Both the position numbers and the translations under genes were made by a program. A model generated the notes under the pieces. The model made no database searches, was not told where the DNA came from, and saw nothing but the letters and a program-made list of their open reading frames with translations. A stretch of 64,000 nucleotides of DNA from an uncultured Candidatus Melainabacteria bacterium (lineage in GTDB: Bacteria; Cyanobacteriota; Vampirovibrionia; Gastranaerophilales; Gastranaerophilaceae), in assembly GCA_949741915.1 (NCBI GenBank), contig CATJOM010000048.1:124001-188000 (forward strand), written 5' to 3'. This document shows positions 1 through 64,000 of the stretch, in pieces. Each line of letters opens with the position of its first letter. Position 1 is the stretch's first letter.

Positions 1-1
1 T

Positions 2-586
2 ATAACAGAGTCTGCAGAACTTGCAAGAACAGAAGAAAAAATAAGCAAAATAAAGGCTCTTGAGCTTTTTGAAAAGGGCATTCTTGATTCTTTGAAAGCA
101 GGAACATTTAACTCACTGTCTAAAATTCATAAGTACCTTTTTGAGGATATTTACGAATTTGCTGGTAAAATCCGAAATGTGAATATTGCCAAAGGCAATT
201 TTAGATTCGCTCCTGTAATGTACTTAAAGCAATCTTTAGAATATATTGATAAAATGCCACAATCTACTTATGAAGAAATTATTGAAAAATATGTTGAAAT
301 GAATATAGCGCATCCCTTTAGAGAAGGCAACGGCCGAAGTGCGCGCATATGGCTGGACTTAATTTTAAAAAAAGAACTTGGTAAAGTTGTTAACTGGTGT
401 ATGGTTGATAAAGAAGATTATCTTTTAGCAATGGAGAGAAGTCCTGTTAAAAATATTGAAATAAGAGAATTATTAAAAGAAGCACTTACTTCTAATATAA
501 ATGACAGAGAAGTATACATGAAAGGAATTGATGCAAGCTATAACTACGAAGGATATTTTACCTATAAAATATCTGAGCTAAAATAA
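2..586 (+). CDS. Fic/DOC family protein (5' end beyond window)
   Basis: The reading frame is open from the left edge, so the start lies outside the window. The first visible residues ([20 protein letters not shown]) already match the N-terminal helix of this family. The catalytic Fic loop [12 protein letters not shown] is complete, with the catalytic His and the Glu-Gly-Asn-Gly-Arg phosphate-binding loop. Fic enzymes usually transfer AMP from ATP to a hydroxyl of a target protein and often act as toxins with a small antitoxin. No inhibitory helix is visible in the part seen, so an antitoxin could be encoded just upstream. The stop codon is directly followed by repeat element A. The TTG at 92 is internal, not a start. 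Target unknown. Confidence 0.9.
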
Positions 587-766
587 GGCAATTATATGCA
601 ATTTTACAAAAAAATATTGAGTTTTTGTAATGGAACTCTGCATAAAAAGGGTCTTCTAAATAAGTTTCCAGATAATGTGAAACTTATCCTGCTCTTTTTT
701 TATACATAGTAACTGAAATAAAAAGAAAATATTTAATAAACAAGTGTAAAATTGTATATAATTACC
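587..766. repeat. MITE-like inverted-repeat element, copy A
   Basis: A 180 bp element. The left end GGCAATTATATGCAATTTTA is mirrored at the right end (reverse complement GGTAATTATATACAATTTTA), giving imperfect ~22 bp terminal inverted repeats. The interior holds a smaller hairpin (AAGTTTC ... GAAACTT). It begins on the base after the fic stop codon and ends about 37 bp before the 3' end of the convergent Mini-RNase III gene. Copies B (36739-36925) and C (60350-60530) share ends, length and setting. No coding capacity. Confidence 0.75.
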
Positions 767-803
767 TAGGATAATTAAAAAGCTTTATATACAATAAATT
801 TCT

Positions 804-1169
804 TTAGCCAGCTATATTCGCCTTTATCAATTCAAACAAAGCCTCAAGCCTTTTTTTATCATTCAGATAAAAATACCCAACAAGCACCTCAAACGCAGTT
901 GCATGGCGGTGAATTTCAGGATTGCGTCTCTTATTCACAGTAAGATTTAAATTCCTCGCCCGCCTAAAAATATCCTTCTCATCTTCATTCAAAAAATTAT
1001 CATAAATAAGCTCTGCCATCTTTGCCTGAAAAGCAGCATTAACAAAGGAAGTTGTCATCTTATGCATAACATTTTGCGATTTTGTCTTAAAAATAACAAT
1101 TTCTCTAACAAAAACTTCATAGACAGCATCACCTATATGCGCAAATCTTTTCAAATCAAAACTTTCCAT
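804..1169 (-). CDS. mrnC: Mini-ribonuclease 3
   Basis: 121 residues, the usual size of Mini-RNase III, which consists only of the RNase III catalytic domain. The signature IGDAVYE with catalytic Asp14 and the second acidic site in FEVLVGYFYL (residues 93-102) are both present. There is no double-stranded RNA-binding domain, as expected. In Bacillus this dimeric enzyme matures 23S rRNA ends; cyanobacteria also carry it. It stands alone here, convergent with the Fic gene and separated from it by a repeat element. A CAGGG lies immediately before the ATG, so the ribosome-binding site is weak. Confidence 0.9.
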   Translation of the reverse strand: MESFDLKRFAHIGDAVYEVFVREIVIFKTKSQNVMHKMTTSFVNAAFQAKMAELIYDNFLNEDEKDIFRRARNLNLTVNKRRNPEIHRHATAFEVLVGYFYLNDKKRLEALFELIKANIAG

Positions 1170-1430
1170 CCCTGAATTTTACCACAAAATACCGCATATA
1201 TTTTACCTGCACCCAAAAAATGGCACTCCAAGCACCGTAGAATAAACACTGCCAAGTAGCTTAATCAAGCTAGTATCTACATAGCCCAAAACCTGACCGT
1301 AGGCCTTTCATAATAATCTAATCTATTTTGTAATATTTCTTAACATTTATCAAAATTTTATCAATTTTTACCCCGCCTAATACTTTATTTATATATAAGG
1401 GAAGAATAATTTTAAGATTAAGGGAGTTTT

Positions 1431-2888
1431 ATGGTAAATTCCATCACATCCATAAGTTCAGCCTATACACAGGATGCACTTAAATATATCAATGGCATTG
1501 AATTAAACAACTCAACAAGCCTCACTGAAGATGTTTCAGGTGCAATTACTTCGGTTCCATTCTGCAGTGGAATATCAGGAGCAATGTTTGCAGGCGGCAG
1601 GCTAATGAAGCGCACAGGCGAAGAATATACATCAATCTTTGGTAAAACCAAAAGCAAAATGGCAGGAATAAAAGGCCTGACTGATACACTTTCAAGCGTA
1701 AAAGATGTGATGTATAAAAATGATACCTTAAATGCCATACTGCAAGGGGGTAAAGGGCTTGAAGGCGCATCAAAAAACCTTGAGGCTACAACATTAATCA
1801 AAGATTTATTAAAGGATAAAAACGGCTCAGCTGAAACTGTTTCAAAGATTACAAATACTATAAACAAAAGCACGGATGCTGACTCGCTCATAGATGGCCT
1901 GAAAAAACTTTCAGGAAACGCAGGAGGAGCAACTAAAAAAGCCTCAAAATTTTCAAAAGCAGCCAAATGGGTAAGCGAAACAAGCCTGGCAAAAACTATT
2001 GCCCAAACACCAGCAGCAAATTCGCTAAAAGCAGCAGGAAAAGAGTTCCTCACAACAACAAAAGCAGGGCAGGCAATAGCAAAGGGTGCAGGTAATTTTT
2101 CAAAAGCATATAAAACTTCAGGCGCCGGAATAAACGTTGCAATAGAGGGTGTTATTGCCCTGTTTACAGACGTGATGCCTGCATTTACACAAGGAGGCAT
2201 AGGCGAAGGTGTAAAACAAGTTGCAAAATCAGGTGCAAAAGTAGCAGCATCAACCGCAGGATGGGTTGGCGGTGCTGCAATAGGTAAAGCTGCAGGCGCT
2301 GCAATAGGTACAGCAATTTGCCCTGGCATAGGCACAGCCATCGGCGGCTTTATAGGCGATATGGTTTGCGGTGTCATAGGCTCATCCATACTTGGAAAAG
2401 TTACAGAAAAAATCGTTGGCGAAGACTATACAGACAAAGTTCAAAATGAGCAAACAGCAGAACAAGCAGCACAGATAGAAAATAATTCAGGCCTGCTTTC
2501 AGAATTAAATCAGACAGTTCTTGCAAAGATTCAGGAAGATATGGCAGATGATGGCAAATTAACAAAAGACAGCGAAAAAATGCTTGAATATTTAAATTCA
2601 GACGAAATGAACACAATAAATTCAGATAGCACAATACTTGCAACTTCTTCTGGCACAACAGGCCTAGATGAGCTCATAGGCAAAATTCAAACTGGAGACA
2701 AATCTGTTTATGATGTGCCAGCAGAAGTTCTTGAAGCAAGTGCAAAATCATGCAGTGCAACCATAGGCGAAGGTTTTGCAAATAATTACACAAACTTTGG
2801 CATGCAAAATCCCTACTTAAACTCAAACGCAGATTCGAACACTAATAATAGCAGCGATAAAACATTTAATTATTTTATGGATGCATAA
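1431..2888 (+). CDS. orphan glycine-zipper protein
   Basis: 485 residues, not recognised. The start ATG follows AAGGGAG at a spacing of 4. There is no signal peptide. Residues about 170-260 are Ala/Gly/Lys-rich. Residues about 275-325 form a long small-residue stretch (GGAAIGKAAGAAIGTAICPG is part of it) with G-x-x-x-G spacing typical of glycine-zipper membrane-inserting segments. The C-terminal 150 residues are polar and Asn/Ser-rich. Glycine zippers occur in pore formers, toxins and phage tail proteins, so an effector-like role is possible but is only inference. It has its own promoter-like upstream region (TTTATATATAAG). Confidence 0.75.
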   Translation: MVNSITSISSAYTQDALKYINGIELNNSTSLTEDVSGAITSVPFCSGISGAMFAGGRLMKRTGEEYTSIFGKTKSKMAGIKGLTDTLSSVKDVMYKNDTLNAILQGGKGLEGASKNLEATTLIKDLLKDKNGSAETVSKITNTINKSTDADSLIDGLKKLSGNAGGATKKASKFSKAAKWVSETSLAKTIAQTPAANSLKAAGKEFLTTTKAGQAIAKGAGNFSKAYKTSGAGINVAIEGVIALFTDVMPAFTQGGIGEGVKQVAKSGAKVAASTAGWVGGAAIGKAAGAAIGTAICPGIGTAIGGFIGDMVCGVIGSSILGKVTEKIVGEDYTDKVQNEQTAEQAAQIENNSGLLSELNQTVLAKIQEDMADDGKLTKDSEKMLEYLNSDEMNTINSDSTILATSSGTTGLDELIGKIQTGDKSVYDVPAEVLEASAKSCSATIGEGFANNYTNFGMQNPYLNSNADSNTNNSSDKTFNYFMDA

Positions 2889-2934
2889 ATAAATTGTCTA
2901 AACTATATCAAAAGCCCTGCAATTCCTGCAGATA

Positions 2935-3159
2935 CTAGGCTATTAATTCACCAAGAGAAACTAAATCCTCATATGGCACGCCGGCTTCAGACAATTCTTC
3001 AGCAGTAAGTCCAAAAAGTGTAATTAAATTATCCGCTTCCATTCTTGTTTTATTTTTATGATTTGACAAAATATTAAAAACCTTACTAACAGCAGTTTCC
3101 CTGGTCATATAAAGGCTTGAATTTGTCTTGTGTAATAGTCGTTTTTTTGATTTTCCCAT
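2935..3159 (-). CDS. small hypothetical protein
   Basis: 74 residues if it begins at the ATG at 3159; a TTG at 3180 would add seven residues, and neither has a clear Shine-Dalgarno. The N-terminus is basic (MGKSKKRLLHK). The C-terminal half is predicted helical and ends in ITLFGLTAEELSEAGVPYED, resembling a small helical recognition module. No known domain recognised. It converges with the preceding 485-residue gene, with 46 bp between stops. Function unknown. Confidence 0.5.
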   Translation of the reverse strand: MGKSKKRLLHKTNSSLYMTRETAVSKVFNILSNHKNKTRMEADNLITLFGLTAEELSEAGVPYEDLVSLGELIA

Positions 3160-3299
3160 AACAGAATTATCATGATTCAAATATACAAAAAAGTAAATAA
3201 ATTATTACGAGTATTAAATTTCGTAAAGTTTTTTTAAAAATTTAGCAAATTTTTTCATTATCAGTTTTTATATTATTGTAATATTTGGAAAGAAAAAAA

Positions 3300-4031
3300 T
3301 TGGCAATCGAAGCATTAAAAACCTCAAATTCTGCATACCACACCACTTTTGGAGCAAGAACACCAAAAGGCAGACATAGAGCTGAAAAACCAATCCAAAA
3401 AGAGCGCGATATCTTGCACGACACGCCTTTAAGATACACCGGCTACTGTGATGATATTGGCGCTGCAATAAGGACAATTTGCTGCAATTCAAAAAATGCA
3501 TTTATCAGAAAACTGCCAGTGTTGTCATTTATCCCAGTAGGGCTTTATATTGGGGCTGATGTTACAAATCAATACAGAAAAACCAAAGAAGCAGAAGGCA
3601 AGGAGATGGCAAAGAAAAAATCTGCCAGTCAGGCTATTTTCCAGGGTTTAACAAGTCTTTTGTTCCCAATAGGAATCGTGGCTGCCGGACAAAAGGTTGC
3701 AGGAAAGGCTTTTGATAAATTTGTACCTTCGCTTAAACAGGAATTTGGCACAGATGGCAAAAAAATTGTTAACCATAACAGGGGCGCAGCCCTTGCCGTA
3801 GCAGGCGTTGCAACATTAATAGCGGTTTCAAAAATTGCAGATAAATTTGCTGAAAAATTCTTAATGGAAAGGATATTCAATCCCCTTTTAGGTTTGAATA
3901 AGACAAGCGAGTCTAAAACTCCTACACTATATGATACAGAAGAAGATAAAATTACAGCCTTGGAAGAAGAACAAGAAAAATCAGTTTCAGTTGCAGAAAA
4001 TAATTTTGAAGATAAGCCCATAACAAATTAA
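3300..4031 (+). CDS. orphan protein with N-terminal TTFGA motif
   Basis: 243 residues from the TTG at 3300, chosen because GGAAAG sits 7 bases upstream; another in-frame TTG at 3285 would place that site inside the gene. Residues about 12-18 carry TTFGART, one of the x-F-G-A motifs that recur in this window. The middle has two hydrophobic stretches (LPVLSFIPVGLYIGADV and LLFPIGIVAAGQKVAG) and a third near residue 165 (ALAVAGVATLIAVSKIADKF). The tail is acidic. This suggests a membrane-associated protein without a classical signal peptide. No family recognised. Confidence 0.65.
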   Translation: MAIEALKTSNSAYHTTFGARTPKGRHRAEKPIQKERDILHDTPLRYTGYCDDIGAAIRTICCNSKNAFIRKLPVLSFIPVGLYIGADVTNQYRKTKEAEGKEMAKKKSASQAIFQGLTSLLFPIGIVAAGQKVAGKAFDKFVPSLKQEFGTDGKKIVNHNRGAALAVAGVATLIAVSKIADKFAEKFLMERIFNPLLGLNKTSESKTPTLYDTEEDKITALEEEQEKSVSVAENNFEDKPITN

Positions 4032-5002
4032 ACAAAATATTCTAAACTCAAAAACACCTATATCAAAGCGGTTGCAATTAAGCGTAAAATACAGAACTGG
4101 CAAAGCTTTACGCCAGATAGAATAATTTAAGAGCCAGCTTAACAGCATTACAAAGCTCTCTTTATCGTGCATATTCGTGAATGCCATTGCAGGACAAGAC
4201 ATTTAATGCTTTTTTCGCACTAAAATATTCAAAAAATCAACACGATAGATTTTAAATACAATACAATATTACTAAGCAGAAGGCTTACGGATTTTTTGTC
4301 CAGTGAACATCCTTTTGCAGCAATAGTTTTCAAACCTCAATGCACCCATAATCCTTATTTTAAAAGGCTTTTAATACAATTGAATTATTAAATCGCCCAA
4401 AATATAACAATAACTAGCTTTTACCACGTGCAATATACTTGAAAAGCAATATCAACAAGGGTTTTAATCTTTTTAACCTCAATTTAAAAATTCCAGGATA
4501 CTTTATAAAGCGGCCTAAATCCTTAATGGGCACGTATTTAAGACCAATTTATATACGTAAAACACACTATTTAAAACGGTTTACAGGTTTCAAAAACTCT
4601 CTAAAGTATACAGTTAGGGCATATTTTGTGTTATAAAGGGGCAAACTCCAACCAGAACAAGTCTTTTAGCAATAATTTTAGCACAAAAAGGCAAGCTCGA
4701 TGATATTTTGCATCACCATTTTTTGCACGTATTATTATATTTTTATTAAGCTACATTAAGATTTTAACCAAAACAAATCAAACTAATATTAAATTCCTTA
4801 ACATTGTGCCCAAAAAGCTGAAATACTTGGCTTTTAAGGCTCTTAACACATTCTAAACTAATTAAAATCTGCTGATTGATTACTTCGATAGCGCAAAATG
4901 CTTGACTAATAATGCATTTCAGGCATTTTGAATACCCAAAATGCCTGAAAACACAATATTTTGCACGATAAATAAGCTTAAAATAAAGTCATATTAAGTT
5001 TT
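4032..5002. other. 970 bp region without a convincing gene
   Basis: Only short, compositionally poor open frames occur here. One 65-codon frame at 4439-4636 (+) lacks a ribosome-binding site and any recognisable similarity. The one clear structure is the perfect hairpin at 4917-4950. The AT content is like other intergenic DNA in the window. It could be a decayed gene or hold an unrecognised RNA. Confidence 0.5.
4917..4950. repeat. perfect 14-bp hairpin (possible terminator of nifS)
   Basis: Left arm TTTCAGGCATTTTG, six-base loop, right arm CAAAATGCCTGAAA: 14 base pairs without mismatch. It lies 53 bp past the nifS stop and could end the nifU-nifS transcript. Neither strand has a proper T-run after it, so it is not a textbook intrinsic terminator. 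It may act as an RNA-stabilising 3' structure. Confidence 0.5.
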
Positions 5003-6205
5003 TTAGCATTTATTGTTCAAAATTTCCCCTAATTCCTTTTGAAACGGTGAAATTTTTGCCAATTTTTCAATGATATGAGGCAGTTCTTGAATCACTTGAA
5101 TGATGTCACTTTCAGTCGTATAGCGGCTTAGGGAGAATCTAATACTACCATGAAGTGCTGTAAACGGCACTCCCATTGCCCTTAATACATGGCTTGGCTC
5201 TAAACTGCCAGAGGTGCAGGCAGAGCCTGAACTTGCGCAAATTCCTGCATCATTTAAATGCAACAAAATTAATTCGCCCTCAATGTACAAAAACCCAATA
5301 TTAGTGGTATTTGGCACCCTGTTTTTTGCTGTCGAGTTTAATCTTGCATTTTTAATTTTTGACAAAATTCCCTCTTCAAGCATATCCCGAAGCCTTTTTA
5401 CCTCGGTCAATTCATCGCTAAGATGCGCCATTGCTAGTTTTGCAGCCTCAGCCATCCCCACAATATAAGGCACATTCTCGGTTCCGGCCCTTTTGCCCCT
5501 CTCTTGGTGCCCCCCGATTATAAGAGGCGCCATCATTGTGCCGGATTTAACGTACAATGCGCCAATTCCCTTGGGACCGTGGAATTTATGGGCAGAAATT
5601 CCCAAAAAATCAATCTCTGTCTCTTTTACATTGATGGGAATTTTGCCTGCAGCCTGCACAGCATCAACAAAAACTTTTGTTTCAGGATTTATTTCTTTCA
5701 CCTTTTGCGCAATTTCTTTAACCGGAAAAATAGCCCCAGTCTCATTATTGGCATACATTACAGACACTAAAGCTGTGTCTTTTTCCACCTTTGACAATAA
5801 TTCCTGAACATCCAAATCTCCATTTGAATCAACCCCAATATAATCTGCCCTATAGCCTTTATTTTCAAGGTCTTTGTATAAATTTAAAACACAAGGATGC
5901 TCAATTTTTGTTGTTATTATGTGTTTTTTTGCCCTATTAAGCTCCAACACCCCTTTTATTGCAGTGTTTGCACTTTCAGAACCGCATGATGTAAAAATTA
6001 TTTCCTTGGCATCCTTTGCACCTAAAAATTCCTTTATTGCCTCTCTGGAATGCCTCACAGCCGTGTTTGCAGTATGGGCTAAATCATAGATACTAGAAGG
6101 GTTTCCATACTCTTCACTAAAATATGGAAGCATAGCCTCCACCACTTTTTCATCAACCTTTGTTGTGGCATTATTATCCAAATAGATTAAATTTTGGCTC
6201 ATCAT
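5003..6205 (-). CDS. nifS: cysteine desulfurase NifS
   Basis: 400 residues, full length for the family. A PLP enzyme that takes sulfur from L-cysteine as an enzyme persulfide for Fe-S cluster assembly. PLP-binding Lys207 lies in SAHKFHGPKG. The catalytic cysteine is Cys330 in SSGSACTSGSLEPSHVL, the NifS-type active-site loop. The ATG overlaps the nifU stop (GGAATGATG), so the two are translationally coupled; a second ATG one codon later is equally possible. No nitrogenase genes are in the window, and with nifU this is more likely the general Fe-S assembly system, as in other anaerobes lacking ISC. That role is inference. Confidence 0.95.
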   Translation of the reverse strand: MMSQNLIYLDNNATTKVDEKVVEAMLPYFSEEYGNPSSIYDLAHTANTAVRHSREAIKEFLGAKDAKEIIFTSCGSESANTAIKGVLELNRAKKHIITTKIEHPCVLNLYKDLENKGYRADYIGVDSNGDLDVQELLSKVEKDTALVSVMYANNETGAIFPVKEIAQKVKEINPETKVFVDAVQAAGKIPINVKETEIDFLGISAHKFHGPKGIGALYVKSGTMMAPLIIGGHQERGKRAGTENVPYIVGMAEAAKLAMAHLSDELTEVKRLRDMLEEGILSKIKNARLNSTAKNRVPNTTNIGFLYIEGELILLHLNDAGICASSGSACTSGSLEPSHVLRAMGVPFTALHGSIRFSLSRYTTESDIIQVIQELPHIIEKLAKISPFQKELGEILNNKC

Positions 6206-7032
6206 TCCACCTCTATAACAATTATTTCATTATCAACATGTTCTTGTAATTGCGCCTGCACAAAGTTTTTCAGTGTTAGATGCGAATTCCTGCAGCCCTT
6301 GCAGGTGCCTGTAAGCCTTACATAGACGTTCTTTCCGTCTATATTGATAAGTTCTATTCCTCCGCAGTCTTTAGTTAATTCCGGCGCAATATTTTTTTCA
6401 ATAACACTGTTTACCTTAAGAATAAATTGGACATTGTTCAATTCTTCTTTGGTATTTTTGGTCTCCATATTATAAGTGTTAATAATTGTCTGAATGTTCC
6501 CTTTGCATCTGCCGCATGCACCGCCCGCATAGGTTAAATCAGTAATATCCTTAACGGTTTTAGCTCCATGATTTTCAATTGAATCCCTTATGGCTTTTTC
6601 AGTTATAGAAAAACAGTTGCAGATAATTTTATCCTTAGATTTCGGTGCCTGCGGGGACTCATTGTCACTGCCTTCAAAATTTTTAAGAGCATCTTCAAGA
6701 GCCTCATGCCCCATAACAGAGCAATGCATCTTTTCAGGCGGCAAACCGCCCAATTTTTCAGCGATTTCTTTATTTGTAATTTTTTTAGCCTCTTCAACAG
6801 TTTTTCCTATTACCATTTCAGTCAAAATACTTGAAGATGCTACAGCAGAGCCACATCCAAAGGTTTGAAACTTGGCATCCGTAATTACTCCGTCCTTGAT
6901 TTTTAAATATAATTTTAGCGCATCACCGCATGCAAGAGCGCCAGCCTCCCCTATTGCATCCGCATTCTCAATACTGCCAACATTTTTCGGGTTTTTATAA
7001 TGCTCTTTAACTATATCAGAATATTCCCACAT
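6202..7032 (-). CDS. nifU: Fe-S cluster assembly scaffold NifU
   Basis: 276 residues with the complete three-domain NifU layout. An IscU-like domain has cluster ligands Cys35 (ACGD), Cys60 (FGCGS) and Cys103 (MHCSVMGHE). A central BFD-like [2Fe-2S] domain has Cys138, Cys140, Cys173 and Cys176 (CNC ... CGRC). A C-terminal Nfu domain has Cys244 and Cys247 (CKGC). It receives sulfur from NifS and passes clusters to client proteins in the cytoplasm. First gene of a two-gene operon with a 4 bp overlap; AAGGA precedes the ATG by 9 bases. Confidence 0.95.
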   Translation of the reverse strand: MWEYSDIVKEHYKNPKNVGSIENADAIGEAGALACGDALKLYLKIKDGVITDAKFQTFGCGSAVASSSILTEMVIGKTVEEAKKITNKEIAEKLGGLPPEKMHCSVMGHEALEDALKNFEGSDNESPQAPKSKDKIICNCFSITEKAIRDSIENHGAKTVKDITDLTYAGGACGRCKGNIQTIINTYNMETKNTKEELNNVQFILKVNSVIEKNIAPELTKDCGGIELINIDGKNVYVRLTGTCKGCRNSHLTLKNFVQAQLQEHVDNEIIVIEVE

Positions 7033-7136
7033 AATTTTTTGTCCTTAAAAATTAATTTTTACATCCAGATTATAAACCAAAAATACTACTTGTATAGGGT
7101 TTAAAACCTCAAAATTTGCTTAATAATTATTCTATA

Positions 7137-8021
7137 ATGGAAAATTCTTTTAAAAATTCCCTATTGGGGCAATTAGCCGAATTTGGTTTTAACACTGATA
7201 ACAAGGATAATATTTTAAATGAGCCCAATCCCCTTGCTATCAGCGTAAATGAGGCTGATATAAAAAATTCTCCGTTTATGAATTTAGATAATAAAAATCC
7301 AGCTGCCCAGAACCCTATAAATCCTATGAACAGTGGTGAAACATACGATAACACAGGCGGCAGCGAAACTTATAACGCCCCAAGCCCAGAGTTTCCACAA
7401 TCCAGCAAACTTCAAAATAACGATGAAGCACCAAAAAGAATAATTCAAAAAAGGCTAAACGACTTTGATTTTAATATTTTGCAGGATTCCGCATTTGTAA
7501 ACATAGAAGACTCAGAGCTTTCAGATGATGAAAAAATTTCTAAGGTTACAAACTTAATAAAAGAAATCGACAGAAAACTTTTTTTAATCAAAGAAAGAGA
7601 TAATTCAAAATTAAAAGAAAAGCTTTTATCAGATAAAGAAATGCTCTTAGGCGTTTTATCACGGCTAAATTCCAATAAAAACCAGGGTCTTGCTGCTATT
7701 AATACTGAACTCAAGGAGGCAATAAACGGCAGCACTTTTGCTCTTTTAAGAAGCATAAGGCAGATTTTACCAAATGACAGGGATTTTGACGGTTATGTTT
7801 ACAAAGCTTTACATAAGTTTATGCATAAATATTTTCCAAAACTATATAAGGGTTTCCTTGTAAAGCAGGCGCTTAATAAGCTTATGGCGCTTAATCAAAC
7901 TGCAGGAGAATTGCTCACCAAAAGAATTCCATACGGCGAATCAAGCCAAAGATATGATGCCTTGATAGAATATTTAAGCTCTGCAAATACAATCCATGCA
8001 AAGCTTTTAAAGAAGATGTAA
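7137..8021 (+). CDS. orphan coiled-coil protein
   Basis: 294 residues from the ATG at 7137; a TTG at 7116 would add seven. Neither start has a Shine-Dalgarno, and a TATAAT box overlaps the ATG, so the start is uncertain. The first ~100 residues are Asn/Pro-rich and look disordered. Residues about 130-190 are charged and predicted coiled coil (SDDEKISKVTNLIKEIDRKL). The C-terminal third is helical and basic. No signal peptide and no known domain. Divergent from nifU, 104 bp away. Confidence 0.6.
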   Translation: MENSFKNSLLGQLAEFGFNTDNKDNILNEPNPLAISVNEADIKNSPFMNLDNKNPAAQNPINPMNSGETYDNTGGSETYNAPSPEFPQSSKLQNNDEAPKRIIQKRLNDFDFNILQDSAFVNIEDSELSDDEKISKVTNLIKEIDRKLFLIKERDNSKLKEKLLSDKEMLLGVLSRLNSNKNQGLAAINTELKEAINGSTFALLRSIRQILPNDRDFDGYVYKALHKFMHKYFPKLYKGFLVKQALNKLMALNQTAGELLTKRIPYGESSQRYDALIEYLSSANTIHAKLLKKM

Positions 8022-8239
8022 AAAAGTAATTTACTGCACAGTTTTTTTGACCGCAGCAAACAACATGTTTTTGTATTTGTGAAACAGTTGTAAAAATAAA
8101 CTGTGAACAAAGATATAAAAATAGCTGGTACCATTACAGAATAAGATTTTTTATAAACTTTGCCAACAAAAGTAGCATTTATCATCCACTATTAGCATAT
8201 CTGCTTTAATGCAAATTGCCCATCACTATTGCATAAAAA

Positions 8240-8919
8240 TTAATATCTACGACGGCCCCTTCGTGCAGAAGGCGAAGCGGCCAATGCAGCCTGACGTTTT
8301 GCCTGGATGAGTTTTCTATAATCCTTAGCTGCACTTTTAATTACTGCTTTAAACATAGGTTCATCATCCACCGTCTTAATTATTTTTCTGTTTGCCGCCT
8401 TTTTTGCTGCTGTTTTTTCTTTATAATTAACAAGCTCTGTTAACTGCTTTACAAAATCCTGTACGGAAAGCTTTTTAGCCCCATTTTGAGTATCAGATAA
8501 TCTGTCGCTCATTTTTACAAAAACATTTGAGCCATCCTGCTCAAACCCAAGAATTTTTCCAAATGGTGCAGCTTTAATTTGATTATCCGGCGCCTTTGCA
8601 TCTATTATCGTTAAAACATCTTCAATTTCTGGTCGTAAACTTATTTGAACCTTCCCAAGCGGGGTTTTCGTTATAGTTTTTGATTTTCCAGTTCCAATAT
8701 CAATGAGTGCTTCACTAATATTTTTAGCAAGTGTCTGAATTGCCTCAGCCACAATATTTTACCTTTTTCATCCAGGCTTGCTGCGGCCTTTTTCATAAAC
8801 ATATCAGCAGCTTCAGGCCTTAGGGCACCAAAGCTGGGCTGGTTTTTAAATTGCAGGTTTGGGCTATTTTTTAAGCTGTAATTGTTTGAAACTTGTGCAA
8901 GATTATTATTTAACTGCAT
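8240..8919 (-). pseudogene. frameshifted PSFGAL-motif orphan protein (paralogue 1)
   Basis: Two overlapping frames make one gene. Frame 1 begins at 8919 (AAGGA upstream) and carries the N-terminus with NQPSFGALRPEAADMFMKKA. Frame 2, from about 8752, carries the rest (VAEAIQTLAKNISEALIDIG ... KILGFEQDG). The neighbour at 9200-9817 has the same parts in one continuous frame (PSFGAL, DMFMKKAAASLD, SPFGEILGFEQEDG), which places a one-base loss near 8753-8758. The C-terminus ends in a basic tail (ARRGRRRY). Function unknown. The gene is either inactivated, phase-variable or affected by a sequence error. Confidence 0.75.
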
Positions 8920-9199
8920 TTTAGCTTCCTTTTAATAAATTGGTTATACCTTATTAAGTATTCTAATTTATAAAAATTGCCTTAATTTACATATATTTTT
9001 ACAATTTTCAATATTTTAAACTACAGACCATAGAGCTACATGCCAATTCCTTGGCTTCACCACTCATCATAGCATTGAATACACAAAAACAGGTTAAGCC
9101 TTAGGCTCATCGCTGTTATGTGGTATAAATTAACCCTCAGACGCAGTGCAGACGCAGCTTGCTTGTCACATGCTAAAGCTTAAAACAGCAAGCATCTGT

Positions 9200-9817
9200 T
9201 TATTTGGTTTTGCTTTTAATTTCTTCGATAACCTGCGAGGTCACAGCCTCAAGATAACTATCTGGAGTGTTCATATTTGCATATTTAGGCGTACTTGCTA
9301 CTTTTCCCGCTGTTTTCTTTTCTTCGCTATCAACAAGATCTGCTAGCTGTTTTATAAAATTTTGAAATGAAATTTTATAGGATGCATTGGCATTAGATGA
9401 TACGCCGGAAGGATTTTTACTTGTTTTTATAAATACAGTGCCATCTTCCTGCTCAAAACCTAATATTTCACCAAAGGGTGAAATCGTACTTTTATTAATC
9501 GTATTTGTAAGTACAACATTATCTGGGCCATTAAATGTATTTTTGACTGCAAGTTTGCCAAACGGACTTTGTTTTGCAATTTTTTGCTGCCCGACTCCTA
9601 TATTAATGAATGAATCAATCATATCTGCACCAAACTTCTGAATTGTGCTTGCTACGCTCATTCTGCCATTTTTATCCAGGCTTGCTGCAGCCTTTTTCAT
9701 AAACATGTCAACAGCATCTGTTTTTAATGCACCAAAGCTGGGCTGGTTTTTTTCAGCACTATTGCATTTATTTAAATTAGTAGCATTAAAAGCAGCATTG
9801 TTGTTTGAAATCTTCAT
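9200..9817 (-). CDS. PSFGAL-motif orphan protein (paralogue 2)
   Basis: 205 residues; GGAG precedes the ATG by 7 bases. The Asn-rich N-terminus (MKISNNNAAFNATNLNKCN) is followed by KNQPSFGALKTDAVDMFMKK at residues about 23-42. The central block (SPFGKLAVKN ... SPFGEILGFEQEDGTVFIKT) looks like a small beta domain. The C-terminus is helical and Lys-rich. It is the intact tandem paralogue of the frameshifted gene at 8240-8919. No signal peptide, membrane helix or known family. Confidence 0.75.
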   Translation of the reverse strand: MKISNNNAAFNATNLNKCNSAEKNQPSFGALKTDAVDMFMKKAAASLDKNGRMSVASTIQKFGADMIDSFINIGVGQQKIAKQSPFGKLAVKNTFNGPDNVVLTNTINKSTISPFGEILGFEQEDGTVFIKTSKNPSGVSSNANASYKISFQNFIKQLADLVDSEEKKTAGKVASTPKYANMNTPDSYLEAVTSQVIEEIKSKTK

Positions 9818-9888
9818 AAATTTTCTCCAGGTTAAATAATACTTTTATATTCTTATAAAACTGGGACAGAATAAAAATTACTCAAAAT

Positions 9889-9918
9889 GTAAAATTTTAT
9901 TAACAAAATTTTACATTT
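9889..9918. promoter_or_regulatory. AT-rich inverted repeat upstream of the PSFGAL gene
   Basis: ATGTAAAATTTT and AAAATTTTACAT form a 12 bp inverted repeat around a six-base centre, 72 bp upstream of the start at 9817. A related repeat (TTACATTTT ... AAAATGTAA) lies at about 10274-10296, upstream of the next orphan gene. It could be an operator, or an extended arm of the adjoining terminator. Confidence 0.35.
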
Positions 9919-9950
9919 AAAAAATCCACCCAAAACAGAGTGGATTTTTT
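9919..9950 (-). terminator. intrinsic terminator of the 75-residue gene
   Basis: AAAAAATCCAC pairs with GTGGATTTTTT around a 10-base loop. T-runs flank it on both strands, but only the minus-strand gene (stop at 9977) is nearby. Confidence 0.8.
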
Positions 9951-9976
9951 ATAAATCAAAATTTTAACAGCAACTC

Positions 9977-10204
9977 TTAAACAACCTTGTCAAGTTTTTC
10001 GCCAAGACCTTGCTGTACAATTTTTTTAAGCCCTCTAAAATTCAGGGAGCTATTTTTTCTTGAAATAGCAAGTGTTTGATTATAGAGATAATTCAACCTG
10101 CTTGCAATAAAATCATTTGAATTATCGCCACCATCTCTTTTTGTTGAGATAGTGGGACTATAATTTACCGCACTTAAACCATTTATTGCGCTAATTCTGG
10201 ACAT
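9977..10204 (-). CDS. small orphan protein with NFRGL motif
   Basis: 75 residues. The N-terminus is Ser/Asn-rich (MSRISAINGLSAVNYSPTIS). The C-terminal part holds SSLNFRGLKKIVQQGLGEKL, another form of the x-F-G/R-A/G motif seen in nearby orphan proteins, here close to the C-terminus. AGGGAAAG lies 12 bases before the ATG. A terminator follows. Function unknown. Confidence 0.55.
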   Translation of the reverse strand: MSRISAINGLSAVNYSPTISTKRDGGDNSNDFIASRLNYLYNQTLAISRKNSSLNFRGLKKIVQQGLGEKLDKVV

Positions 10205-10514
10205 TTTTATTTTGGTCTTTCCCTAAAATTTTAATGCTATAAATCATGCTATGTAACACAATTAACTTGTGTTTACATTTTAATAAAAAAATGTAATAAG
10301 TCAAAATTGCTATTTTATAAAAAATTTTTACAAAAATTTACATTTATTATTCCATATAGCTTATTTACACACTCCACTAACGTCTTGTATTGAAATTCCA
10401 AAAATACCAAAATATTAGAAGATGCGCTTATATAGTATTTGTCTTTACAAAACTGCCAGACCTTATCTAAAGTAAAAACTCTGGATATTTTGGCTAAACC
10501 TATGCCAAAATTGC
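10205..10514. other. 310 bp intergenic region
   Basis: Holds the TTACATTTT / AAAATGTAA inverted repeat at about 10274-10296 and several TTTACA elements. A minus-strand open frame (10315-10584) runs through the terminator of the neighbouring gene and is not credible. Otherwise nothing seen. Confidence 0.5.
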
Positions 10515-10560
10515 AAAAAAAAAAAATAATGCTGATGTATAAAAATATACCACCAGCATT
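10515..10560 (-). terminator. strong intrinsic terminator
   Basis: On the minus strand AATGCTG ... GTATA pairs with TATAC ... CAGCATT and is followed by a run of about 12 T. It lies 33 bp after the stop of the gene at 10593-10973. Confidence 0.85.
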
Positions 10561-10592
10561 TATACTATTTTCACCATAAAGCACAAAATGTA

Positions 10593-10973
10593 TTATAGTT
10601 CACTATTTTCCCACCTATCAAACGGGCGTCTTGAAGTAAAATCATCATAAATCCTTTCTGCTCTTCGGTTTTCCGCTGCAATTATTTTATCTGCCTTCCC
10701 TTGTTGTGAGCTTTGTTCGCATATTTTCTGAGCCTTTCTTAAAGCTTCTTTTAATGACTCCGCATCTTCGTGATTGAGCAATTGGCAGCGTCTCACTGTT
10801 GTATCAACCCGACCTTGTGCAGAAAGACCTTCGAGTGTCTTCGCTAAATCAGCCTCTTTGCCCTTATCGGATGCGGATGCATTAGCTATTTTGACTGCAT
10901 TGCCTCCAGCTTTCCGTACAGCAGAAAAAAGTCCACGGCCAAGATTGGCAATTGAAATCGTAATTTTACTCAT
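10593..10973 (-). CDS. small orphan protein, basic and helical
   Basis: 126 residues from the ATG at 10973, chosen because AAAGGA lies 6 bases upstream; an ATG five codons earlier overlaps that site. The N-terminus SKITISIANLGRGLFSAVRK is amphipathic. The remainder is charged, predicted helical and Arg/Lys/Glu-rich (ALRKAQKICEQSSQQGKADK). No known domain. Its upstream DNA resembles that of the next gene (11338-11733), so the two may share regulation. Confidence 0.6.
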   Translation of the reverse strand: MSKITISIANLGRGLFSAVRKAGGNAVKIANASASDKGKEADLAKTLEGLSAQGRVDTTVRRCQLLNHEDAESLKEALRKAQKICEQSSQQGKADKIIAAENRRAERIYDDFTSRRPFDRWENSEL

Positions 10974-11337
10974 ATTTTTTCCTTTCATTGATATTTTATT
11001 TTACGTATATATAAAAACATTAAAATGATTTTTTTTGCGAGAAAAAAAAGGGGGAGCCATAATTGTTCTCCTGTATGACCTTTCTGCAGAGAAAATTTAC
11101 AACATTTGTAAGAAAATATTAATTAATGAGATAAAAATTTACAAAGTTTTCAGCTGTAAAATAAGTGGTACAAAAGGCTCATTCTATTTCATTTCCCAAC
11201 ATTGGTTAGCAGTAGCGCAGCTATAAGTTATACAAAAAACAATGCCTGTATCTGCTTAAAGGTATTAATGAATTTTAGGCTCACATTTTTACACTGCAGC
11301 ATCTTAAATATATCCTAATATCTTATAGTTTTATTTT
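10974..11337. promoter_or_regulatory. intergenic region with a block shared with 11840-11910
   Basis: About 60 bp at 11093-11152 (TTTACAACATTTGTAA, then AATTAATGAGATAAAAATTTACA) closely resembles 11849-11908, upstream of the next minus-strand gene. Both copies contain a TACAA-N3-TTGTA inverted repeat. They lie roughly 120 bp before each start, suggesting a common upstream control element. No gene recognised here. Confidence 0.4.
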
Positions 11338-11733
11338 TTAAGATTTGGGTTTTTTAAACACATTGTTTAGGAAGTTAATAATATTCTGACTTTTTGCCTT
11401 TATTTTTTCCGCCAAATAAGAGGAAAGAGGAGGTTTTTCCAGTCTTATATCAACGCCTTTAACGACTCTCATTGCTTCAACAATAGCTTCAGCCTTTGTT
11501 AATGCGGGCTCTGATGTGTTCATTAAATAAATTGCAGTCCTTAGAACTTCAGCATCTATTGTTTTGGACCCGCGGTCTTGAGATGGCCTATATTTTTTTA
11601 AATCACCGCCCATATACACATTTCTACACGCTGGCTTTGCATCTATTCTATTGCTTATTTTCATGCCTGCATTTTGCGAAACGGGGGTAATTTTACCCCC
11701 CAGTTTTGAAATTGTATTTATTGGTTTAATCAT
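11338..11733 (-). CDS. small orphan protein
   Basis: 131 residues from the ATG at 11733, which has GAAAGG 8 bases upstream. An ATG at 11757 would add eight residues and swallow that site. The N-terminus is MIKPINTISKLGGKITPVSQ. NVYMGGDLKKY near residue 40 may be a divergent version of the local F-G-A motif. The C-terminal half is helical (LRTAIYLMNTSEPALTKAEA). No signal peptide or known family. It shares an upstream DNA block with the preceding orphan gene. Confidence 0.6.
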   Translation of the reverse strand: MIKPINTISKLGGKITPVSQNAGMKISNRIDAKPACRNVYMGGDLKKYRPSQDRGSKTIDAEVLRTAIYLMNTSEPALTKAEAIVEAMRVVKGVDIRLEKPPLSSYLAEKIKAKSQNIINFLNNVFKKPKS

Positions 11734-11955
11734 ATCATTTACCTTTCCATTAGCCATTTTTGCGTATTTATAAAAACAACAAAATAATTTTTTTGCATGG
11801 TAAAAATAAAGAACCTGTAATAATTCTTCTGCATAGACTCTTTAAATGCATATTTGCGGCATTTGTAAATAATTATTAATCAATGAAATAAAAATTTACA
11901 ATATTTGTATTCACAAATTCACAGAGCACAACAAAGTTTATTATATAATAACTTT

Positions 11956-13653
11956 ATGATGATTAAAGATTTTTTTACAGAAACTATAAAAGATGCTGTA
12001 AACGCAGCCATAGAGGATAACAAACTAGGCAGCCTGTTAGATATTAATGACATAAATTTTATTTGCGAAGTGCCAAAAAACTATGAATTTGGTGATTTCA
12101 GTGTAAATGTGTCATCCCTTGCCAGAAATGCAAAAATGGCTCCGCCGTTAATTGCAAAGACTGTGGTCGAATATATTAAGCCTGTTGATTTTTCTGTTAA
12201 TACTCAGGCAGGGTTTATCAATTTCAAGCTTGAAGAAAATTTCTTAAAAAAAATCATTGTAGACATTATAAATAAAGACAAAAATTACGGCAAAACCAAC
12301 CTCGGCAAAGGCGAAAAGGTTAATATAGAATATGTAAGCGCAAACCCCACAGGGCCTTTTCATATAGGGCATGGAAGATGGGCGGCAGTTGGCTCTTCTT
12401 TAGCTGAAATAATGAAATTTACAGGGTACGATGTTTATCAAGAATTTTACATAAATGATGCCGGAAATCAGATAAATAAGCTTGCTATATCTTTAGAACT
12501 AAGGGTCAAAGAATTAGCAGGCGAAAAGGTTGAGTGGCCTGAGGATGCCTACAGAGGCGAGTATTTAATAGACTGCGCCAAACGCTATGTTGCTTCTGGT
12601 ACAAGTGAGCCGTATGGCGATTTTGCCAAAAAAGATATGTTGAGACTTCAAAAAGAACTTCTTGAAAAATTTAACACCAATTTTGACTGCTTCTTTTCCG
12701 AGACAACACTTTATAAGAACCATGAGGTTGAAAAATGCATAGAGGCACTTGATAAGGCCGGCAAATTATACGAAAAAGACGGCGCCATATGGTTTAAAAC
12801 TACTGATTATTCGGACGATCAAGACAGGGTGCTAAAAAAAAGCGATGGCACAAATACTTATCTTACGGCAGATATCGCCTATCATAAAAATAAATTTGAT
12901 AGAGGATTTAAACGCCTCATAAATATTTGGGGTGCAGACCACCACGGTTACATTCCAAGAATGAAAGCTTCTATTGATGCACTTGGCAATGACAGCAGCA
13001 ATCTTGAAGTTTTACTGGGACAGCTTGTAAATATTATCCAAAATGGCGAAACAGTCCGTATGGGTAAAAGAAAAAAAATGGTGACACTTGATGAATTAGT
13101 GGACGAAGTAGGGGTTGATGCTACAAGATTTTGGATGTTGTTTAGAAGCATTGATACCACGCTTGATTTTGATGTGGATTTGGCAAAACAAAAAAATGAT
13201 CAAAACCCAGTATTTTATGTTCAATATGCACATGCCAGATGCTGTTCTATCTTAAGAAGGGCAACAGAAGAAAGGCTTGACACCGAAACAGGAAGCAAAT
13301 TGCCTCCTTTTATTCAAAAAGAAGAGCTTGAATCTTTACTTAAAAATCCTAAAATATCTATTCTTTATGAAGAGAATGATACAAAGGCAAAAGATGCTGC
13401 AAGGCGTTTAATTTTAAGGCTAGAAGAGTTCAAAAACACCATTGTTGGGGCATCAAAAAATAGGGCGCCCTATCTTTTGTGCAGCTATGCGTTGAATTTG
13501 GCGAATGATTTTCATCATTTCTATAATTTTACACGCGTGCTTTCAGACAATACAGAGCTTACCAAAAGTCGCCTGCTAATCGTTGCTTCTGTTAAAAATG
13601 TACTTGCTTTGGTATTTAACTTATTAAAAGTAAGTGCACCTGAAAAAATGTAG
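11956..13653 (+). CDS. argS: arginyl-tRNA synthetase
   Basis: 565 residues from the ATG at 11956, full length. Class I synthetase charging tRNA-Arg. The Add-1 N-terminal domain contains the typical YEFGDFSVNV segment. The HIGH motif is HIGHGRW within ANPTGPFHIGHG. The second signature is the degenerate MGKRKKMVTLDELV. The anticodon-binding alpha-helical domain closes the protein (ANDFHHFYNFTRVL). A TTG 17 codons upstream is in frame but would add a non-conserved leader. A TATAAT at 11944-11949 sits only 6 bases before the ATG, and no Shine-Dalgarno is visible. Confidence 0.95.
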   Translation: MMIKDFFTETIKDAVNAAIEDNKLGSLLDINDINFICEVPKNYEFGDFSVNVSSLARNAKMAPPLIAKTVVEYIKPVDFSVNTQAGFINFKLEENFLKKIIVDIINKDKNYGKTNLGKGEKVNIEYVSANPTGPFHIGHGRWAAVGSSLAEIMKFTGYDVYQEFYINDAGNQINKLAISLELRVKELAGEKVEWPEDAYRGEYLIDCAKRYVASGTSEPYGDFAKKDMLRLQKELLEKFNTNFDCFFSETTLYKNHEVEKCIEALDKAGKLYEKDGAIWFKTTDYSDDQDRVLKKSDGTNTYLTADIAYHKNKFDRGFKRLINIWGADHHGYIPRMKASIDALGNDSSNLEVLLGQLVNIIQNGETVRMGKRKKMVTLDELVDEVGVDATRFWMLFRSIDTTLDFDVDLAKQKNDQNPVFYVQYAHARCCSILRRATEERLDTETGSKLPPFIQKEELESLLKNPKISILYEENDTKAKDAARRLILRLEEFKNTIVGASKNRAPYLLCSYALNLANDFHHFYNFTRVLSDNTELTKSRLLIVASVKNVLALVFNLLKVSAPEKM

Positions 13654-13817
13654 TTGATTTTAAAATATGTCTATGGTATTTTAAAACTTGTGGAAATGAA
13701 TGATTTAAAAAATCTATTCCAAAATGCACATTGTAAAATTATTAGCTTTATTTTATTTTTGTGACAATGCTTAAGAATAAAATTAATCAGCTTTTAATTA
13801 ATTTTATAAAAATTTAT

Positions 13818-13894
<77 letters not shown>

Positions 13895-13897
13895 TTT

Positions 13898-13926
13898 AAA
13901 AAGAAGTCTTAAATGACTTCTTTTTT
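13898..13926 (+). terminator. terminator after tRNA-Ile
   Basis: AAAAAGAAGTC pairs with GACTTCTTTTT (11 bp) around TTAAAT, then T. It begins three bases after the CCA end. Confidence 0.9.
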
Positions 13927-14041
13927 ATTGCGTAAAATAAGGGTTTTCAGGTTTGTTGCAAAATACGGAAAATGGATACCAAAAATAAGCAAACTGCTAT
14001 AATTTACTGTTTGCAAGACTTTTAAAAGTTCGAGTGTTAAT

Positions 14042-14209
14042 TTATTTAATCGTAGAGTGGCTTTTTCCGTTTTTTAATTTTTTGGCTTTTTGTTCATTAT
14101 CAAGTCTTTGTAAAATTTGAACAAATCTAAAAATTAAATATTCTTGTTCCTCTTTTGAATATTCTTTACCGTCAAAACTAATCCTAAAATTTGGTTTTTT
14201 GTTTGTCAT
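14042..14209 (-). CDS. small hypothetical protein (island)
   Basis: 55 residues, MTNKKPNFRISFDGKEYSKE at the N-terminus, then a short charged helix and a basic tail ending HSTIK. AGGA stands 8 bases before the ATG, which supports translation. It is divergent from the TIR-like gene (64 bp between starts). Size, charge and setting recall the small accessory genes often found beside site-specific recombinases, like the 63-residue gene at 27078-27269, but the two are not clearly homologous. Function unknown. Confidence 0.6.
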   Translation of the reverse strand: MTNKKPNFRISFDGKEYSKEEQEYLIFRFVQILQRLDNEQKAKKLKNGKSHSTIK

Positions 14210-14273
14210 TTTATTGTTCCTGTTTTTGTACTACAATTTATTAAAAGAAAATAAATAAGAAAGTTACAGAAGT

Positions 14274-15122
14274 ATGTATTATCAAGTTCTGATTGAAACA
14301 AATGAAAAAATTGGTAAAAATGGCACCAATAAAAAAATATATCAAATTGATGGAACAAGCGAAGAACGAATAATAAATGATATTATCATTCCCTTTATGA
14401 AAGATATTGAGTTTTGCGTAGATGGTTTTTTTCTTAAAAGAGAAAATATTTGTAGATTAAAAATAAGCACAACTGAAAAGTCAGCACAAGAACTTTCAAA
14501 ATACGAAACCGACAAAAATTTAGCTCGAAACATAATATATCATGTATCTCGACAAAGTATATTGGAATATGATGCATACAATACTGATATAACAAATTTA
14601 TTAATAGAAAAAGCTGGAAAAATTATCAACAGTCAGCAAGTAAAAACAATAGAAAATAAAGGTATATCGAATAAACATAAAGTTTTTATTGTACATGGTC
14701 ATGATTCAGAAGCAAAAATAAGTATTGCACGCTTTATTGAAAAATTGGGATTTGAGGCTGTTATTTTACATGAACAAGTAAACAAGGGTATGACAATAAT
14801 TGAAAAAATAGAAGAAAATTCTAATGTTGGTTTTTGCGTTGTTTTATATACACCATGTGATATAGGCTATGATAAAAATAACGAAAGCAAAAAACAGAAC
14901 CGCGCAAGACAAAATGTTGTATTTGAACATGGATATATGATTGCAAAACTTGGGCGTAATAATGTTTGTGCCATTGTAAAAGGTGAAATAGAAAAACCAA
15001 ATGACATTTCAGGACTTGTATACATTCAAATGGATGCTAATGATGGCTGGCAAATAGGATTAGCAAAAGAGATGAAAAGTGCTGGATATAATATTAACTT
15101 CAATTTAATAATGCAAAAATAG
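14274..15122 (+). CDS. TIR-like (CAP12/Pycsar-type) nucleotide-binding protein
   Basis: 282 residues in two parts. The N-terminal ~120 residues (FMKDIEFCVDGFFLKRENIC) match the accessory region common in such proteins. The C-terminal domain, from about residue 140, begins KHKVFIVHGHDSEAK and continues with KGMTIIEKIEENSNVGFCVV and RQNVVFEHGYMIAKLGR, the pattern of the predicted nucleotide-binding TIR-like family (PF10137). Relatives act in CBASS/Pycsar-type anti-phage defence, where cyclic nucleotide sensing triggers NAD+ destruction; the Glu residues of IIEKIEE lie where the catalytic Glu is expected. No nucleotide cyclase is adjacent, so the trigger is unknown. It sits in a recombinase-associated island after tRNA-Ile. 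Confidence 0.85.
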   Translation: MYYQVLIETNEKIGKNGTNKKIYQIDGTSEERIINDIIIPFMKDIEFCVDGFFLKRENICRLKISTTEKSAQELSKYETDKNLARNIIYHVSRQSILEYDAYNTDITNLLIEKAGKIINSQQVKTIENKGISNKHKVFIVHGHDSEAKISIARFIEKLGFEAVILHEQVNKGMTIIEKIEENSNVGFCVVLYTPCDIGYDKNNESKKQNRARQNVVFEHGYMIAKLGRNNVCAIVKGEIEKPNDISGLVYIQMDANDGWQIGLAKEMKSAGYNINFNLIMQK

Positions 15123-15134
15123 CTGTATGTATTG

Positions 15135-15248
15135 TTAAGCCGTCTTTTTATTTATCAAATCAATCAAATAAACAATTTGGGCCATTTCTTCGGACTTCAA
15201 TTTTATTACAAATTGTTTCAACATTTGTTCGAGTTTCGCCCCTTGCAC
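15135..15248 (-). CDS. possible small ORF downstream of recombinase remnant
   Basis: About 37 residues from GTG (15248) or 29 from ATG (15224). The peptide is helical (KLEQMLKQFVIKLKSEEMAQ). There is no proper ribosome-binding site. It follows the decayed serine recombinase on the same strand and may be an accessory gene or part of the wreckage. Confidence 0.3.
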   Translation of the reverse strand: MQGAKLEQMLKQFVIKLKSEEMAQIVYLIDLINKKTA

Positions 15249-15259
15249 TCCACCATAAT

Positions 15260-15285
15260 GGACAGAATTTAAATTCTGTCCTTTT
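15260..15285 (+). terminator. palindromic terminator-like hairpin
   Basis: GGACAGAATTT directly abuts AAATTCTGTCC, giving an 8-9 bp stem followed by TTTTT on the plus strand. It overlaps the end of the recombinase remnant. Confidence 0.5.
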
Positions 15286-15621
15286 TAGTTATTAAGAAAT
15301 TTTGAAAGAAAAGGGGAGAAAGGGTTACAAGTAGTTCCCTGTCTTTTGGTTGTAAGTTCGAGCAGACATTTTTCACTAACTTCCTCTTTTTATAGGAGAA
15401 GCCGTACGCCATAGTCGCAGCGCATCTTTACAGAGTTCGAGCAGATTTTCTGCATAATCTTCAAATGTCTTTGGAGCTTCTTTAACTTTTTGTCTTTCTA
15501 ATTCAAATTTATCAATCTTGATGCCTAATTCTATTTTTATTTCTCTATAAGTAATATCATCAATTATTCCCTCTAAGAGTTTTGATAAAAATGATTTCCT
15601 TTGTTCTTCTGCTTGTTTTGA
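15269..15621 (-). pseudogene. serine recombinase, C-terminal remnant
   Basis: Reading the minus strand from 15621 gives KQAEEQRKSFLSKLLEGIID, then a coiled-coil run ending EDYAENLLELCKDALRLWRT. It stops at a TAG after a frameshift near 15395. The next frame continues KKRKLVKNVCSNLQPKDREL, then VTLSPLFFQNFL, to a TAA at 15269. This is the usual C-terminal coiled coil and tail of large serine recombinases of mobile elements. The catalytic N-terminal domain is missing, and a stop lies just upstream in frame. A dead recombinase thus accompanies the TIR-like gene. Confidence 0.65.
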
Positions 15622-15652
15622 TTAATTCTCCATCCCTAATGCAATTCCATGG

Positions 15653-15658
15653 TATAAT
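15653..15658 (+). promoter_or_regulatory. -10 box for the dehydrogenase gene
   Basis: TATAAT 61 bp before the TTG start at 15720. No good -35 box at the right distance. Confidence 0.35.
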
Positions 15659-15719
15659 ATTTTTTAATAGTTTGACATCATTGCTGCATCACTTGCTTGA
15701 AATATAAAGAGGAGGGTAT

Positions 15720-16757
15720 TTGCTAGCCTGCACCTATAAAAAACAGGGAATTTTTGAACTAACAGAAAAGAATAGACCACAATTGCTTGATTCAAAAGAT
15801 GCAATTGTTAAAGTCACAATGAGCAGTATTTGCTCAAGCGATTTACACATTAAACACGGTTTTGTGCCAAAAGCAATCCCTGGCATTACAGTTGGCCATG
15901 AGATGGTAGGAATAGTAGAAGAGCTCGGAGCAGACGTAAAAAATATAAAGATTGGAGACAGAGTAACTGTTAATGTGGAAACATTTTGTGGAGAATGTTT
16001 TTTCTGCAAAAATGGTTTTGTTAACAACTGCATAAACAAAAACGGCGGATGGGCCATAGGATGCCGCATAGATGGTGCACAGGCAGAATATATTCGAGTT
16101 CCTTTTGCAAACCAGTGTTTAAACAAAATTCCAGAAACAGTTTCTGATAAGCAAGCTCTGTTTGTAGGCGATATACTTGCAACAGGCTTCTGGGCCGCCC
16201 GTATTTCCGAAATCAAAAAAGAGGACACTGTATTAATTATAGGCGCAGGGCCGACCGGAATATGTACATTGCTTTGTGTGATGTTAAAAAATCCAAAAAA
16301 AATCATTATATGTGAAAAAGACAAAACAAGAAGAGATTTTATCAAAAAACACTATCCGCAAATCATTATAACAACTCCAGAAAATTGCCTCGAAATCACC
16401 AACAAAGAATGTGAGCACGGCGGTGCAGATGTTGTTTTAGAGGTTGCAGGAGGCGAAAATACATTTGAATTAGCCTGGCGGGCAGCAAGACCAAATGCAA
16501 TAGTTACAGTAGTAGCACTTTACAATAAACCTATGATTCTACCATTACCTGAAATGTATGGAAAAAACCTTATCTTTAAAACGGGTGGGGTGGATGGATG
16601 CAACTGCGAAGAAATATTATCATTAATTGAACAAGGAAAGATTGACACAACACCTTTAATCACACATGAATATAAACTTCAAAATATCGAAAAAGCATAT
16701 GACCTGTTTGAAAACAAAAAAGAAAATGTTATAAAAATTGTAATTGTTAATTCTTAA
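15720..16757 (+). CDS. zinc-dependent alcohol dehydrogenase (MDR family)
   Basis: 345 residues, typical for zinc medium-chain dehydrogenases. The TTG start has GAGGAGG 4-5 bases upstream. Catalytic zinc ligands are Cys (SSICSSDLH) and His-Glu (TVGHEMVG). The structural zinc loop is CGECFFCKNGFVNNC. The Rossmann motif is IIGAGPTGI, with an acidic residue after the second strand (ICEKD) suggesting NAD(H). It oxidises an alcohol or polyol, or reduces the aldehyde; the substrate cannot be told from sequence. Threonine or sorbitol dehydrogenase-type enzymes share this layout. It stands alone, just outside the island. Confidence 0.85.
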   Translation: MLACTYKKQGIFELTEKNRPQLLDSKDAIVKVTMSSICSSDLHIKHGFVPKAIPGITVGHEMVGIVEELGADVKNIKIGDRVTVNVETFCGECFFCKNGFVNNCINKNGGWAIGCRIDGAQAEYIRVPFANQCLNKIPETVSDKQALFVGDILATGFWAARISEIKKEDTVLIIGAGPTGICTLLCVMLKNPKKIIICEKDKTRRDFIKKHYPQIIITTPENCLEITNKECEHGGADVVLEVAGGENTFELAWRAARPNAIVTVVALYNKPMILPLPEMYGKNLIFKTGGVDGCNCEEILSLIEQGKIDTTPLITHEYKLQNIEKAYDLFENKKENVIKIVIVNS

Positions 16758-17199
16758 TTTAAAAATTTTGTTAAAACTTACCGCTGCCTTATTATTGAAA
16801 TTACATAATATCATAAGAAACAATATTTTGAATAATTAGCGTAAGGCATATATGCTTTTTTGTTTGCTATGTTCAATAGCTATACAAGTTACCAGATAAA
16901 AGTATTTAGATGTGTCTTTTGGATATATTGACACCTGGCTTGACCAAAAGGCAGGAATTCTGTCAATACTACCCTAGTATTGAAAATATTTAATAATTTG
17001 TTTTATATTATTCTTTAACCATTCTGCGGTTAGTATTCTAATTCTTCTATGTTTTACTCCACTTATTCTGTTGCACATAGCTTAGAAGACTTGAACGCTT
17101 AACCCATCACACATAATTTAACTTCGTATTAAAGATATATCAAGCATTTCACCAATATAGTTATCCATTTTGCAGCATTAAAACAAATTTTGCAATCTG
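16758..17199. other. 442 bp intergenic region
   Basis: No clear gene. A 34-codon minus-strand frame at 16974-17078 (MCNRISGVKHRRIRILTAEW) could be the tail of a lost basic protein but has no ribosome-binding site. Nothing else seen. Confidence 0.4.
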
Positions 17200-20165
17200 T
17201 TAAATTGAAACAACGCTATAAACCAAATTAATGTCTTTTATATTTGCAAAATGCTTATACTCATAAGGTATTTCAACTTTTATAATACTTTTATTTTCAA
17301 CATTTTGAAGATTTTTTTCTTCAATAATATTTTTATCTAGCTGCACAAAATACACACCTGGCTCTATTCCAGATAGATAAAACTCTCCTTTATTATCCAA
17401 TGTTGAGTAAGCTTTTTCTTCACTCTTTTCATCAAGCAAAAATACAACAAAATCTTTTGTATCCATTTTTCTGTCAAAATCATCAACTATATTAACTTTG
17501 CCTGAAATATTTCCCGCACAACTTTTTAGAGGAAATTCAACCCTTGTTGTTTTTCCGCCTTCAACCCTTACCATTTTTGTTTTATTTTCATAATCAATCA
17601 ATGTTGCAGCCAACTTATTGTTATCAATTTTAACGTTATACACGCCGGTATCAATTCCTATTGTAGAAACTCTCCCTTTTTTATTTGTGTAAACATCTTC
17701 ATTCATCCAATTGCATTTAATCGGAACATTTTCAACTTTTATATCTTCTTTGTCAAACTTGCCATTATTGTTTTTATCAATGTAAGCTACAATATCAACA
17801 AATCCCCGATTAGGATTATTAAAACCGACCGATTGAATGCCATTTGGTAAAATCGCCCAGACATCATTTAAATTAATACTTATTGAATGCCTGTTGCTAG
17901 TTGGCATAAACATATTGTTTACAATAAACCCGCCTGTTCTGTTGTATTGGTAGTTTATATTAACCATTCTTCCTGTTTTTGTTTTTATAGCTAAATTAGC
18001 ATTAAAATCAAATCTATTATCATTTCCTGCATATTTATATCCTGTGCCTAAACTGAGTGTAAGATTTTTATAAGCTGGAAATGTATATCCAATTTTTGCT
18101 ATATTATATTCATTTCTAGAATCACTGTAATCATATTTTACAATATCATGTCCCAAGGAAATTTTACCAATGTTTTTAGGCAATTTATAATCAGCCTTTG
18201 CATAGATTGTTGTATACAAAGAATTAAACCCGTTTAAACCGTTATATTCTTGTTTATAATTAGCTTGATAATTACTTTCCGTTTTGCCTGTTTCAAGATA
18301 AAATTCAGGAGTTAATTGTTTCGAAAGATTAAAGTCATAATAATAACTTTTATTATCCGCAAGAGAATTTTTTCCGTTGCGTCCTGTAATATTAAACTTA
18401 ACATTAGCATATTTTTCAAAATTTTTGTTAATTCCAAAATTATAATCATTAAAATCAATCAACCCGCCATCAAATTTATGATTTATGTTGGAAAAATATT
18501 TTTTATATTGCCCATAAACATTTACTCCGTTTTTGAAAAAATCAAAAGAAACTCCTCCGCCAAACATATCATTAATAAAACTTCCACCACTGCCTGCGAA
18601 ATAAAAATCAGACGAGGTATTGAATAGTTCAGCTTCAATGTTGCCGAACTTTCTTTTTAAATTCCCGCCAGCAGAAACGGAATAACCAAAAAGCCGGCTT
18701 GTGCCGAGGCTCAAATCTCTTGCACTACTTATTCCTCCGCTTAATTTATAAACAAGGGAGTTGTTTTTTTGAAGATAAATTGTATTAAAATTCACAATCC
18801 CGTCAAGATTATTTGGATGTTTCCAGGTACCGGAGGTCAAAAGTGCATCATTAGAAGAAAAACTTTGCCAGACTGAGTTTTCAGGACGATAATAAATCCT
18901 GTCTGCAAAAAGTTTTGAGTCTAATTTTATATTATCACATATTGAGTATTGATATTGAACACCTCCAACAGCTTTTTTGGTATCAAGTTCATAAATATAA
19001 CTATCTTGTGTAAAAAGTCTATTATTATATCCGCTTGCTCCAAGAATTACATCATAGCGCATTTCTCCCTTTTTAAGCTCATCAGGATTTGTAAAAGTCT
19101 TTTCTAAAATTATTTCTTCTGAATTATCCGCCTTTAATTCAACAAGTTTGATTTTCTTAGGCTCTTGATTAACAAAAATTTCATCAAAAGAATAATACCC
19201 GTCATAAGTACTCAGGGTTTTTGCTTCCTCATCATCAAAAAACACTTTTACAAGACTTGTTTTATCAACGTAACCTTTAATATCCCTGTAATTTTCTTTT
19301 TCAGAATCGTAATTTCTGATTTGCACTCCTAATAATTGAGTTCCAACATTATAATTTTTTTCAAGAATACCTTTAGGTTTTCCTATTTCATATTCAAAAT
19401 TTTTGAATTTATTTTTATAGTTAACGCCCAAACCTCCAAAAGAAAATAATTCACCCTTATAATTATAAGTATCCATATCAATAGTATAATCGCCGCCGTA
19501 AGCTTTTCCGCCCAAAAGTATTTGAGTATTATTGTTGAAAAATAAATTTTTCTGACTTTGTCCCATCATATATTGAGATATTGAATCCGAAAGCGTGTTG
19601 TTATTTAAACCGAATGAATTTAATTCTAATTTTTTATTTTCGTTTGGAGAGTAGACATTTTGAAAAGCTCTTACTTTAAACTCTTCTTGATGAGTTATCT
19701 TTGGCGGTTCTCCATTTGATGGCTTATTTTCTAAATATATACTTATTGACAAGTTATCTTCATCAGTTTCAATTTTTGTACCAAATATTTTTTCCAAATC
19801 CTTGGCAGAACAAAAAATTTCATCTTTAACATCAGCCATCAAGCCTTTTTTGATATAGAAATTTTTCTTTTTAGAAATATTTTTTCCATCAAAAATTATC
19901 TCATTGACAGAGATTTTGCCTTTTTTATTTTGATATTCAAAAGTGATATCATGTGTTGAATGATTTGTTACAGGTTTAATTTCGAACAGTTCTGAAATTT
20001 GTTTAAATGGAATAAAAATTTTACCGCTTTCTGTCAAAAGGAGTTCAATATCGTAGAAATCGCTATTATTTACCCCCAAAGTTGAAACGGTTGTTTCAAA
20101 ATTTCTAGCAAGGGCAGGAGTTATGAAAGTAAAAAGAAGTAAGATTATTCCTAAAAACGTCTCAT
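17200..20165 (-). pseudogene. fimbrial usher-like outer-membrane protein, frameshifted at its start
   Basis: The long frame (17200 to about 20160) encodes ~985 residues. A short alpha/beta N-terminal region is followed by a long beta-strand-rich, aromatic-terminated section (about 170-760) typical of a beta-barrel. Two Ig/carboxypeptidase-like domains close it (VAYIDKNNNGKFDKEDIKVE; ISGKVNIVDDFDRKM). Position after pilus subunits and a PapD-like chaperone fits an alternate-type usher that exports pili. The only good start, ATG 20165, with AGGAAG upstream and overlapping the previous stop, is out of frame by one base with a perfect signal peptide (LGIILLLFTFITPALA). The first in-frame start (TTG 20079) lacks that peptide. 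Confidence 0.75.
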
Positions 20166-20794
20166 GGCTTCCTGTTTACACTAAGAGTTAAAACTGCCTG
20201 ATAAATGCCAAATGTATCAACAATGGAAGAATATGTATTATTCATAGGTGAAGCCCCAATAGCTTGCTTTATTGTCCCTTTTTGGCTTGAACCGGTTTTT
20301 ATTACATAACAAAGTCCGCCATAAGCAGCATTATCTGTAAGTGTTGCAGAACTTAAATTTGTAAAAGTATTTATAATCGGATATGCAATGACATTTTTAT
20401 TATTTATTGTTGTCGGAGAATTTGTTTTTATATCATTTATTGCAGATGACGTTGGCAGATTTGCAACATTTCCAAGTAATAGATAAGTAATTGAACCATT
20501 TTGAGAGTAGGCATTCAAGTTTCTGCTATCGGATGTATTTACTTTTGCAGTTAAAATATAATCGTATTTGTCATCATTTCCATTTGATTGAATTTGAAAA
20601 GTCGCATAAGGCGCCGAACTGTTTCCTGTCTCAGGGTTAATTGTGCCTGATGCAGCAGATGCATTGATTGAACTTACATCAACTGCAGAAGGTACAACCG
20701 TTTGAATAGTATGCTGAAATTCTGCAAGTCCAAAAGCTTTTGGACTTGCAAGAGTTAATAAAGCAAGAAATAAATATTTTAGAATTTTCAGCAT
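20162..20794 (-). CDS. pilus subunit (spore coat U / CsuA-like), intact
   Basis: 210 residues with signal peptide (LKYLFLALLTLASPKAFGLA). The mature part is Ser/Thr/Asn-rich beta protein with the donor-strand-like ending QAVLTLSVNRKP. It closely parallels the interrupted subunit at 20804-21426 (shared TINPETGN/TITPDTGN and NTYSS(I/Y) ... YQA(V/I)LTLS). Such subunits are capped by a PapD-like chaperone and polymerised through an usher. It is the only intact gene of the minus-strand pilus set. No Shine-Dalgarno is visible before the ATG, so it may be coupled to the preceding gene, 9 bp away. Confidence 0.75.
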   Translation of the reverse strand: MLKILKYLFLALLTLASPKAFGLAEFQHTIQTVVPSAVDVSSINASAASGTINPETGNSSAPYATFQIQSNGNDDKYDYILTAKVNTSDSRNLNAYSQNGSITYLLLGNVANLPTSSAINDIKTNSPTTINNKNVIAYPIINTFTNLSSATLTDNAAYGGLCYVIKTGSSQKGTIKQAIGASPMNNTYSSIVDTFGIYQAVLTLSVNRKP

Positions 20795-20803
20795 AATATT
20801 TTT

Positions 20804-21426
20804 TTATAAAGATGTAGTAGAAAGCGTTAAAATAGCCTGATAAGTACAAGCTGTATCAAGATAAGAGTAAGTATTCGCAAGAGGCGCCGTTCCAGTTGTA
20901 GTTGTTACAATAGTTTGCCCTGCACTAGCCTTTACATTATATTGATTTTTCGTACTATCATAAGTTACAGTGCCCGAATTATCAGCAGCAGAACTTGCAA
21001 TCGGATAAGCTATTGCATTTGCATTGTTTGCAGAGCTTGGAGACGCAGCTTTACAATCCGTATAGCTGCTGTCAAAGGCTTGTTTGTCGTATTAGATAAA
21101 ATTATATAAGTTGTTCCACCCTGCGCAAAAAAAGCGACTTCGGAGCTGCTAGTTGTGCTTTCAGTCGTAGCTTTCAAGTATAAATCCTGAGCATTTGCGT
21201 TTGCCCTTATTTGAAATTTTGAAATTAAAGCTGTTGCTAAATTCCCTGTATCAGGCGTTATCGTAGTTGTTGTAACAGCGCCCGAGGTTAGAACCTGTAC
21301 GTCTAAATAATTGGCCAGTGTTGCCTGGATAGTTTGAGAAGCTGTATTACTTAATGCGTAAGATGCATTAATTGTGCCTAAAATAGCGGGAATTAAAAAT
21401 AACCCTGCAAGTTTTTTGTTTAACAT
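20804..21426 (-). pseudogene. pilus subunit (CsuA-like), frameshifted
   Basis: Starts well (AAGGAGG 4 bases before the ATG) with signal peptide KKLAGLFLIPAILGTINASY and a mature N-terminus TASQTIQATLANYLDVQVLT. Near 21060-21064 the frame changes: the first frame drifts into unrelated residues, while the -1 frame continues as DCKAASPSSANNANAIAYPI and ends ANTYSYLDTACTYQAILTLS at a TAA at 20804. That ending matches the intact paralogue downstream, so one base was lost. About 206 residues if repaired. Confidence 0.75.
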
Positions 21427-21438
21427 TTTTCCTCCTTT

Positions 21439-22273
21439 TTAAATGTTTGTTTGTTTAGTTTTTATAACATTCACTGTTGATTCTTTTATCAGGTTTTTTG
21501 TTTTTCCATTTTCATCTTTGTAATTAAGTATGAGACGGATTTTATATTCCCCACCTTCTGTAATTTTATCCATAGGCAATATTTCATTTGTTAATAAGAA
21601 ATTTTTTGCTCCTACTACGTTATTATTAATTGGTTTTTCATCAATAAGAGTTCTGCCTTTTATAATTTGGGCTTTTCCTGAATATCTGATTTTACTGTTT
21701 CCGTCAGATAAAATTTTCATATTGCAAACAAGTTTTCCCCCTGCTGTTCAGCCTTAAAAAGCTCTATTTCTCCTTTTTTTATTACATGACCTTTATCCAA
21801 GTAAACTGGAATTCCAACTCTTGTTTTTACAAGCAGTTTTGTTGTCACATCTTTATTTTGATACGGCAAAATAACTTCTTTTGCTGCTACATCTTCTAGA
21901 AACAATACAAGTCTTGATTCTCCATCTGGAAGCTTATCAAAATCACTAACAGTTAAACGTACCTTTTGGATTCTGCCGTTTTGAAGGGTAAATTCAGATG
22001 GAACAAATTTTATATTGTTTATCAAAGAATCCTCTGCAGGCATTTTTTCAAGCATATCCATTGCACCTTTAGATGTTATCTTGAAATATTCAGGATAAAC
22101 CTTAAAGCGTATTGTTTCATCTTCACCGCCTTGAACGGTAAACATGAGGTTACATAATTGCTTCTTGCACCTTTTGTGTCCATCTCGATTACTGTTGGTG
22201 TAACTTTTATTGCAGCTTGTGCTTGAAGAGAAAAGAAAATTATACAAAACAATAGTGGTAAAATTTTCTTCAT
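21439..22273 (-). pseudogene. PapD-like periplasmic pilus chaperone, two frameshifts
   Basis: Three overlapping frames make one chaperone. Part 1 (from 22273, AGGAGG upstream) has the signal peptide KKILPLLFCIIFFSLQAQA and the first strand IKVTPTVIEMDTKGARSNYV. A one-base loss near 22140-22150 moves it to part 2 (FTVQGGEDETIRFKVYPEYF ... GRIQKVRLTVSDFDKLPDGE SRL), the N-terminal Ig domain. At 21717-21720 it shifts again to part 3 (MKILSDGNSKIRYSGKAQII), the C-terminal domain. Repaired length is about 275 residues. ATGA at the second junction could instead be ordinary gene overlap, but splitting one chaperone between its domains would be odd. Confidence 0.7.
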
Positions 22274-23161
22274 TTAACCATCCTCCTGTAAAATGTATTT
22301 CACATAATTTTTATAATTGCCTTCTTGTAGAAAAGCGCCTGAATTATTGATAAGGTAATATTTTAAAAGAATATAATCCTGTGAATAACTCCCTGTGATT
22401 GGTGTCGTATAAGTTCCTACTCCTTTTGCAAGCGTATATTGCTGATTAGCTTCAAGCTTTACAGGATTTGTTGAATAATCATTAACATGGCTTGTCGCAG
22501 ATAATATTTGAAAATAATAATTTCCTATCAATGCGCCTAAATTTGATGTATCCATTACAAGTTTCCATTTCTTATTGGATTTAATATTAATTTGAGGAGA
22601 AACTGTATTAGAAACATTTGCAGCTGTATTAAAAACATCATCAGGAGTTAGCGAAATCATCACAGGAGTAGTTGTTGTTGAAACAGATTATTCAACAGGG
22701 ATTGTAAAAGTTAAAGTGAATATAAACGTTTCAGTGGATAGATTTGCATTAAGTGCAAATTGTAATCTTGTATTATAAGTTCCCGCAGGAATTGCACTAA
22801 CATTATTTACAACAGCATTATAAGGTTTTGTATAAGGTGTAATGCTAATAAGAGTATTCAATATGGTAACATCAATATTGTTCTGGATTTAATAAGAGCT
22901 TGCTCCGTCAATCAAATACAATTGTGTAATCGGAATTTTTAAAGAACTGTTAGTTGTATTTGTAATATAAGAATCAAGAGCCTTAACTTTTAATGCAACC
23001 AAAAGATTTAACAACCCGCTCATAATAACATTTATCGGCTGAGAAATTTGTGTCGCAGATACAACAGTACTTGCTGCGCTTTGCACATCAATTACAGCTT
23101 CAGCTTTAGTTACAGCAAAAAAGAAGAAAAAATATCTGATTGATAAATAGCTTTCTATCAA
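22274..23161 (-). pseudogene. pilus tip/minor subunit-like protein with two in-frame stops
   Basis: One continuous frame of 296 codons is interrupted by TAA at 22889-22891 and TAA at 22688-22690. Before, between and after the stops the protein keeps the same character: signal-like YFFFFFAVTKAEA, beta-rich IPAGTYNTRLQFALNANLST, then NKKWKLVMDTSNLGALIGNY. Each stop could arise from CAA (Gln) by one C-to-T change. The start is unclear (TTG 23161, no ribosome-binding site). First gene of the minus-strand pilus set, directly before the chaperone. Likely an adhesin or minor pilin that is no longer made in full. Confidence 0.7.
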
Positions 23162-23220
23162 CGGTCGGGTAATTACAAAGAAGAATCTTGTTTTTCGCTT
23201 TTGGATTTAAAATTCTATTG

Positions 23221-23698
23221 ATGAAATTTTATTTGGGCATTTTTGTTATTTTTTATCAGCACAACTCAAGGTTTTTGCACAGAGAAAGCAAACCAAAATC
23301 TTAATGCAGTATTATCGAACGTTTATGAGATAGAAAAAATCATTGTTGAAACTGAAGAGTATTACAGAGATGAATATTTAAGTAATATGACGATAAAAAA
23401 TTCTACGAGTGCCAATCTTAATCAAAATATCTTAGAACTTTCCCCCATAAAAGTTCAGATAAGAACAAATATGAACACGCCAATTATCATTTATGCGAAT
23501 TTTAAAGATTTAAAACATAAACATGGCATGTACAATTTCAGCAGGTCAAATCTTTTTGTTGTTCCATCTTCTTACGCGATTAATAATCCTTATGACCATG
23601 TTATAAGTGGTAATTTTATACCCTATGTAACGGTTGCACCTGATGCAATCAAAGGTGAATACAGAGGAACTCTAACTTTTACCTTAGGAGGAATATGA
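23221..23698 (+). pseudogene. secreted pilus-like protein, frameshift just after the start
   Basis: From about 23229 the frame reads FIWAFLLFFISTTQGFC, a good signal peptide, then a 130-residue beta-rich protein ending GEYRGTLTFTLGGI, like the donor-strand end of CsuA-type subunits. The only ATG at the right place (23221) is out of frame by one base: ATG-AAA-TTT-TAT instead of ATG-AAT-TTT-ATT. A TTG at 23243 is in frame but leaves an incomplete signal peptide. It stands divergent to the pilus operon and overlaps the next gene by 4 bp. Confidence 0.6.
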
Positions 23699-24399
23699 AA
23701 AAGTTCTTTATACTCTTACTTTGCACGATTCAATTGCAAGGGTTTTGTGCAACAAACAATTCAAATAATGAATTTGATATAACAATAGACAATATTCCGC
23801 CTGGTGGAGAAGACTCAATTAATGAATCTGGCGGATTGAGCGGAAGAGCAGTTACGGCTATAACGCTCGGCTCAATTTTTGGAGGCTTGGCAGCGGGAGG
23901 AATAGCATATTATTTTTACAAAAAAGGGACTTGCCTAACAGGAGCATGCTGTTGGGATAAAAAAAGCCCGCTAATCCCAATTTGTGGCAACAAAAAGAAT
24001 GAATACATCAACAATGATTATCCGCAACTTAAAAGAGCAATAGAAAACGAAGATATTTGTTTAGATTGCTCAAAGAAAAAATATATATTTATTCAAGATT
24101 ATATTGTTAAAAACAAAACTTTTTTGCGGTTTTACTTTAAGAATGAAGATTTTAGCAAAATAAAAGCTATTCAATATTCAAAACCTTTTGCAATTTCAAA
24201 AAACATTCCTGAATTTGATACAAAAATCTTTAAAGAAGACAAAGAAATTGCTTTAAGTACGCAAAAAATAAATCCCAAAGAAGGCATTTTGATAAAGAAA
24301 GGAAAATTAACAAAAAACGAGATTTATTTTTTAGACACAAGCTTTGCAGGCAAAGACACTGAAAACATTTTTGCAATTATTCTTGAATTTGAGAGGTAA
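23695..24399 (+). CDS. membrane-anchored hypothetical protein of the pilus locus
   Basis: 234 residues. Signal peptide KKFFILLLCTIQLQGFCA; Gly-rich linker; one membrane helix at about residues 52-76 (AVTAITLGSIFGGLAAGGIA); a Cys-rich patch (GTCLTGACCWDKK, later CLDCSKKK); then a soluble beta-rich domain. GGAGGA in the end of the preceding gene serves as its ribosome-binding site (ATGA overlap). The last 23 bp overlap the photolyase gene tail to tail. No family recognised. Co-transcription with the subunit-like gene suggests a role at the same cell surface. Confidence 0.65.
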   Translation: MKKFFILLLCTIQLQGFCATNNSNNEFDITIDNIPPGGEDSINESGGLSGRAVTAITLGSIFGGLAAGGIAYYFYKKGTCLTGACCWDKKSPLIPICGNKKNEYINNDYPQLKRAIENEDICLDCSKKKYIFIQDYIVKNKTFLRFYFKNEDFSKIKAIQYSKPFAISKNIPEFDTKIFKEDKEIALSTQKINPKEGILIKKGKLTKNEIYFLDTSFAGKDTENIFAIILEFER

Positions 24400-25648
24400 T
24401 ATAGTTTGAAAGATTATATTTTCTTTTTATTGAATTATAGGTCATTCTTCGAATTTTACCGGTAATAGGATAATCTGCGAATGCTCTGTCATGTAATCCT
24501 CCCAGCGCCCATAAAATTCCGACATATCCGTTTGCAGACGGTGCATCAAATCCATACTTGTCATTTAAATATACTGCAATTTCTAATGCTTCATTTGGAT
24601 TATCAGTCCACTCCATAATTTTTTTTGCCCAATACATTCTTAAATATCCATGAATTGCTCCATCATTTATTAATTGATGTTGAGAAGCATTCCAAAGTTC
24701 ATCATGCGTTTTTGCATATTCTAATTCTTGAATAGAATAAATATACGGTCTGATGTCGTATTTATGAGTATCAAGCGATATTTTTGCCCAAGTTTGTATG
24801 CTTGAAAAATCTTTAAAATTTTTAGTATGCAAACAGAAATTATCTGCCAACTCCTTCCTTGTGATAAGCTCCTCTAAAAACATCTCTTTGTTTTCTGTTG
24901 AAATATCTGATTTTATAACTGCTAGTGCAGCTTTTTGACTTGAAAGAAAACCACAATTTAAATATCTCGATAAACCTGATAAAACATTTTTTGATGGGTT
25001 GTTTTTAAATTCTGCGTAGTGCGGCAATTTCTTTTCAATAAATTCTTCTAAAACATAATCTGCTTCAACTTTTTCATTTGTCAGATGTTCAAATTCAGTT
25101 AAAAATGGATAAATATTATGGTAAATTTTTCTTCTTAAAGTTGCAGCACTGTATTCTTGCTTATCAGAAATATATTTTGCAGGGATTATATTATGACCAT
25201 CAATTTCAAATACTTTAAAATTTACTTTTTTAAGCCAATCTCTTTTTAAAATCGGATTAAAATCAATAATCAATAAAGCTAGATTTAAATTTTTAACAAT
25301 TTCATAAGGAGTTTTATCAACAATTTCAAAATCAAGATTTAAATTTTGAAATATTCGTTGGGCTTGCTGAATTTGTTCATCTATAAATTTTTGTTTTGGT
25401 AAATATTCATAATTAATTTTGGGGTGAATAATTTTTAGCGGAAGATTTAATTCATTGCTTTTTTGCAAAGCAAATTGAAGCGCAAAATTATCCTTTGCTC
25501 TGATTTCTCTTTCACAAAGATAGAGAATATTGCAGACTTTAGTTGATTTATTGTTAATTTCAAAAATTCTTGCAGGGTTGACAGCTTTTTCTATTGCAAT
25601 TTTATCTGATAGATATTTTAAAAGAGTATTTTTAGTTATTCTAGGCAT
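24377..25648 (-). CDS. phr: class II deoxyribodipyrimidine photolyase
   Basis: 423 residues. Repairs cyclobutane pyrimidine dimers using blue light and FAD. The N-terminal Rossmann-like domain begins NILYLCEREIRAKDNFALQF, the class II signature region. The FAD-binding half has ASQHQLINDGAIHGYLRMYW, DKYGFDAPSANGYVGILWAL and GLHDRAFADYPITGKIRRMT, all matching class II enzymes. Its ATG overlaps the end of the upstream tspO gene by 8 bp, so the two form an operon. Unexpected if the host lives in the dark. Confidence 0.9.
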   Translation of the reverse strand: MPRITKNTLLKYLSDKIAIEKAVNPARIFEINNKSTKVCNILYLCEREIRAKDNFALQFALQKSNELNLPLKIIHPKINYEYLPKQKFIDEQIQQAQRIFQNLNLDFEIVDKTPYEIVKNLNLALLIIDFNPILKRDWLKKVNFKVFEIDGHNIIPAKYISDKQEYSAATLRRKIYHNIYPFLTEFEHLTNEKVEADYVLEEFIEKKLPHYAEFKNNPSKNVLSGLSRYLNCGFLSSQKAALAVIKSDISTENKEMFLEELITRKELADNFCLHTKNFKDFSSIQTWAKISLDTHKYDIRPYIYSIQELEYAKTHDELWNASQHQLINDGAIHGYLRMYWAKKIMEWTDNPNEALEIAVYLNDKYGFDAPSANGYVGILWALGGLHDRAFADYPITGKIRRMTYNSIKRKYNLSNYITSQIQE

Positions 25649-26030
25649 TTAATATAAAATATCCCATATTAAGATATGTCGCAAAAAGTACCCAAATAAA
25701 ATATGGAATAAGAATCAATCCTGATAATTTTGAAACCGAATAAAATTTTTTGATTGTTAAAAATACAAAAATATCAAGAACAATAACTACAGCCAAAGCT
25801 AAGCCTATATTTTGCATATAAAAAAATGCAGGTGTCCACAACAAATTAAATATTAGTTGCAAAGTGAAGTAAATATAACCAATTTCTTTATTTTCAGCAG
25901 GTTTAAAAATATACAAAAGTATAGCGGCAAAAATTGTAAAATATAAAATCAACCAAACAGACGGAAAAATCCAATCAGGTGGGGAAAGTGGTGGTTTCAA
26001 TAAATTATAATACCAAGCAGATTTAAACAT
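25641..26030 (-). CDS. tspO: TspO/MBR family membrane protein
   Basis: 129 residues with five membrane helices. The family signature WYYNLLKPPLSPPDWIFPSV (W-x-P-P-x-W-x-F-P) is followed by WLILYF, and LQLIFNLLWTPAFFYMQNIG is the conserved second helix pair. TspO proteins bind porphyrins and related ligands; in phototrophs they tune tetrapyrrole and light responses. Short compared with ~150-160 residues in many bacteria. First gene of an operon with the photolyase, a recurrent pairing of light- or stress-related genes. Confidence 0.9.
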   Translation of the reverse strand: MFKSAWYYNLLKPPLSPPDWIFPSVWLILYFTIFAAILLYIFKPAENKEIGYIYFTLQLIFNLLWTPAFFYMQNIGLALAVVIVLDIFVFLTIKKFYSVSKLSGLILIPYFIWVLFATYLNMGYFILNA

Positions 26031-26191
26031 ATTGAAATAATAAAATGTATTATTAAATAAATAATTCTCTAAATTGGTAAGTTACTTCTGACTATAATAT
26101 TAAGCTCACGATATTTTTGTCAAAAACCCTAAAGCATAATAAAATGCCGAAATCACACTAAAAGAGCCTTAAGACTATTTTATTTAAATAT

Positions 26192-26218
26192 GGACGTTGA
26201 GAGGCTCAAACTATCGAC
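26192..26218. repeat. degenerate copy of the tRNA-Val 3' end (att-like)
   Basis: 23 of 27 bases match 28465-28491, the 3' part of tRNA-Val, in the same orientation (shared core CGTTGAGAGGCTC). It lies just before a tyrosine integrase remnant, as an attachment site would. Interpreted as the far end of an element that integrated at tRNA-Val. Confidence 0.6.
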
Positions 26219-26848
26219 AAAGAAGATTTAGATTTAGAACAACTATTTTTAATGCTTCAAAAATGTCTTGATGTGTTTGGTTTTGAATGGTTTTTTGTTT
26301 ATCTAGCAATATCAGCCTTTACTGGTATGAGGCAAGCAGAAGTAATAGGATTAGATGTAGATAAAATTGATTTTGATAAAAATATAATTAAAGTCCGTCA
26401 GCAATATACAAGAAATGAGCTTAAGGGCAAATTGAAAACCAAATCTTCATATAGAGATATAGATATGTTTCCTTTGTTTGCAAGTATATTAAAAACCTAT
26501 ATTATCAAGAAAAGAATATTTAAAGGTGCCTTATTAAAAGGCAATACTGGAAGTAACAGGGCAAACAGCAGTTTTATGCTAAAAAAATACTGGAAACCAC
26601 TAAAAGTTGCGTGTGGTTTTGAAAAAATGAAAGGTCTAACTCCTCATAGTTTGAGAGGGTGTTTTACTGATTTTTGTCTTGAAGAAAGCATTGACGACAA
26701 ATTTGTTCAAGGAACCTTGGGGCATTCAAATATCACAACAACAAAAAATATCTACGCAAAGAAAACCAAAAAGATGAGCGAAAATTATAAACATAAAATG
26801 CAAGAAGTTTGCGAAGAATTTACACAAAAATTAAACTGGAATTTTTGA
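26201..26848 (+). pseudogene. tyrosine recombinase (phage-type integrase), N-terminally truncated
   Basis: The frame is open only from 26201 (TGA just before). The first ATG at 26252 gives 198 residues, the catalytic domain alone. Active-site residues are present: Arg in TGMRQAE, Lys region after the beta hairpin, His-x-x-Arg in TPHSLRGCF, His in LGHSNITTTKNIYAK and the nucleophilic Tyr in the same stretch. The N-terminal arm-binding and core-binding domains (usually ~150-200 residues) are absent, so it is probably inactive on its own. It begins within the degenerate tRNA-Val 3' repeat, which marks it as the integrase of a former tRNA-Val island. Confidence 0.8.
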
Positions 26849-26930
26849 CCCTTGAATTTTTTTTACCAATTTTTTACCAAATTTTTACCAAAAATGAAAA
26901 ATTTAAAAAATTACTACAGATGTAAACACT

Positions 26931-26955
26931 AAAAAACCTCTCATAGAGAGGCTTT
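26931..26955. terminator. bidirectional terminator after the integrase remnant
   Basis: CCTCTC-ATA-GAGAGG stem with A/T runs on both sides; the stronger T-run is on the minus strand. On that strand it directly follows a sequence ending GGTCCACCA with TTCGAAT about 20 bases earlier, which looks like a worn tRNA 3' end (26961-26989). Confidence 0.6.
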
Positions 26956-27077
26956 TGATATGGTGGACCTTATTCATCACCATTCGAACACATAAAACAA
27001 CATAAAATCCATATTGATTTAGATAATAGGTTATTTTATGTATGCTTTAATTTCAAATTTGCAGCTTAAAGAATTAA

Positions 27078-27269
27078 TTATGACTGATTTTCTTGTGATT
27101 TCTTTCGCTTTTCAAGCCACTCGTTAAATGTACGAACATTTTCAGGATTTTTATAGAATTCCCTTGCTCCTTCTAAGACAGCACTTGCCATTGCCCTCAT
27201 TTCTTCTTCGGGAATTTTTTTAAAGTCAATTTTAACTGATCTGTTGTTTTTTGTTTTAGAATTGTTCAT
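27078..27269 (-). CDS. small island protein
   Basis: 63 residues; GGAG 8 bases before the ATG. Basic N-terminus, then IDFKKIPEEEMRAMASAVLE and a helical stretch FYKNPENVRTFNEWLEKRKK. This type of short, helical accessory protein is common next to integrases in mobile elements, but no function is assigned. It follows the 304-residue gene on the same strand. Confidence 0.6.
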   Translation of the reverse strand: MNNSKTKNNRSVKIDFKKIPEEEMRAMASAVLEGAREFYKNPENVRTFNEWLEKRKKSQENQS

Positions 27270-27339
27270 ATTTTGTTCTCCATTTATAATACATGTTTAT
27301 TGTGTGTTAAATGAGAACAAAATTAAGCAATATAAATTT

Positions 27340-28254
27340 TTACTCATCGATTCTTATTGGTAAATCAATACTCGTCATAGCAGATACATTTGAACGACAA
27401 ATTGCTTCAGCAATTTGCGTTATTTTAAACCCTTGAGTATTTTCAAGAATATCTAATTTCTTAAACTCTTCATCCCATGAAGACATTAGATGTTTTAAAT
27501 TATCTATCGAAATATTTTGCAATTTATGATTGGTAATCAAAACTTGATATGGCGATGAAAATTTATTAATATTGAATTGCAATAAATTCAATTCTTCTAA
27601 ATGTTTTGCATTATTTGCATTAATAGGGACAACATTTAAAAAAGGTTTAATAACTTTGAGTGCAAAATCCTTAAAATCTTCTTCTGTGCTATTTTCTGAA
27701 AAACTCCAATAAACAACATAGAATAATGACATTAAATCAATTTGCTTTTTAGTCAGTTTTTTTATAGTTTCAATGGCAATGTTAATACCTATATCGGTTA
27801 ATGTCTCGTTTTTTTCTTCTGTTTTCTTTAGTAATAAATCAAGTAAAATATTCTTTTTATTGGCATCGCCATAAATAGCGTATGTTTTTTGAGCTTCTAT
27901 TAGCGAATATTGATAAGCTGGGGTTTTGAATAATTCTATAAATTTCACGAACCTTTTTTCCGAAAATTCGCTAACTTGTTTTATCAAATCCATTTGTAGT
28001 TCCATAGCTCTTTTATTTACTTCTTCTCTTGCAATAGAAACAAGTTGCTGAACATTATTATCAAAATTTTTGTTTATAATATATTGAACATCATCTAATG
28101 TTTCCTTTTTATTATTACCATTATAATTTACAATATGACAATTGTTATATGTATTACTTGAATTATTGTATATCTTCTTTAATGTAAATTTTAAAGTAAG
28201 TAAAGTAATTGCAATCGGAGTTAATAATGCAATAGAAAGTCCTGTGATATCCAT
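27340..28254 (-). CDS. membrane-anchored protein resembling the LPO_1073/Vpar_1526 family
   Basis: 304 residues. One N-terminal membrane helix (GLSIALLTPIAITLLTLKF), an Asn-rich linker (NNSSNTYNNCHIVNYNGNN), then a long helical domain (REEVNKRAMELQMDLIKQVS; PAYQYSLIEAQKTYAIYGDA; KKNILLDLLLKKTEEKNETL). The order resembles the uncharacterised LPO_1073/Vpar_1526 family found sporadically on bacterial genomic islands; this is from memory and not checked by alignment. It is cargo of the tRNA-Val island. A role in phage or element defence is possible from setting alone. Confidence 0.5.
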   Translation of the reverse strand: MDITGLSIALLTPIAITLLTLKFTLKKIYNNSSNTYNNCHIVNYNGNNKKETLDDVQYIINKNFDNNVQQLVSIAREEVNKRAMELQMDLIKQVSEFSEKRFVKFIELFKTPAYQYSLIEAQKTYAIYGDANKKNILLDLLLKKTEEKNETLTDIGINIAIETIKKLTKKQIDLMSLFYVVYWSFSENSTEEDFKDFALKVIKPFLNVVPINANNAKHLEELNLLQFNINKFSSPYQVLITNHKLQNISIDNLKHLMSSWDEEFKKLDILENTQGFKITQIAEAICRSNVSAMTSIDLPIRIDE

Positions 28255-28321
28255 TATAGTGCGCCTTATTATAAAATATTACAATTTTATAATAACACGA
28301 AATATTGTAAAATAATTTTAG

Positions 28322-28432
28322 CAAAGCCTTAACGGCCTCGAACACAAATTTCAAGATATAACTGAATTACAAGAAACTGGTTATTTTAATCCAGAATTTA
28401 ATCGAACTATCGAACACGCTGAAACGCACTAA
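28322..28432 (+). pseudogene. 3' end of a lost gene at the island border
   Basis: 36 in-frame codons after a TAG read LNGLEHKFQDITELQETGYF, then NPEFNRTIEHAETH and a TAA. It has protein-like codon composition but no start. It ends inside the tRNA-Val terminator. Probably the tail of a gene brought in or cut by the island. Confidence 0.35.
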
Positions 28433-28456
28433 AAAAGACCCTTTTGAGGGTCTTTA
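28431..28456 (-). terminator. terminator after tRNA-Val
   Basis: AAAGACCCT pairs with AGGGTCTTT around a short loop; on the minus strand it is followed by TTTTTT. It begins five bases after the tRNA CCA end. Confidence 0.85.
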
Positions 28457-28460
28457 TAAA

Positions 28461-28536
28461 TGGTGGGCGTTGAGAGGCTCGAACTCCCGACATCCTCCTT
28501 GTAAGGGAGGCGCTCTACCAACTGAGCTAAACGCCC
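28461..28536 (-). tRNA. tRNA-Val (anticodon UAC), CCA encoded
   Basis: Minus strand: acceptor GGGCGTT pairs with AACGCCC. The D-arm is GCTC ... GAGC, the anticodon stem CCTCC/GGAGG frames CTTACAA (anticodon TAC), and the T-arm is GGGAG-TTCGAGC-CTCTC. Discriminator A and encoded CCA. 76 bases, all stems paired. Its 3' half is repeated in degenerate form at 26192-26218. Confidence 0.97.
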
Positions 28537-28548
28537 GCACCAAATATT

Positions 28549-28645
28549 TAATTGTCGCGCCTCCCGAGGAAGGCTTATAATACTTTGAAAGACTTTCATC
28601 TTTCTTGACAACCGAGCTAAACGCCCGTGCACCGAATATTTCTTT
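28549..28645 (-). repeat. partial duplication of the tRNA-Val 5' region
   Basis: Upstream of tRNA-Val on the same strand, GGGCGTTTAGCTCGGTTG (about 28610-28627) repeats the tRNA 5' end GGGCGTTTAGCTCAGTTG. The flank repeats too (AATATTCGGTGC versus AATATTTGGTGC). After the D-arm the similarity ends, so this copy cannot form a tRNA. A worn tandem duplication or the scar of a past insertion. Confidence 0.6.
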
Positions 28646-28948
28646 GTTTAGCAAGAAATGTATTTTTCAAATTCATTTCTTATCTGTAACATGTCTATTA
28701 TACATAATCATTTTTTTATTTCAAGTACTTTTTTTAAAAACAACAGTATTTCACTAAAAAACCAATGCACACAGGACTTTAGGATATTCAAATCGCTTAA
28801 ATTTCACAATAATATTAAAATCATGGCTCTTAAGTATTTAAAATAGCAAAATATTTCATTTTCATGTTTTATATCAGATACAGAAACAAAAATATCCAGA
28901 TATATTATAATATGACAAAATAAAAGACCACTAAAGGACAGATAACAG
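28646..28948. other. 300 bp intergenic region
   Basis: No gene recognised. TATTATAATATGAC at about 28899-28916 may be the -10 region of the following gene. Confidence 0.4.
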
Positions 28949-30259
28949 ATGAGAGTTTTAAACAGCAATTTTTATACTGCTTATGCAAAAAGAAACATGG
29001 GCGCCACAAGAAACCGAAATGTGCCATGCAGCACAAAATATTTTAATTTAACAAATTTGCCAAATTATAAGACATGCCTTTATTTTTTACACTCAAATTC
29101 ACACAATACTGCATTTGGGGGCGCGCTTTCATTAAAAAAACAAATTGACAGATTGAAACCAAACCAGCTACCCTCACAGGAGATTTTAAAAAAAGCCACC
29201 GCGGCAATAGCAAATCCAAAAAATGAACAAACTCTTTTTCATATCCACAATGCAGTATACTCCCCTTTATCAAACTGCAAAACTCTTGATGAAGCAAAGA
29301 TACTCTACCCCGAATTCAAGGATGTGATTGATGCAAAGGATATTGAAATAACCCCAAGCGACCATGCTCTGACAAAGATACAGCGGGGAGACTTTGAGGG
29401 ATTGACAATCGAAAATCTTTCTTTAATGTTTTTGAAAAATTTTTATTCAAAAGTTGCAGGAATATGCGATAAAGAAAAATGGTTTGGCTTGTCGTCCCGG
29501 GCAATAGTTAGCATTGCCGAAAAATTAAACATAACAAGGCTTGATAATAAATATATAAGTTTATATGTAAGTTCTAATCCAGCCACAAGAAATAATATGA
29601 GCAAGGCTGCAAAGCTGTATTATAAACATAATCCGCAAGCCAAAGAAGAACAATCCAAAAATATGGCGGAATGGTTTTCAAAAAAAGAAAACAGGGAAAT
29701 GCATAAACAGAAGATAACGCGATATTGGGAGGATCCGGCTGCAAGGGACGCTAAATCGCAACAGCTTTCGGAATATTGTGCAAATCACCCCGAAAGCGCA
29801 GAGGAAAAGTCAAAGAGGATGTTAGAATATTATAAGGCACACCCTGACAGGAAGCAAAAAGATATAGAGGCCGCACACAAGGTCGCCTGGACACCTGAGG
29901 CAAATGAAAAACGGGCTAAATCCCTAAAAAAACATTACGAAGATCCAAAAGCAAAAAAGAGACAATCTGAAAATGGCAAACGATTTCATGAAAACAATCC
30001 GGAATTTGCACAATTGTTATCAAAGGCCTGGCATCAGAATGAAGACGTTATAAATGTTATGAAAAAGGTGGCGCAGGAAGAATTTACAGAGCTTGGCAGA
30101 ATTCTTGCAAAAATCCGAAACGGGGAACCGCTGACACAGGCCGAAGAAAACTGCAGACTTGCGTATTTAAACAGATGCAGGGAACTGTACCCTGATATGG
30201 ACAAAAAAATTAACGAAACATTTAGTAAACTCTGGCAGGAATTTAAGGACAGTAAATAA
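28949..30259 (+). CDS. orphan protein with TAFGG motif and NUMOD-like helical repeats
   Basis: 436 residues; AAAGGA 10 bases before the ATG. Near residue 53, [15 protein letters not shown] carries the local N-terminal F-G motif. From about residue 215 to 360 runs a series of ~20-22 residue repeats of the form K-x-M-x-E-Y/W-Y/F-x-x-H/N-P-E (for example [42 protein letters not shown]). Such basic helical repeats resemble NUMOD3-type modules used for DNA contact, so nucleic acid binding is plausible but unproven. No nuclease motif seen. Confidence 0.6.
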
Positions 30260-30383
30260 AGCACTATCTGATAAATTGCATCTAAAAGCCGATAAGGTAT
30301 CGGATAACTTTAAAATTAGCCCTACAGCAGAAGCTGTGCTAAAATTTCTAAATAAAACAATACAATTCAAAAAGAGGCAAACA

Positions 30384-31328
30384 ATGAAAAGAATTTTAAT
30401 AACAGGCGGCGCAGGCTTTATTGGCAGCCACCTATCCGAAAGGCTTTTGGAAGAAGGAAATGAGATAATCTGCCTTGATAATTTTTTTACGGGTTCAAAA
30501 AATAATATCAGACATCTGATTTCAAATGACCATTTCGAGCTTGTGCGCCACGATGTTACAAAAGAATATTACGCAGAAGTGGATGAAATTTATAATCTGG
30601 CATGCCCTGCAAGCCCTGTTCATTACCAATACAATGCCATAAAAACAATAAAAACCTCTATTCTTGGCGCAGTAAATATGCTAGGCCTTGCAAAAAGGTG
30701 CAAAGCAAAAATTTTACAAGCTTCCACCAGCGAAGTATACGGCGATCCAATAGTTCACCCGCAAAAAGAAGACTACTGGGGAAATGTAAATCCTATTGGC
30801 ATTAGAAGCTGCTACGATGAAGGAAAGCGCTGTGCTGAAACACTTATGATGGATTACTATCGTCAAAACAAGGTAAATGTAAGAATAATTAGAATCTTCA
30901 ACACGTACGGGCCAAAAATGGATGCAAATGACGGCAGAGTTGTATCAAACTTTATTGTGCAGGCTCTTAAAAACGAAGATATAACAATATACGGCGATGG
31001 CAGTCAGACTCGCTCTTTCTGCTATGTAGATGATTTGGTAGATGGCATAATAAGAATGATGGACAACAGTGAAGGTTTTATTGGCCCTGTAAATCTTGGA
31101 AATCCTTCTGAAAGAACAATTTTAGACTTTGCCAAATTAATTATTGAATTAACAAATTCAAATTCAAAAATCATCTTTAAACCCCTTCCAAAGGATGACC
31201 CCACAAGAAGAAAACCTAACATTACTCTGGCAAAAGAAAAGCTTGATTGGGAGCCAAAAACAGACATCAAAGAAGGATTGATGAAAACCATTCAATACTT
31301 TCATGAAATTTTAAAAAACAACCAATAA
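30384..31328 (+). CDS. uxs: UDP-glucuronate decarboxylase (UDP-xylose synthase)
   Basis: 314 residues from the ATG at 30384, which follows AAGAGG and directly starts the family's [17 protein letters not shown]; an upstream in-frame extension has no ribosome-binding site. An NAD-dependent short-chain dehydrogenase/reductase. The nucleotide motif GGAGFIG, catalytic STSEVYGDP and YDEGKR (Tyr-x-x-x-Lys) and the UXS-typical [14 protein letters not shown] are present. It converts UDP-glucuronate to UDP-xylose. The next gene makes its substrate, so the pair should give UDP-xylose for surface glycans. Confidence 0.93.
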
Positions 31329-31541
31329 AATTCCTGCAATAAATTTGCCAAAAGGTTCATTGTCACTTAGAATGATAATATAGCTTGCGCCTCCTTGTAT
31401 AAGCTTGTTTTAGCCTGTAAAGAAACAATTTATTTTACCAAACACCAGGCGTAAAATGGCACAATGAAGCAACAAGACCGATAACAAACGGAGTTGGAAT
31501 CCCTGGCTATATTATATACTTGAAATTAGGAGTTCAAAATA

Positions 31542-32870
31542 ATGAAAATTTGCGTTATAGGAACAGGATATGTTGGCCTTGTTGCAGGAACATGTCTTGC
31601 TGAAATGGGAAATGAAGTAATTTGTGTTGATAAAGACACAAAAAAACTTGATAAGCTTGAAAAAGGAATTATTCCTATATATGAGCCAGGGCTTGAAGAG
31701 CTAATAAATGCTAATGTTCCTGAAGGCAGACTAAAATTTTCAGATAATTTAAAAATGGCAGTTGAGGCTTCCAGTGTTTGCTTTATTGCTGTTGGCACAC
31801 CTCAGGGGGAAGATGGCTCAGCTGATTTATCTTATGTTTTAGATGTTGCAGCAAACATAGGTGAATGCTTAAATGACTATAAAGTAATAGTAAATAAATC
31901 CACAGTGCCAGTAGGCACAGCTGAAAAAGTAACCAAAATCATAAAATCAAAAACAAATACAGAATTTGACGTGGTTTCGAACCCCGAATTTTTAAAACAG
32001 GGTGCGGCTGTGGATGATTTTTTAAAGCCCGACAGGGTTGTAATCGGCTCTAATTCACAAAGGGCAACTGAAATTATGCAGGAATTATATTCCCCATTTT
32101 TAAGAACCGGAAACCCTGTAATCATTATGGATGTCAAATCTGCAGAGATGACAAAATATGCTGCAAATTCATTTTTGGCAGTAAAAATTTCTTATGCCAA
32201 TGAAATTGCAAACATTTGCGAAAAAGTGGGTGCAGATGCTGAAATGGTGCGCATAGGAATGTGTTCCGACAAAAGAATTGGCTCGCAGTTTTTATTTGCA
32301 GGCCTCGGTTATGGCGGAAGCTGTTTTCCAAAAGACGTTAAGGCAATGATTAATACTGCTAAAAATAATGGATGCAATGCCTCTCTGCTGGAGGCTGCAG
32401 ATACTGTAAATAAAGAACAGAGAGTCTTTTTTATAAACAAAATACTTGATAGATACAATGGCGATATTAAGGGCAAAACCTTTGCTGTATGGGGTTTAGC
32501 ATTCAAACCAAAAACAAACGATATGAGAGAAGCTCCAAGTATTACCATAATTGAGGAGTTATTAAAAAGAGGGGCATCAGTTAAAGCCTACGACCCCAAG
32601 GCTTTTGATTGTGCACAAAACATATTCGGCAACAAAATAGAATATTCAAAATCTGCCTACGAAGCGCTATCAAATGCCGATGCTATGCTGCTTTTAACCG
32701 AATGGAATGAATTCCGTCGTCCAAATTTTGAAAAAGTAAAAGCTCAGCTTAAATATCCTGTAATTTTTGACGGCAGAAACCAATATAACGCTAAAAGGCT
32801 GACAGAAAAAGGTTTTGAATATTATTGCATAGGCAAAACCATTGCAATTAAAGAATTTGCTCATGTTTAA
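31542..32870 (+). CDS. ugd: UDP-glucose 6-dehydrogenase
   Basis: 442 residues, full length; AGGAG precedes the ATG by 9 bases. It oxidises UDP-glucose to UDP-glucuronate with two NAD+. The NAD motif is GTGYVG. The catalytic cysteine lies in GLGYGGSCFPKD, and the C-terminal UDP-binding domain has WGLAFKPKTNDMREAPS. It lies 213 bp after the UDP-glucuronate decarboxylase gene on the same strand. A strong terminator follows. Confidence 0.95.
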   Translation: MKICVIGTGYVGLVAGTCLAEMGNEVICVDKDTKKLDKLEKGIIPIYEPGLEELINANVPEGRLKFSDNLKMAVEASSVCFIAVGTPQGEDGSADLSYVLDVAANIGECLNDYKVIVNKSTVPVGTAEKVTKIIKSKTNTEFDVVSNPEFLKQGAAVDDFLKPDRVVIGSNSQRATEIMQELYSPFLRTGNPVIIMDVKSAEMTKYAANSFLAVKISYANEIANICEKVGADAEMVRIGMCSDKRIGSQFLFAGLGYGGSCFPKDVKAMINTAKNNGCNASLLEAADTVNKEQRVFFINKILDRYNGDIKGKTFAVWGLAFKPKTNDMREAPSITIIEELLKRGASVKAYDPKAFDCAQNIFGNKIEYSKSAYEALSNADAMLLLTEWNEFRRPNFEKVKAQLKYPVIFDGRNQYNAKRLTEKGFEYYCIGKTIAIKEFAHV

Positions 32871-32892
32871 TTTTGCTAATATTATTAAAATC

Positions 32893-32930
32893 AAATCGCC
32901 ATATTCGTGATTAAATATGGCGATTTTTTA
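32893..32930 (+). terminator. terminator after ugd
   Basis: AAATCGCCATATT pairs with AATATGGCGATTT (13 bp, loop about 9), followed by TTTT. It lies 22 bp after the ugd stop. Confidence 0.9.
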
Positions 32931-33836
32931 TTCACAATTCGCTGAGCATATTGATTCAATTTAAGACAAAAAATGTAGAGTTTTTTATTTCTAATTCTGC
33001 TTATTAAGTTTTGTAGCGTGAATTCACATTTTTATAATAAAATAGGCTAAGATATGCTTAATATTTATTTACACAGCGCCAAAAGTATTGATTTCAGGAC
33101 GTGAGTTTTTTGTGCCGCTCTGAAAGCATTGCCTTATAAAGGTTTTAAAGAGTTGCTCTCTTGAATAAAGAAATTTTATCATAATTTTGTCAAATTTTAG
33201 CTTACAGAAAAAATAAATTAATCATTTGGCAGCATTACCAGCTCATTTTAGACATTCACCATACGTGCAAATCCTTGCAATGCAGCGTTATTCAGAAATC
33301 AAAATAGCCAAAACCCGCTCTCAATCTATATTTAAAAGCATTTAAGCAAGTAAAATGGTATAAACCCGCATAATACATATATTGTAAGCGTGCAAAAAGC
33401 TGCACATTCTTAATATAAAAGGTTTTCAAGGAATAAAAAAACTACAACAGACAAAATATAAAATTTCTTTGGCATCCTTTTTATTATAACAGAAGGTTTT
33501 TAAACATCTTTGTATACGTAAAAATACCGATATCAGGCTATTTTAAAGAATTTAAAACCGGCAAATTATTAATGTGATTATGTTTACGATGTTAAATATG
33601 GTTGAAACACCGTCAGTGAAAGTATTTTAAACTTTTTACTGGAATCACTGCAGCCATAAAGCAAAATTCTTGCATTTACATTTCTGCACGTATAAAAAAT
33701 ATTACATTTTTTATGTTTTTTGATAAACGCAAAAAATGTAAATTTTTGTTACAAAATACGGACTCAAATTTTTTATATCTAATCCATTTTTACTATTTTT
33801 AAAAATATTTAAATTATACAGAAAAAACAACAGTTA
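32931..33836. other. 900 bp region without a convincing gene
   Basis: No open frame with a start signal and protein-like composition. A TTACATTTTTT / AAAAAATGTAA inverted repeat occurs at about 33706-33742. The region separates a terminated plus-strand operon from the 3' end of a minus-strand gene, so it is not needed as a promoter region for either. Decayed genes or an unrecognised RNA are possible. Confidence 0.45.
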
Positions 33837-35339
33837 TTATTGTCTTTCCACGATTTCAATCTCATTAAAATCAGACAAATACGGCAGATGTTCTTCATTT
33901 ATAATTTCTCCAGGCAGTAACACCGAAATTCCGGGAGGACAGAGCGCTATAACCTCTGCTGAAACCTCGCCCACTGCATCTTCAATTTTAACAAGCCTTT
34001 TTTTTGCAAAATAGGCCTCTCTTGGGCTCATTACAGTATTTGGCTGCATAAGCGGCATATATTTTTTGCCCTCAAGATGACAGATATCAGGGTATTTTCT
34101 GATTGAAATTTCCTTTAGAGCTTTGATTAAATATTCAAATTCTTCCCTTGTATTGCCTATATTTGAAAGGATTAACACTCCTTCATCAGAGGCAGATTCT
34201 ATTTCTATATTGAAATCTAATTCTAATATTGTCTCCAGGCGCTTTCCAGTTAGTCCGTGCATTTTAATAAAAATTTTAGTCACATCGCACTGTATACCAT
34301 CATTTTCGCCTAAAACAAATAAATTTTTAATTTTCTTTGCTTCATTTCTAAAATATTTTGCATTCTGAATAGCCCTGCTAATAAGGTCTTTGCCTGCACT
34401 AGAGCTAAGATGGGCGCGCGCCGCATCAAGACTTGCAAGTAACAATATTGAAGGGCTTGTTGTATGCAAAAGTTTTAAAGCATGCTCTATCTTGTGAACA
34501 TCAAGTCTGGAATTCTTTGCTATATGAAGCATTGAGCTCTGTGTCATAGAACCTGCTGTCTTATGCAAAGAATGAACAACCGCATCAGCACCCAATTCTA
34601 GTGCGGTTTTTGGAAGCTCGTCACTAAAATTCCACAGACTGCCATGCGCCTCATCCACAATTAAAGGCACATTGTGCTTTTTACAGATTTTAGCCATTTT
34701 TTCAATATCTGACACCATTCCCTCATAGGTTGGGTTCACAACCCAAACAAATTTTGTATTCGGTTTCAAATTTAGCTGTTTTTCAAGACTTTCAGGCTCT
34801 ATTGCCCCAAAAATGGACCAGTCTTTCAACAGTTTTGGCATAAGCCAAGCAGGCTTTGCGCCTGAAAGCATTGTACCTGTTATAACGGAACGATGCGAAT
34901 TTCTTGCAATAATTATTTCATCATCAGGCGAAACCACACCAAAAGCAATGGCCAGATTTGAAATCGTGCTACCTGAGGTTATAAAAAATGTTTTTTTAGA
35001 GTTATATGCAATGCTTGCAAGCTGCATAGCATCTGCAATTGCGCCGGTTGCAGGATGCAGGGTTCCAAGGGAATCAAACTCATCTGTTGTATCAAGCAAA
35101 AGCGCATCTTTTCCTATCAATTCCTCAAAACGCCTCAAAACCCCAGCCCCGCGGTTGTGCCCTGGAATATGAAAGCCAGTTGAAGGATTTTTTTTATATT
35201 TTTCAAGAGCATCCAAAAGCGGAGCCTCATTAGAGGGCAAGACATTTTCGCTATCAATATTTCTGTCAAATAATACAGAAGATGGTATTTTAATATCGCT
35301 TATGGCGTTCGTCTTGAATGATACAGTATTTTTGTTCAA
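33837..35339 (-). CDS. Orn/Lys/Arg decarboxylase family PLP enzyme
   Basis: 500 residues, the short aminotransferase-like class I decarboxylase type also found in cyanobacteria and Firmicutes. The substrate/PLP region has HIPGHNRGAG, GSTISNLAIAF and IVDEAHGSLWNFSD. The PLP lysine is in VHSLHKTAGSMTQSS. The C-terminal domain carries MSPREAYFAKKR and ALCPPGISVLLPGE. It should decarboxylate arginine, lysine or ornithine for polyamines; which one cannot be told. TTG start with AAGGA three bases upstream. The N-terminus NTVSFKTNAISD contains a possible F-K variant of the local motif. Not in an operon. Confidence 0.85.
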   Translation of the reverse strand: MNKNTVSFKTNAISDIKIPSSVLFDRNIDSENVLPSNEAPLLDALEKYKKNPSTGFHIPGHNRGAGVLRRFEELIGKDALLLDTTDEFDSLGTLHPATGAIADAMQLASIAYNSKKTFFITSGSTISNLAIAFGVVSPDDEIIIARNSHRSVITGTMLSGAKPAWLMPKLLKDWSIFGAIEPESLEKQLNLKPNTKFVWVVNPTYEGMVSDIEKMAKICKKHNVPLIVDEAHGSLWNFSDELPKTALELGADAVVHSLHKTAGSMTQSSMLHIAKNSRLDVHKIEHALKLLHTTSPSILLLASLDAARAHLSSSAGKDLISRAIQNAKYFRNEAKKIKNLFVLGENDGIQCDVTKIFIKMHGLTGKRLETILELDFNIEIESASDEGVLILSNIGNTREEFEYLIKALKEISIRKYPDICHLEGKKYMPLMQPNTVMSPREAYFAKKRLVKIEDAVGEVSAEVIALCPPGISVLLPGEIINEEHLPYLSDFNEIEIVERQ

Positions 35340-35592
35340 TTTTCCTTAAATTCCTTTTACCTTTTGGCTGGGCATCCGGGATATTCAGACAAAACCGGGT
35401 TTATTAGCTTATTCTACAGCCATTTTATAAATCACATACATTATTGCATATAAAAAACAAAAAACATTATTTTTTGCCTCTTTTTAATAAAATATTAAGA
35501 AATATTAAGAAATTTTATTAATTTAACATAATTTATCCAAATAAATAGCAAAAAAAAATTATTACATGTTTTATATATAACAAAACACTTTT
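35340..35592. other. intergenic region between divergent genes
   Basis: AT-rich, no gene. Together with the promoter and leader below, 356 bp separate the two starts. Confidence 0.4.
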
Positions 35593-35621
35593 TTGCTTTA
35601 AATCCAAAAAAATGGTATAAT
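35593..35621 (+). promoter_or_regulatory. sigma-70-type promoter
   Basis: TTGCTT and TATAAT separated by 17 bases, 75 bp before the ATG at 35696. The predicted transcript start is near 35628. Best match to the consensus that was noticed in the window. Confidence 0.6.
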
Positions 35622-35695
35622 TTTAAAAATAATTAACAAAACACGAGAAACAAGACAAACACAGGGTTTAAAAGGAAGAAGTAAGGGGTAAAAAT

Positions 35696-36043
35696 ATGGT
35701 CGACAATCGTTCGACGGGTTTTATGACAGTTGGCGGCTTTAATTTTAAATCAGGCGACGCCTCAGGAATGACAAACAAAATGTCTGATGAAAAAATGGGA
35801 CAAGGTGGAGAATACTTCGCCCAAGGCCAGGCTGAACCCGAAGAAGAAGAAAAGAGAGGGAATAATTTTGTGGATCGCTCTGCACAATTAAGGGGTGCCC
35901 TGGATTCACTTGCTCTTTTAAATGCTTCTACTATTAAAAAAGTCGACTTGAAAAACAAAAAAGACAACAAAAAAACCAAGGATGAAAAGAAAAAATCCAA
36001 AAAAAAGCTAACACACCTTATTGATGATTTTGAAAAAAACTGA
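35696..36043 (+). CDS. small charged hypothetical protein
   Basis: 115 residues; AAGGGG 7 bases before the ATG. The N-terminus holds TGFMTVGGFNFKSGDASGMT, with a possible NFKSG variant of the local motif. An acidic stretch (AEPEEEEKRG) follows, and the C-terminus is very Lys-rich (KKVDLKNKKDNKKTKDEKKK). It probably has little fixed structure. Its stop overlaps the start of the PHP gene by one base (TGATG), so the two are co-translated. Function unknown. Confidence 0.65.
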   Translation: MVDNRSTGFMTVGGFNFKSGDASGMTNKMSDEKMGQGGEYFAQGQAEPEEEEKRGNNFVDRSAQLRGALDSLALLNASTIKKVDLKNKKDNKKTKDEKKKSKKKLTHLIDDFEKN

Positions 36044-36735
36044 TGGATAACTGTACAGAAAATCATTCCTCAAAGACACTATCTAATACGGTCTTTGACA
36101 GGATTTCAAACATTAAAAAAGAAGATTATTTTATAAGAGCAAATCTTCACACGCATTCTAATTCCTCTGATGGCAAGGAAGATTTTGACACATTAATACA
36201 ACGGGCTGAAAATCTTGGTTTAGAGTATTTTTCAATATGCGACCATAATACTGTCGAAGGTTATAAAAATTCCAAACTGACAAATAGCCCGATTTTAATT
36301 ACTGGTGCAGAATTTGACTGTTTTTATGCCACGTCGCTTATTCACATCCTGGGATATGGAATTGATTTTAAGCATCCAGAAATTGATAAAATTTGCACAA
36401 AAAATAAACAAGAAACAAAACTAGATATAATAAGGCTTTTTCATTCTCGCCATCCTGCCGATGTAATTAAAGCTATACATAAAGCAGGTGGCATAGCCGT
36501 TCTGGCTCATCCTTGCTGCTGCTCAGTGTTCAGCTTAACTTCACTTGTAAAAAAGCTTAAAACTTTTGGATTGGATGGCATTGAGACTTATTATCCATAC
36601 AACAGGCACAGAGGAATCATAAAATTTCATTCACGAAAAAAACCTTTTGAGCTGGCTGAAAAATATAATCTTATTCAAACCGGTGGAACAGATGAACATG
36701 GTACCCTAAAAATCTCAAAATACGGACAAAAATAA
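36043..36735 (+). CDS. PHP-domain metal-dependent phosphoesterase
   Basis: 230 residues. PHP motifs in order: LHTHSNSSDGKEDF (metal-binding His-x-His), ICDHNTVEGY, GAEFDCF, LAHPCCCS and the final TGGTDEHG. The relation is to the nucleoside-3',5'-bisphosphate phosphatase / oligoribonuclease group (YciV/RnaAM type), which act on short nucleotides or pAp. It is shorter than the ~270-290 residues usual there, mainly in the inserted domain. Coupled to the small Lys-rich gene upstream. Repeat element B begins 3 bases after its stop. Confidence 0.85.
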   Translation: MDNCTENHSSKTLSNTVFDRISNIKKEDYFIRANLHTHSNSSDGKEDFDTLIQRAENLGLEYFSICDHNTVEGYKNSKLTNSPILITGAEFDCFYATSLIHILGYGIDFKHPEIDKICTKNKQETKLDIIRLFHSRHPADVIKAIHKAGGIAVLAHPCCCSVFSLTSLVKKLKTFGLDGIETYYPYNRHRGIIKFHSRKKPFELAEKYNLIQTGGTDEHGTLKISKYGQK

Positions 36736-36738
36736 TTG

Positions 36739-36925
36739 GGTAATTATATGTAATTTTACACTTGTTTATTAAATGTTTTCTTTCCATTTTTGTCATATGC
36801 ATCATCATTATCAGTTTATAGTTTCAACTTTTGCAAAAGTTTAGCTGAATGCTAATTTTATGCATAAGTCACTCCATCACAGGAAGGAAGTTAAATTATT
36901 TTTTGCAAAATTATATATAATTATC
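36739..36925. repeat. MITE-like inverted-repeat element, copy B
   Basis: 187 bp, inverted relative to copy A. Left end GGTAATTATATGTAATTTTA, right end (reverse complement) GATAATTATATATAATTTTG. The stretch after the left end (CACTTGTTTATTAAATG) matches the complement of copy A's right part. An inner palindrome AACTTTTGCAAAAGTT occupies the hairpin position. Lies between the PHP gene and the convergent membrane protein gene. Confidence 0.75.
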
Positions 36926-37034
36926 TTAATTAAAATGCGAATTAAAAGTCTCTAGCAAAATTAAAAGGCTAAAACAATTGTTTCTATAGGTTTATGGTGA
37001 AAAATAAAACCTTTGCCTGAAAAAAGTTTAAAAA

Positions 37035-37934
37035 CTAATTTCTATAGCCTGCCATTTTAGCATTTTGCTCTTTTTCAACTCTTAAATAATACCATGTATA
37101 ACACATTGTAGTAAAAGGAAGCAAAACATTTGCTGCAATAAATGATGTCCAAAAATCAAGAAGAAGCATCATTTCCTTGCCAGAGCCAGGTTCATAGCTA
37201 TTCATTAAAGTTTCTGTAAATATAAAAGTTTTAGAAAAACTTGCAACAATTTGCCCCCAAACAAGAGAAACCACGCCAATTAAAATGATTAACCCCCACA
37301 GAGGAAAATAATTTTTAATACTAAGGCCAAACGCTTTTATAATACTGTTAAATGGTGACAATTGCGGATTTAAAACAAATGTTTGCAAAGTGATTGTAAA
37401 CAATGGTGTAAGAACTATCATAACAATAGCCCCTGTGGTTAACGGCAAAATCAAGGAAGCAGCCATTGCATGAGGATTTTGCAAAATATTAGCCATGCTT
37501 CCGCCAGCAAATACAAATATTGATGCCAATAACAGCGCAGAAAGTATGAAGGAAACAACAAACATTAAAAGAAGATACGCAATATAATCACGGCTTCTTC
37601 TTTTAAACCCTTCAGAATAGTACTTAAATTCTTTTAATGGCTCGTTCTCAACAATTTGCTTTGAAATTAATACCAAAGCGCCTTGAATAAGTAAAAACCT
37701 CCAAAAGGCATGGCAAAATATTATAAGCCCTGCTACCATACACACAAGAAGGAGTGCTATATTTATATTTTGCGGATTTTTTGCAATTAAAATAGGGAAA
37801 AAACATAGAAAAATACCAATAAGCTGCCCCAGCAAAGGGTAGAACATAAATAATAAAAATTGCGGTATTTTCATAAAAAATGTAGAAAATGATTCAAAAA
37901 CTATTGTTAAAATTGATGCGCATTTTTTATGCAT
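37035..37934 (-). CDS. multi-pass membrane protein
   Basis: 299 residues with about six membrane helices (FYPLLGQLIGIFLCFFPILI; LLVCMVAGLIIFCHAFWRFL; IAYLLLMFVVSFILSALLLA; LPLTTGAIVMIVLTPLFTIT; LWGLIILIGVVSLVWGQIVA; a last one near 275). AGGG precedes the ATG. The overall layout recalls DUF-type glycerophosphoryl diester phosphodiesterase membrane domains and YihY-like proteins, but no diagnostic motif is present. Function unknown. Monocistronic as far as can be seen. Confidence 0.75.
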   Translation of the reverse strand: MHKKCASILTIVFESFSTFFMKIPQFLLFMFYPLLGQLIGIFLCFFPILIAKNPQNINIALLLVCMVAGLIIFCHAFWRFLLIQGALVLISKQIVENEPLKEFKYYSEGFKRRSRDYIAYLLLMFVVSFILSALLLASIFVFAGGSMANILQNPHAMAASLILPLTTGAIVMIVLTPLFTITLQTFVLNPQLSPFNSIIKAFGLSIKNYFPLWGLIILIGVVSLVWGQIVASFSKTFIFTETLMNSYEPGSGKEMMLLLDFWTSFIAANVLLPFTTMCYTWYYLRVEKEQNAKMAGYRN

Positions 37935-38052
37935 TTTTAAACCCTGTATTCTGCTTAACTATTCCAATTAGGATTAGTATAACATTTTTTATAAAAATAA
38001 AAATACGGAATCTGCATTATTATTAAGATATATTAAGTACCAGCCTAAACAA

Positions 38053-39168
38053 TTAAACTATTTTAAGATTGCTTTCTTTTTGAAGGTAGCTGTATTTATA
38101 ATAATACTCCTCAGGGTTTTCTTTGGCAGACAATATTAAGCTTTCAAGCTCAACAAACTTTTCTGCAAAAGTTGGATCAAACTGGCTTCCTGAGCATTTT
38201 TTAATTTCTTCAATAGCAATCTCATGGCTCAAGGCTTTTCTATATGATCTTGTTGATGTCATAGCATCGTATGTATCTGCAATTGCAACTATTCTTGAAG
38301 ATAAAGGTATCTCATCACCCTTTAGCCCGTCAGGATATCCTCTTCCATCCCATCTCTCATGGTGTGCTTTAAGCCAGCTTGAAATTCCTGAAAGTTTTTT
38401 AATACTCATTATCAATCTTTCAGAATTATTAGGATGCAACTTCATTACAGCAAATTCTTCATCAGTTAATTTCCCAGGCTTACATAAAATACACTGGGGA
38501 ATTGCAATTTTTCCAATATCATGAAGAAGACCAGCTGTTTCAATCTCCTCAAGAAGTGTTTCATTAAACCCTAGTTCTTTTGCCAAAATCAAAGAATACA
38601 ATGTCACCCTTAAAGAATGGCCATGGGTATAAGGATCTTTTGAATCAAGCGCTGATGATATTGATTTAATTGTTTTATAAAAAAGTTCTTTTAAATCCTT
38701 CAATATTGCAGACTTTGAGCTTGAAAGATTATATTTGTTTATACCGGTTTCAACAATTCTTGACAATTCCTCAGGCTCAAAGGGCTTTAATATATATTGA
38801 TAAAGATTACACTTATTTACGGCATCCGACAATATTTCAATATCTGCAAAACCTGTTAAAAGTATTTTTATAACATCTGGCGCTATTTCATTTACTTTCT
38901 CCAGAAATTCAGTACCCTCCATAATGGGCATTTTGTGATCTGACACAATAAGTGATATGCTATCAGCATTTGCCTTAAAAACTTCCAGGCCTTCAAGCCC
39001 GTTTGATGCAGTTAAGATTTTATATTTTCTATGAAAAGTTCTTTTTAAAAGCTGCAGATTATTGATTTCATCATCCACAAGCAAAATCGTATTTGCACTG
39101 CTTTGAATTCTGGCGCAAAGGATTTCATCCATTCCAACTATATTAAAATCTTTTTCCAGGTTAAGCAA
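38053..39168 (-). CDS. response regulator with HD-GYP phosphodiesterase domain
   Basis: 371 residues. A receiver domain (about 25-145) has acidic Asp32/Asp33, phospho-acceptor Asp77 in IVSDHKMP and Lys in ILKPFEPEE. An HD-GYP domain (about 165-355) has LLHDIGKIAIP, HHERWDGRGYPDGLKG (the GYP motif) and ADTYDAMTS. HD-GYP enzymes break down cyclic di-GMP, so this should link a phosphorelay signal to c-di-GMP level. TTG start with GAGGA 6 bases upstream. No partner kinase is adjacent; the kinase at the right edge is far away. Confidence 0.93.
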   Translation of the reverse strand: MLNLEKDFNIVGMDEILCARIQSSANTILLVDDEINNLQLLKRTFHRKYKILTASNGLEGLEVFKANADSISLIVSDHKMPIMEGTEFLEKVNEIAPDVIKILLTGFADIEILSDAVNKCNLYQYILKPFEPEELSRIVETGINKYNLSSSKSAILKDLKELFYKTIKSISSALDSKDPYTHGHSLRVTLYSLILAKELGFNETLLEEIETAGLLHDIGKIAIPQCILCKPGKLTDEEFAVMKLHPNNSERLIMSIKKLSGISSWLKAHHERWDGRGYPDGLKGDEIPLSSRIVAIADTYDAMTSTRSYRKALSHEIAIEEIKKCSGSQFDPTFAEKFVELESLILSAKENPEEYYYKYSYLQKESNLKIV

Positions 39169-39361
39169 AGTATTTCCTCAAAAAAGCTGGGTTACTATTC
39201 CATCTATCGACAGCTTTTCTAAATACTTTAATATTTTTTTCAATCAAAATCAATAATTCAAATATATGAATGATAGAATGAATATAAAAACTTATAACTG
39301 CATTACTAGATGTTAAAGAAATTAATAATATAAATATACATACATAATCAATTAAGTTTGC

Positions 39362-39787
39362 TTAAGAATTTCCAAAATAGCTGCAATCTACACTGTTCAT
39401 AAATTCGCCGCATGATTCTTCATTTGCCCTTGCAACCTGCAGTCTTGTTTCAACACTTGTCTGTTGTTGTTGGAGAAATTTTTCACTCGTATTTGCTCTT
39501 GCCATTTCCTGGTCTATTTGCCGCTGATACTCATTTTCAATCTGCTGCCTTTGCTTCATAACACTAGTATAATCATCAAGCGAAAGGTCATCATCAAAAT
39601 TTACATCAAGCGCCTGCAGTTCAGATTCCTGTCTATCAAGTATACGATTAATTAAATTTGAAGATTCCTGAGCAACTCTTGATAAAGTTTCAGATATCTG
39701 TGTTAATTTAAATTCCCACTCACTGACTTGTAATTTCCAAAAAAGACGCGATGTAAATACGGTTAAAAAATCTCTGTTTTTGCCCAT
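39362..39787 (-). CDS. coiled-coil hypothetical protein
   Basis: 141 residues; AAAGGA 6 bases before the ATG. It is almost entirely helical and Gln/Glu-rich (SRVAQESSNLINRILDRQES; MKQRQQIENEYQRQIDQEMA; FLQQQQTSVETRLQVARANE), hence a likely coiled coil. The C-terminus has two Cys (EESCGEFMNSVDCSYFG). No signal peptide or domain recognised. Stands alone. Confidence 0.65.
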   Translation of the reverse strand: MGKNRDFLTVFTSRLFWKLQVSEWEFKLTQISETLSRVAQESSNLINRILDRQESELQALDVNFDDDLSLDDYTSVMKQRQQIENEYQRQIDQEMARANTSEKFLQQQQTSVETRLQVARANEESCGEFMNSVDCSYFGNS

Positions 39788-39981
39788 CTTGCGTCCTTTC
39801 TAATAAATATACATATATATAAAGTATTTTTATGCATAAAAATTGCGTATTTTATATATATTAATTTAATATTTCTTAATAATTTGTTATTTGTTAAATA
39901 ACCCTTAGCCTGCAAGAGTTTTTGCTACCGCAGCATCGGCATTAAATTATACGAACGCTTATAAGATTGAGACTAAAATTC

Positions 39982-40719
39982 CTAAAAATTGCATTCACAG
40001 GCAGAATTTTTCTTGACATTTAATACCTTAAATCTTGCATTTAAGCCATCAATGGAAAGGATTTTATTTGTTAAAAGAGAGCCTTTGTTTATTATTAATT
40101 TTAAAATTTCCATACTTTGTACAGATGCTATAAGTGAAACAGCAGGCGAAACAACACCTTTTGCAACGCATGCATCTAAATTTGCATCAGGGAATATACA
40201 CCTTAGGCAAGCACTTTTATTTGGGATAATCGTCATCACCTGCCCGCTAAATTCCGTGACTCCGGCATGAATTAATGGTTTTTGCATTTTAAGACTAATA
40301 TCATTTAATAAAAATTTTGATTCAAAACTGTCAAAACAATCCACCACAATATCATAATTTTTTACAACATCATTATAATTATTATCATCCAGGCGGGTTT
40401 GGAATGTTTGTATTTCAACATCTTTGTTGTAATTTTCTATCCAATTTTTTGCAGATAATACTTTTGGTTTGTCTAAATAGCTTATAGTATGAATATATTG
40501 GCGGTTTAGATTTGACAATTCAACTTTATCATCATCAATAATACCAATATACCTGATTCCAAGCGATGCAAGATTTGCAATCACGGTAGAGGCAAGCCCC
40601 CCTGCACCGCATACAAGAACTCTTGCTTTAAATAGTTGCCTCTGTCCTTCTTTGTTAATCTCAGGAACAAGGATATTTCTATTATAGCGCTTAATATCAA
40701 AAATATTTTCTTTAGCCAT
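39982..40719 (-). CDS. E1-like adenylyltransferase (ThiF/MoeB/HesA family)
   Basis: 245 residues. The ATP-binding motif GAGGLASTVIANLASLG is followed by the acidic strand IIDDDKVELSNLNRQ, both characteristic. Zinc-binding pairs are CLRC (in SACLRCIFPDA) and CEC near the C-terminus (NSACECNF). Family members adenylate the C-terminal Gly-Gly of a small sulfur-carrier protein (ThiS, MoaD) for thiamine or molybdopterin synthesis. No carrier, thi or moa gene is nearby, so the pathway is open. The next gene upstream ends 7 bp before its start, so it is probably the last of a three-gene operon. Confidence 0.88.
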   Translation of the reverse strand: MAKENIFDIKRYNRNILVPEINKEGQRQLFKARVLVCGAGGLASTVIANLASLGIRYIGIIDDDKVELSNLNRQYIHTISYLDKPKVLSAKNWIENYNKDVEIQTFQTRLDDNNYNDVVKNYDIVVDCFDSFESKFLLNDISLKMQKPLIHAGVTEFSGQVMTIIPNKSACLRCIFPDANLDACVAKGVVSPAVSLIASVQSMEILKLIINKGSLLTNKILSIDGLNARFKVLNVKKNSACECNF

Positions 40720-40726
40720 TTTTCTT

Positions 40727-41311
40727 TTACCACATTTTTGGGTTATTACTTGTTGCAGATTTTATCAAGCGTCTCAGTTTAATATCTTGTGCTCTTGTAG
40801 TTTCATTTATATATAAAATTTTGTAATATTCTTTTTTATGCCAGATTTGTTTTTTTAGTTCTGCGATTTCATCATTGAGAATTTGCGTATTTTTCTTTAA
40901 TTCTTTTTTGCAGTTTCTATCATAGATTCTACATCTTTTTTTATCCATCTCATCAAGGCGAATGTATTTTGCTTCCATTTGCAGCACAAGAGGCCTAAGA
41001 GCCAGATATTCCTTTTTTCTTATCTCATCAAATTTATCAAGAGTACCTGTTTTTAATTCAAGTTCTTTAATATCAATATATTTATCTTGTCTTTCATTTA
41101 GTTTTTTTATGTAGTCATTATCTGTTATTTGATGAATTTTATTTACAACCTTGTTTAAAACAGCAGGTTTTTTAAACTGCAGACTCAGCTTATCAATACT
41201 ATGACAAGTTAAACCAACAGAAAAAACAGGTGCAGCTTGCAATAAGACTAAAAATCCCATAAAAAGTACAATATATTTTGAAATTCTTTTTTGTTTAACA
41301 GATTTTAACAT
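40727..41311 (-). CDS. secreted or anchored coiled-coil protein
   Basis: 194 residues from the ATG at 41311, which gives a proper signal-like N-terminus (basic KSVKQKRISK then YIVLFMGFLVLLQAAPVFSV); an ATG at 41356 would overlap the upstream gene by 28 bp. The rest is highly charged and helical (LNERQDKYIDIKELELKTGT; KYIRLDEMDKKRCRIYDRNC). Likely a periplasmic coiled coil. No family recognised. Middle gene between a GT-C-like membrane protein and an E1-like enzyme. Confidence 0.6.
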   Translation of the reverse strand: MLKSVKQKRISKYIVLFMGFLVLLQAAPVFSVGLTCHSIDKLSLQFKKPAVLNKVVNKIHQITDNDYIKKLNERQDKYIDIKELELKTGTLDKFDEIRKKEYLALRPLVLQMEAKYIRLDEMDKKRCRIYDRNCKKELKKNTQILNDEIAELKKQIWHKKEYYKILYINETTRAQDIKLRRLIKSATSNNPKMW

Positions 41312-41328
41312 ATCTACAATCTTTGCTT

Positions 41329-42894
41329 TTATTTCCAATCGATATTTGTTTCCCATTTATGTTTTTTATAATATTCATAATCACTTGTCGGTATTTTGGG
41401 ATTGTCAAGCTTAATATCATTTCTGATAAAAAGTCCGAAATTATTACTTGTAAGTACAAGTCTCCAGTTTTTATCAGCCATTAGGCGGGTAAATAATATG
41501 TCGCAAGATTTTTCAATTATCGCATAGTCAATATGTTGTCTGTAAAATTCCTCTTTCCAGTTCTGGCCCACATAAATAATACTCATCCTATCTAGCTGCT
41601 TTGGATTATAGGTTTCCTCGTATCGTCCATCCATAAATATAAAATTATTTGGATATAATTTATAAGCAAGAAAACTTCCAAAGTGAAAATTAGCAAACAA
41701 GTTGCCCTTTAGATTATTTATTTTCAAAAACTCAGCTTCAACATATGGGTAAGTTTTTATTGTTGTCTCTACTTTAGTCATTCTGAACGTAAACAAAAAA
41801 GAGACAAGTATTAAAAAATAAAGAAGTAGCTCCTTTAGGTTATTAAGCACATTAGGCATTTTTTTATTGAAAATTTTTGTATAAATATCATCATACATAA
41901 AGACACAGGCACAAAACGCAAAAAAGGTTAGTAGCCTTAAGGTTTTAAGGCTTAAAATAAACATAACAATTAAAACCAAAACCTTGGTTTTATCAAGATT
42001 TTTGTATAAATTAGTTATCCTTGCTTTAAAATCCACACCATCTGTATGTAAATATTTTTTTACAAGATAATATGTACCTATTAAAACCATAGCAAGTGCC
42101 CAAAGTTTGAATTTAAAAAATTTAAACAAGTGAATTTTGCTAAACAAAGGCTGCCATTCAGTAATATTAGGACGGCTGAGCGTTATTGCATGGAATAAAA
42201 AATATACATATTTAATTCCGTATGGATTTATAAACATAACGGCAAGTGAAACAAATAGTGCAATTACAAAAGGTTTAATTGGTTTCTTATTCAAAAACTC
42301 ACCAAAGATATATAAGGCCAAAAGCCCAAGTCCAGTAAAACATCCGCCATGGATATTAGACCAGACAAGCATAGTAGCGGGTAAAATCCAAAGAATTTTG
42401 TATGTTTTTTCAAGCCTTGCTTTTTCAAGCACATATAGCCAAATTGCAAAGAAAAGAAATGTAAAAAGCTGACATCTTAATGTTGCAAATGCAATGCTTA
42501 ATGAAGTTTGAATCAAAAGCATAAAGAATATAATATTAAAAGGGGCTGTTGTAAGAGGATTTTCAACATTAGGGCTTTTTTGTTTTCTTCTTAATAATAT
42601 TACCCTTGTTAATATAAAATAAGTTGCAAACAGTATTAATATTTTAAATACAAACAATCCAATTTCGCCAAATTTGTCCAAAATTGTGTAAAATATAAGA
42701 CTTGAACCCCATTCATGGTCAAACCATTGTCTTGTTGGGCCAAAAGATTGAAAGTCAAAATTCATAAGACTTCCTGTTTGAAAAAATGTTTTTCCAACAA
42801 TAAGTCTTGCCCAAAAATCAAAATCTACTTCCTTTGTTAATATGGAAAGAGTTGAAATATAGAGAAATAATGCGATATAAAAAAATATAACCAT
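41329..42894 (-). CDS. multi-pass membrane protein, possible GT-C glycosyltransferase
   Basis: 521 residues with about ten membrane helices. The first periplasmic loop holds DFDFWARLIVGKTFFQTGSL and QWFDHEWGSSLIFY. Acidic and aromatic residues placed after the first helix are typical of GT-C lipid-linked sugar transferases. A C-terminal soluble part contains FANFHFGSFLAYKL and NFIFMDGRYEETYN, frequent in a widespread uncharacterised family of this kind. Substrate unknown. It may mannosylate or glycosylate a surface polymer, but this is inference. Confidence 0.65.
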   Translation of the reverse strand: MVIFFYIALFLYISTLSILTKEVDFDFWARLIVGKTFFQTGSLMNFDFQSFGPTRQWFDHEWGSSLIFYTILDKFGEIGLFVFKILILFATYFILTRVILLRRKQKSPNVENPLTTAPFNIIFFMLLIQTSLSIAFATLRCQLFTFLFFAIWLYVLEKARLEKTYKILWILPATMLVWSNIHGGCFTGLGLLALYIFGEFLNKKPIKPFVIALFVSLAVMFINPYGIKYVYFLFHAITLSRPNITEWQPLFSKIHLFKFFKFKLWALAMVLIGTYYLVKKYLHTDGVDFKARITNLYKNLDKTKVLVLIVMFILSLKTLRLLTFFAFCACVFMYDDIYTKIFNKKMPNVLNNLKELLLYFLILVSFLFTFRMTKVETTIKTYPYVEAEFLKINNLKGNLFANFHFGSFLAYKLYPNNFIFMDGRYEETYNPKQLDRMSIIYVGQNWKEEFYRQHIDYAIIEKSCDILFTRLMADKNWRLVLTSNNFGLFIRNDIKLDNPKIPTSDYEYYKKHKWETNIDWK

Positions 42895-43004
42895 GCTTAC
42901 TACCTTTATTTTGATTAATATTATATCAAAAAAACTTGATGCCTGGATTTTTTTTGGTTATTATTGGTGTAGCAAAAATAATATTGGAGCAATTTTAAAT
43001 CCTT

Positions 43005-44039
43005 ATGGAAAATAAAATTTTAGAGATTAAAAAAAATGCAGCAGATGAAATCAATGCAGCTGGCAGCTTAAAAGATCTTGAAGAAATTAAAAATAAGTAT
43101 TTATCAAGATCATCTGAATTAAATAACTTAAAAAAAGGTCTCAAAGATATTGACCCAGCATTAAGGCCCAAAATAGGCTCTTTAACAAACGAAGTTTCAA
43201 AAGAGATTGAATCATTACTTAAAGAAAAAAATGAAAAATTTTATTTTGAAGAACTAAATAAAAAACTAATCTCAGAAAAAATTGACCCAACACTTGATGG
43301 TACATATATTAAAAAAGGCAGGGTGCATCCTTTAACTGCCACAATTAATGAAATCGTTGAAATCTTTGAGCACCTGGGTTTTTCATTGATTGAAAACCAA
43401 TATTCACCCGAGGTGGAGGTTGAAAAATATAATTTTGACCTTTTAAACACCCCAAAAGAACACCCTGCAAGAGATGTACAAGATACTTACTATGCACTTA
43501 ATGCAAAACATGTTGTCTTAAGAAGCCAGACATCAAATTCACAGGTGCGACAGATGGAAAACTCAAAACCGCCGATTAAATTCATCTCACCTGGAAGAGT
43601 ATATCGTAATGAGTCAGTAAGCGCCAGAAAAAATAATCTTTTCCACCAAATCGAAGGTTTGTGTGTTGATAAGAATATCAGGTTTACAGATTTAAAAGGC
43701 ACTCTGAATGAATTCATAAGGCTTTACTTTGGCTCCTCAAGGCCCACCAGATTCAGAAACAGCTTTTTTCCATTCACAGAACCCTCTGCGGAGGTCGATG
43801 TTCAATGTATTATGTGCGGTGGGAAGGGATGCGCAACATGTTCAGGAACAGGCTGGCTCGAAATTTTAGGCTCTGGCATGGTCGACCCTAATGTTCTAGA
43901 AGGCGTTGGAATTGATTCAAACATTTATTCAGGTTTTGCCTTTGGCATGGGCGTTGAAAGACTTACAATGTTAAAATACGCCATTGATGATATTAGATTA
44001 TTTTTCAATAACGATGAAAGATTTTTAAAACAATTTTAG
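43005..44039 (+). CDS. pheS: phenylalanyl-tRNA synthetase alpha subunit
   Basis: 344 residues, full length. The N-terminal coiled coil is followed by the class II catalytic domain: HPLTATINEIVEIFEHLGFS, motif 2 FISPGRVYRNESVSARKNNL, FHQIEGLCVDKNI, and motif 3 GFAFGMGVERLTMLKYAIDD. It carries a CxxC ... CxxC cluster (CIMCGGKGCATCSGTGW). Forms an alpha2-beta2 enzyme with PheT, whose gene does not follow here, so pheS and pheT are separated in this genome. No clear Shine-Dalgarno; GGAG lies 16 bases upstream. Confidence 0.95.
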   Translation: MENKILEIKKNAADEINAAGSLKDLEEIKNKYLSRSSELNNLKKGLKDIDPALRPKIGSLTNEVSKEIESLLKEKNEKFYFEELNKKLISEKIDPTLDGTYIKKGRVHPLTATINEIVEIFEHLGFSLIENQYSPEVEVEKYNFDLLNTPKEHPARDVQDTYYALNAKHVVLRSQTSNSQVRQMENSKPPIKFISPGRVYRNESVSARKNNLFHQIEGLCVDKNIRFTDLKGTLNEFIRLYFGSSRPTRFRNSFFPFTEPSAEVDVQCIMCGGKGCATCSGTGWLEILGSGMVDPNVLEGVGIDSNIYSGFAFGMGVERLTMLKYAIDDIRLFFNNDERFLKQF

Positions 44040-44130
44040 CTGACAGATTAATGAAATGTTAAATTTAGTCCCGTTGCATTAAAACAGTGGGGCTTTTGAT
44101 TATTGCAGACTAATAGATAATATCGACGGT

Positions 44131-44859
44131 TTAAAATCTTTCAACACCAAGCTTATCATAAAGATTTTTCTTATCAATAATTAAACCCGATGGCATATCA
44201 ATTTTTGCACCATTGTTAATTAAAATTTTTGCAAGCTCAAGATTATTTTTCTTTAGTGCTACATATAGTATGGTTTTTGAGGAAACAAGTTCTTCAAAAT
44301 TTACCTTTGCACCTTTTTCTATTAGCGCCTTAGCAAGTTCTGTGTTATTATTCTTTGCTGCCCAGAAAAGCACAGAATCAAAGCCTGTATTTGGGTCGGC
44401 ACCTTTATCTAAAAGCATTTGCGCTATTTCTGTTTTATTAAATTTTACTGCATAAAAAAGCGCATATTCTCCAAAATAATCAATATTGGGGCTCATTCCT
44501 GCCTTTAACATCAACGCCACATTATCTTTTTTATTCTTCTTTATTTGCCTTATAAATTCCTCACTAGTAAAGGGAATCTTTTTCTGAACCATTTCTTCTC
44601 TTGCAAGACGAATTTCTTCCTTTTGTTCTAGGGTCATCTCTCTTTTTCTTAATGGGATTTGTCCGCTAAAATTTGTAGGAAAGGGTGTTGAAAAATCAGA
44701 AGCAGAAAAATTATCAAACGAATATTTGCCAAATGTTTCATCAGTGTTTGATGCACAAACCCCCGCTTGTACACCAGCTATACCTACTGTAAAAATTATT
44801 CCTGCAAAAATTACAATCTTATTGATTTTTTGAAATATATTAAATAACAAGACCGCCAT
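44131..44859 (-). CDS. secreted ankyrin-repeat protein
   Basis: 242 residues from the ATG at 44859 (GGAG just upstream), overlapping fabG by 20 bp; an ATG at 44904 is possible but lies deep inside fabG. Hydrophobic N-terminal segment (KIVIFAGIIFTVGIAGVQAG), then about four ankyrin repeats from residue 100: VALMLKAGMSPNIDYFGEYA, IAQMLLDKGADPNTG, LAKALIEKGAKVNFEELV, LAKILINNGAKIDMPSG. Ankyrin repeats bind proteins. It may be periplasmic or membrane-anchored. Last gene after the fatty-acid cluster, likely co-transcribed by read-through. Confidence 0.8.
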   Translation of the reverse strand: MAVLLFNIFQKINKIVIFAGIIFTVGIAGVQAGVCASNTDETFGKYSFDNFSASDFSTPFPTNFSGQIPLRKREMTLEQKEEIRLAREEMVQKKIPFTSEEFIRQIKKNKKDNVALMLKAGMSPNIDYFGEYALFYAVKFNKTEIAQMLLDKGADPNTGFDSVLFWAAKNNNTELAKALIEKGAKVNFEELVSSKTILYVALKKNNLELAKILINNGAKIDMPSGLIIDKKNLYDKLGVERF

Positions 44860-45568
44860 CAACTCCAATAACCTGCCCTGTAATATATTCAGCATCAATC
44901 GCAAGAAATCTTACAGTCTTTGCAATATCTTCAGGCATTCCAAGTTTTTTCAGAGGAATTCTTTCTATTATCTTGTCCACAGGAAGTTCTTTTGTCATAT
45001 CCGTCTGTATAAAACCTGGTGCTACAGCATTCACACGAATATTTCTTGAAGCCAGTTCTTTTGACAATGCCTTAGTAAAACCTACCATACCAGCTTTTGC
45101 AGCAGAATAATTTGCCTGACCAGCATTGCCATATATACCTGAAACCGAAGCCATATTTACAATTGAACCACTTCTTTGCTTAATCATAATCTTTGAAACA
45201 GGTTGCGTTACAAAATAAGCAGAATTCAAATTAGTATTTATAACAGAAAGCCACTCATCTTCTTTCATGCGCATAAAAAGATTGTCGCGTGTTATGCCTG
45301 CATTATTAACAAGAACGTCAATTCTTTTGTATTCCTCAAAAATTTCATTAATTGCCACCTCAACAGCTTCCTTGCTTGAAACATCAAATTTCTTTGCAGA
45401 CGCATTTTGGCCAAGATTTTTTATTTCCTGAACTGTCTCATTTGCAGCTTCTTCATTGCCAGCATAATTTACAATTACATCACAGCCGGATTTTGCAAGC
45501 TCAATAGCGCAGGCTTTTCCTATACCTCTTGATGCACCTGTTACTAGTGCAATTTTATTATCAGTCAT
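44840..45568 (-). CDS. fabG: 3-oxoacyl-ACP reductase FabG
   Basis: 242 residues. Short-chain dehydrogenase using NADPH to reduce 3-oxoacyl-ACP in fatty acid elongation. Cofactor motif TGASRGIGKA; NNAGITRDN; catalytic Ser-Tyr-Lys in NMASVSGIYGNAGQANYSAA followed by K; C-terminal YITGQVIGVDGG. AAGGAG 6 bases before the ATG. It lies 19 bp after fabD. Confidence 0.96.
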   Translation of the reverse strand: MTDNKIALVTGASRGIGKACAIELAKSGCDVIVNYAGNEEAANETVQEIKNLGQNASAKKFDVSSKEAVEVAINEIFEEYKRIDVLVNNAGITRDNLFMRMKEDEWLSVINTNLNSAYFVTQPVSKIMIKQRSGSIVNMASVSGIYGNAGQANYSAAKAGMVGFTKALSKELASRNIRVNAVAPGFIQTDMTKELPVDKIIERIPLKKLGMPEDIAKTVRFLAIDAEYITGQVIGVDGGLVI

Positions 45569-45587
45569 TTCTTTCTCCTTATATATT

Positions 45588-46538
45588 TTAAGCGCTTAAC
45601 GCTTCCAATGTCAGCCTCAATGAAGCAGCATCAGATACATTATAGGTTTTTACATCCGGCGGACATATTTTTCTATTCAAACCACTTAAAACTTTACCAT
45701 TTCCAAATTCAACAAATGTGTCAACACCAAGCTCAAGTAATTTTTTAATTGATTGCATCCAATAAACACTTGAATAAATTTGCTCAGGCATTTTTTTTAT
45801 AAAATCTTCCGCATTCAAAGTCAATTCGCTATCAACATTAGTCACTACGGGAATATTGGCATTATTAATTTTAAGGGTAGTTAAAAAATCTTTAAACTTT
45901 TCGCCGGCAGACCTCATTAATTCAGAATGAAATCCTCCAGAAACTGCAAGCGGTACAACTCTTTTGGCACCAGCTTCTTTAATTAGATCATTTGCATAAT
46001 CAACTGCATCTTTTTCACCCGTTATAACAATCTGATTAGGTTCATTATAATTTGCAATGCTTACCAGTCCCTTACTTGAAGCTTGTTTTATGCACTCTTT
46101 TATCTTTTCTTCACTCAAACCTAAAATCGCACTCATTGCACCCGCTTTTGAAGATTCGCATGCTTCTTGCATTAAATCAGCTCTTTTTTGAATGGCTAAT
46201 AAAATATTATCTAAATCCATAACTCCTGAAGCATACATAGCAGAATATTCCCCAAGAGAATGTCCAAGAGCATAATCCGCTTTTATCTTGCCGCCAGAAA
46301 CTTCTTTAAATGCTTCAAGAGCAGCTATAGAAACAGCTAGTAAGCAGCTTTGAGTATTTGTGGTCAGCTTTAGCACTTCGTCAGGACCTTCAAAACACAT
46401 TTTTGACACATTCTTTTTAAGTACCATATCAGCCTTGCTAAAAACATTTTTTGCAGAAGCAAAGTTTTCAAACAAATCCAATCCCATGCCTGTACTTTGG
46501 GCGCCTTGCCCTGGGAATATAAAAGCAATTTTATTCAT
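45588..46538 (-). CDS. fabD: malonyl-CoA:ACP transacylase FabD
   Basis: 316 residues. Loads malonyl groups on acyl carrier protein. N-terminal IAFIFPGQGAQSTGMG, nucleophile Ser in GHSLGEYSAMYASG, Arg of the KRADLMQEA helix and the catalytic His in SGGFHSELM. AGGAG 6 bases before the ATG. It lies 15 bp after fabH in the operon. Confidence 0.96.
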   Translation of the reverse strand: MNKIAFIFPGQGAQSTGMGLDLFENFASAKNVFSKADMVLKKNVSKMCFEGPDEVLKLTTNTQSCLLAVSIAALEAFKEVSGGKIKADYALGHSLGEYSAMYASGVMDLDNILLAIQKRADLMQEACESSKAGAMSAILGLSEEKIKECIKQASSKGLVSIANYNEPNQIVITGEKDAVDYANDLIKEAGAKRVVPLAVSGGFHSELMRSAGEKFKDFLTTLKINNANIPVVTNVDSELTLNAEDFIKKMPEQIYSSVYWMQSIKKLLELGVDTFVEFGNGKVLSGLNRKICPPDVKTYNVSDAASLRLTLEALSA

Positions 46539-46553
46539 TGTTTTCTCCTGAAA

Positions 46554-47555
46554 TTATTTAAGATTTTCCCTAAGCCTTACAACTGCAGAACCCCAAGCCA
46601 TACCAGCACCAAATGCGCAAAGAATTGCCTTGGATGGTGTTTTAATTTTACCGGATTCAAGCGCTTCAGCAAGTGCAATCGGAACAGAAGCTGCAGAAGT
46701 ATTTCCATACTTATCAATATTTACAATAACTTTTTCATCATCAAATTCAAGTCTGCTTTGAAGCCCTTCAATAATTCTCAAATTTGCTTGATGAGGCACA
46801 AGGTAATCAATATCTTTAGGTTCCAAACTCGCATCTTTTAGGCAATGCATAATAGATTCAGGCATTGTCTGCACTACAAATTTATAAACCTCTTTTCCAT
46901 TCATAGTAATTTTTTGTTGGCCCAAGCCTGCTGGCTCAACTAATGGACAGTTATCTCCAACTAAATTCATTGTTATATGCCTACCCATTGTACCATCAGC
47001 ATTAATATTCAATGCTAGAATGTCATCATTGCCATCTGAGGATTCACTCATTATAATGGCACCCGCGCCATCTCCAAAAAGAACGCAGCTAGCCCTATCA
47101 TTCCAATCTAAAAATTTAGAATTTGTATCAGTGGCAACCAAAAGCACATTTTTATATTTGCCTGTAGCAATGAAGCTTCTACCTATTTCAAGCGCATAAA
47201 GCATACCTGTACATGCTGCCGTTATATCAAAAGCTACAGCATTTCTTGCACCTATGGCTTCCTGAATAGCACAGCCAGTTGAAGGGTAAATATTGTAAGG
47301 ATTTGATGTGGCAACAACTATTAAATCTATATCCTCGCCGCATAAATCTGATTTACGAAGTGCATCTTCTGCAGCCTTTATGCCGAAAAAGGTAGAATTC
47401 TCATCTCCATTTGCTATGTATCTCTGTTTTATTCCTGTCCGAGTCGAAATCCATTCATCTGAAGTATCTAAAATTTTTGTTAAATCATCATTTGTTATAA
47501 CAGTTTCGGGTATAGCCATTCCTATAGAGCGGATTTGCACAGGTTTATAGTTCAT
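46554..47555 (-). CDS. fabH: 3-oxoacyl-ACP synthase III FabH
   Basis: 333 residues from the ATG at 47555 (AAGGA about 11 bases upstream); an ATG at 47567 has its purine-rich site touching the codon and is less likely. Starts fatty acid synthesis by condensing acetyl-CoA with malonyl-ACP. Catalytic Cys in FDITAACTGMLYAL, His in LVPHQANLRIIEG and Asn in KYGNTSAASVPIAL. It lies about 30 bp after plsX. Confidence 0.96.
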   Translation of the reverse strand: MNYKPVQIRSIGMAIPETVITNDDLTKILDTSDEWISTRTGIKQRYIANGDENSTFFGIKAAEDALRKSDLCGEDIDLIVVATSNPYNIYPSTGCAIQEAIGARNAVAFDITAACTGMLYALEIGRSFIATGKYKNVLLVATDTNSKFLDWNDRASCVLFGDGAGAIIMSESSDGNDDILALNINADGTMGRHITMNLVGDNCPLVEPAGLGQQKITMNGKEVYKFVVQTMPESIMHCLKDASLEPKDIDYLVPHQANLRIIEGLQSRLEFDDEKVIVNIDKYGNTSAASVPIALAEALESGKIKTPSKAILCAFGAGMAWGSAVVRLRENLK

Positions 47556-47587
47556 TTGTTTTATCATCCTTTATTTTAGGTTTATTT

Positions 47588-48637
47588 CTACTGAAAAAAT
47601 TCTGCAATTTTTTTATTTACGCCAGTTTCAACTGCTTCTTTAGCAACTCTTACAGCATTTTTAATTGCATATGCAGTACTTCTGCCATGGGCAATAACCG
47701 TGATGCCTTTAACACCCAAAAGCAATGCGCCACCAAATTCTTCATAATTGATTCTTTTGTAAATTCTTTTCATAAAGGGTTTTGCAAGAAGTCCTATGAT
47801 TTTTGAAATAATGTTACTGTTAAATTCTTCCTTAATCATTTCAAAAAGCATCAATGAAGACCCTTCAATTATTTTAAGAGCAACGTTTCCTGTAAAACCA
47901 TCACAAATTATAACATCACAGTTGCCATGGAAAATTTCTTTGCCCTCAACATTTCCAATAAAGTTAATTCCTTGCTCATTCTCCTGTAGCATTTTATATG
48001 CTGTCTGAACAAGCTCGTTACCCTTGCCGGCTTCTTCGCCAATATTTAGAATTCCAACAGATGGATTACTTCTATCATAAACATTTTTTACAAATGTTGC
48101 CCCCATAATTGCAAACTGGCACAGCATTTCAGGGGTACAGCTACTGTTGGCCCCAGCATCTAATAATACAAAAGGTTCTTTCACGGAGGGCAGTGTAACG
48201 CAAATTGCAGGTCTTTCTATACCCTTAAGCCTGCCTAGCCCAAACAAGCTTGAGGCCATAGCAGCACCAGTTGAACCTGCAGCAACAACTGCATCTGATC
48301 TGCCTTGTGCAACTGCATCTACAGTTAAAACTATTGAAGATTTTTTCTTTTTCCTTATGGCTTGCCCTACGGCTTCACCCATCTCTATTACTTCATCTGC
48401 ATGGGTAATGATTACATCTAGTTTAGATAAATCCACTTTAATGCTGTGGCTAAAATATCCACCACGCAAAGATTTAATACCATTTTTCTGAATCTTATCA
48501 ATTTCAGCCTTGATTTCATCTGCTTTACCGACAAGTTCTATCGGGATACCATAATCAAGAGCAGCCCAAATGGCACCCTTTACAATTTCTCTTGGTGCAT
48601 GGTCTCCTCCCATAGCATCTATTGCTATTCTTGTCAT
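47588..48637 (-). CDS. plsX: phosphate acyltransferase PlsX
   Basis: 349 residues from the ATG at 48637, chosen for GAGGAAG 8 bases upstream and the family start MTRIAIDAMGGDHAP; the frame stays open further upstream into rpmF but without family similarity. Makes acyl-phosphate from acyl-ACP for phospholipid synthesis. Family motifs: DAMGGDHAP, SDAVVAAGSTGAAMASS, VLLDAGANSSCTPEML, VIICDGFTGNVALK. The rpmF-plsX-fabH-fabD-fabG order matches many bacteria. Confidence 0.95.
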   Translation of the reverse strand: MTRIAIDAMGGDHAPREIVKGAIWAALDYGIPIELVGKADEIKAEIDKIQKNGIKSLRGGYFSHSIKVDLSKLDVIITHADEVIEMGEAVGQAIRKKKKSSIVLTVDAVAQGRSDAVVAAGSTGAAMASSLFGLGRLKGIERPAICVTLPSVKEPFVLLDAGANSSCTPEMLCQFAIMGATFVKNVYDRSNPSVGILNIGEEAGKGNELVQTAYKMLQENEQGINFIGNVEGKEIFHGNCDVIICDGFTGNVALKIIEGSSLMLFEMIKEEFNSNIISKIIGLLAKPFMKRIYKRINYEEFGGALLLGVKGITVIAHGRSTAYAIKNAVRVAKEAVETGVNKKIAEFFQ

Positions 48638-48713
48638 AATACTAACTTCCTCAAAACAAGTCTTATCTGATAACTTAGGGCAGGCATTTTCCATGCCTGC
48701 CTTTAGTTTAAAT

Positions 48714-49067
48714 TTATTCTTTATCTTCTGTATCGCCTTTTTTAGATTTTCTGGTTCTTTTTGGTTTTTCTTCGCTTTCGGAAACTTCGGCTTTAGTTTC
48801 TGCATCATCAACAGGTTTAGCTTCCGTTTCAATGACCTTGCTTTCAGCCTTTTTTGATTCTTTCACGCTATTTTCAACTGTGGCATCTGTTTGACCTTTG
48901 ATGCTTACAACTTTATTTTTATATGTTCCACATTCAGGGCAAACAGTATGAGTCAATACTATGCTTCCACAATTTTTACAAGTAGTTGTGGCCGGAACCG
49001 TTGCTTTCCAGTTGGCTCTTCTTTTTGCTTGGGCTGATCTGCCTGTTCTTTTCTTTGGTACTGCCAT
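48714..49067 (-). CDS. rpmF: ribosomal protein bL32 with long acidic/basic tail
   Basis: 117 residues. The first ~57 are ordinary bL32: MAVPKKRTGRSAQAKRRANW and a zinc ribbon with Cys30, Cys33, Cys43 and Cys46 (CKNC ... CPEC). The remaining ~60 residues are a charged, Glu/Lys/Ala-rich tail (ESKKAESKVIETEAKPVDDA ... KRTRKSKKGDTEDKE) not found in standard bL32. AAAGGA 9 bases before the ATG. First gene of the lipid cluster. Confidence 0.93.
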   Translation of the reverse strand: MAVPKKRTGRSAQAKRRANWKATVPATTTCKNCGSIVLTHTVCPECGTYKNKVVSIKGQTDATVENSVKESKKAESKVIETEAKPVDDAETKAEVSESEEKPKRTRKSKKGDTEDKE

Positions 49068-49140
49068 TTTTCATATTCCTTTTATTTTAAATAGTTAATT
49101 GTTATCTGATTTTAACATAAACATAAAATAATTGTCATAA

Positions 49141-49191
49141 AAAAAGTCGTCCTTGTCAATATTTATAATAATATTTTAAGGACAACTTTTT
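49141..49191 (-). terminator. terminator after the winged-helix gene
   Basis: AAAAAGT-x-GTCCTT pairs with AAGGAC-x-ACTTTTT (one internal mismatch) around an AT-rich loop. On the minus strand it is followed by a T-run. It lies 60 bp after the stop at 49253. Confidence 0.75.
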
Positions 49192-49252
49192 GCATTTTTT
49201 ATTTGCAAGTTTATTGTTAGCATATTAAAAATGCCAGATTTTGCATTATTTT

Positions 49253-49456
49253 TTATATAAGACTAACTTTTGTATAAGCGCCTTTTCTTTCAATATTAAC
49301 TTTATCTTCTCTTGCTAACCAGCCAAGGCTTAAGCTTGTAAAGTTTGCATCAAGATTAAGGTCTTTTTGCATTTTTTTTGTAGTAACTTCCCCATTTTCT
49401 GAAAGATAGTTGTAAACTTCGCCAACTGCTTCAATAATGCTTTCTTGTAATCTCAT
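49253..49456 (-). CDS. winged-helix protein (DUF2582-like)
   Basis: 67 residues; AAGGAG 6 bases before the ATG. A compact winged helix: VGEVYNYLSENGEVTTKKMQ, then a recognition helix TSLSLGWLAREDKV and a wing VNIERKGAYTKVSL. This agrees with the small DUF2582 (PF10771) family, also found in cyanobacteria-related and Bacteroidetes genomes. Probably binds DNA, target unknown. Own terminator. Confidence 0.8.
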   Translation of the reverse strand: MRLQESIIEAVGEVYNYLSENGEVTTKKMQKDLNLDANFTSLSLGWLAREDKVNIERKGAYTKVSLI

Positions 49457-49623
49457 CTTTTTCTCTCCTTTTAACTAACTATGATGACATATATTTGTGT
49501 ATTTTTTACAAAAGTAAACAATTTCACAAAATTTGAGCGTATATAATTTGTATTAGCTCTTTCTTTATGTATATAATAGAAAATAGATTTTGAAATGTAA
49601 ATGGAACAAATGGAGGAGAAATT

Positions 49624-50115
49624 TTGAAAAAAGGCAAAAGTTTTGTATATGGAGATGATGTTGATACTGACGTAATAATCCCTGCAAGATATCTAAATAC
49701 AAGTGACCCTAATGAATTGGCCGAACACTGCATGGAAGACATTGACAAAGATTTCCACAAAAACGTTCAAAAGGATGATTTTATTGTAGCAGGTGATAAT
49801 TTTGGCTGTGGTTCAAGTCGTGAACATGCCCCCATATCCATTAAGGCCTCAGGAGTTAGTGCTGTAATTGCTAAAAGTTTTGCAAGAATTTTCTATAGAA
49901 ATGCCATAAATATAGGGCTTGTTATAATAGAAAACAACGAGCTTCCTGATGAAACTAAAAATGGCGATGAAATTTGTATGGATTTAGATAACGGAATTGT
50001 TAAAAATCTAACTACGGGTAAAGAATACAAAGTAAGCGTATATCCAAAAGAAATTCAGGAATTAATAAACACAGGTGGTCTTGTAAACTATACAAAAAAG
50101 AAATTAGGAGTTTAG
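49624..50115 (+). CDS. leuD: 3-isopropylmalate dehydratase small subunit
   Basis: 163 residues, the short archaeal/bacterial form. TTG start with GGAGGAG 6 bases upstream. Motifs: [32 protein letters not shown] and [16 protein letters not shown], typical of the swivelling aconitase small domain. With LeuC (not in window) it isomerises 2-isopropylmalate in leucine synthesis. Followed 14 bp later by leuB. Confidence 0.95.
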
Positions 50116-50129
50116 ATTAGGAGTTTTTA

Positions 50130-51233
50130 ATGAAAGAATATAAAGTAGCTGTTGTTGCAGGCGACGGTATTGGCCCTGAAATAATTGATGAAGCCAAGAA
50201 AGTACTTAACGCAGCTGAAAAAGTTTTTGACTTTAAACTTGAATATAAAGATGAATTAATTGGCGGAATAGCTTACGAAAAAACTGGAGTTCCTTTGCCT
50301 GATGAAACCATCAAAACAGCCAAGGAAGCAGATGCAGTTATGCTTGGCGCAGTTGGAGACTGGAAATACGATACACTTCCGCCAGCAGTAAGACCAGAAA
50401 GAGCTTTGCTTGGAATCAGAAAGGCACTTGGCTTATTTGCAAACCTCCGTCCTGCAATAGTTTGGGACGAATTAGTATCATCAAGCCCCCTGAAGCCTGA
50501 AAATGTATCTGGTGTCGATATTATGATAATAAGGGAATTAACAGGTGATGTTTATTTTGGCGAGCCCAAGGGAATTGAAGTACGCCTTGATAAAGATGGA
50601 AATGGTAAAAAATTTGGCTTCAATAATATGATATATTCCGAGGATGAAGTTAGAAGGATTGCAAAAATCGCCTTTGAAACTGCAATGGTAAGAGGCAAAA
50701 AGCTTTGTTCGGTTGATAAGGCAAATGTACTTGATGTTTCAAGATTGTGGCGCGAAGTAATTCTTGAAGTTGCAAAAGACTATCCAGAAGTTGAATTATC
50801 ACACATGTATGTTGATAATGCAGCAATGCAATTGATTAGGGCGCCAAAACAATTTGATACAATTGTTACGGGCAACATTTTCGGTGATATCTTATCCGAT
50901 GAAGCATCAATGCTTTCAGGCTCTCTTGGCCTTCTTCCAAGCGCAAGCCTTGGTGAAGTCGGAAAAACTTCACTATATGAACCCATCCATGGTTCTGCAC
51001 CTGATTTAAGAGGCAAAGATGTGGTAAATCCTATTGCAACGATACTTTCTGCCGGCATGATGCTTAAATATTCATTCAAGATAGATGAAGCTTATGATTT
51101 GATTGAAAAATCCATTAAGGATGTACTTAAAGACGGTTACAGAACTGCTGATATAATGTCCGACAATAAGGAACTCGTGGGCACAAAACGCATGGGTGAT
51201 TTAATCAAAGATAAAGTATTAAAGGCAAAATAG
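50130..51233 (+). CDS. leuB: 3-isopropylmalate dehydrogenase
   Basis: 367 residues. Oxidises and decarboxylates 3-isopropylmalate with NAD+. N-terminal [34 protein letters not shown] (Tyr of LeuB), [17 protein letters not shown], metal-binding [27 protein letters not shown] and [17 protein letters not shown]. All active-site regions are intact. AGGAG before the ATG. leuD-leuB-racemase form a compact operon. Confidence 0.96.
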
Positions 51234-51923
51234 ATGGAAACAATCGGCATAATAGGCGGAATGAGCTTTGAATCTACCATTGAATATTACAAAATACTTA
51301 ATGCAATGGTGAATAAAAAGTTTGGAGGCCTGCATAGTGCTAAAATTTTAATGGAAAGCTATGATTTTGATACAATTGCAAAACTCCAGAAATCAGGAGA
51401 CTGGCAGAAGCTTGGGGAAATTCTTGCTGTTTCTGCTAAGAAACTTGAAAATGCAGGTGCTAATTATATTATGATAGCAACAAATACCATGCATAATGTT
51501 GCAGGTGCCGTTCAAAATAATATAAACATTCCGCTTATTCATATTGCCGATGCTGCAGCAGATTGTATTAAAGAAATCGGCTGCAAAACGGTTTTGCTTC
51601 TTGGCACCAAATATACGATGAAAGAATCGTTTTATACAAAAAAGCTTGTTGGTGAATATGATTTCAATGTTATAGTGCCTGATGAAAATGAAATGGATAT
51701 TATTCATAATATTATTTTTAATGAGCTTTGCGTGGGAAGGATTCTGGATAAATCACGGCAGGAAATCCTTAAAATCATAGAAAAATATAAGGATTTTGGC
51801 GCCCAATGTGTTGTTTTGGGGTGCACAGAACTTCCAAACCTGATAAATGATAAAACGGTTTTCGGAATTCCTGTTATTAATACCGTATATGCACATTGCA
51901 GGGCTATTATAAATTTAGTTTAA
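51234..51923 (+). CDS. aspartate/glutamate racemase family protein
   Basis: 229 residues, starting on the base after the leuB stop. N-terminal IGIIGGMSFESTIEYYK. The first catalytic position is Thr83 in ATNTMHNV rather than Cys. The second is Cys197 in VVLGCTELPNL. The Thr83/Cys197 pair has been described for the E. coli L-aspartate/glutamate-specific racemase, so an active enzyme with that preference is likely; the numbering agrees exactly. It may supply D-amino acids for peptidoglycan or simply be a passenger of the leucine operon. Confidence 0.85.
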   Translation: METIGIIGGMSFESTIEYYKILNAMVNKKFGGLHSAKILMESYDFDTIAKLQKSGDWQKLGEILAVSAKKLENAGANYIMIATNTMHNVAGAVQNNINIPLIHIADAAADCIKEIGCKTVLLLGTKYTMKESFYTKKLVGEYDFNVIVPDENEMDIIHNIIFNELCVGRILDKSRQEILKIIEKYKDFGAQCVVLGCTELPNLINDKTVFGIPVINTVYAHCRAIINLV

Positions 51924-51946
51924 TATTGTTTTTGGAGTTACCAATA

Positions 51947-52366
51947 ATGTACAAGAAAATACTTATTTTATTTATAACCGTCTTTGTTTTTGGACACACT
52001 TTCGTATTTGCAAAAACAAATTATACATATGATACTGCATCATTAAAATATAATTCAAAAGAGGCCTATGAATATTACAGAGACAACATCAACGAGGCAG
52101 TATATAAGACTATGCCAAGAAGTTTTTCATATAAAAACAGAGAGCCCCAGTTTGCAATTACGGTGAATAAGACTGGGCATGTTGATAAGGCTTGGATTCT
52201 AGTCAGCTCAGGCTCAAAAAAATATGATGAAAAGGTAATAAAAAGACTGCAAGAAGCGGAATTGCCGGGTTATTCCGATTATCTGAGCGCAAAGCAATTG
52301 ACTTTCAGGTATAAAATCAGAAAACAGACAAAGATTATTCCAATTCCTATTCCTCTTTGGTTTTAG
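51947..52366 (+). CDS. periplasmic TonB-C-like protein
   Basis: 139 residues from the ATG at 51947 (GGAG 9 bases upstream). Signal peptide YKKILILFITVFVFGHTFVFA. The mature part resembles the TonB C-terminal fold (YEYYRDNINEAVYKTMPRSF; AITVNKTGHVDKAWILVSSG; RLQEAELPGYSDYL), without the membrane anchor plus proline-rich region of a full TonB. Possibly a cell-envelope protein. Last gene of the leuDB operon direction, 23 bp after the racemase. Confidence 0.7.
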   Translation: MYKKILILFITVFVFGHTFVFAKTNYTYDTASLKYNSKEAYEYYRDNINEAVYKTMPRSFSYKNREPQFAITVNKTGHVDKAWILVSSGSKKYDEKVIKRLQEAELPGYSDYLSAKQLTFRYKIRKQTKIIPIPIPLWF

Positions 52367-52471
52367 GGATTTGTGCACATGTTTGCGCTAATTTTAGATG
52401 TTAGTTAGTGTTAATGAGTCTATTTAATTACTTTTATGAATGCAAGCGGGTGCAGCGTGGTTTTGTGCTAA

Positions 52472-54278
52472 TTATTTTGTCAGGTTTGAGGATGTAAATC
52501 TTGCAAACGGATTTTTGTTTGATTTTACAGTTTGCTTTTGTGTGTTTTTAGAATTGGTGTCGAATCGCTCTTCTTTGGTGTTTAAATTATTATAATTTGC
52601 AAAATGCCTGTAGTCTTTTAAGTCTTCTATTGCAAGCATATGTGCAACGCGTGATGATTGTTTTTGTTCCTTTGTCACAAATATATCAAGGATAACTGCA
52701 GGAAGCATTGATGCAAAAGCTGGGGCAAGTGCTTTTATCATGCTCTTGGCGTCAATGCTGTCGTTCTTTAAAGCCTTGCCAAGCTGTGTCATAGAAAGAA
52801 CTGAACCCGCAATAGAGGTTATGGTTATTCCATATTCTTTAACTATTTGCCCTAAGGCCTCTGTATTTTCAGAATACGTTTGCGATTTATCATCAATTTT
52901 GTTAAAGGTCTTAAAAACATTTTCTTGCAGTTGTTTTGCGTCATTCTTTTGTTTTTCCGAGAGTGTGATGCGGTTTTTTGCAAGTTTTAGCTGTTTGTTT
53001 TTGTCACCGTTTTCTTTAATGTATTTTTCATACTCTTTATTTTCTTTTAGGGCCCTTAAATAAAATTTAAAGATGTTTTCTTTCTTTTTATTTGGAGCTG
53101 TGGCTTGAATGTCATCCAGCTTTTCATCGTCAACATACATAAGTTTTTCAGGGTTGTTTTGAAAATCCTGCATAACCTTAAATCTTGCCACTCTTGAAGC
53201 TTGTTTTTGCAGCTTTGTTGATATAATTGAAACCGGTATCATGGCAATAAAGGTTGTAATCACCGGAATAAGATTTAAGCCGCCTGCTTCTTTTAAATTT
53301 TTATATCCGTCCAGTATTTTAAGAATATTGCCGCTTAACTTGTTAGCTTTTTTATCTGCCGCTTTTGCCAATAATGAAGCAATGCCCCTTATTGCAAAGC
53401 CTGCCGCAGCGCCTAATAAGGCCCCGCTTGCGACAAATGTATTTGTGCCAAGCTCAACATCCTCTGCATAATCCTGAGAGGCAGTATCAATTTCTTCCAC
53501 GATTTGTGTTATCATTTCCTGTTCTTCTTTTGCGGTTTGAACAGCTTCTTTGCTTAATGGTTTGTTGAAATTTTTCTTATTCTCTTCAAAAAGTTTATTT
53601 TGCTCTTCAAGATAGTCTTTAACTTCCTGATTATCAGATGTTAAAGATTTTAGCGTTGCAATAGCTTCCTTGAGTGCGGTTGGAGGTTTTTGCTTTTCTG
53701 TTTCTTCCTTAATCTCAACACTTTCCGATAGTGCCTGTACTTCTTTTAGCTGTTCGTCATTAAGGATGGCGAATTGGTTTTCTGATTTTAATTCTTTGTT
53801 AACCGCCTCATGACGTCCTACTTTTGAAGCAAATATTTCCTGTTTTACGGCCCAGCTTATAACAGGTGCTGCTGCTATCATTCCTGCGATTGAAGTAATG
53901 ATGGTCGGCACTTGGTTGAACAGCAGCATTTTTGTTTCATCCATTTTTTTAAGAGCTTGCAGCCCCTTTTTTACTTTTTGCAAATAATAAAAACGGGACG
54001 GCTGCAGCCAACGAAATTATGGATATGGCAGTTTGCTGCAGTGCTTCAACGGCAATTTCTGCGTTTTCTGCCTTCACCTGGGAATATTCATCCATAGTGT
54101 CTACTGCATCTAATACAGCCTTAGCTTTTTGCAGATGCTTTTGTTTTTCGGCTTCTGATAATGGATTATTTTTAAAATAAAGCTCTTTTTTAGCCGCGCG
54201 TTCATTTCTTTGTTGTTTCCATTTGGCATATTTTGGCTTATTGCTTCTGTATTCAAGGTAGCTGTTTAAAATTTCCAT
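52472..54278 (-). pseudogene. repeat membrane protein, frameshifted in an A6G4 run
   Basis: Two frames belong together. Part 1 (54278 to 53949): charged helices, then AVEALQQTAISIISLAAAVPFLLFAKSKKG. Part 2, from about 53970: KKGLQALKKMDETKMLLFNQ, then 480 more residues. They join at AAAAAAGGGG (about 53961-53970), where one extra base breaks the frame. The joined protein (~600 residues) has three similar modules, each a hydrophobic hairpin plus a basic helix: KQEIFASKVGRHEAV, STKLQKQASRVARFKVM and TKEQKQSSRVAHMLAIEDLK. The pattern suggests repeated membrane-associated units. No family recognised. Confidence 0.7.
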
Positions 54279-54393
54279 TAAAATACTTTCAGGCGCTTGT
54301 ACGTTATTTTAAAACACCTGAAATAAATTGTTTGCTATGCATTAATGAAAAAGTTTAAAAATGTAACTTTTCTTAATAAAAACAGCTGCCTTT

Positions 54394-55020
54394 TTATTGG
54401 GCAAGGTTTTTGCTTACTTCAATTAAATCCAACACTTTTTTATAGACGTAATCAGGGTCTCTAACATCTCCGATTGCTACAATGTAATCATGGAAACTTC
54501 CAACGCACACAAAAGAAATATTGCCAAGATTTGACATTTTTTGGAGAGGGCCTTTGGTTACGCTTGAATCCAAGATTGAGGTGTATTCAAGATACCTGAA
54601 TTTACCATCAAAAGCGTTATATGTATATTCCATTTTAGTCTGGTAAAATGTAAATTTTCTTGCCATCGTGTTTTTTCTTGCAATGTAGACAGACAAAAGG
54701 AAGGTGAGAGCAAAAAATGTTCCGCCAGTTGTCCAAAAAATAAACTGATAGTCAAGAAAACCCATAAAGCTCAAAACAACAGTTAAAAATGTTCCAACAG
54801 TAGCCGTTGCAACTATACCTATAAACAATGCCAGAAAAAATGCCCTGATTGATATTATTGTCATATCAAATGCCGGCTTAATATTGAATACTAATTCTTC
54901 GTCTCTTGGCCTGGGTATTATGGTTTTAGTTTTAAGTTTTTTATTTTCCATGCTCCCACCGCATCTGCTGCAGCAAAGAGCATTATCTGGTAATTTTTGA
55001 CCGCAAAATTTGCACTGCAT
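54394..55020 (-). CDS. zinc-ribbon membrane protein with bacterial PH-like domain
   Basis: 208 residues; AGGA 5 bases before the ATG. N-terminal zinc ribbon MQCKFCGQKLPDNALCCSRC (CxxC ... CxxC). Two membrane helices at about 55-115 (AFFLALFIGIVATATVGTFL; FWTTGGTFFALTFLLSVYIA). Then a soluble domain RKFTFYQTKMEYTYNAFDGK ... YLEYTSILDSSVTKGPLQKM ... YIVAIGDVRDPDYVYKKVLD, resembling bPH (YdbS/YdbT-like) domains. Function unknown, probably envelope-related. Confidence 0.75.
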   Translation of the reverse strand: MQCKFCGQKLPDNALCCSRCGGSMENKKLKTKTIIPRPRDEELVFNIKPAFDMTIISIRAFFLALFIGIVATATVGTFLTVVLSFMGFLDYQFIFWTTGGTFFALTFLLSVYIARKNTMARKFTFYQTKMEYTYNAFDGKFRYLEYTSILDSSVTKGPLQKMSNLGNISFVCVGSFHDYIVAIGDVRDPDYVYKKVLDLIEVSKNLAQ

Positions 55021-55092
55021 AGAAGTCCTACTTTATTTATTTTATGCTTATAAATGTAACATAAATTTTAAATAATAAATAGTAAAAATTAA

Positions 55093-55455
55093 TTAAATAT
55101 GTCGAAAATTTACATACAAATAAATAATGTAAAATAAACTTATCAAAAATACAGCAATTTGAAGAATTGTAAAAAGTCTTAAATTCCTATAAGATGCAAA
55201 GTTTCCTATTGCAAATGGAAATACGAAAAACATTATTAAAAACGGACTTTGCATATATTGTGCAACAAATATATATCTTATTGCCGCAGCAATAAGCCCT
55301 GCAAGATAAAGGAACAACAAAACAGATAAATATACTGAATAATACGCTCTAAGCTTTGGTTCTGTTGCTTCTTTAAATACATATACCATGCCAAAAATCA
55401 GAGATAGTATTAATAATAAATTTATAAGTATCAAAATAATCAATAGACTTTGCAA
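55093..55455 (-). CDS. small four-helix membrane protein
   Basis: 120 residues; TTG start with AGGAG 8 bases upstream. About four membrane helices (LLIILILINLLLILSLIFGM; AYYSVYLSVLLFLYLAGLIA; FLIMFFVFPFAIGNFASY; LFTILQIAVFLISLFYIIYL). No motif recognised. It follows the hydrolase gene by 16 bp and is probably in the same operon. Confidence 0.7.
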   Translation of the reverse strand: MQSLLIILILINLLLILSLIFGMVYVFKEATEPKLRAYYSVYLSVLLFLYLAGLIAAAIRYIFVAQYMQSPFLIMFFVFPFAIGNFASYRNLRLFTILQIAVFLISLFYIIYLYVNFRHI

Positions 55456-55471
55456 GTTTCATTCTCCTTTA

Positions 55472-56332
55472 TTATTTTTTACTTTGGAGCTCTTTTAGGG
55501 AAACATCTCTTTGATATGAAAGCGCATCAGTGAACTCAAGTGTTTTATTATATACACTCTCCTTTTCATTATCATAAAGCACTAGATGATAGCTATCTTT
55601 AAGCTCCATATATTCCTTATAAAAAGATGATATGTTATTAAAAACAAATTTTGCACTTTTTGTACTTGTCAAATCATCTTCAAGGGAATGTACAAGAAGA
55701 ATAGGCGCCTGGACTTTTTTAATATTACGTCTTACTTTTTTTGAAAGCAGCAACAATTCATATATAGAGCTTAATGGATAATTATCCATTGCAACAGTAT
55801 TTTTACTCATAAGTTTTGAAATAGTATTTCTTACCTTGATGTTCTTGATGCCGTAAGGTTCTCTTTCAGGAAAAGTATAATAATACCTTAAGATTGTATA
55901 GAGTCCAATTGGCATAAGGAAGTTATACCAGGGAATTGTCCAGCCATCTAAAAATAAAGTTGTTGATAGACATATAAGTCCAGTTATATCTTTATTTTCC
56001 TGCGCCAAATTCAAGGCAAGTACTGCACCAAGGCATAATCCTCCAACAAAAAAATCAGCATAGTTTTTTCTAAGTTCTTTATATCTGTCATTTACAAAGT
56101 CTCGCCAATCCTGCTCCTTAACAGAATAGATATCAACAGGATGATCGCCATGCCCAGGCAAGCAGTAGCAGTATACATCAAAGCCTTTATCATACAAAAA
56201 TTTTGCATATTTTTTTAATTCAAAAGGACTTCCTGTCAAACCATGAAAGAGCATGGCAGCACGATTTGGCAGAACGGTTTCTCTATGAACTAAAATATAA
56301 TCCATATCGCTTTTTCTAACTTTTATATTCAT
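55472..56332 (-). CDS. alpha/beta hydrolase with Cys nucleophile
   Basis: 286 residues. Alpha/beta-hydrolase fold: oxyanion region FHGLTGSPFELKKYAKFL, CLPGHGDHP, nucleophile elbow GGLCLGAVLAL with Cys100 in place of the usual Ser, acid in VHSLEDDLTS, and His in DSYHLVLYD. Closest in plan to lysophospholipase/carboxylesterase types. Cys nucleophiles occur in dienelactone hydrolases and some thioesterases, so activity is plausible. It lies 5 bp after the aminotransferase gene, in one operon with it and a HAD phosphatase. Confidence 0.8.
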   Translation of the reverse strand: MNIKVRKSDMDYILVHRETVLPNRAAMLFHGLTGSPFELKKYAKFLYDKGFDVYCYCLPGHGDHPVDIYSVKEQDWRDFVNDRYKELRKNYADFFVGGLCLGAVLALNLAQENKDITGLICLSTTLFLDGWTIPWYNFLMPIGLYTILRYYYTFPEREPYGIKNIKVRNTISKLMSKNTVAMDNYPLSSIYELLLLSKKVRRNIKKVQAPILLVHSLEDDLTSTKSAKFVFNNISSFYKEYMELKDSYHLVLYDNEKESVYNKTLEFTDALSYQRDVSLKELQSKK

Positions 56333-56337
56333 ATTTT

Positions 56338-57723
56338 TTAGCTAAACCTCTTGAATAATTGATCAATGAGTTCAATTGCCATATCTATTTCTTCATTCGT
56401 AATAGTAACAGGCGGCACTAAAGTTATTACATTCTTAAAATATCCACCATTATTCAAAACTAGCCCGCATCTTTGCCCCTTATACTGAAGATTTCCTTTT
56501 AGCCCTTCTTCTATAATATTATCGCAAAACTCCTTATCGGGCGTAAAACCGTCATCCTTAGTGCATTCTATTCTAAGTGCAAGACCTAAACCATCAACAT
56601 TTCCAATAGTTTTATATCTTGATTTTAAACACTTAAGTCCATCAAGGAATCTTTTGCCTTTTTCTCTTATCTCATTCTCAAAATCATGTTCAAAAAATGC
56701 ATCCATAACAGCATTACCTGCCGCACACCCTATCGGATTTGAAGAATAGGTTGAGTGCGTCCTTCCTGCAGGCCATACTTCTGGATTAATCATTTCTTCT
56801 CTTGCCCAAAGGCCTCCAAGAGGATTTAAGCCGTTTGTTAAAGATTTACCAAATGTTATGACATCTGGTTTCACACCAAAATGTTCTATCGACCATAACT
56901 TTCCGGTTCTATAGAAACCCATTTGAATTTCATCCGCCACAAAAAGAATGCCAAACTTATCAAGGACCTTCTTTAATTCTTTAAAATATCCCATAGGTGG
57001 TACAATATAACCTCCTGTACCTTGAACGGGTTCCCCTATAAACGCCACATATTCACATTTTTTAGTTGAAGGGTCATAGAAGGATTTATATTCACTTTCA
57101 AAGTTTTTTTCAAATTGTTTTACGCAATAAAAATTGCAATCCTCGCATTTTTTACCATAATGACATCTGTAACAATAGGGAAATGGAACAAAATGTGCCC
57201 TGTCGCCAAAATGGCCATAATTTTCCCTGTATCTAAAACTAGAGGTAATGCTGGATGTACCAATTGTTCTTCCATGGTATCCGCCCATAAAAGCAAATAA
57301 AAGATTCTTTCCTGTATAATTTCTCACAAGTTTTAAGGCATCTTCAACTGCCTGAGCACCGCCCACATTAAAATGAACCCTGCCTTTTATGTTAAATCTT
57401 TTTTCATTCGCTTTTGCAATTTTTGATGCCAAAAGAACTTTGTTTTCAAATAAAAACCTTGATGCAATCTGGGGCATTGTATTAAGGCAGTCAACAACAG
57501 CACTCGAAACTTTTTTATTTTTATAACCGAGGTTGCAGCTTGCATACCACATCTGTAAATCAAGATATGGCGTATTTTTTTTATCAAACATATAGGTGCC
57601 TTCGCATCCTGTAAAAATTTTCGGCATTTTGCTGTAGTGCGTAGTGTCACCCCAGGAACAATACTTGCTATCAAGCTCTCTGATTTCTTCTTCGGTTAGT
57701 GTTTTTTGTTCTAAATCCTGCAT
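56338..57723 (-). CDS. class III aminotransferase
   Basis: 461 residues. PLP enzyme of the 4-aminobutyrate/acetylornithine type. GGAQAVEDALKLVRNYTGK, FMGGYHGRTIGTSSIT, FVADEIQMGF and PLP-lysine Lys293 in ITFGKSLTNGLNPLGG. It has a Cys-rich insert with five cysteines at 184-200 (CYRCHYGKKCEDCNFYC), a known variant of a CYRCPF segment in some omega-aminotransferases. AAGGGG 8 bases before the ATG, directly after the HAD gene's stop. Substrate unknown. Confidence 0.88.
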   Translation of the reverse strand: MQDLEQKTLTEEEIRELDSKYCSWGDTTHYSKMPKIFTGCEGTYMFDKKNTPYLDLQMWYASCNLGYKNKKVSSAVVDCLNTMPQIASRFLFENKVLLASKIAKANEKRFNIKGRVHFNVGGAQAVEDALKLVRNYTGKNLLFAFMGGYHGRTIGTSSITSSFRYRENYGHFGDRAHFVPFPYCYRCHYGKKCEDCNFYCVKQFEKNFESEYKSFYDPSTKKCEYVAFIGEPVQGTGGYIVPPMGYFKELKKVLDKFGILFVADEIQMGFYRTGKLWSIEHFGVKPDVITFGKSLTNGLNPLGGLWAREEMINPEVWPAGRTHSTYSSNPIGCAAGNAVMDAFFEHDFENEIREKGKRFLDGLKCLKSRYKTIGNVDGLGLALRIECTKDDGFTPDKEFCDNIIEEGLKGNLQYKGQRCGLVLNNGGYFKNVITLVPPVTITNEEIDMAIELIDQLFKRFS

Positions 57724-58383
57724 TTATATATCCCCTTCTTTAGATAGATAGCTCAAAATATCAAAAAAATTGTTAAATTCAATAAAATTTATCTTATTTT
57801 TTAAACAATGATTCTTTAAGCTGTTCTTAGCAAACAACAGATTAGATTTACTTGCAATACACCTATCGGATAATCCATCACCGGCGTATATAAATTTTTC
57901 ATCTTTTTGAATCTTTGCACATTTGCACGTCCCGAGGCTGAAATCACACTTTATATCTGCATTTGGAAAATTTAATTCAAAGCTTAAAAATTCATTTTGG
58001 TCAAAAACTGTCAATTTATTTGAATAAAAAGAAATATTTTCCAAATTTTCTTTCCTTAAAATGTAATCAATAAAGAAATCAAAACCATCGCTTAGAATTG
58101 TCAATTTTAGATTATGCTTTTTTGCCTCCAAACAAAATTCGATAAAACCGTCCTGAATTTCAATGGAATCAAGATAATGATATAACTTTTCTTTTGTTAG
58201 ATTTTTAATTAATTTTAGCTGCATCTGCATACAGGTTTTTGAATCTATTTTTCCATCTATCCAGTCTTGTTCAACCTTCAGCCATTCAATATCAGCAAAA
58301 GTTTTAAAAAAAGAATTGACGGTATCATTTTTTGTAATCGTCCCGTCAAAATCAAGATATATTGAATTATAATCTTTAAACAT
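57724..58383 (-). CDS. HAD-family phosphatase (MtnX/PSP-like)
   Basis: 219 residues. HAD motif I LDFDGTITKNDTVNSFF, then EWLKVEQDWIDGKIDSKTCM as in MtnX-type enzymes. Motif II is TILSDGFDFFIDYIL, and the C-terminal motif is FIYAGDGLSDRCIAS. Related enzymes remove phosphate from phosphoserine or from the methionine-salvage enol-phosphate; neither mtn nor ser genes are nearby. It begins an operon HAD - aminotransferase - hydrolase - membrane protein, which may together process a phosphorylated amino compound (inference). Confidence 0.85.
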   Translation of the reverse strand: MFKDYNSIYLDFDGTITKNDTVNSFFKTFADIEWLKVEQDWIDGKIDSKTCMQMQLKLIKNLTKEKLYHYLDSIEIQDGFIEFCLEAKKHNLKLTILSDGFDFFIDYILRKENLENISFYSNKLTVFDQNEFLSFELNFPNADIKCDFSLGTCKCAKIQKDEKFIYAGDGLSDRCIASKSNLLFAKNSLKNHCLKNKINFIEFNNFFDILSYLSKEGDI

Positions 58384-58530
58384 TTTGCTTTTACTCTAAT
58401 ATTTTAATTTATTATAATATTAAATATTAAAACAAGCAAAATAAAATGTAAAAGAAAAAATATATTAATCATTAATTATTGCCGACTTAACAACCAGATG
58501 GGGCAGTTTGATTGATGGAAAAATAAACTT

Positions 58531-59256
58531 TCATCTGCCAGGGTTTACTGATGCCATTTTTGATTTAGTTAAGTTTATAAAATCTTTCGCATAATTAACT
58601 GGTACGGCAAACCCTATTCCTATATTCGACCTATTGTTGTCAGGATTGTAAATGGATTGGTTTATGCCAATTACCTGACCATCAAGGTTTAGCAGGGGAC
58701 CGCCTGAACATCCAGGATTTATAGCGGCATCTGTTTGAATCTTCTTTCTTTGATAGTCAATCCTTGAAATTATTCCTGTGGTCAATGTGCCTCTAAAGCC
58801 AAAAGGGTTTCCAATAGCAAGTACTCTTTGTCCTACTTTTACATTTTCGCTATTTCCAAAAGATATAACAGGCAAGGGTTTTTTGGGGTTGATTTTAATT
58901 ATTGCAAGGTCATTTTTATCCTTTAGAACAGCAAGAACCTCTCCTTTATAACTTTGTCCGTTTGCAGTTGTAACTTCTATATTTTTAGCTTTATTGATAA
59001 CATGGGAACTCGTCAAGATTGCTCCACTTGAATCTATAACACATCCCGTGCCTGATGACACCCCCTCATCAAGCTGTGCATCAATTGCCACAATTGCTGG
59101 CGTTATCCTTTCGTAAATTTTTGTAAAGGAATTTTCTTCAGAACTTGCAGCAAACACTGGGGCGGCTATTGAAGAAAAAGGCATGGAAAAAAATAAAAAA
59201 AATGACAAGCATGTTAGCAATATTTTCTTTGTTAATGTTTTATAAATTCTATACAT
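58531..59256 (-). CDS. secreted trypsin-like (HtrA/Deg-type) serine protease without PDZ
   Basis: 241 residues. Signal peptide or anchor at 11-37 (ILLTCLSFFLFFSMPFSSIA). The protease domain has a complete triad: His85 in LTSSHVINKA, Asp116 in KNDLAIIKI and Ser184 in INPGCSGGPLLNL. The usual GNSGGPL is GCSGGPL here. The sequence ends after the beta-barrel, so the PDZ domain of DegP/DegQ is absent. Likely a periplasmic quality-control or processing protease. Divergent from the ycf23 gene. Confidence 0.9.
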   Translation of the reverse strand: MYRIYKTLTKKILLTCLSFFLFFSMPFSSIAAPVFAASSEENSFTKIYERITPAIVAIDAQLDEGVSSGTGCVIDSSGAILTSSHVINKAKNIEVTTANGQSYKGEVLAVLKDKNDLAIIKINPKKPLPVISFGNSENVKVGQRVLAIGNPFGFRGTLTTGIISRIDYQRKKIQTDAAINPGCSGGPLLNLDGQVIGINQSIYNPDNNRSNIGIGFAVPVNYAKDFINLTKSKMASVNPGR

Positions 59257-59373
59257 TCAACAATACTCCGATTTTATAGTATAATTAAATTAAAACATTA
59301 CACCCGTAAAATTAAATTGCTCCAGATATTTAAGTGTGTTATAATTCTTTTAACTTTTACGAAAGGAAGAAAA

Positions 59374-60159
59374 ATGAGAAATATTGATGTTTTTAAAAAA
59401 CATTTAAGAGAAAGAAGAGCTGTAAAAATTATTGCTGGCATTGATAATTACGATATTGAAAACGTAAAAAATGTTGTCAAAGCAGCACAGCTTGGTTTGG
59501 CAAGTGCAGTCGATGTTGCGGCAGATGAAGAAGTTATTAAAACTGCAAGACAAAATACGAAACTTCCGATTTTTGCTTCTTCTGTTGAACCATTTAAACT
59601 TGCAAAAGCTGTACAATGGGGTGCTGATGCAATTGAAATAGGGAACTTTGATGCCCTTTATAAGCAAGGTTTCGAATTTAATGCAGACGATGTTTATGAA
59701 ATCGCGCTAGAGGCATTAACACTTACCCCAAATGGTATTTTCACATGTGTTACAATCCCTGGTGAAATCAAAGTTGAAGATCAAATTGAACTTGCAAGAA
59801 AATTAGAACTTCTTGGAATTGATTTGATACAAACAGAAGGCAGCAAAATTGGCGCAATTGAAAAAGCAAAAACCGCCAAAGAATATTTAAACTTGGCAAA
59901 AGTTACAATTACAAACACTATGGAAATAGCAAGACATGTTGGCATTCCTATAATGACAGCTTCAGGTGTAAACTCTGATACTGCACCCCTTGCATTTGCT
60001 GCAGGGGCGAGCGCTGTTGGTGTTGGCTCCTTTGTAAACAAACAGGAGACACAAATTGGCATGGTAAATGCCGTTAGAAAAGTAACTGGTTCAATTGCTT
60101 ACAGAGATTCTTTCAGGCAAGATATTTATGAAACAAATAAGCATCTCCTAATGAAGTAA
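59374..60159 (+). CDS. ycf23: Ycf23/DUF561 family protein (TIM barrel)
   Basis: 261 residues from the ATG at 59374 (AAAGGA 7 bases upstream); a TTG at 59317 would add a non-conserved leader. The sequence runs as a phosphate-binding TIM barrel: RAVKIIAGIDNYDIENVKNV, ASAVDVAADEEVIKTA, ADAIEIGNFDALYKQG, LLGIDLIQTEGSKIG, IPIMTASGVNSDTAPLAFAA and GASAVGVGSFVN. This is the pattern of Ycf23 (PF04481), a protein of unknown function conserved in cyanobacteria and plastids of algae. It supports a cyanobacteria-related host. Followed by its own terminator. Confidence 0.85.
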   Translation: MRNIDVFKKHLRERRAVKIIAGIDNYDIENVKNVVKAAQLGLASAVDVAADEEVIKTARQNTKLPIFASSVEPFKLAKAVQWGADAIEIGNFDALYKQGFEFNADDVYEIALEALTLTPNGIFTCVTIPGEIKVEDQIELARKLELLGIDLIQTEGSKIGAIEKAKTAKEYLNLAKVTITNTMEIARHVGIPIMTASGVNSDTAPLAFAAGASAVGVGSFVNKQETQIGMVNAVRKVTGSIAYRDSFRQDIYETNKHLLMK

Positions 60160-60190
60160 TTTTTGTAGAATATATAAAACTTGATAAATT

Positions 60191-60229
60191 TAAAAAGCCT
60201 GTCTAATTTAAAATAGATAGGCTTTTTTA
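60191..60229 (+). terminator. terminator after ycf23
   Basis: AAAAAGCCT-GTCTA pairs with TAGAT-AGGCTTTTT around an AT loop, then T-run. 32 bp after the stop. Confidence 0.88.
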
Positions 60230-60349
60230 GATAAATAAAAATAAATTCATTTCAGATAGCAAGTATCAATACCGATGCTTGTCTCTATCAATAAAAAGAT
60301 AAACACTGGTGTTTTATAAAGATAAGGCTTTTAAGTATTAAATAATTAT

Positions 60350-60530
60350 GGCAATTATATACAATTTGACACAAAAACATTGATGCTTTTTTCTTGTAAT
60401 GGAAGCTGTTTCATCATAAAAAAGCTTCTTTTAGTTTCACGCAAAGTAAACATTTTTTCGCCTTTTTGTGTATAAAGAATGAACTAAAAAGAAAAGCTTA
60501 ACAAGCATGTGTCAAATTGTATAAAATGCC
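60350..60530. repeat. MITE-like inverted-repeat element, copy C
   Basis: 181 bp. Left end GGCAATTATATACAATTTGA, right end (reverse complement) GGCATTTTATACAATTTGAC. The inverted repeat extends outwards through ATTAT on both sides. The interior has GTTTCACGCAAAGTAAAC at the hairpin position and TGTAATGGAAGCTG, as in copy A (TGTAATGGAACTCTG). It ends four bases before the stop codon of the convergent glycosyltransferase gene. Confidence 0.75.
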
Positions 60531-60534
60531 ATAA

Positions 60535-62136
60535 TCAAATATCAATACTTGGTCTATTCTTATTTGCCATATCATCAATCATATTTGAAATTTTGTGAGG
60601 CGCAAAGGCCGTACAAGTATTCCAGATTAATGTCTGCACAGCAGTTTCTGTATTCTGAGGGTTTCCTTTTAGCTTACAAACACCCTTGAGTAAATCTATC
60701 GTGCCATCAGGACAAGATTCAAAATAACTGCAATTCTGACAAACCTTTATAGTAAAACCCTTGCTCTTGAGTTTTCTTGAAATATTTTCCATTGCATCGT
60801 ACATCCGGAGATGGGCATCAGATACAAATCTTCTCTTTTTAAATCTGAAAACTACTTTTCTCATGCCATCTTCTGATACCAAATCAAGCTTACACACATA
60901 GTCTTTTTTGCCATCTGAAACTATTGAATTGACTGTTGCAGAATTCACATTTTCATCCTCGTGGATTTGTTTTTGAATACCCTTCAAAGATATTTTCTTT
61001 GTTACAACCTTAAAGTTCAACATAAAAGAACAAATAGGATATAATGCCAGATACAATAATGAATTTGGACCAAGACCTGAGGCCAAAACACCTGTCATAG
61101 TGCTAAATAAGCCCAAAACTCCAAGGTGCAGTATGTACTTAAAACCTATTCCTGATAAAAAAGTGAACGAGGAGTAAAGAAGAGCTGCATATATAATCAA
61201 GGCAAAAAGTGCACCCGGCTTAAGAGCAGAAAATACAAATTCGACAAAATACCAGGGTTTTTTATGCAAAAGTGGCAGATAATACTTAAACAAAGAATAT
61301 CTTGAAGAGAGATTTGCAGTACTGGCATCAAAATTTTCAACATCCACAGATGATGCCATAAAGTGGCAATACATTGGTTTTAAATCATTACTTGCCAAAA
61401 AAAGCGAATATTTTAATTCGTCATTTCTTGTTTCAAAACAAATCCTGCCAGTTTTTTCGAGCACATCTGCAGACATTGCACAGTTATTGCCATCTATAAC
61501 CTGTGCCAATTCAAACATTCGTCTTGCAATATTAACAGTATTATTAACAAAATGCTGTTTGGCATTTAGGATCTTGTATTTTAATTTAAAGAAAAAACTT
61601 TTTGATGAGGTTCTAACCTCCAGCCTGCCGGTTAAAATTGTACCTTCTTCATAAATATTTTTGTTAATATATTCAAGATAATTTTGAGGAACAATCCTGT
61701 CTGCGCCGACAAATACGAATGCATCAAATTTATTCTCGGGAAGCAGTTTTTCGACGAACATGGAAACAGCTTTATCTTTAGAAAAATATTCAGGATTTTC
61801 AATATAATGAATTATTGCACCATGTACGCATTCTGGCAAAAAATTAACAGAGTCTTTTTCCCTTTGCGCTATGACATGTACTGAATAATTTTGTTTTGAG
61901 TATGTCTGATTATTTAAAGACTCAAGCAACTCTTCAAGCTTTTTGTGTTTACTGCTTGCCCATATCACAACACATAATCTATTTTCTTTAAGATTCATCT
62001 GCTGCATATAATGCTCATGTTTTAAAAATTTTTTTCTCCAAAAAGCTTTAAAATTAAGGGTAAACAGATATATACAGTATAAAATGAGGTATAAAAATAA
62101 TAAAAATAATATAAAGTTTGTAATTATAATATGCAT
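60535..62136 (-). CDS. membrane glycosyltransferase family 2 with C-terminal Cys-rich domain
   Basis: 533 residues. N-terminal membrane helix (1-26), then a GT2 fold: LCVVIWASSKHKKLEELLES, DAFVFVGADRIVPQNYLEYI (DxD-like position), and an acceptor/catalytic region around NNCAMSADVLEKTG and FETRNDELKYSLFL. Four membrane helices follow at about 310-385. Unusually, the last ~130 residues form a soluble domain with FRFKKRRFVSDAHLRMYDAM and a cysteine cluster Cys466, Cys469, Cys475, Cys487 and Cys508 (CQNCSYFESC ... GVC), suggesting metal or Fe-S binding. Sugar and acceptor unknown. Confidence 0.75.
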   Translation of the reverse strand: MHIIITNFILFLLFLYLILYCIYLFTLNFKAFWRKKFLKHEHYMQQMNLKENRLCVVIWASSKHKKLEELLESLNNQTYSKQNYSVHVIAQREKDSVNFLPECVHGAIIHYIENPEYFSKDKAVSMFVEKLLPENKFDAFVFVGADRIVPQNYLEYINKNIYEEGTILTGRLEVRTSSKSFFFKLKYKILNAKQHFVNNTVNIARRMFELAQVIDGNNCAMSADVLEKTGRICFETRNDELKYSLFLASNDLKPMYCHFMASSVDVENFDASTANLSSRYSLFKYYLPLLHKKPWYFVEFVFSALKPGALFALIIYAALLYSSFTFLSGIGFKYILHLGVLGLFSTMTGVLASGLGPNSLLYLALYPICSFMLNFKVVTKKISLKGIQKQIHEDENVNSATVNSIVSDGKKDYVCKLDLVSEDGMRKVVFRFKKRRFVSDAHLRMYDAMENISRKLKSKGFTIKVCQNCSYFESCPDGTIDLLKGVCKLKGNPQNTETAVQTLIWNTCTAFAPHKISNMIDDMANKNRPSIDI

Positions 62137-62230
62137 TGCATTATTTTAAATAAAAATCCAATAAAAATCTAGCTTTTTTTACGATATTTTGCGATAATTA
62201 TAACAAGTTTTTATTTGAATCAGGAAAAAC

Positions 62231-62974
62231 ATGATTTCACTTTTAGGACAATGCGTACAAAATTTTACTGAAGCTCTTAAATACACATTTAAAGGGAATG
62301 TTACCTTTAAAAGCGTGATATCTCAAGCTGCAAAAATTGGTTTTGATTCTCTTGGCATATCTTTGATGATAGTATTAATAGCATCTTCGGTCATTGCCCT
62401 ACAGGTTTCAAAACAATTTTTATTGAGCGGAGCCGAAGATTACATCGGAGGATTTCTTGGCGTTGCTCTTATTAGGGAAATCGCGCCAGGCTTTGCCGCA
62501 CTTGCTATTGGTGCCAGGGCAGGCACTGCAATTACAGCCCAAATTGCAAACATGAAAGTATCTTCCCAGGTAGATGCTATGAGAGTTTTGGGAGTTAATC
62601 CAATTGGATATTATTTCGCCCCAAGAATTATAGCAGGTGCCTTCGGGGTTATGTTTGTGGTGATTTTAGCTGAGTTTATAGGTGTTATTGGTGGTATGGC
62701 TGTTTCGTATTTCTCCATAAGCTTGCACCCCAATAGATATTTTAACTCTGTATGGCTTATGTTTAATACTAAAGATATTTATATAAGTGTGCTTAAAGGA
62801 TTTATTTTTGGCGCCATAATTTCCACCGTTTGCGCAACCGTGGGCTATAATACAGTGGGTGGAGCCAAAAATGTTGGCGATTCAACAACAAAATCTGCAA
62901 TCTTGTGCACAATTTATCTCTTATTGGCTGATTTATTAATGGGATTTTTATTCTATACAAGCAATTATCAGTAA
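62231..62974 (+). CDS. mlaE: MlaE/YrbE-type ABC transporter permease
   Basis: 247 residues with five to six membrane helices; AGGA 5 bases before the ATG. Family pattern: FDSLGISLMIVLIASSVIAL, VALIREIAPGFAALAIGARA and the cytosolic coupling region AGTAITAQIANMKVSSQVDA followed by MRVLGVNPIGYYFAPR. In Gram-negatives the complex moves phospholipids between the membranes; in cyanobacteria and plastids the homologue (TGD1) does lipid transfer. The ATPase and MCE-domain genes do not follow immediately; the next gene is a kinase. Gene symbol given by family only. Confidence 0.9.
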   Translation: MISLLGQCVQNFTEALKYTFKGNVTFKSVISQAAKIGFDSLGISLMIVLIASSVIALQVSKQFLLSGAEDYIGGFLGVALIREIAPGFAALAIGARAGTAITAQIANMKVSSQVDAMRVLGVNPIGYYFAPRIIAGAFGVMFVVILAEFIGVIGGMAVSYFSISLHPNRYFNSVWLMFNTKDIYISVLKGFIFGAIISTVCATVGYNTVGGAKNVGDSTTKSAILCTIYLLLADLLMGFLFYTSNYQ

Positions 62975-63163
62975 TCTATTTTATAAAAGCTCAACAGTTA
63001 TGCTATTGCTTTTTTATGCATTTTCACCTTTATAATTTCAAAACTACCCGTTAGGGTAATATATTATATTCTATTTTTGCTTCACACTATATTCAAAAGT
63101 TGTTTAATAAACGTTTAATAAACAGAACAATGGTTAGTCTAATACAATAAAGGTTTTTTGAGT

Positions 63164-64000
63164 ATGAATGAAGCTAAGGTAAAAATCGGGAATTTAGAAA
63201 AAGAAGAGTGCAATTCAATCATTGAATTTCTTTTCAAAGAAAAAAAGAAAGGCAAAAAGGAAGTTGAAGATTTTATTGAAGAATATCTTGAAGAACAGGA
63301 AAACTGGTGCAGTTTATTTAAAAATATCCAAAAACTTAATGAAAACTCAGGATTAGAAAATTTTATTTATAAATTCATAACTACAGTAAGGGAGAATCTT
63401 GAGAAATTAAATCTCGCTGTTGTAATATATGACGACAATAAAAACAAAATATTTATTAATCAAAAGAATGATAAACTGGAATATATTCTTGATTCAATCT
63501 TCCCTTCTCTTAATATGTATAAGGCACATATTGAAATTGCTAAATATTTTTCAAGCATGAACTATAATATACACTACAAACTGTTGCCCTTAGAGGCTAA
63601 CAATAGTGTATTTGGTTACATCTATTTTGAATCAGAAGCACCATTTAACGAAAATGACTATAGATACCTAGAAAACTTGTGCAGATATATGGCAGCAGGC
63701 GTCAATGCAATAAAGCTGAATACTGAAAATAAAAAGAAAGATAGAGAAGAATTAGAATTCAGAACAAGTTTTTCACATGAAATCAAGACTCCCTTAAATG
63801 GCATAATAGCTTATTCGGAACTTTTGAAAAAAAATTCTTCAGCACTTTCGGATGAGCTCAAAAAATACGTTGAAAATATATGCATAAGCTCAAAGCAACT
63901 AAAAGGGCTTTTGATGGATGTTATTGAAAATGCAAAATTAAAATGCGGACAAATAATAATTAGAAAACAAAGTTTTGAAACAAAACGTGCAATCGAAGAT
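63164..64000 (+). CDS. sensor histidine kinase (3' end beyond window)
   Basis: 279 residues visible from the ATG at 63164 (AAAGG 10 bases upstream). Soluble N-terminus: acidic/basic helices (EEYLEEQENWCSLFKNIQKL), then a GAF-like sensing region (LNLAVVIYDDNKNKIFINQK ... SVFGYIYFESEAPFNENDYR). A dimerisation helix with the phospho-acceptor His follows in FRTSFSHEIKTPLNGIIAYS. The ATPase domain lies past the right edge. No membrane helix is seen, so it is probably cytoplasmic, perhaps a hybrid kinase. Partner unknown. Confidence 0.9.
   Translation, partial: MNEAKVKIGNLEKEECNSIIEFLFKEKKKGKKEVEDFIEEYLEEQENWCSLFKNIQKLNENSGLENFIYKFITTVRENLEKLNLAVVIYDDNKNKIFINQKNDKLEYILDSIFPSLNMYKAHIEIAKYFSSMNYNIHYKLLPLEANNSVFGYIYFESEAPFNENDYRYLENLCRYMAAGVNAIKLNTENKKKDREELEFRTSFSHEIKTPLNGIIAYSELLKKNSSALSDELKKYVENICISSKQLKGLLMDVIENAKLKCGQIIIRKQSFETKRAIED

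Follow-up and report, generated by a model that had tools for sequence, protein, structure and literature searches.

Fimbrial pseudogenes are already well known. Host-restricted serovars of Salmonella carry frameshifts in fimbrial clusters that are otherwise undeleted, and these have been read as the recent inactivation of functions that were unneeded or harmful (PMC3373541). In the same phylum as the bacterium studied here, the cyanobacterial CccSP/slr0019 chaperone-usher genes carry the SCPU (PF05229), PapD_N (PF00345) and Usher (PF00577) domains (PMC4390875). For the order Gastranaerophilales, no literature linking these bacteria with chaperone-usher pili was found in the library searched.

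The locus described here resembles the Salmonella pseudogenes (PMC3373541) in its frameshifted fimbrial genes, but it comes from another phylum, from gut commensals, and has a different usher family. With CccSP/slr0019 (PMC4390875) it shares the phylum and the pathway, yet its family of proteins falls short of the PF05229, PF00345 and PF00577 models. Like the type 1 (FimD/FimC), Pap and archaic Csu systems, it has an usher fold, a chaperone fold and secreted subunits, and its operon holds a tip, a chaperone, two subunits and an usher. Unlike them, it has no PF00577 match and no solved relative by sequence, its gene order is tip-chaperone-major-minor-usher with an additional divergent gene pair, its usher ends in SdrD_B/carboxypeptidase-regulatory-like domains, and the operon copy is broken. 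What is new about the locus is modest: a divergent usher family that has decayed repeatedly.

The locus lies within a 64,000-nucleotide stretch of DNA (the window, to which all positions refer), part of contig C48 of a draft genome of 2.45 Mb in 126 contigs that is probably a metagenome bin. Reading leftward from about 23161, the order of the genes is tip-like subunit, chaperone, major subunit, minor subunit and usher, all on the minus strand, and the pair divA and divB runs divergently from 23221. The tip-like subunit gene, the first of the operon (22274..23161), is without an ATG start, having only a TTG at 23161, and contains in-frame TAA codons at 22889-22891 and 22688-22690. The gene for the periplasmic PapD-like chaperone (21439..22273) has two frameshifts, near 22142-22145 and 21720-21735, and that for the major pilus subunit (20807..21426) has one near 21058-21070. 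The minor pilus subunit (20162..20794) is intact, with 210 aa and 47-53% identity to its counterparts in intact relatives. The outer-membrane usher gene (17200..20165) has an ATG at 20165, which overlaps the stop codon of the minor subunit, and an in-frame TAG four codons on (20151-20153). The frame changes between the two, and this frameshift in the first codons cuts off from its start and signal peptide an usher body (17200-20079) that is open over 959 codons, within a stop-free frame of 991 codons. On the plus strand, divA (23221..23698) is a secreted subunit-like gene with one frameshift in its signal peptide, after the ATG at 23221 and before the frame that is open from 23243 on. The second divergent gene, divB (23695..24399, plus strand), is intact and encodes a glycine-rich segment that likely lies in the membrane. 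It belongs to the pilus locus, being found in every fully intact locus of the relatives. The pilus subunits have signal peptides and the conserved subunit pattern, and are putatively polymerised by donor-strand exchange.

The lesions were placed by aligning proteins of intact relatives to the window, and total five frameshifts (two in the chaperone and one each in the major subunit, usher and divA) and two in-frame TAA codons, spread over five genes. The preliminary description had arrived at the same count from the window alone, and had rightly taken the subunit at 20162-20794 to be whole. Its statement that five genes are interrupted holds in that all five carry lesions, although in the usher the break is confined to the 5' end. 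The breaks in the usher and divA signal peptides were found by reading frames and not by the automatic homology scan described below. The minor subunit, divB and the usher body are free of lesions, and the genes flanking the pilus locus are intact.

Several of the neighbouring genes have features of their own. Just upstream of the dehydrogenase, an intact gene at 14274-15122 (plus strand) encodes a CAP12/Pycsar-type TIR effector domain (PF10137, E 1.4e-40), and its product is likely an anti-phage defence effector. The photolyase-like protein encoded at 24377-25648 (minus strand) scores only 20.6 bits against DNA_photolyase, for which the cut-off is 26.6, and has homologues across the order at 50-71% identity. 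Also near the pilus locus, at 26252-26848 (plus strand), is a phage-integrase-family protein of 198 aa (PF00589), which is short for a full integrase.

The identification as a chaperone-usher system is carried by fold and gene order. None of the Pfam or NCBIfam usher or chaperone models reaches threshold on the proteins of the locus; the window copy of the chaperone gives a weak PapD_N match. Pfam Usher (PF00577) has no match in the 15 genomes carrying the family, those being the window genome and 14 relatives, and searches of PDB sequences with usher, chaperone and subunit profiles gave nothing useful. In the phylum beyond the order, matches are confined to the C-terminal domain of the usher. 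However, PF00577 is a sequence marker of the usher family and not of the mechanism, and the fold match shows that the model misses the family of the window. The structure predicted for the window usher, for which 11 relatives were aligned (pLDDT 79), has the beta-barrel and plug of the usher fold, and in a structure search its top 17 PDB matches are FimD/PapC (E 4.6e-26). The chaperone, modelled from an intact relative because the window copy is broken (pLDDT 84), has the two-domain Ig-like PapD-type fold and matches FimC, CfaA, CsuC, Caf1M and PapD, with a Gram-positive WxLIP protein ranking first. The subunit, chaperone and usher genes form one operon, in the same order in intact relatives. 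The chaperone-usher label given in the preliminary description is therefore right by fold (FimD/PapC for the usher; FimC/CsuC/Caf1M for the chaperone) and by gene order. As a separate observation, a chaperone-like gene of a distant relative (G050, L033 5834-6793, minus strand) matches the WxLIP host-binding domain PF11797 (E 4e-6), which together with the WxLIP structure matches raises the possibility of a deep connection between the chaperones of pili and the WxL systems of Gram-positive bacteria.

How widespread is this operon, and in what state is it found? Of the 383 genomes of the order, 73 have an usher homologue. A contig scan with the single usher sequence found nothing, and one with an usher alignment worked. 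The named carriers of the usher subfamily of the window are gut metagenome bins of Candidatus Gastranaerophilales / Melainabacteria. In six relatives (G088, G089, G096, G159, G239 and G326) all seven genes are intact and in the same order. Counting the window, damage is seen at 13 of the 20 loci of the subfamily that could be scored, a count per genome and not per independent event. The damage consists of single frameshifts in the usher of G011, the usher of G274 and the chaperone of G366; multiple lesions in the window; and large deletions that leave fragments in G105, G109, G114, G126, G131, G150, G154, G246 and G357. Of these, G150, with only 45% identity to the reference, is less surely assigned to the subfamily, and in G246 and G357 a deletion ends at the same point. 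Two further loci, in G342 and G289, reach contig ends and were excluded. When the usher is considered by itself, in counts tallied from the usher survey of the order, it is broken in 11 of 19 members of the subfamily (the window not counted) versus 4 of 57 in the other subfamilies (Fisher p = 1.1e-5), whose ushers are almost all open. Assembly errors may also be present in the relatives, whose genomes are MAGs. The same-genus genome G001 has no match to the usher or the photolyase, a result that carries no weight because the genome is only 78% complete.

Some of the deletions are also of interest in themselves. The same internal usher deletion, of about residues 799-910, is present in G246 (L185 2085-2776) and G357 (L186 1991-2439), which are of different genera; this suggests that the remnant is shared or has been transferred. 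In G150 (L188), G126 (L189) and G246 (L185), an usher fragment is found next or close to the C-terminal part of divB, with different break points, as if everything in between had been deleted independently.

We conclude that the locus is very probably a recently inactivated chaperone-usher pilus operon, seen at one stage of the decay that this subfamily has undergone repeatedly in the order. That the inactivation is recent, as the preliminary description proposed, is suggested by the extent of erosion. The usher tree places the window as sister to all other members of the subfamily, on a longer branch (0.77), and no closer relative was found. At sites invariant in other members, the window differs at proportions of 0.25 in the usher, 0.20 in the minor subunit, 0.27 in the tip and 0.25 in the major subunit. 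The broken genes (tip and major subunit) are thus no more eroded than the open ones (usher and minor subunit), which suggests that the breaks are recent relative to the branch leading to the window. The corresponding value for the chaperone fragments is inflated by mis-aligned pieces and was not used.

Is this a true pseudogene cluster, or has faulty sequence produced the appearance of one? For the background, 248 kb of the same contig (with the window among them) were combined with about 86 kb drawn from further contigs of the genome, and this DNA was searched with the proteins of relatives, taken from stretches totalling about 1.6 Mb. This homology scan replaced a codon-usage HMM for frameshifts, which was too coarse and mistook gene junctions for lesions. 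It covered 89.0 kb, of which 83.5 kb lie outside the locus and 5.5 kb inside. Outside there were 0 frameshifts and 0 internal stops, a few stops listed there being alignment edges that were not counted as internal; inside, the same automatic method detected three frameshifts and two stops. Were lesions evenly spread, the chance of all five falling inside the locus would be about 1e-6. Since the other homology-covered DNA of the genome is free of lesions, random error is rejected, in agreement with the preliminary description. An error limited to the pilus stretch, for instance through low coverage, could still mimic a broken operon in a draft of 126 contigs, and the single frameshifts at homopolymer runs in relatives G274 and G366 could be errors of this kind. 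This we consider unlikely, as the flanking genes and the 83.5 kb elsewhere are free of lesions, two of the lesions are nonsense codons, and the relatives show independent, grosser damage. In addition, the first chaperone break and the major-subunit break have no homopolymer run of five or more nearby; the longest runs near lesions are T5/T6, in the signal-peptide regions of the usher and divA, and A7/G5, upstream of the point where the chaperone is broken for the second time.

Having no lesions, the usher body, the minor subunit and divB could retain some role. Together they might build a reduced structure at the surface; slippage would then rescue the usher, acting on the T5 run that carries its break, after the start codon and directly before the TAG. 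Such a partly functional remnant is very unlikely. Subunits of this pathway need a chaperone, and an intact one is absent; T5 is a weak slippage site; and pieces of the usher are also kept in other remnants of the order without a common pattern. With about seven lesions, moreover, their uneven spread among genes is weak evidence for a remaining role.

Phase variation is frequent in fimbrial operons, and the preliminary description had raised on-off switching, but, despite the short T5/T6 runs close to the usher and divA breaks, a phase-variable locus in its off state is so improbable that we reject it, because no hypermutable simple repeat of a length for slipped-strand switching occurs at the seven lesions (the tandem-repeat scan was negative), no invertible promoter segment or long inverted repeats around the promoter were seen (the inverted-repeat scan gave only imperfect, chance-like repeats), and a joint reversal of seven lesions, which are spread over five genes and include two nonsense codons, is impossible.

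Recent inactivation of the operon remains the preferred reading, although the genome is a draft and probably a metagenome bin, so that an intact allele might exist in a minority. In the intact state, judging from fold and gene order, a pilus would be assembled as in the relatives. Sec would export the subunits, the PapD-like chaperone would cap them, and the FimD-like outer-membrane usher would then take them over for polymerisation into a fibre with the product of the first gene at its tip. In the window no complete reading frame is left for the tip, the chaperone or the major subunit, and the usher and divA have starts that are out of frame with their bodies. The usher and divA would lack signal peptides, the tip, chaperone and major subunit would not be made whole, and no pilus would be assembled. 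No second usher of this family was found in the window genome, so that the pathway appears to be lost there, and the organism presumably makes no pilus. A plasmid search likewise found no usher on plasmids.

A broader reading, to which we give slightly less than an even chance, is that gut Gastranaerophilales have a chaperone-usher pilus class of their own, beyond the reach of usher profiles and with two extra, divergently transcribed secreted proteins, and that one of its subfamilies is being lost time and again, perhaps adaptively, across many host-associated species, with the window caught in mid-decay. Standard annotation misses this pilus family, and the adhesive organelles of gut Melainabacteria have therefore probably been overlooked. 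The loss of the subfamily forms a natural series, from intact operons through those with one lesion and those with many to fragments. This series could be set against host and diet, and such a comparison could show what the pilus is for.
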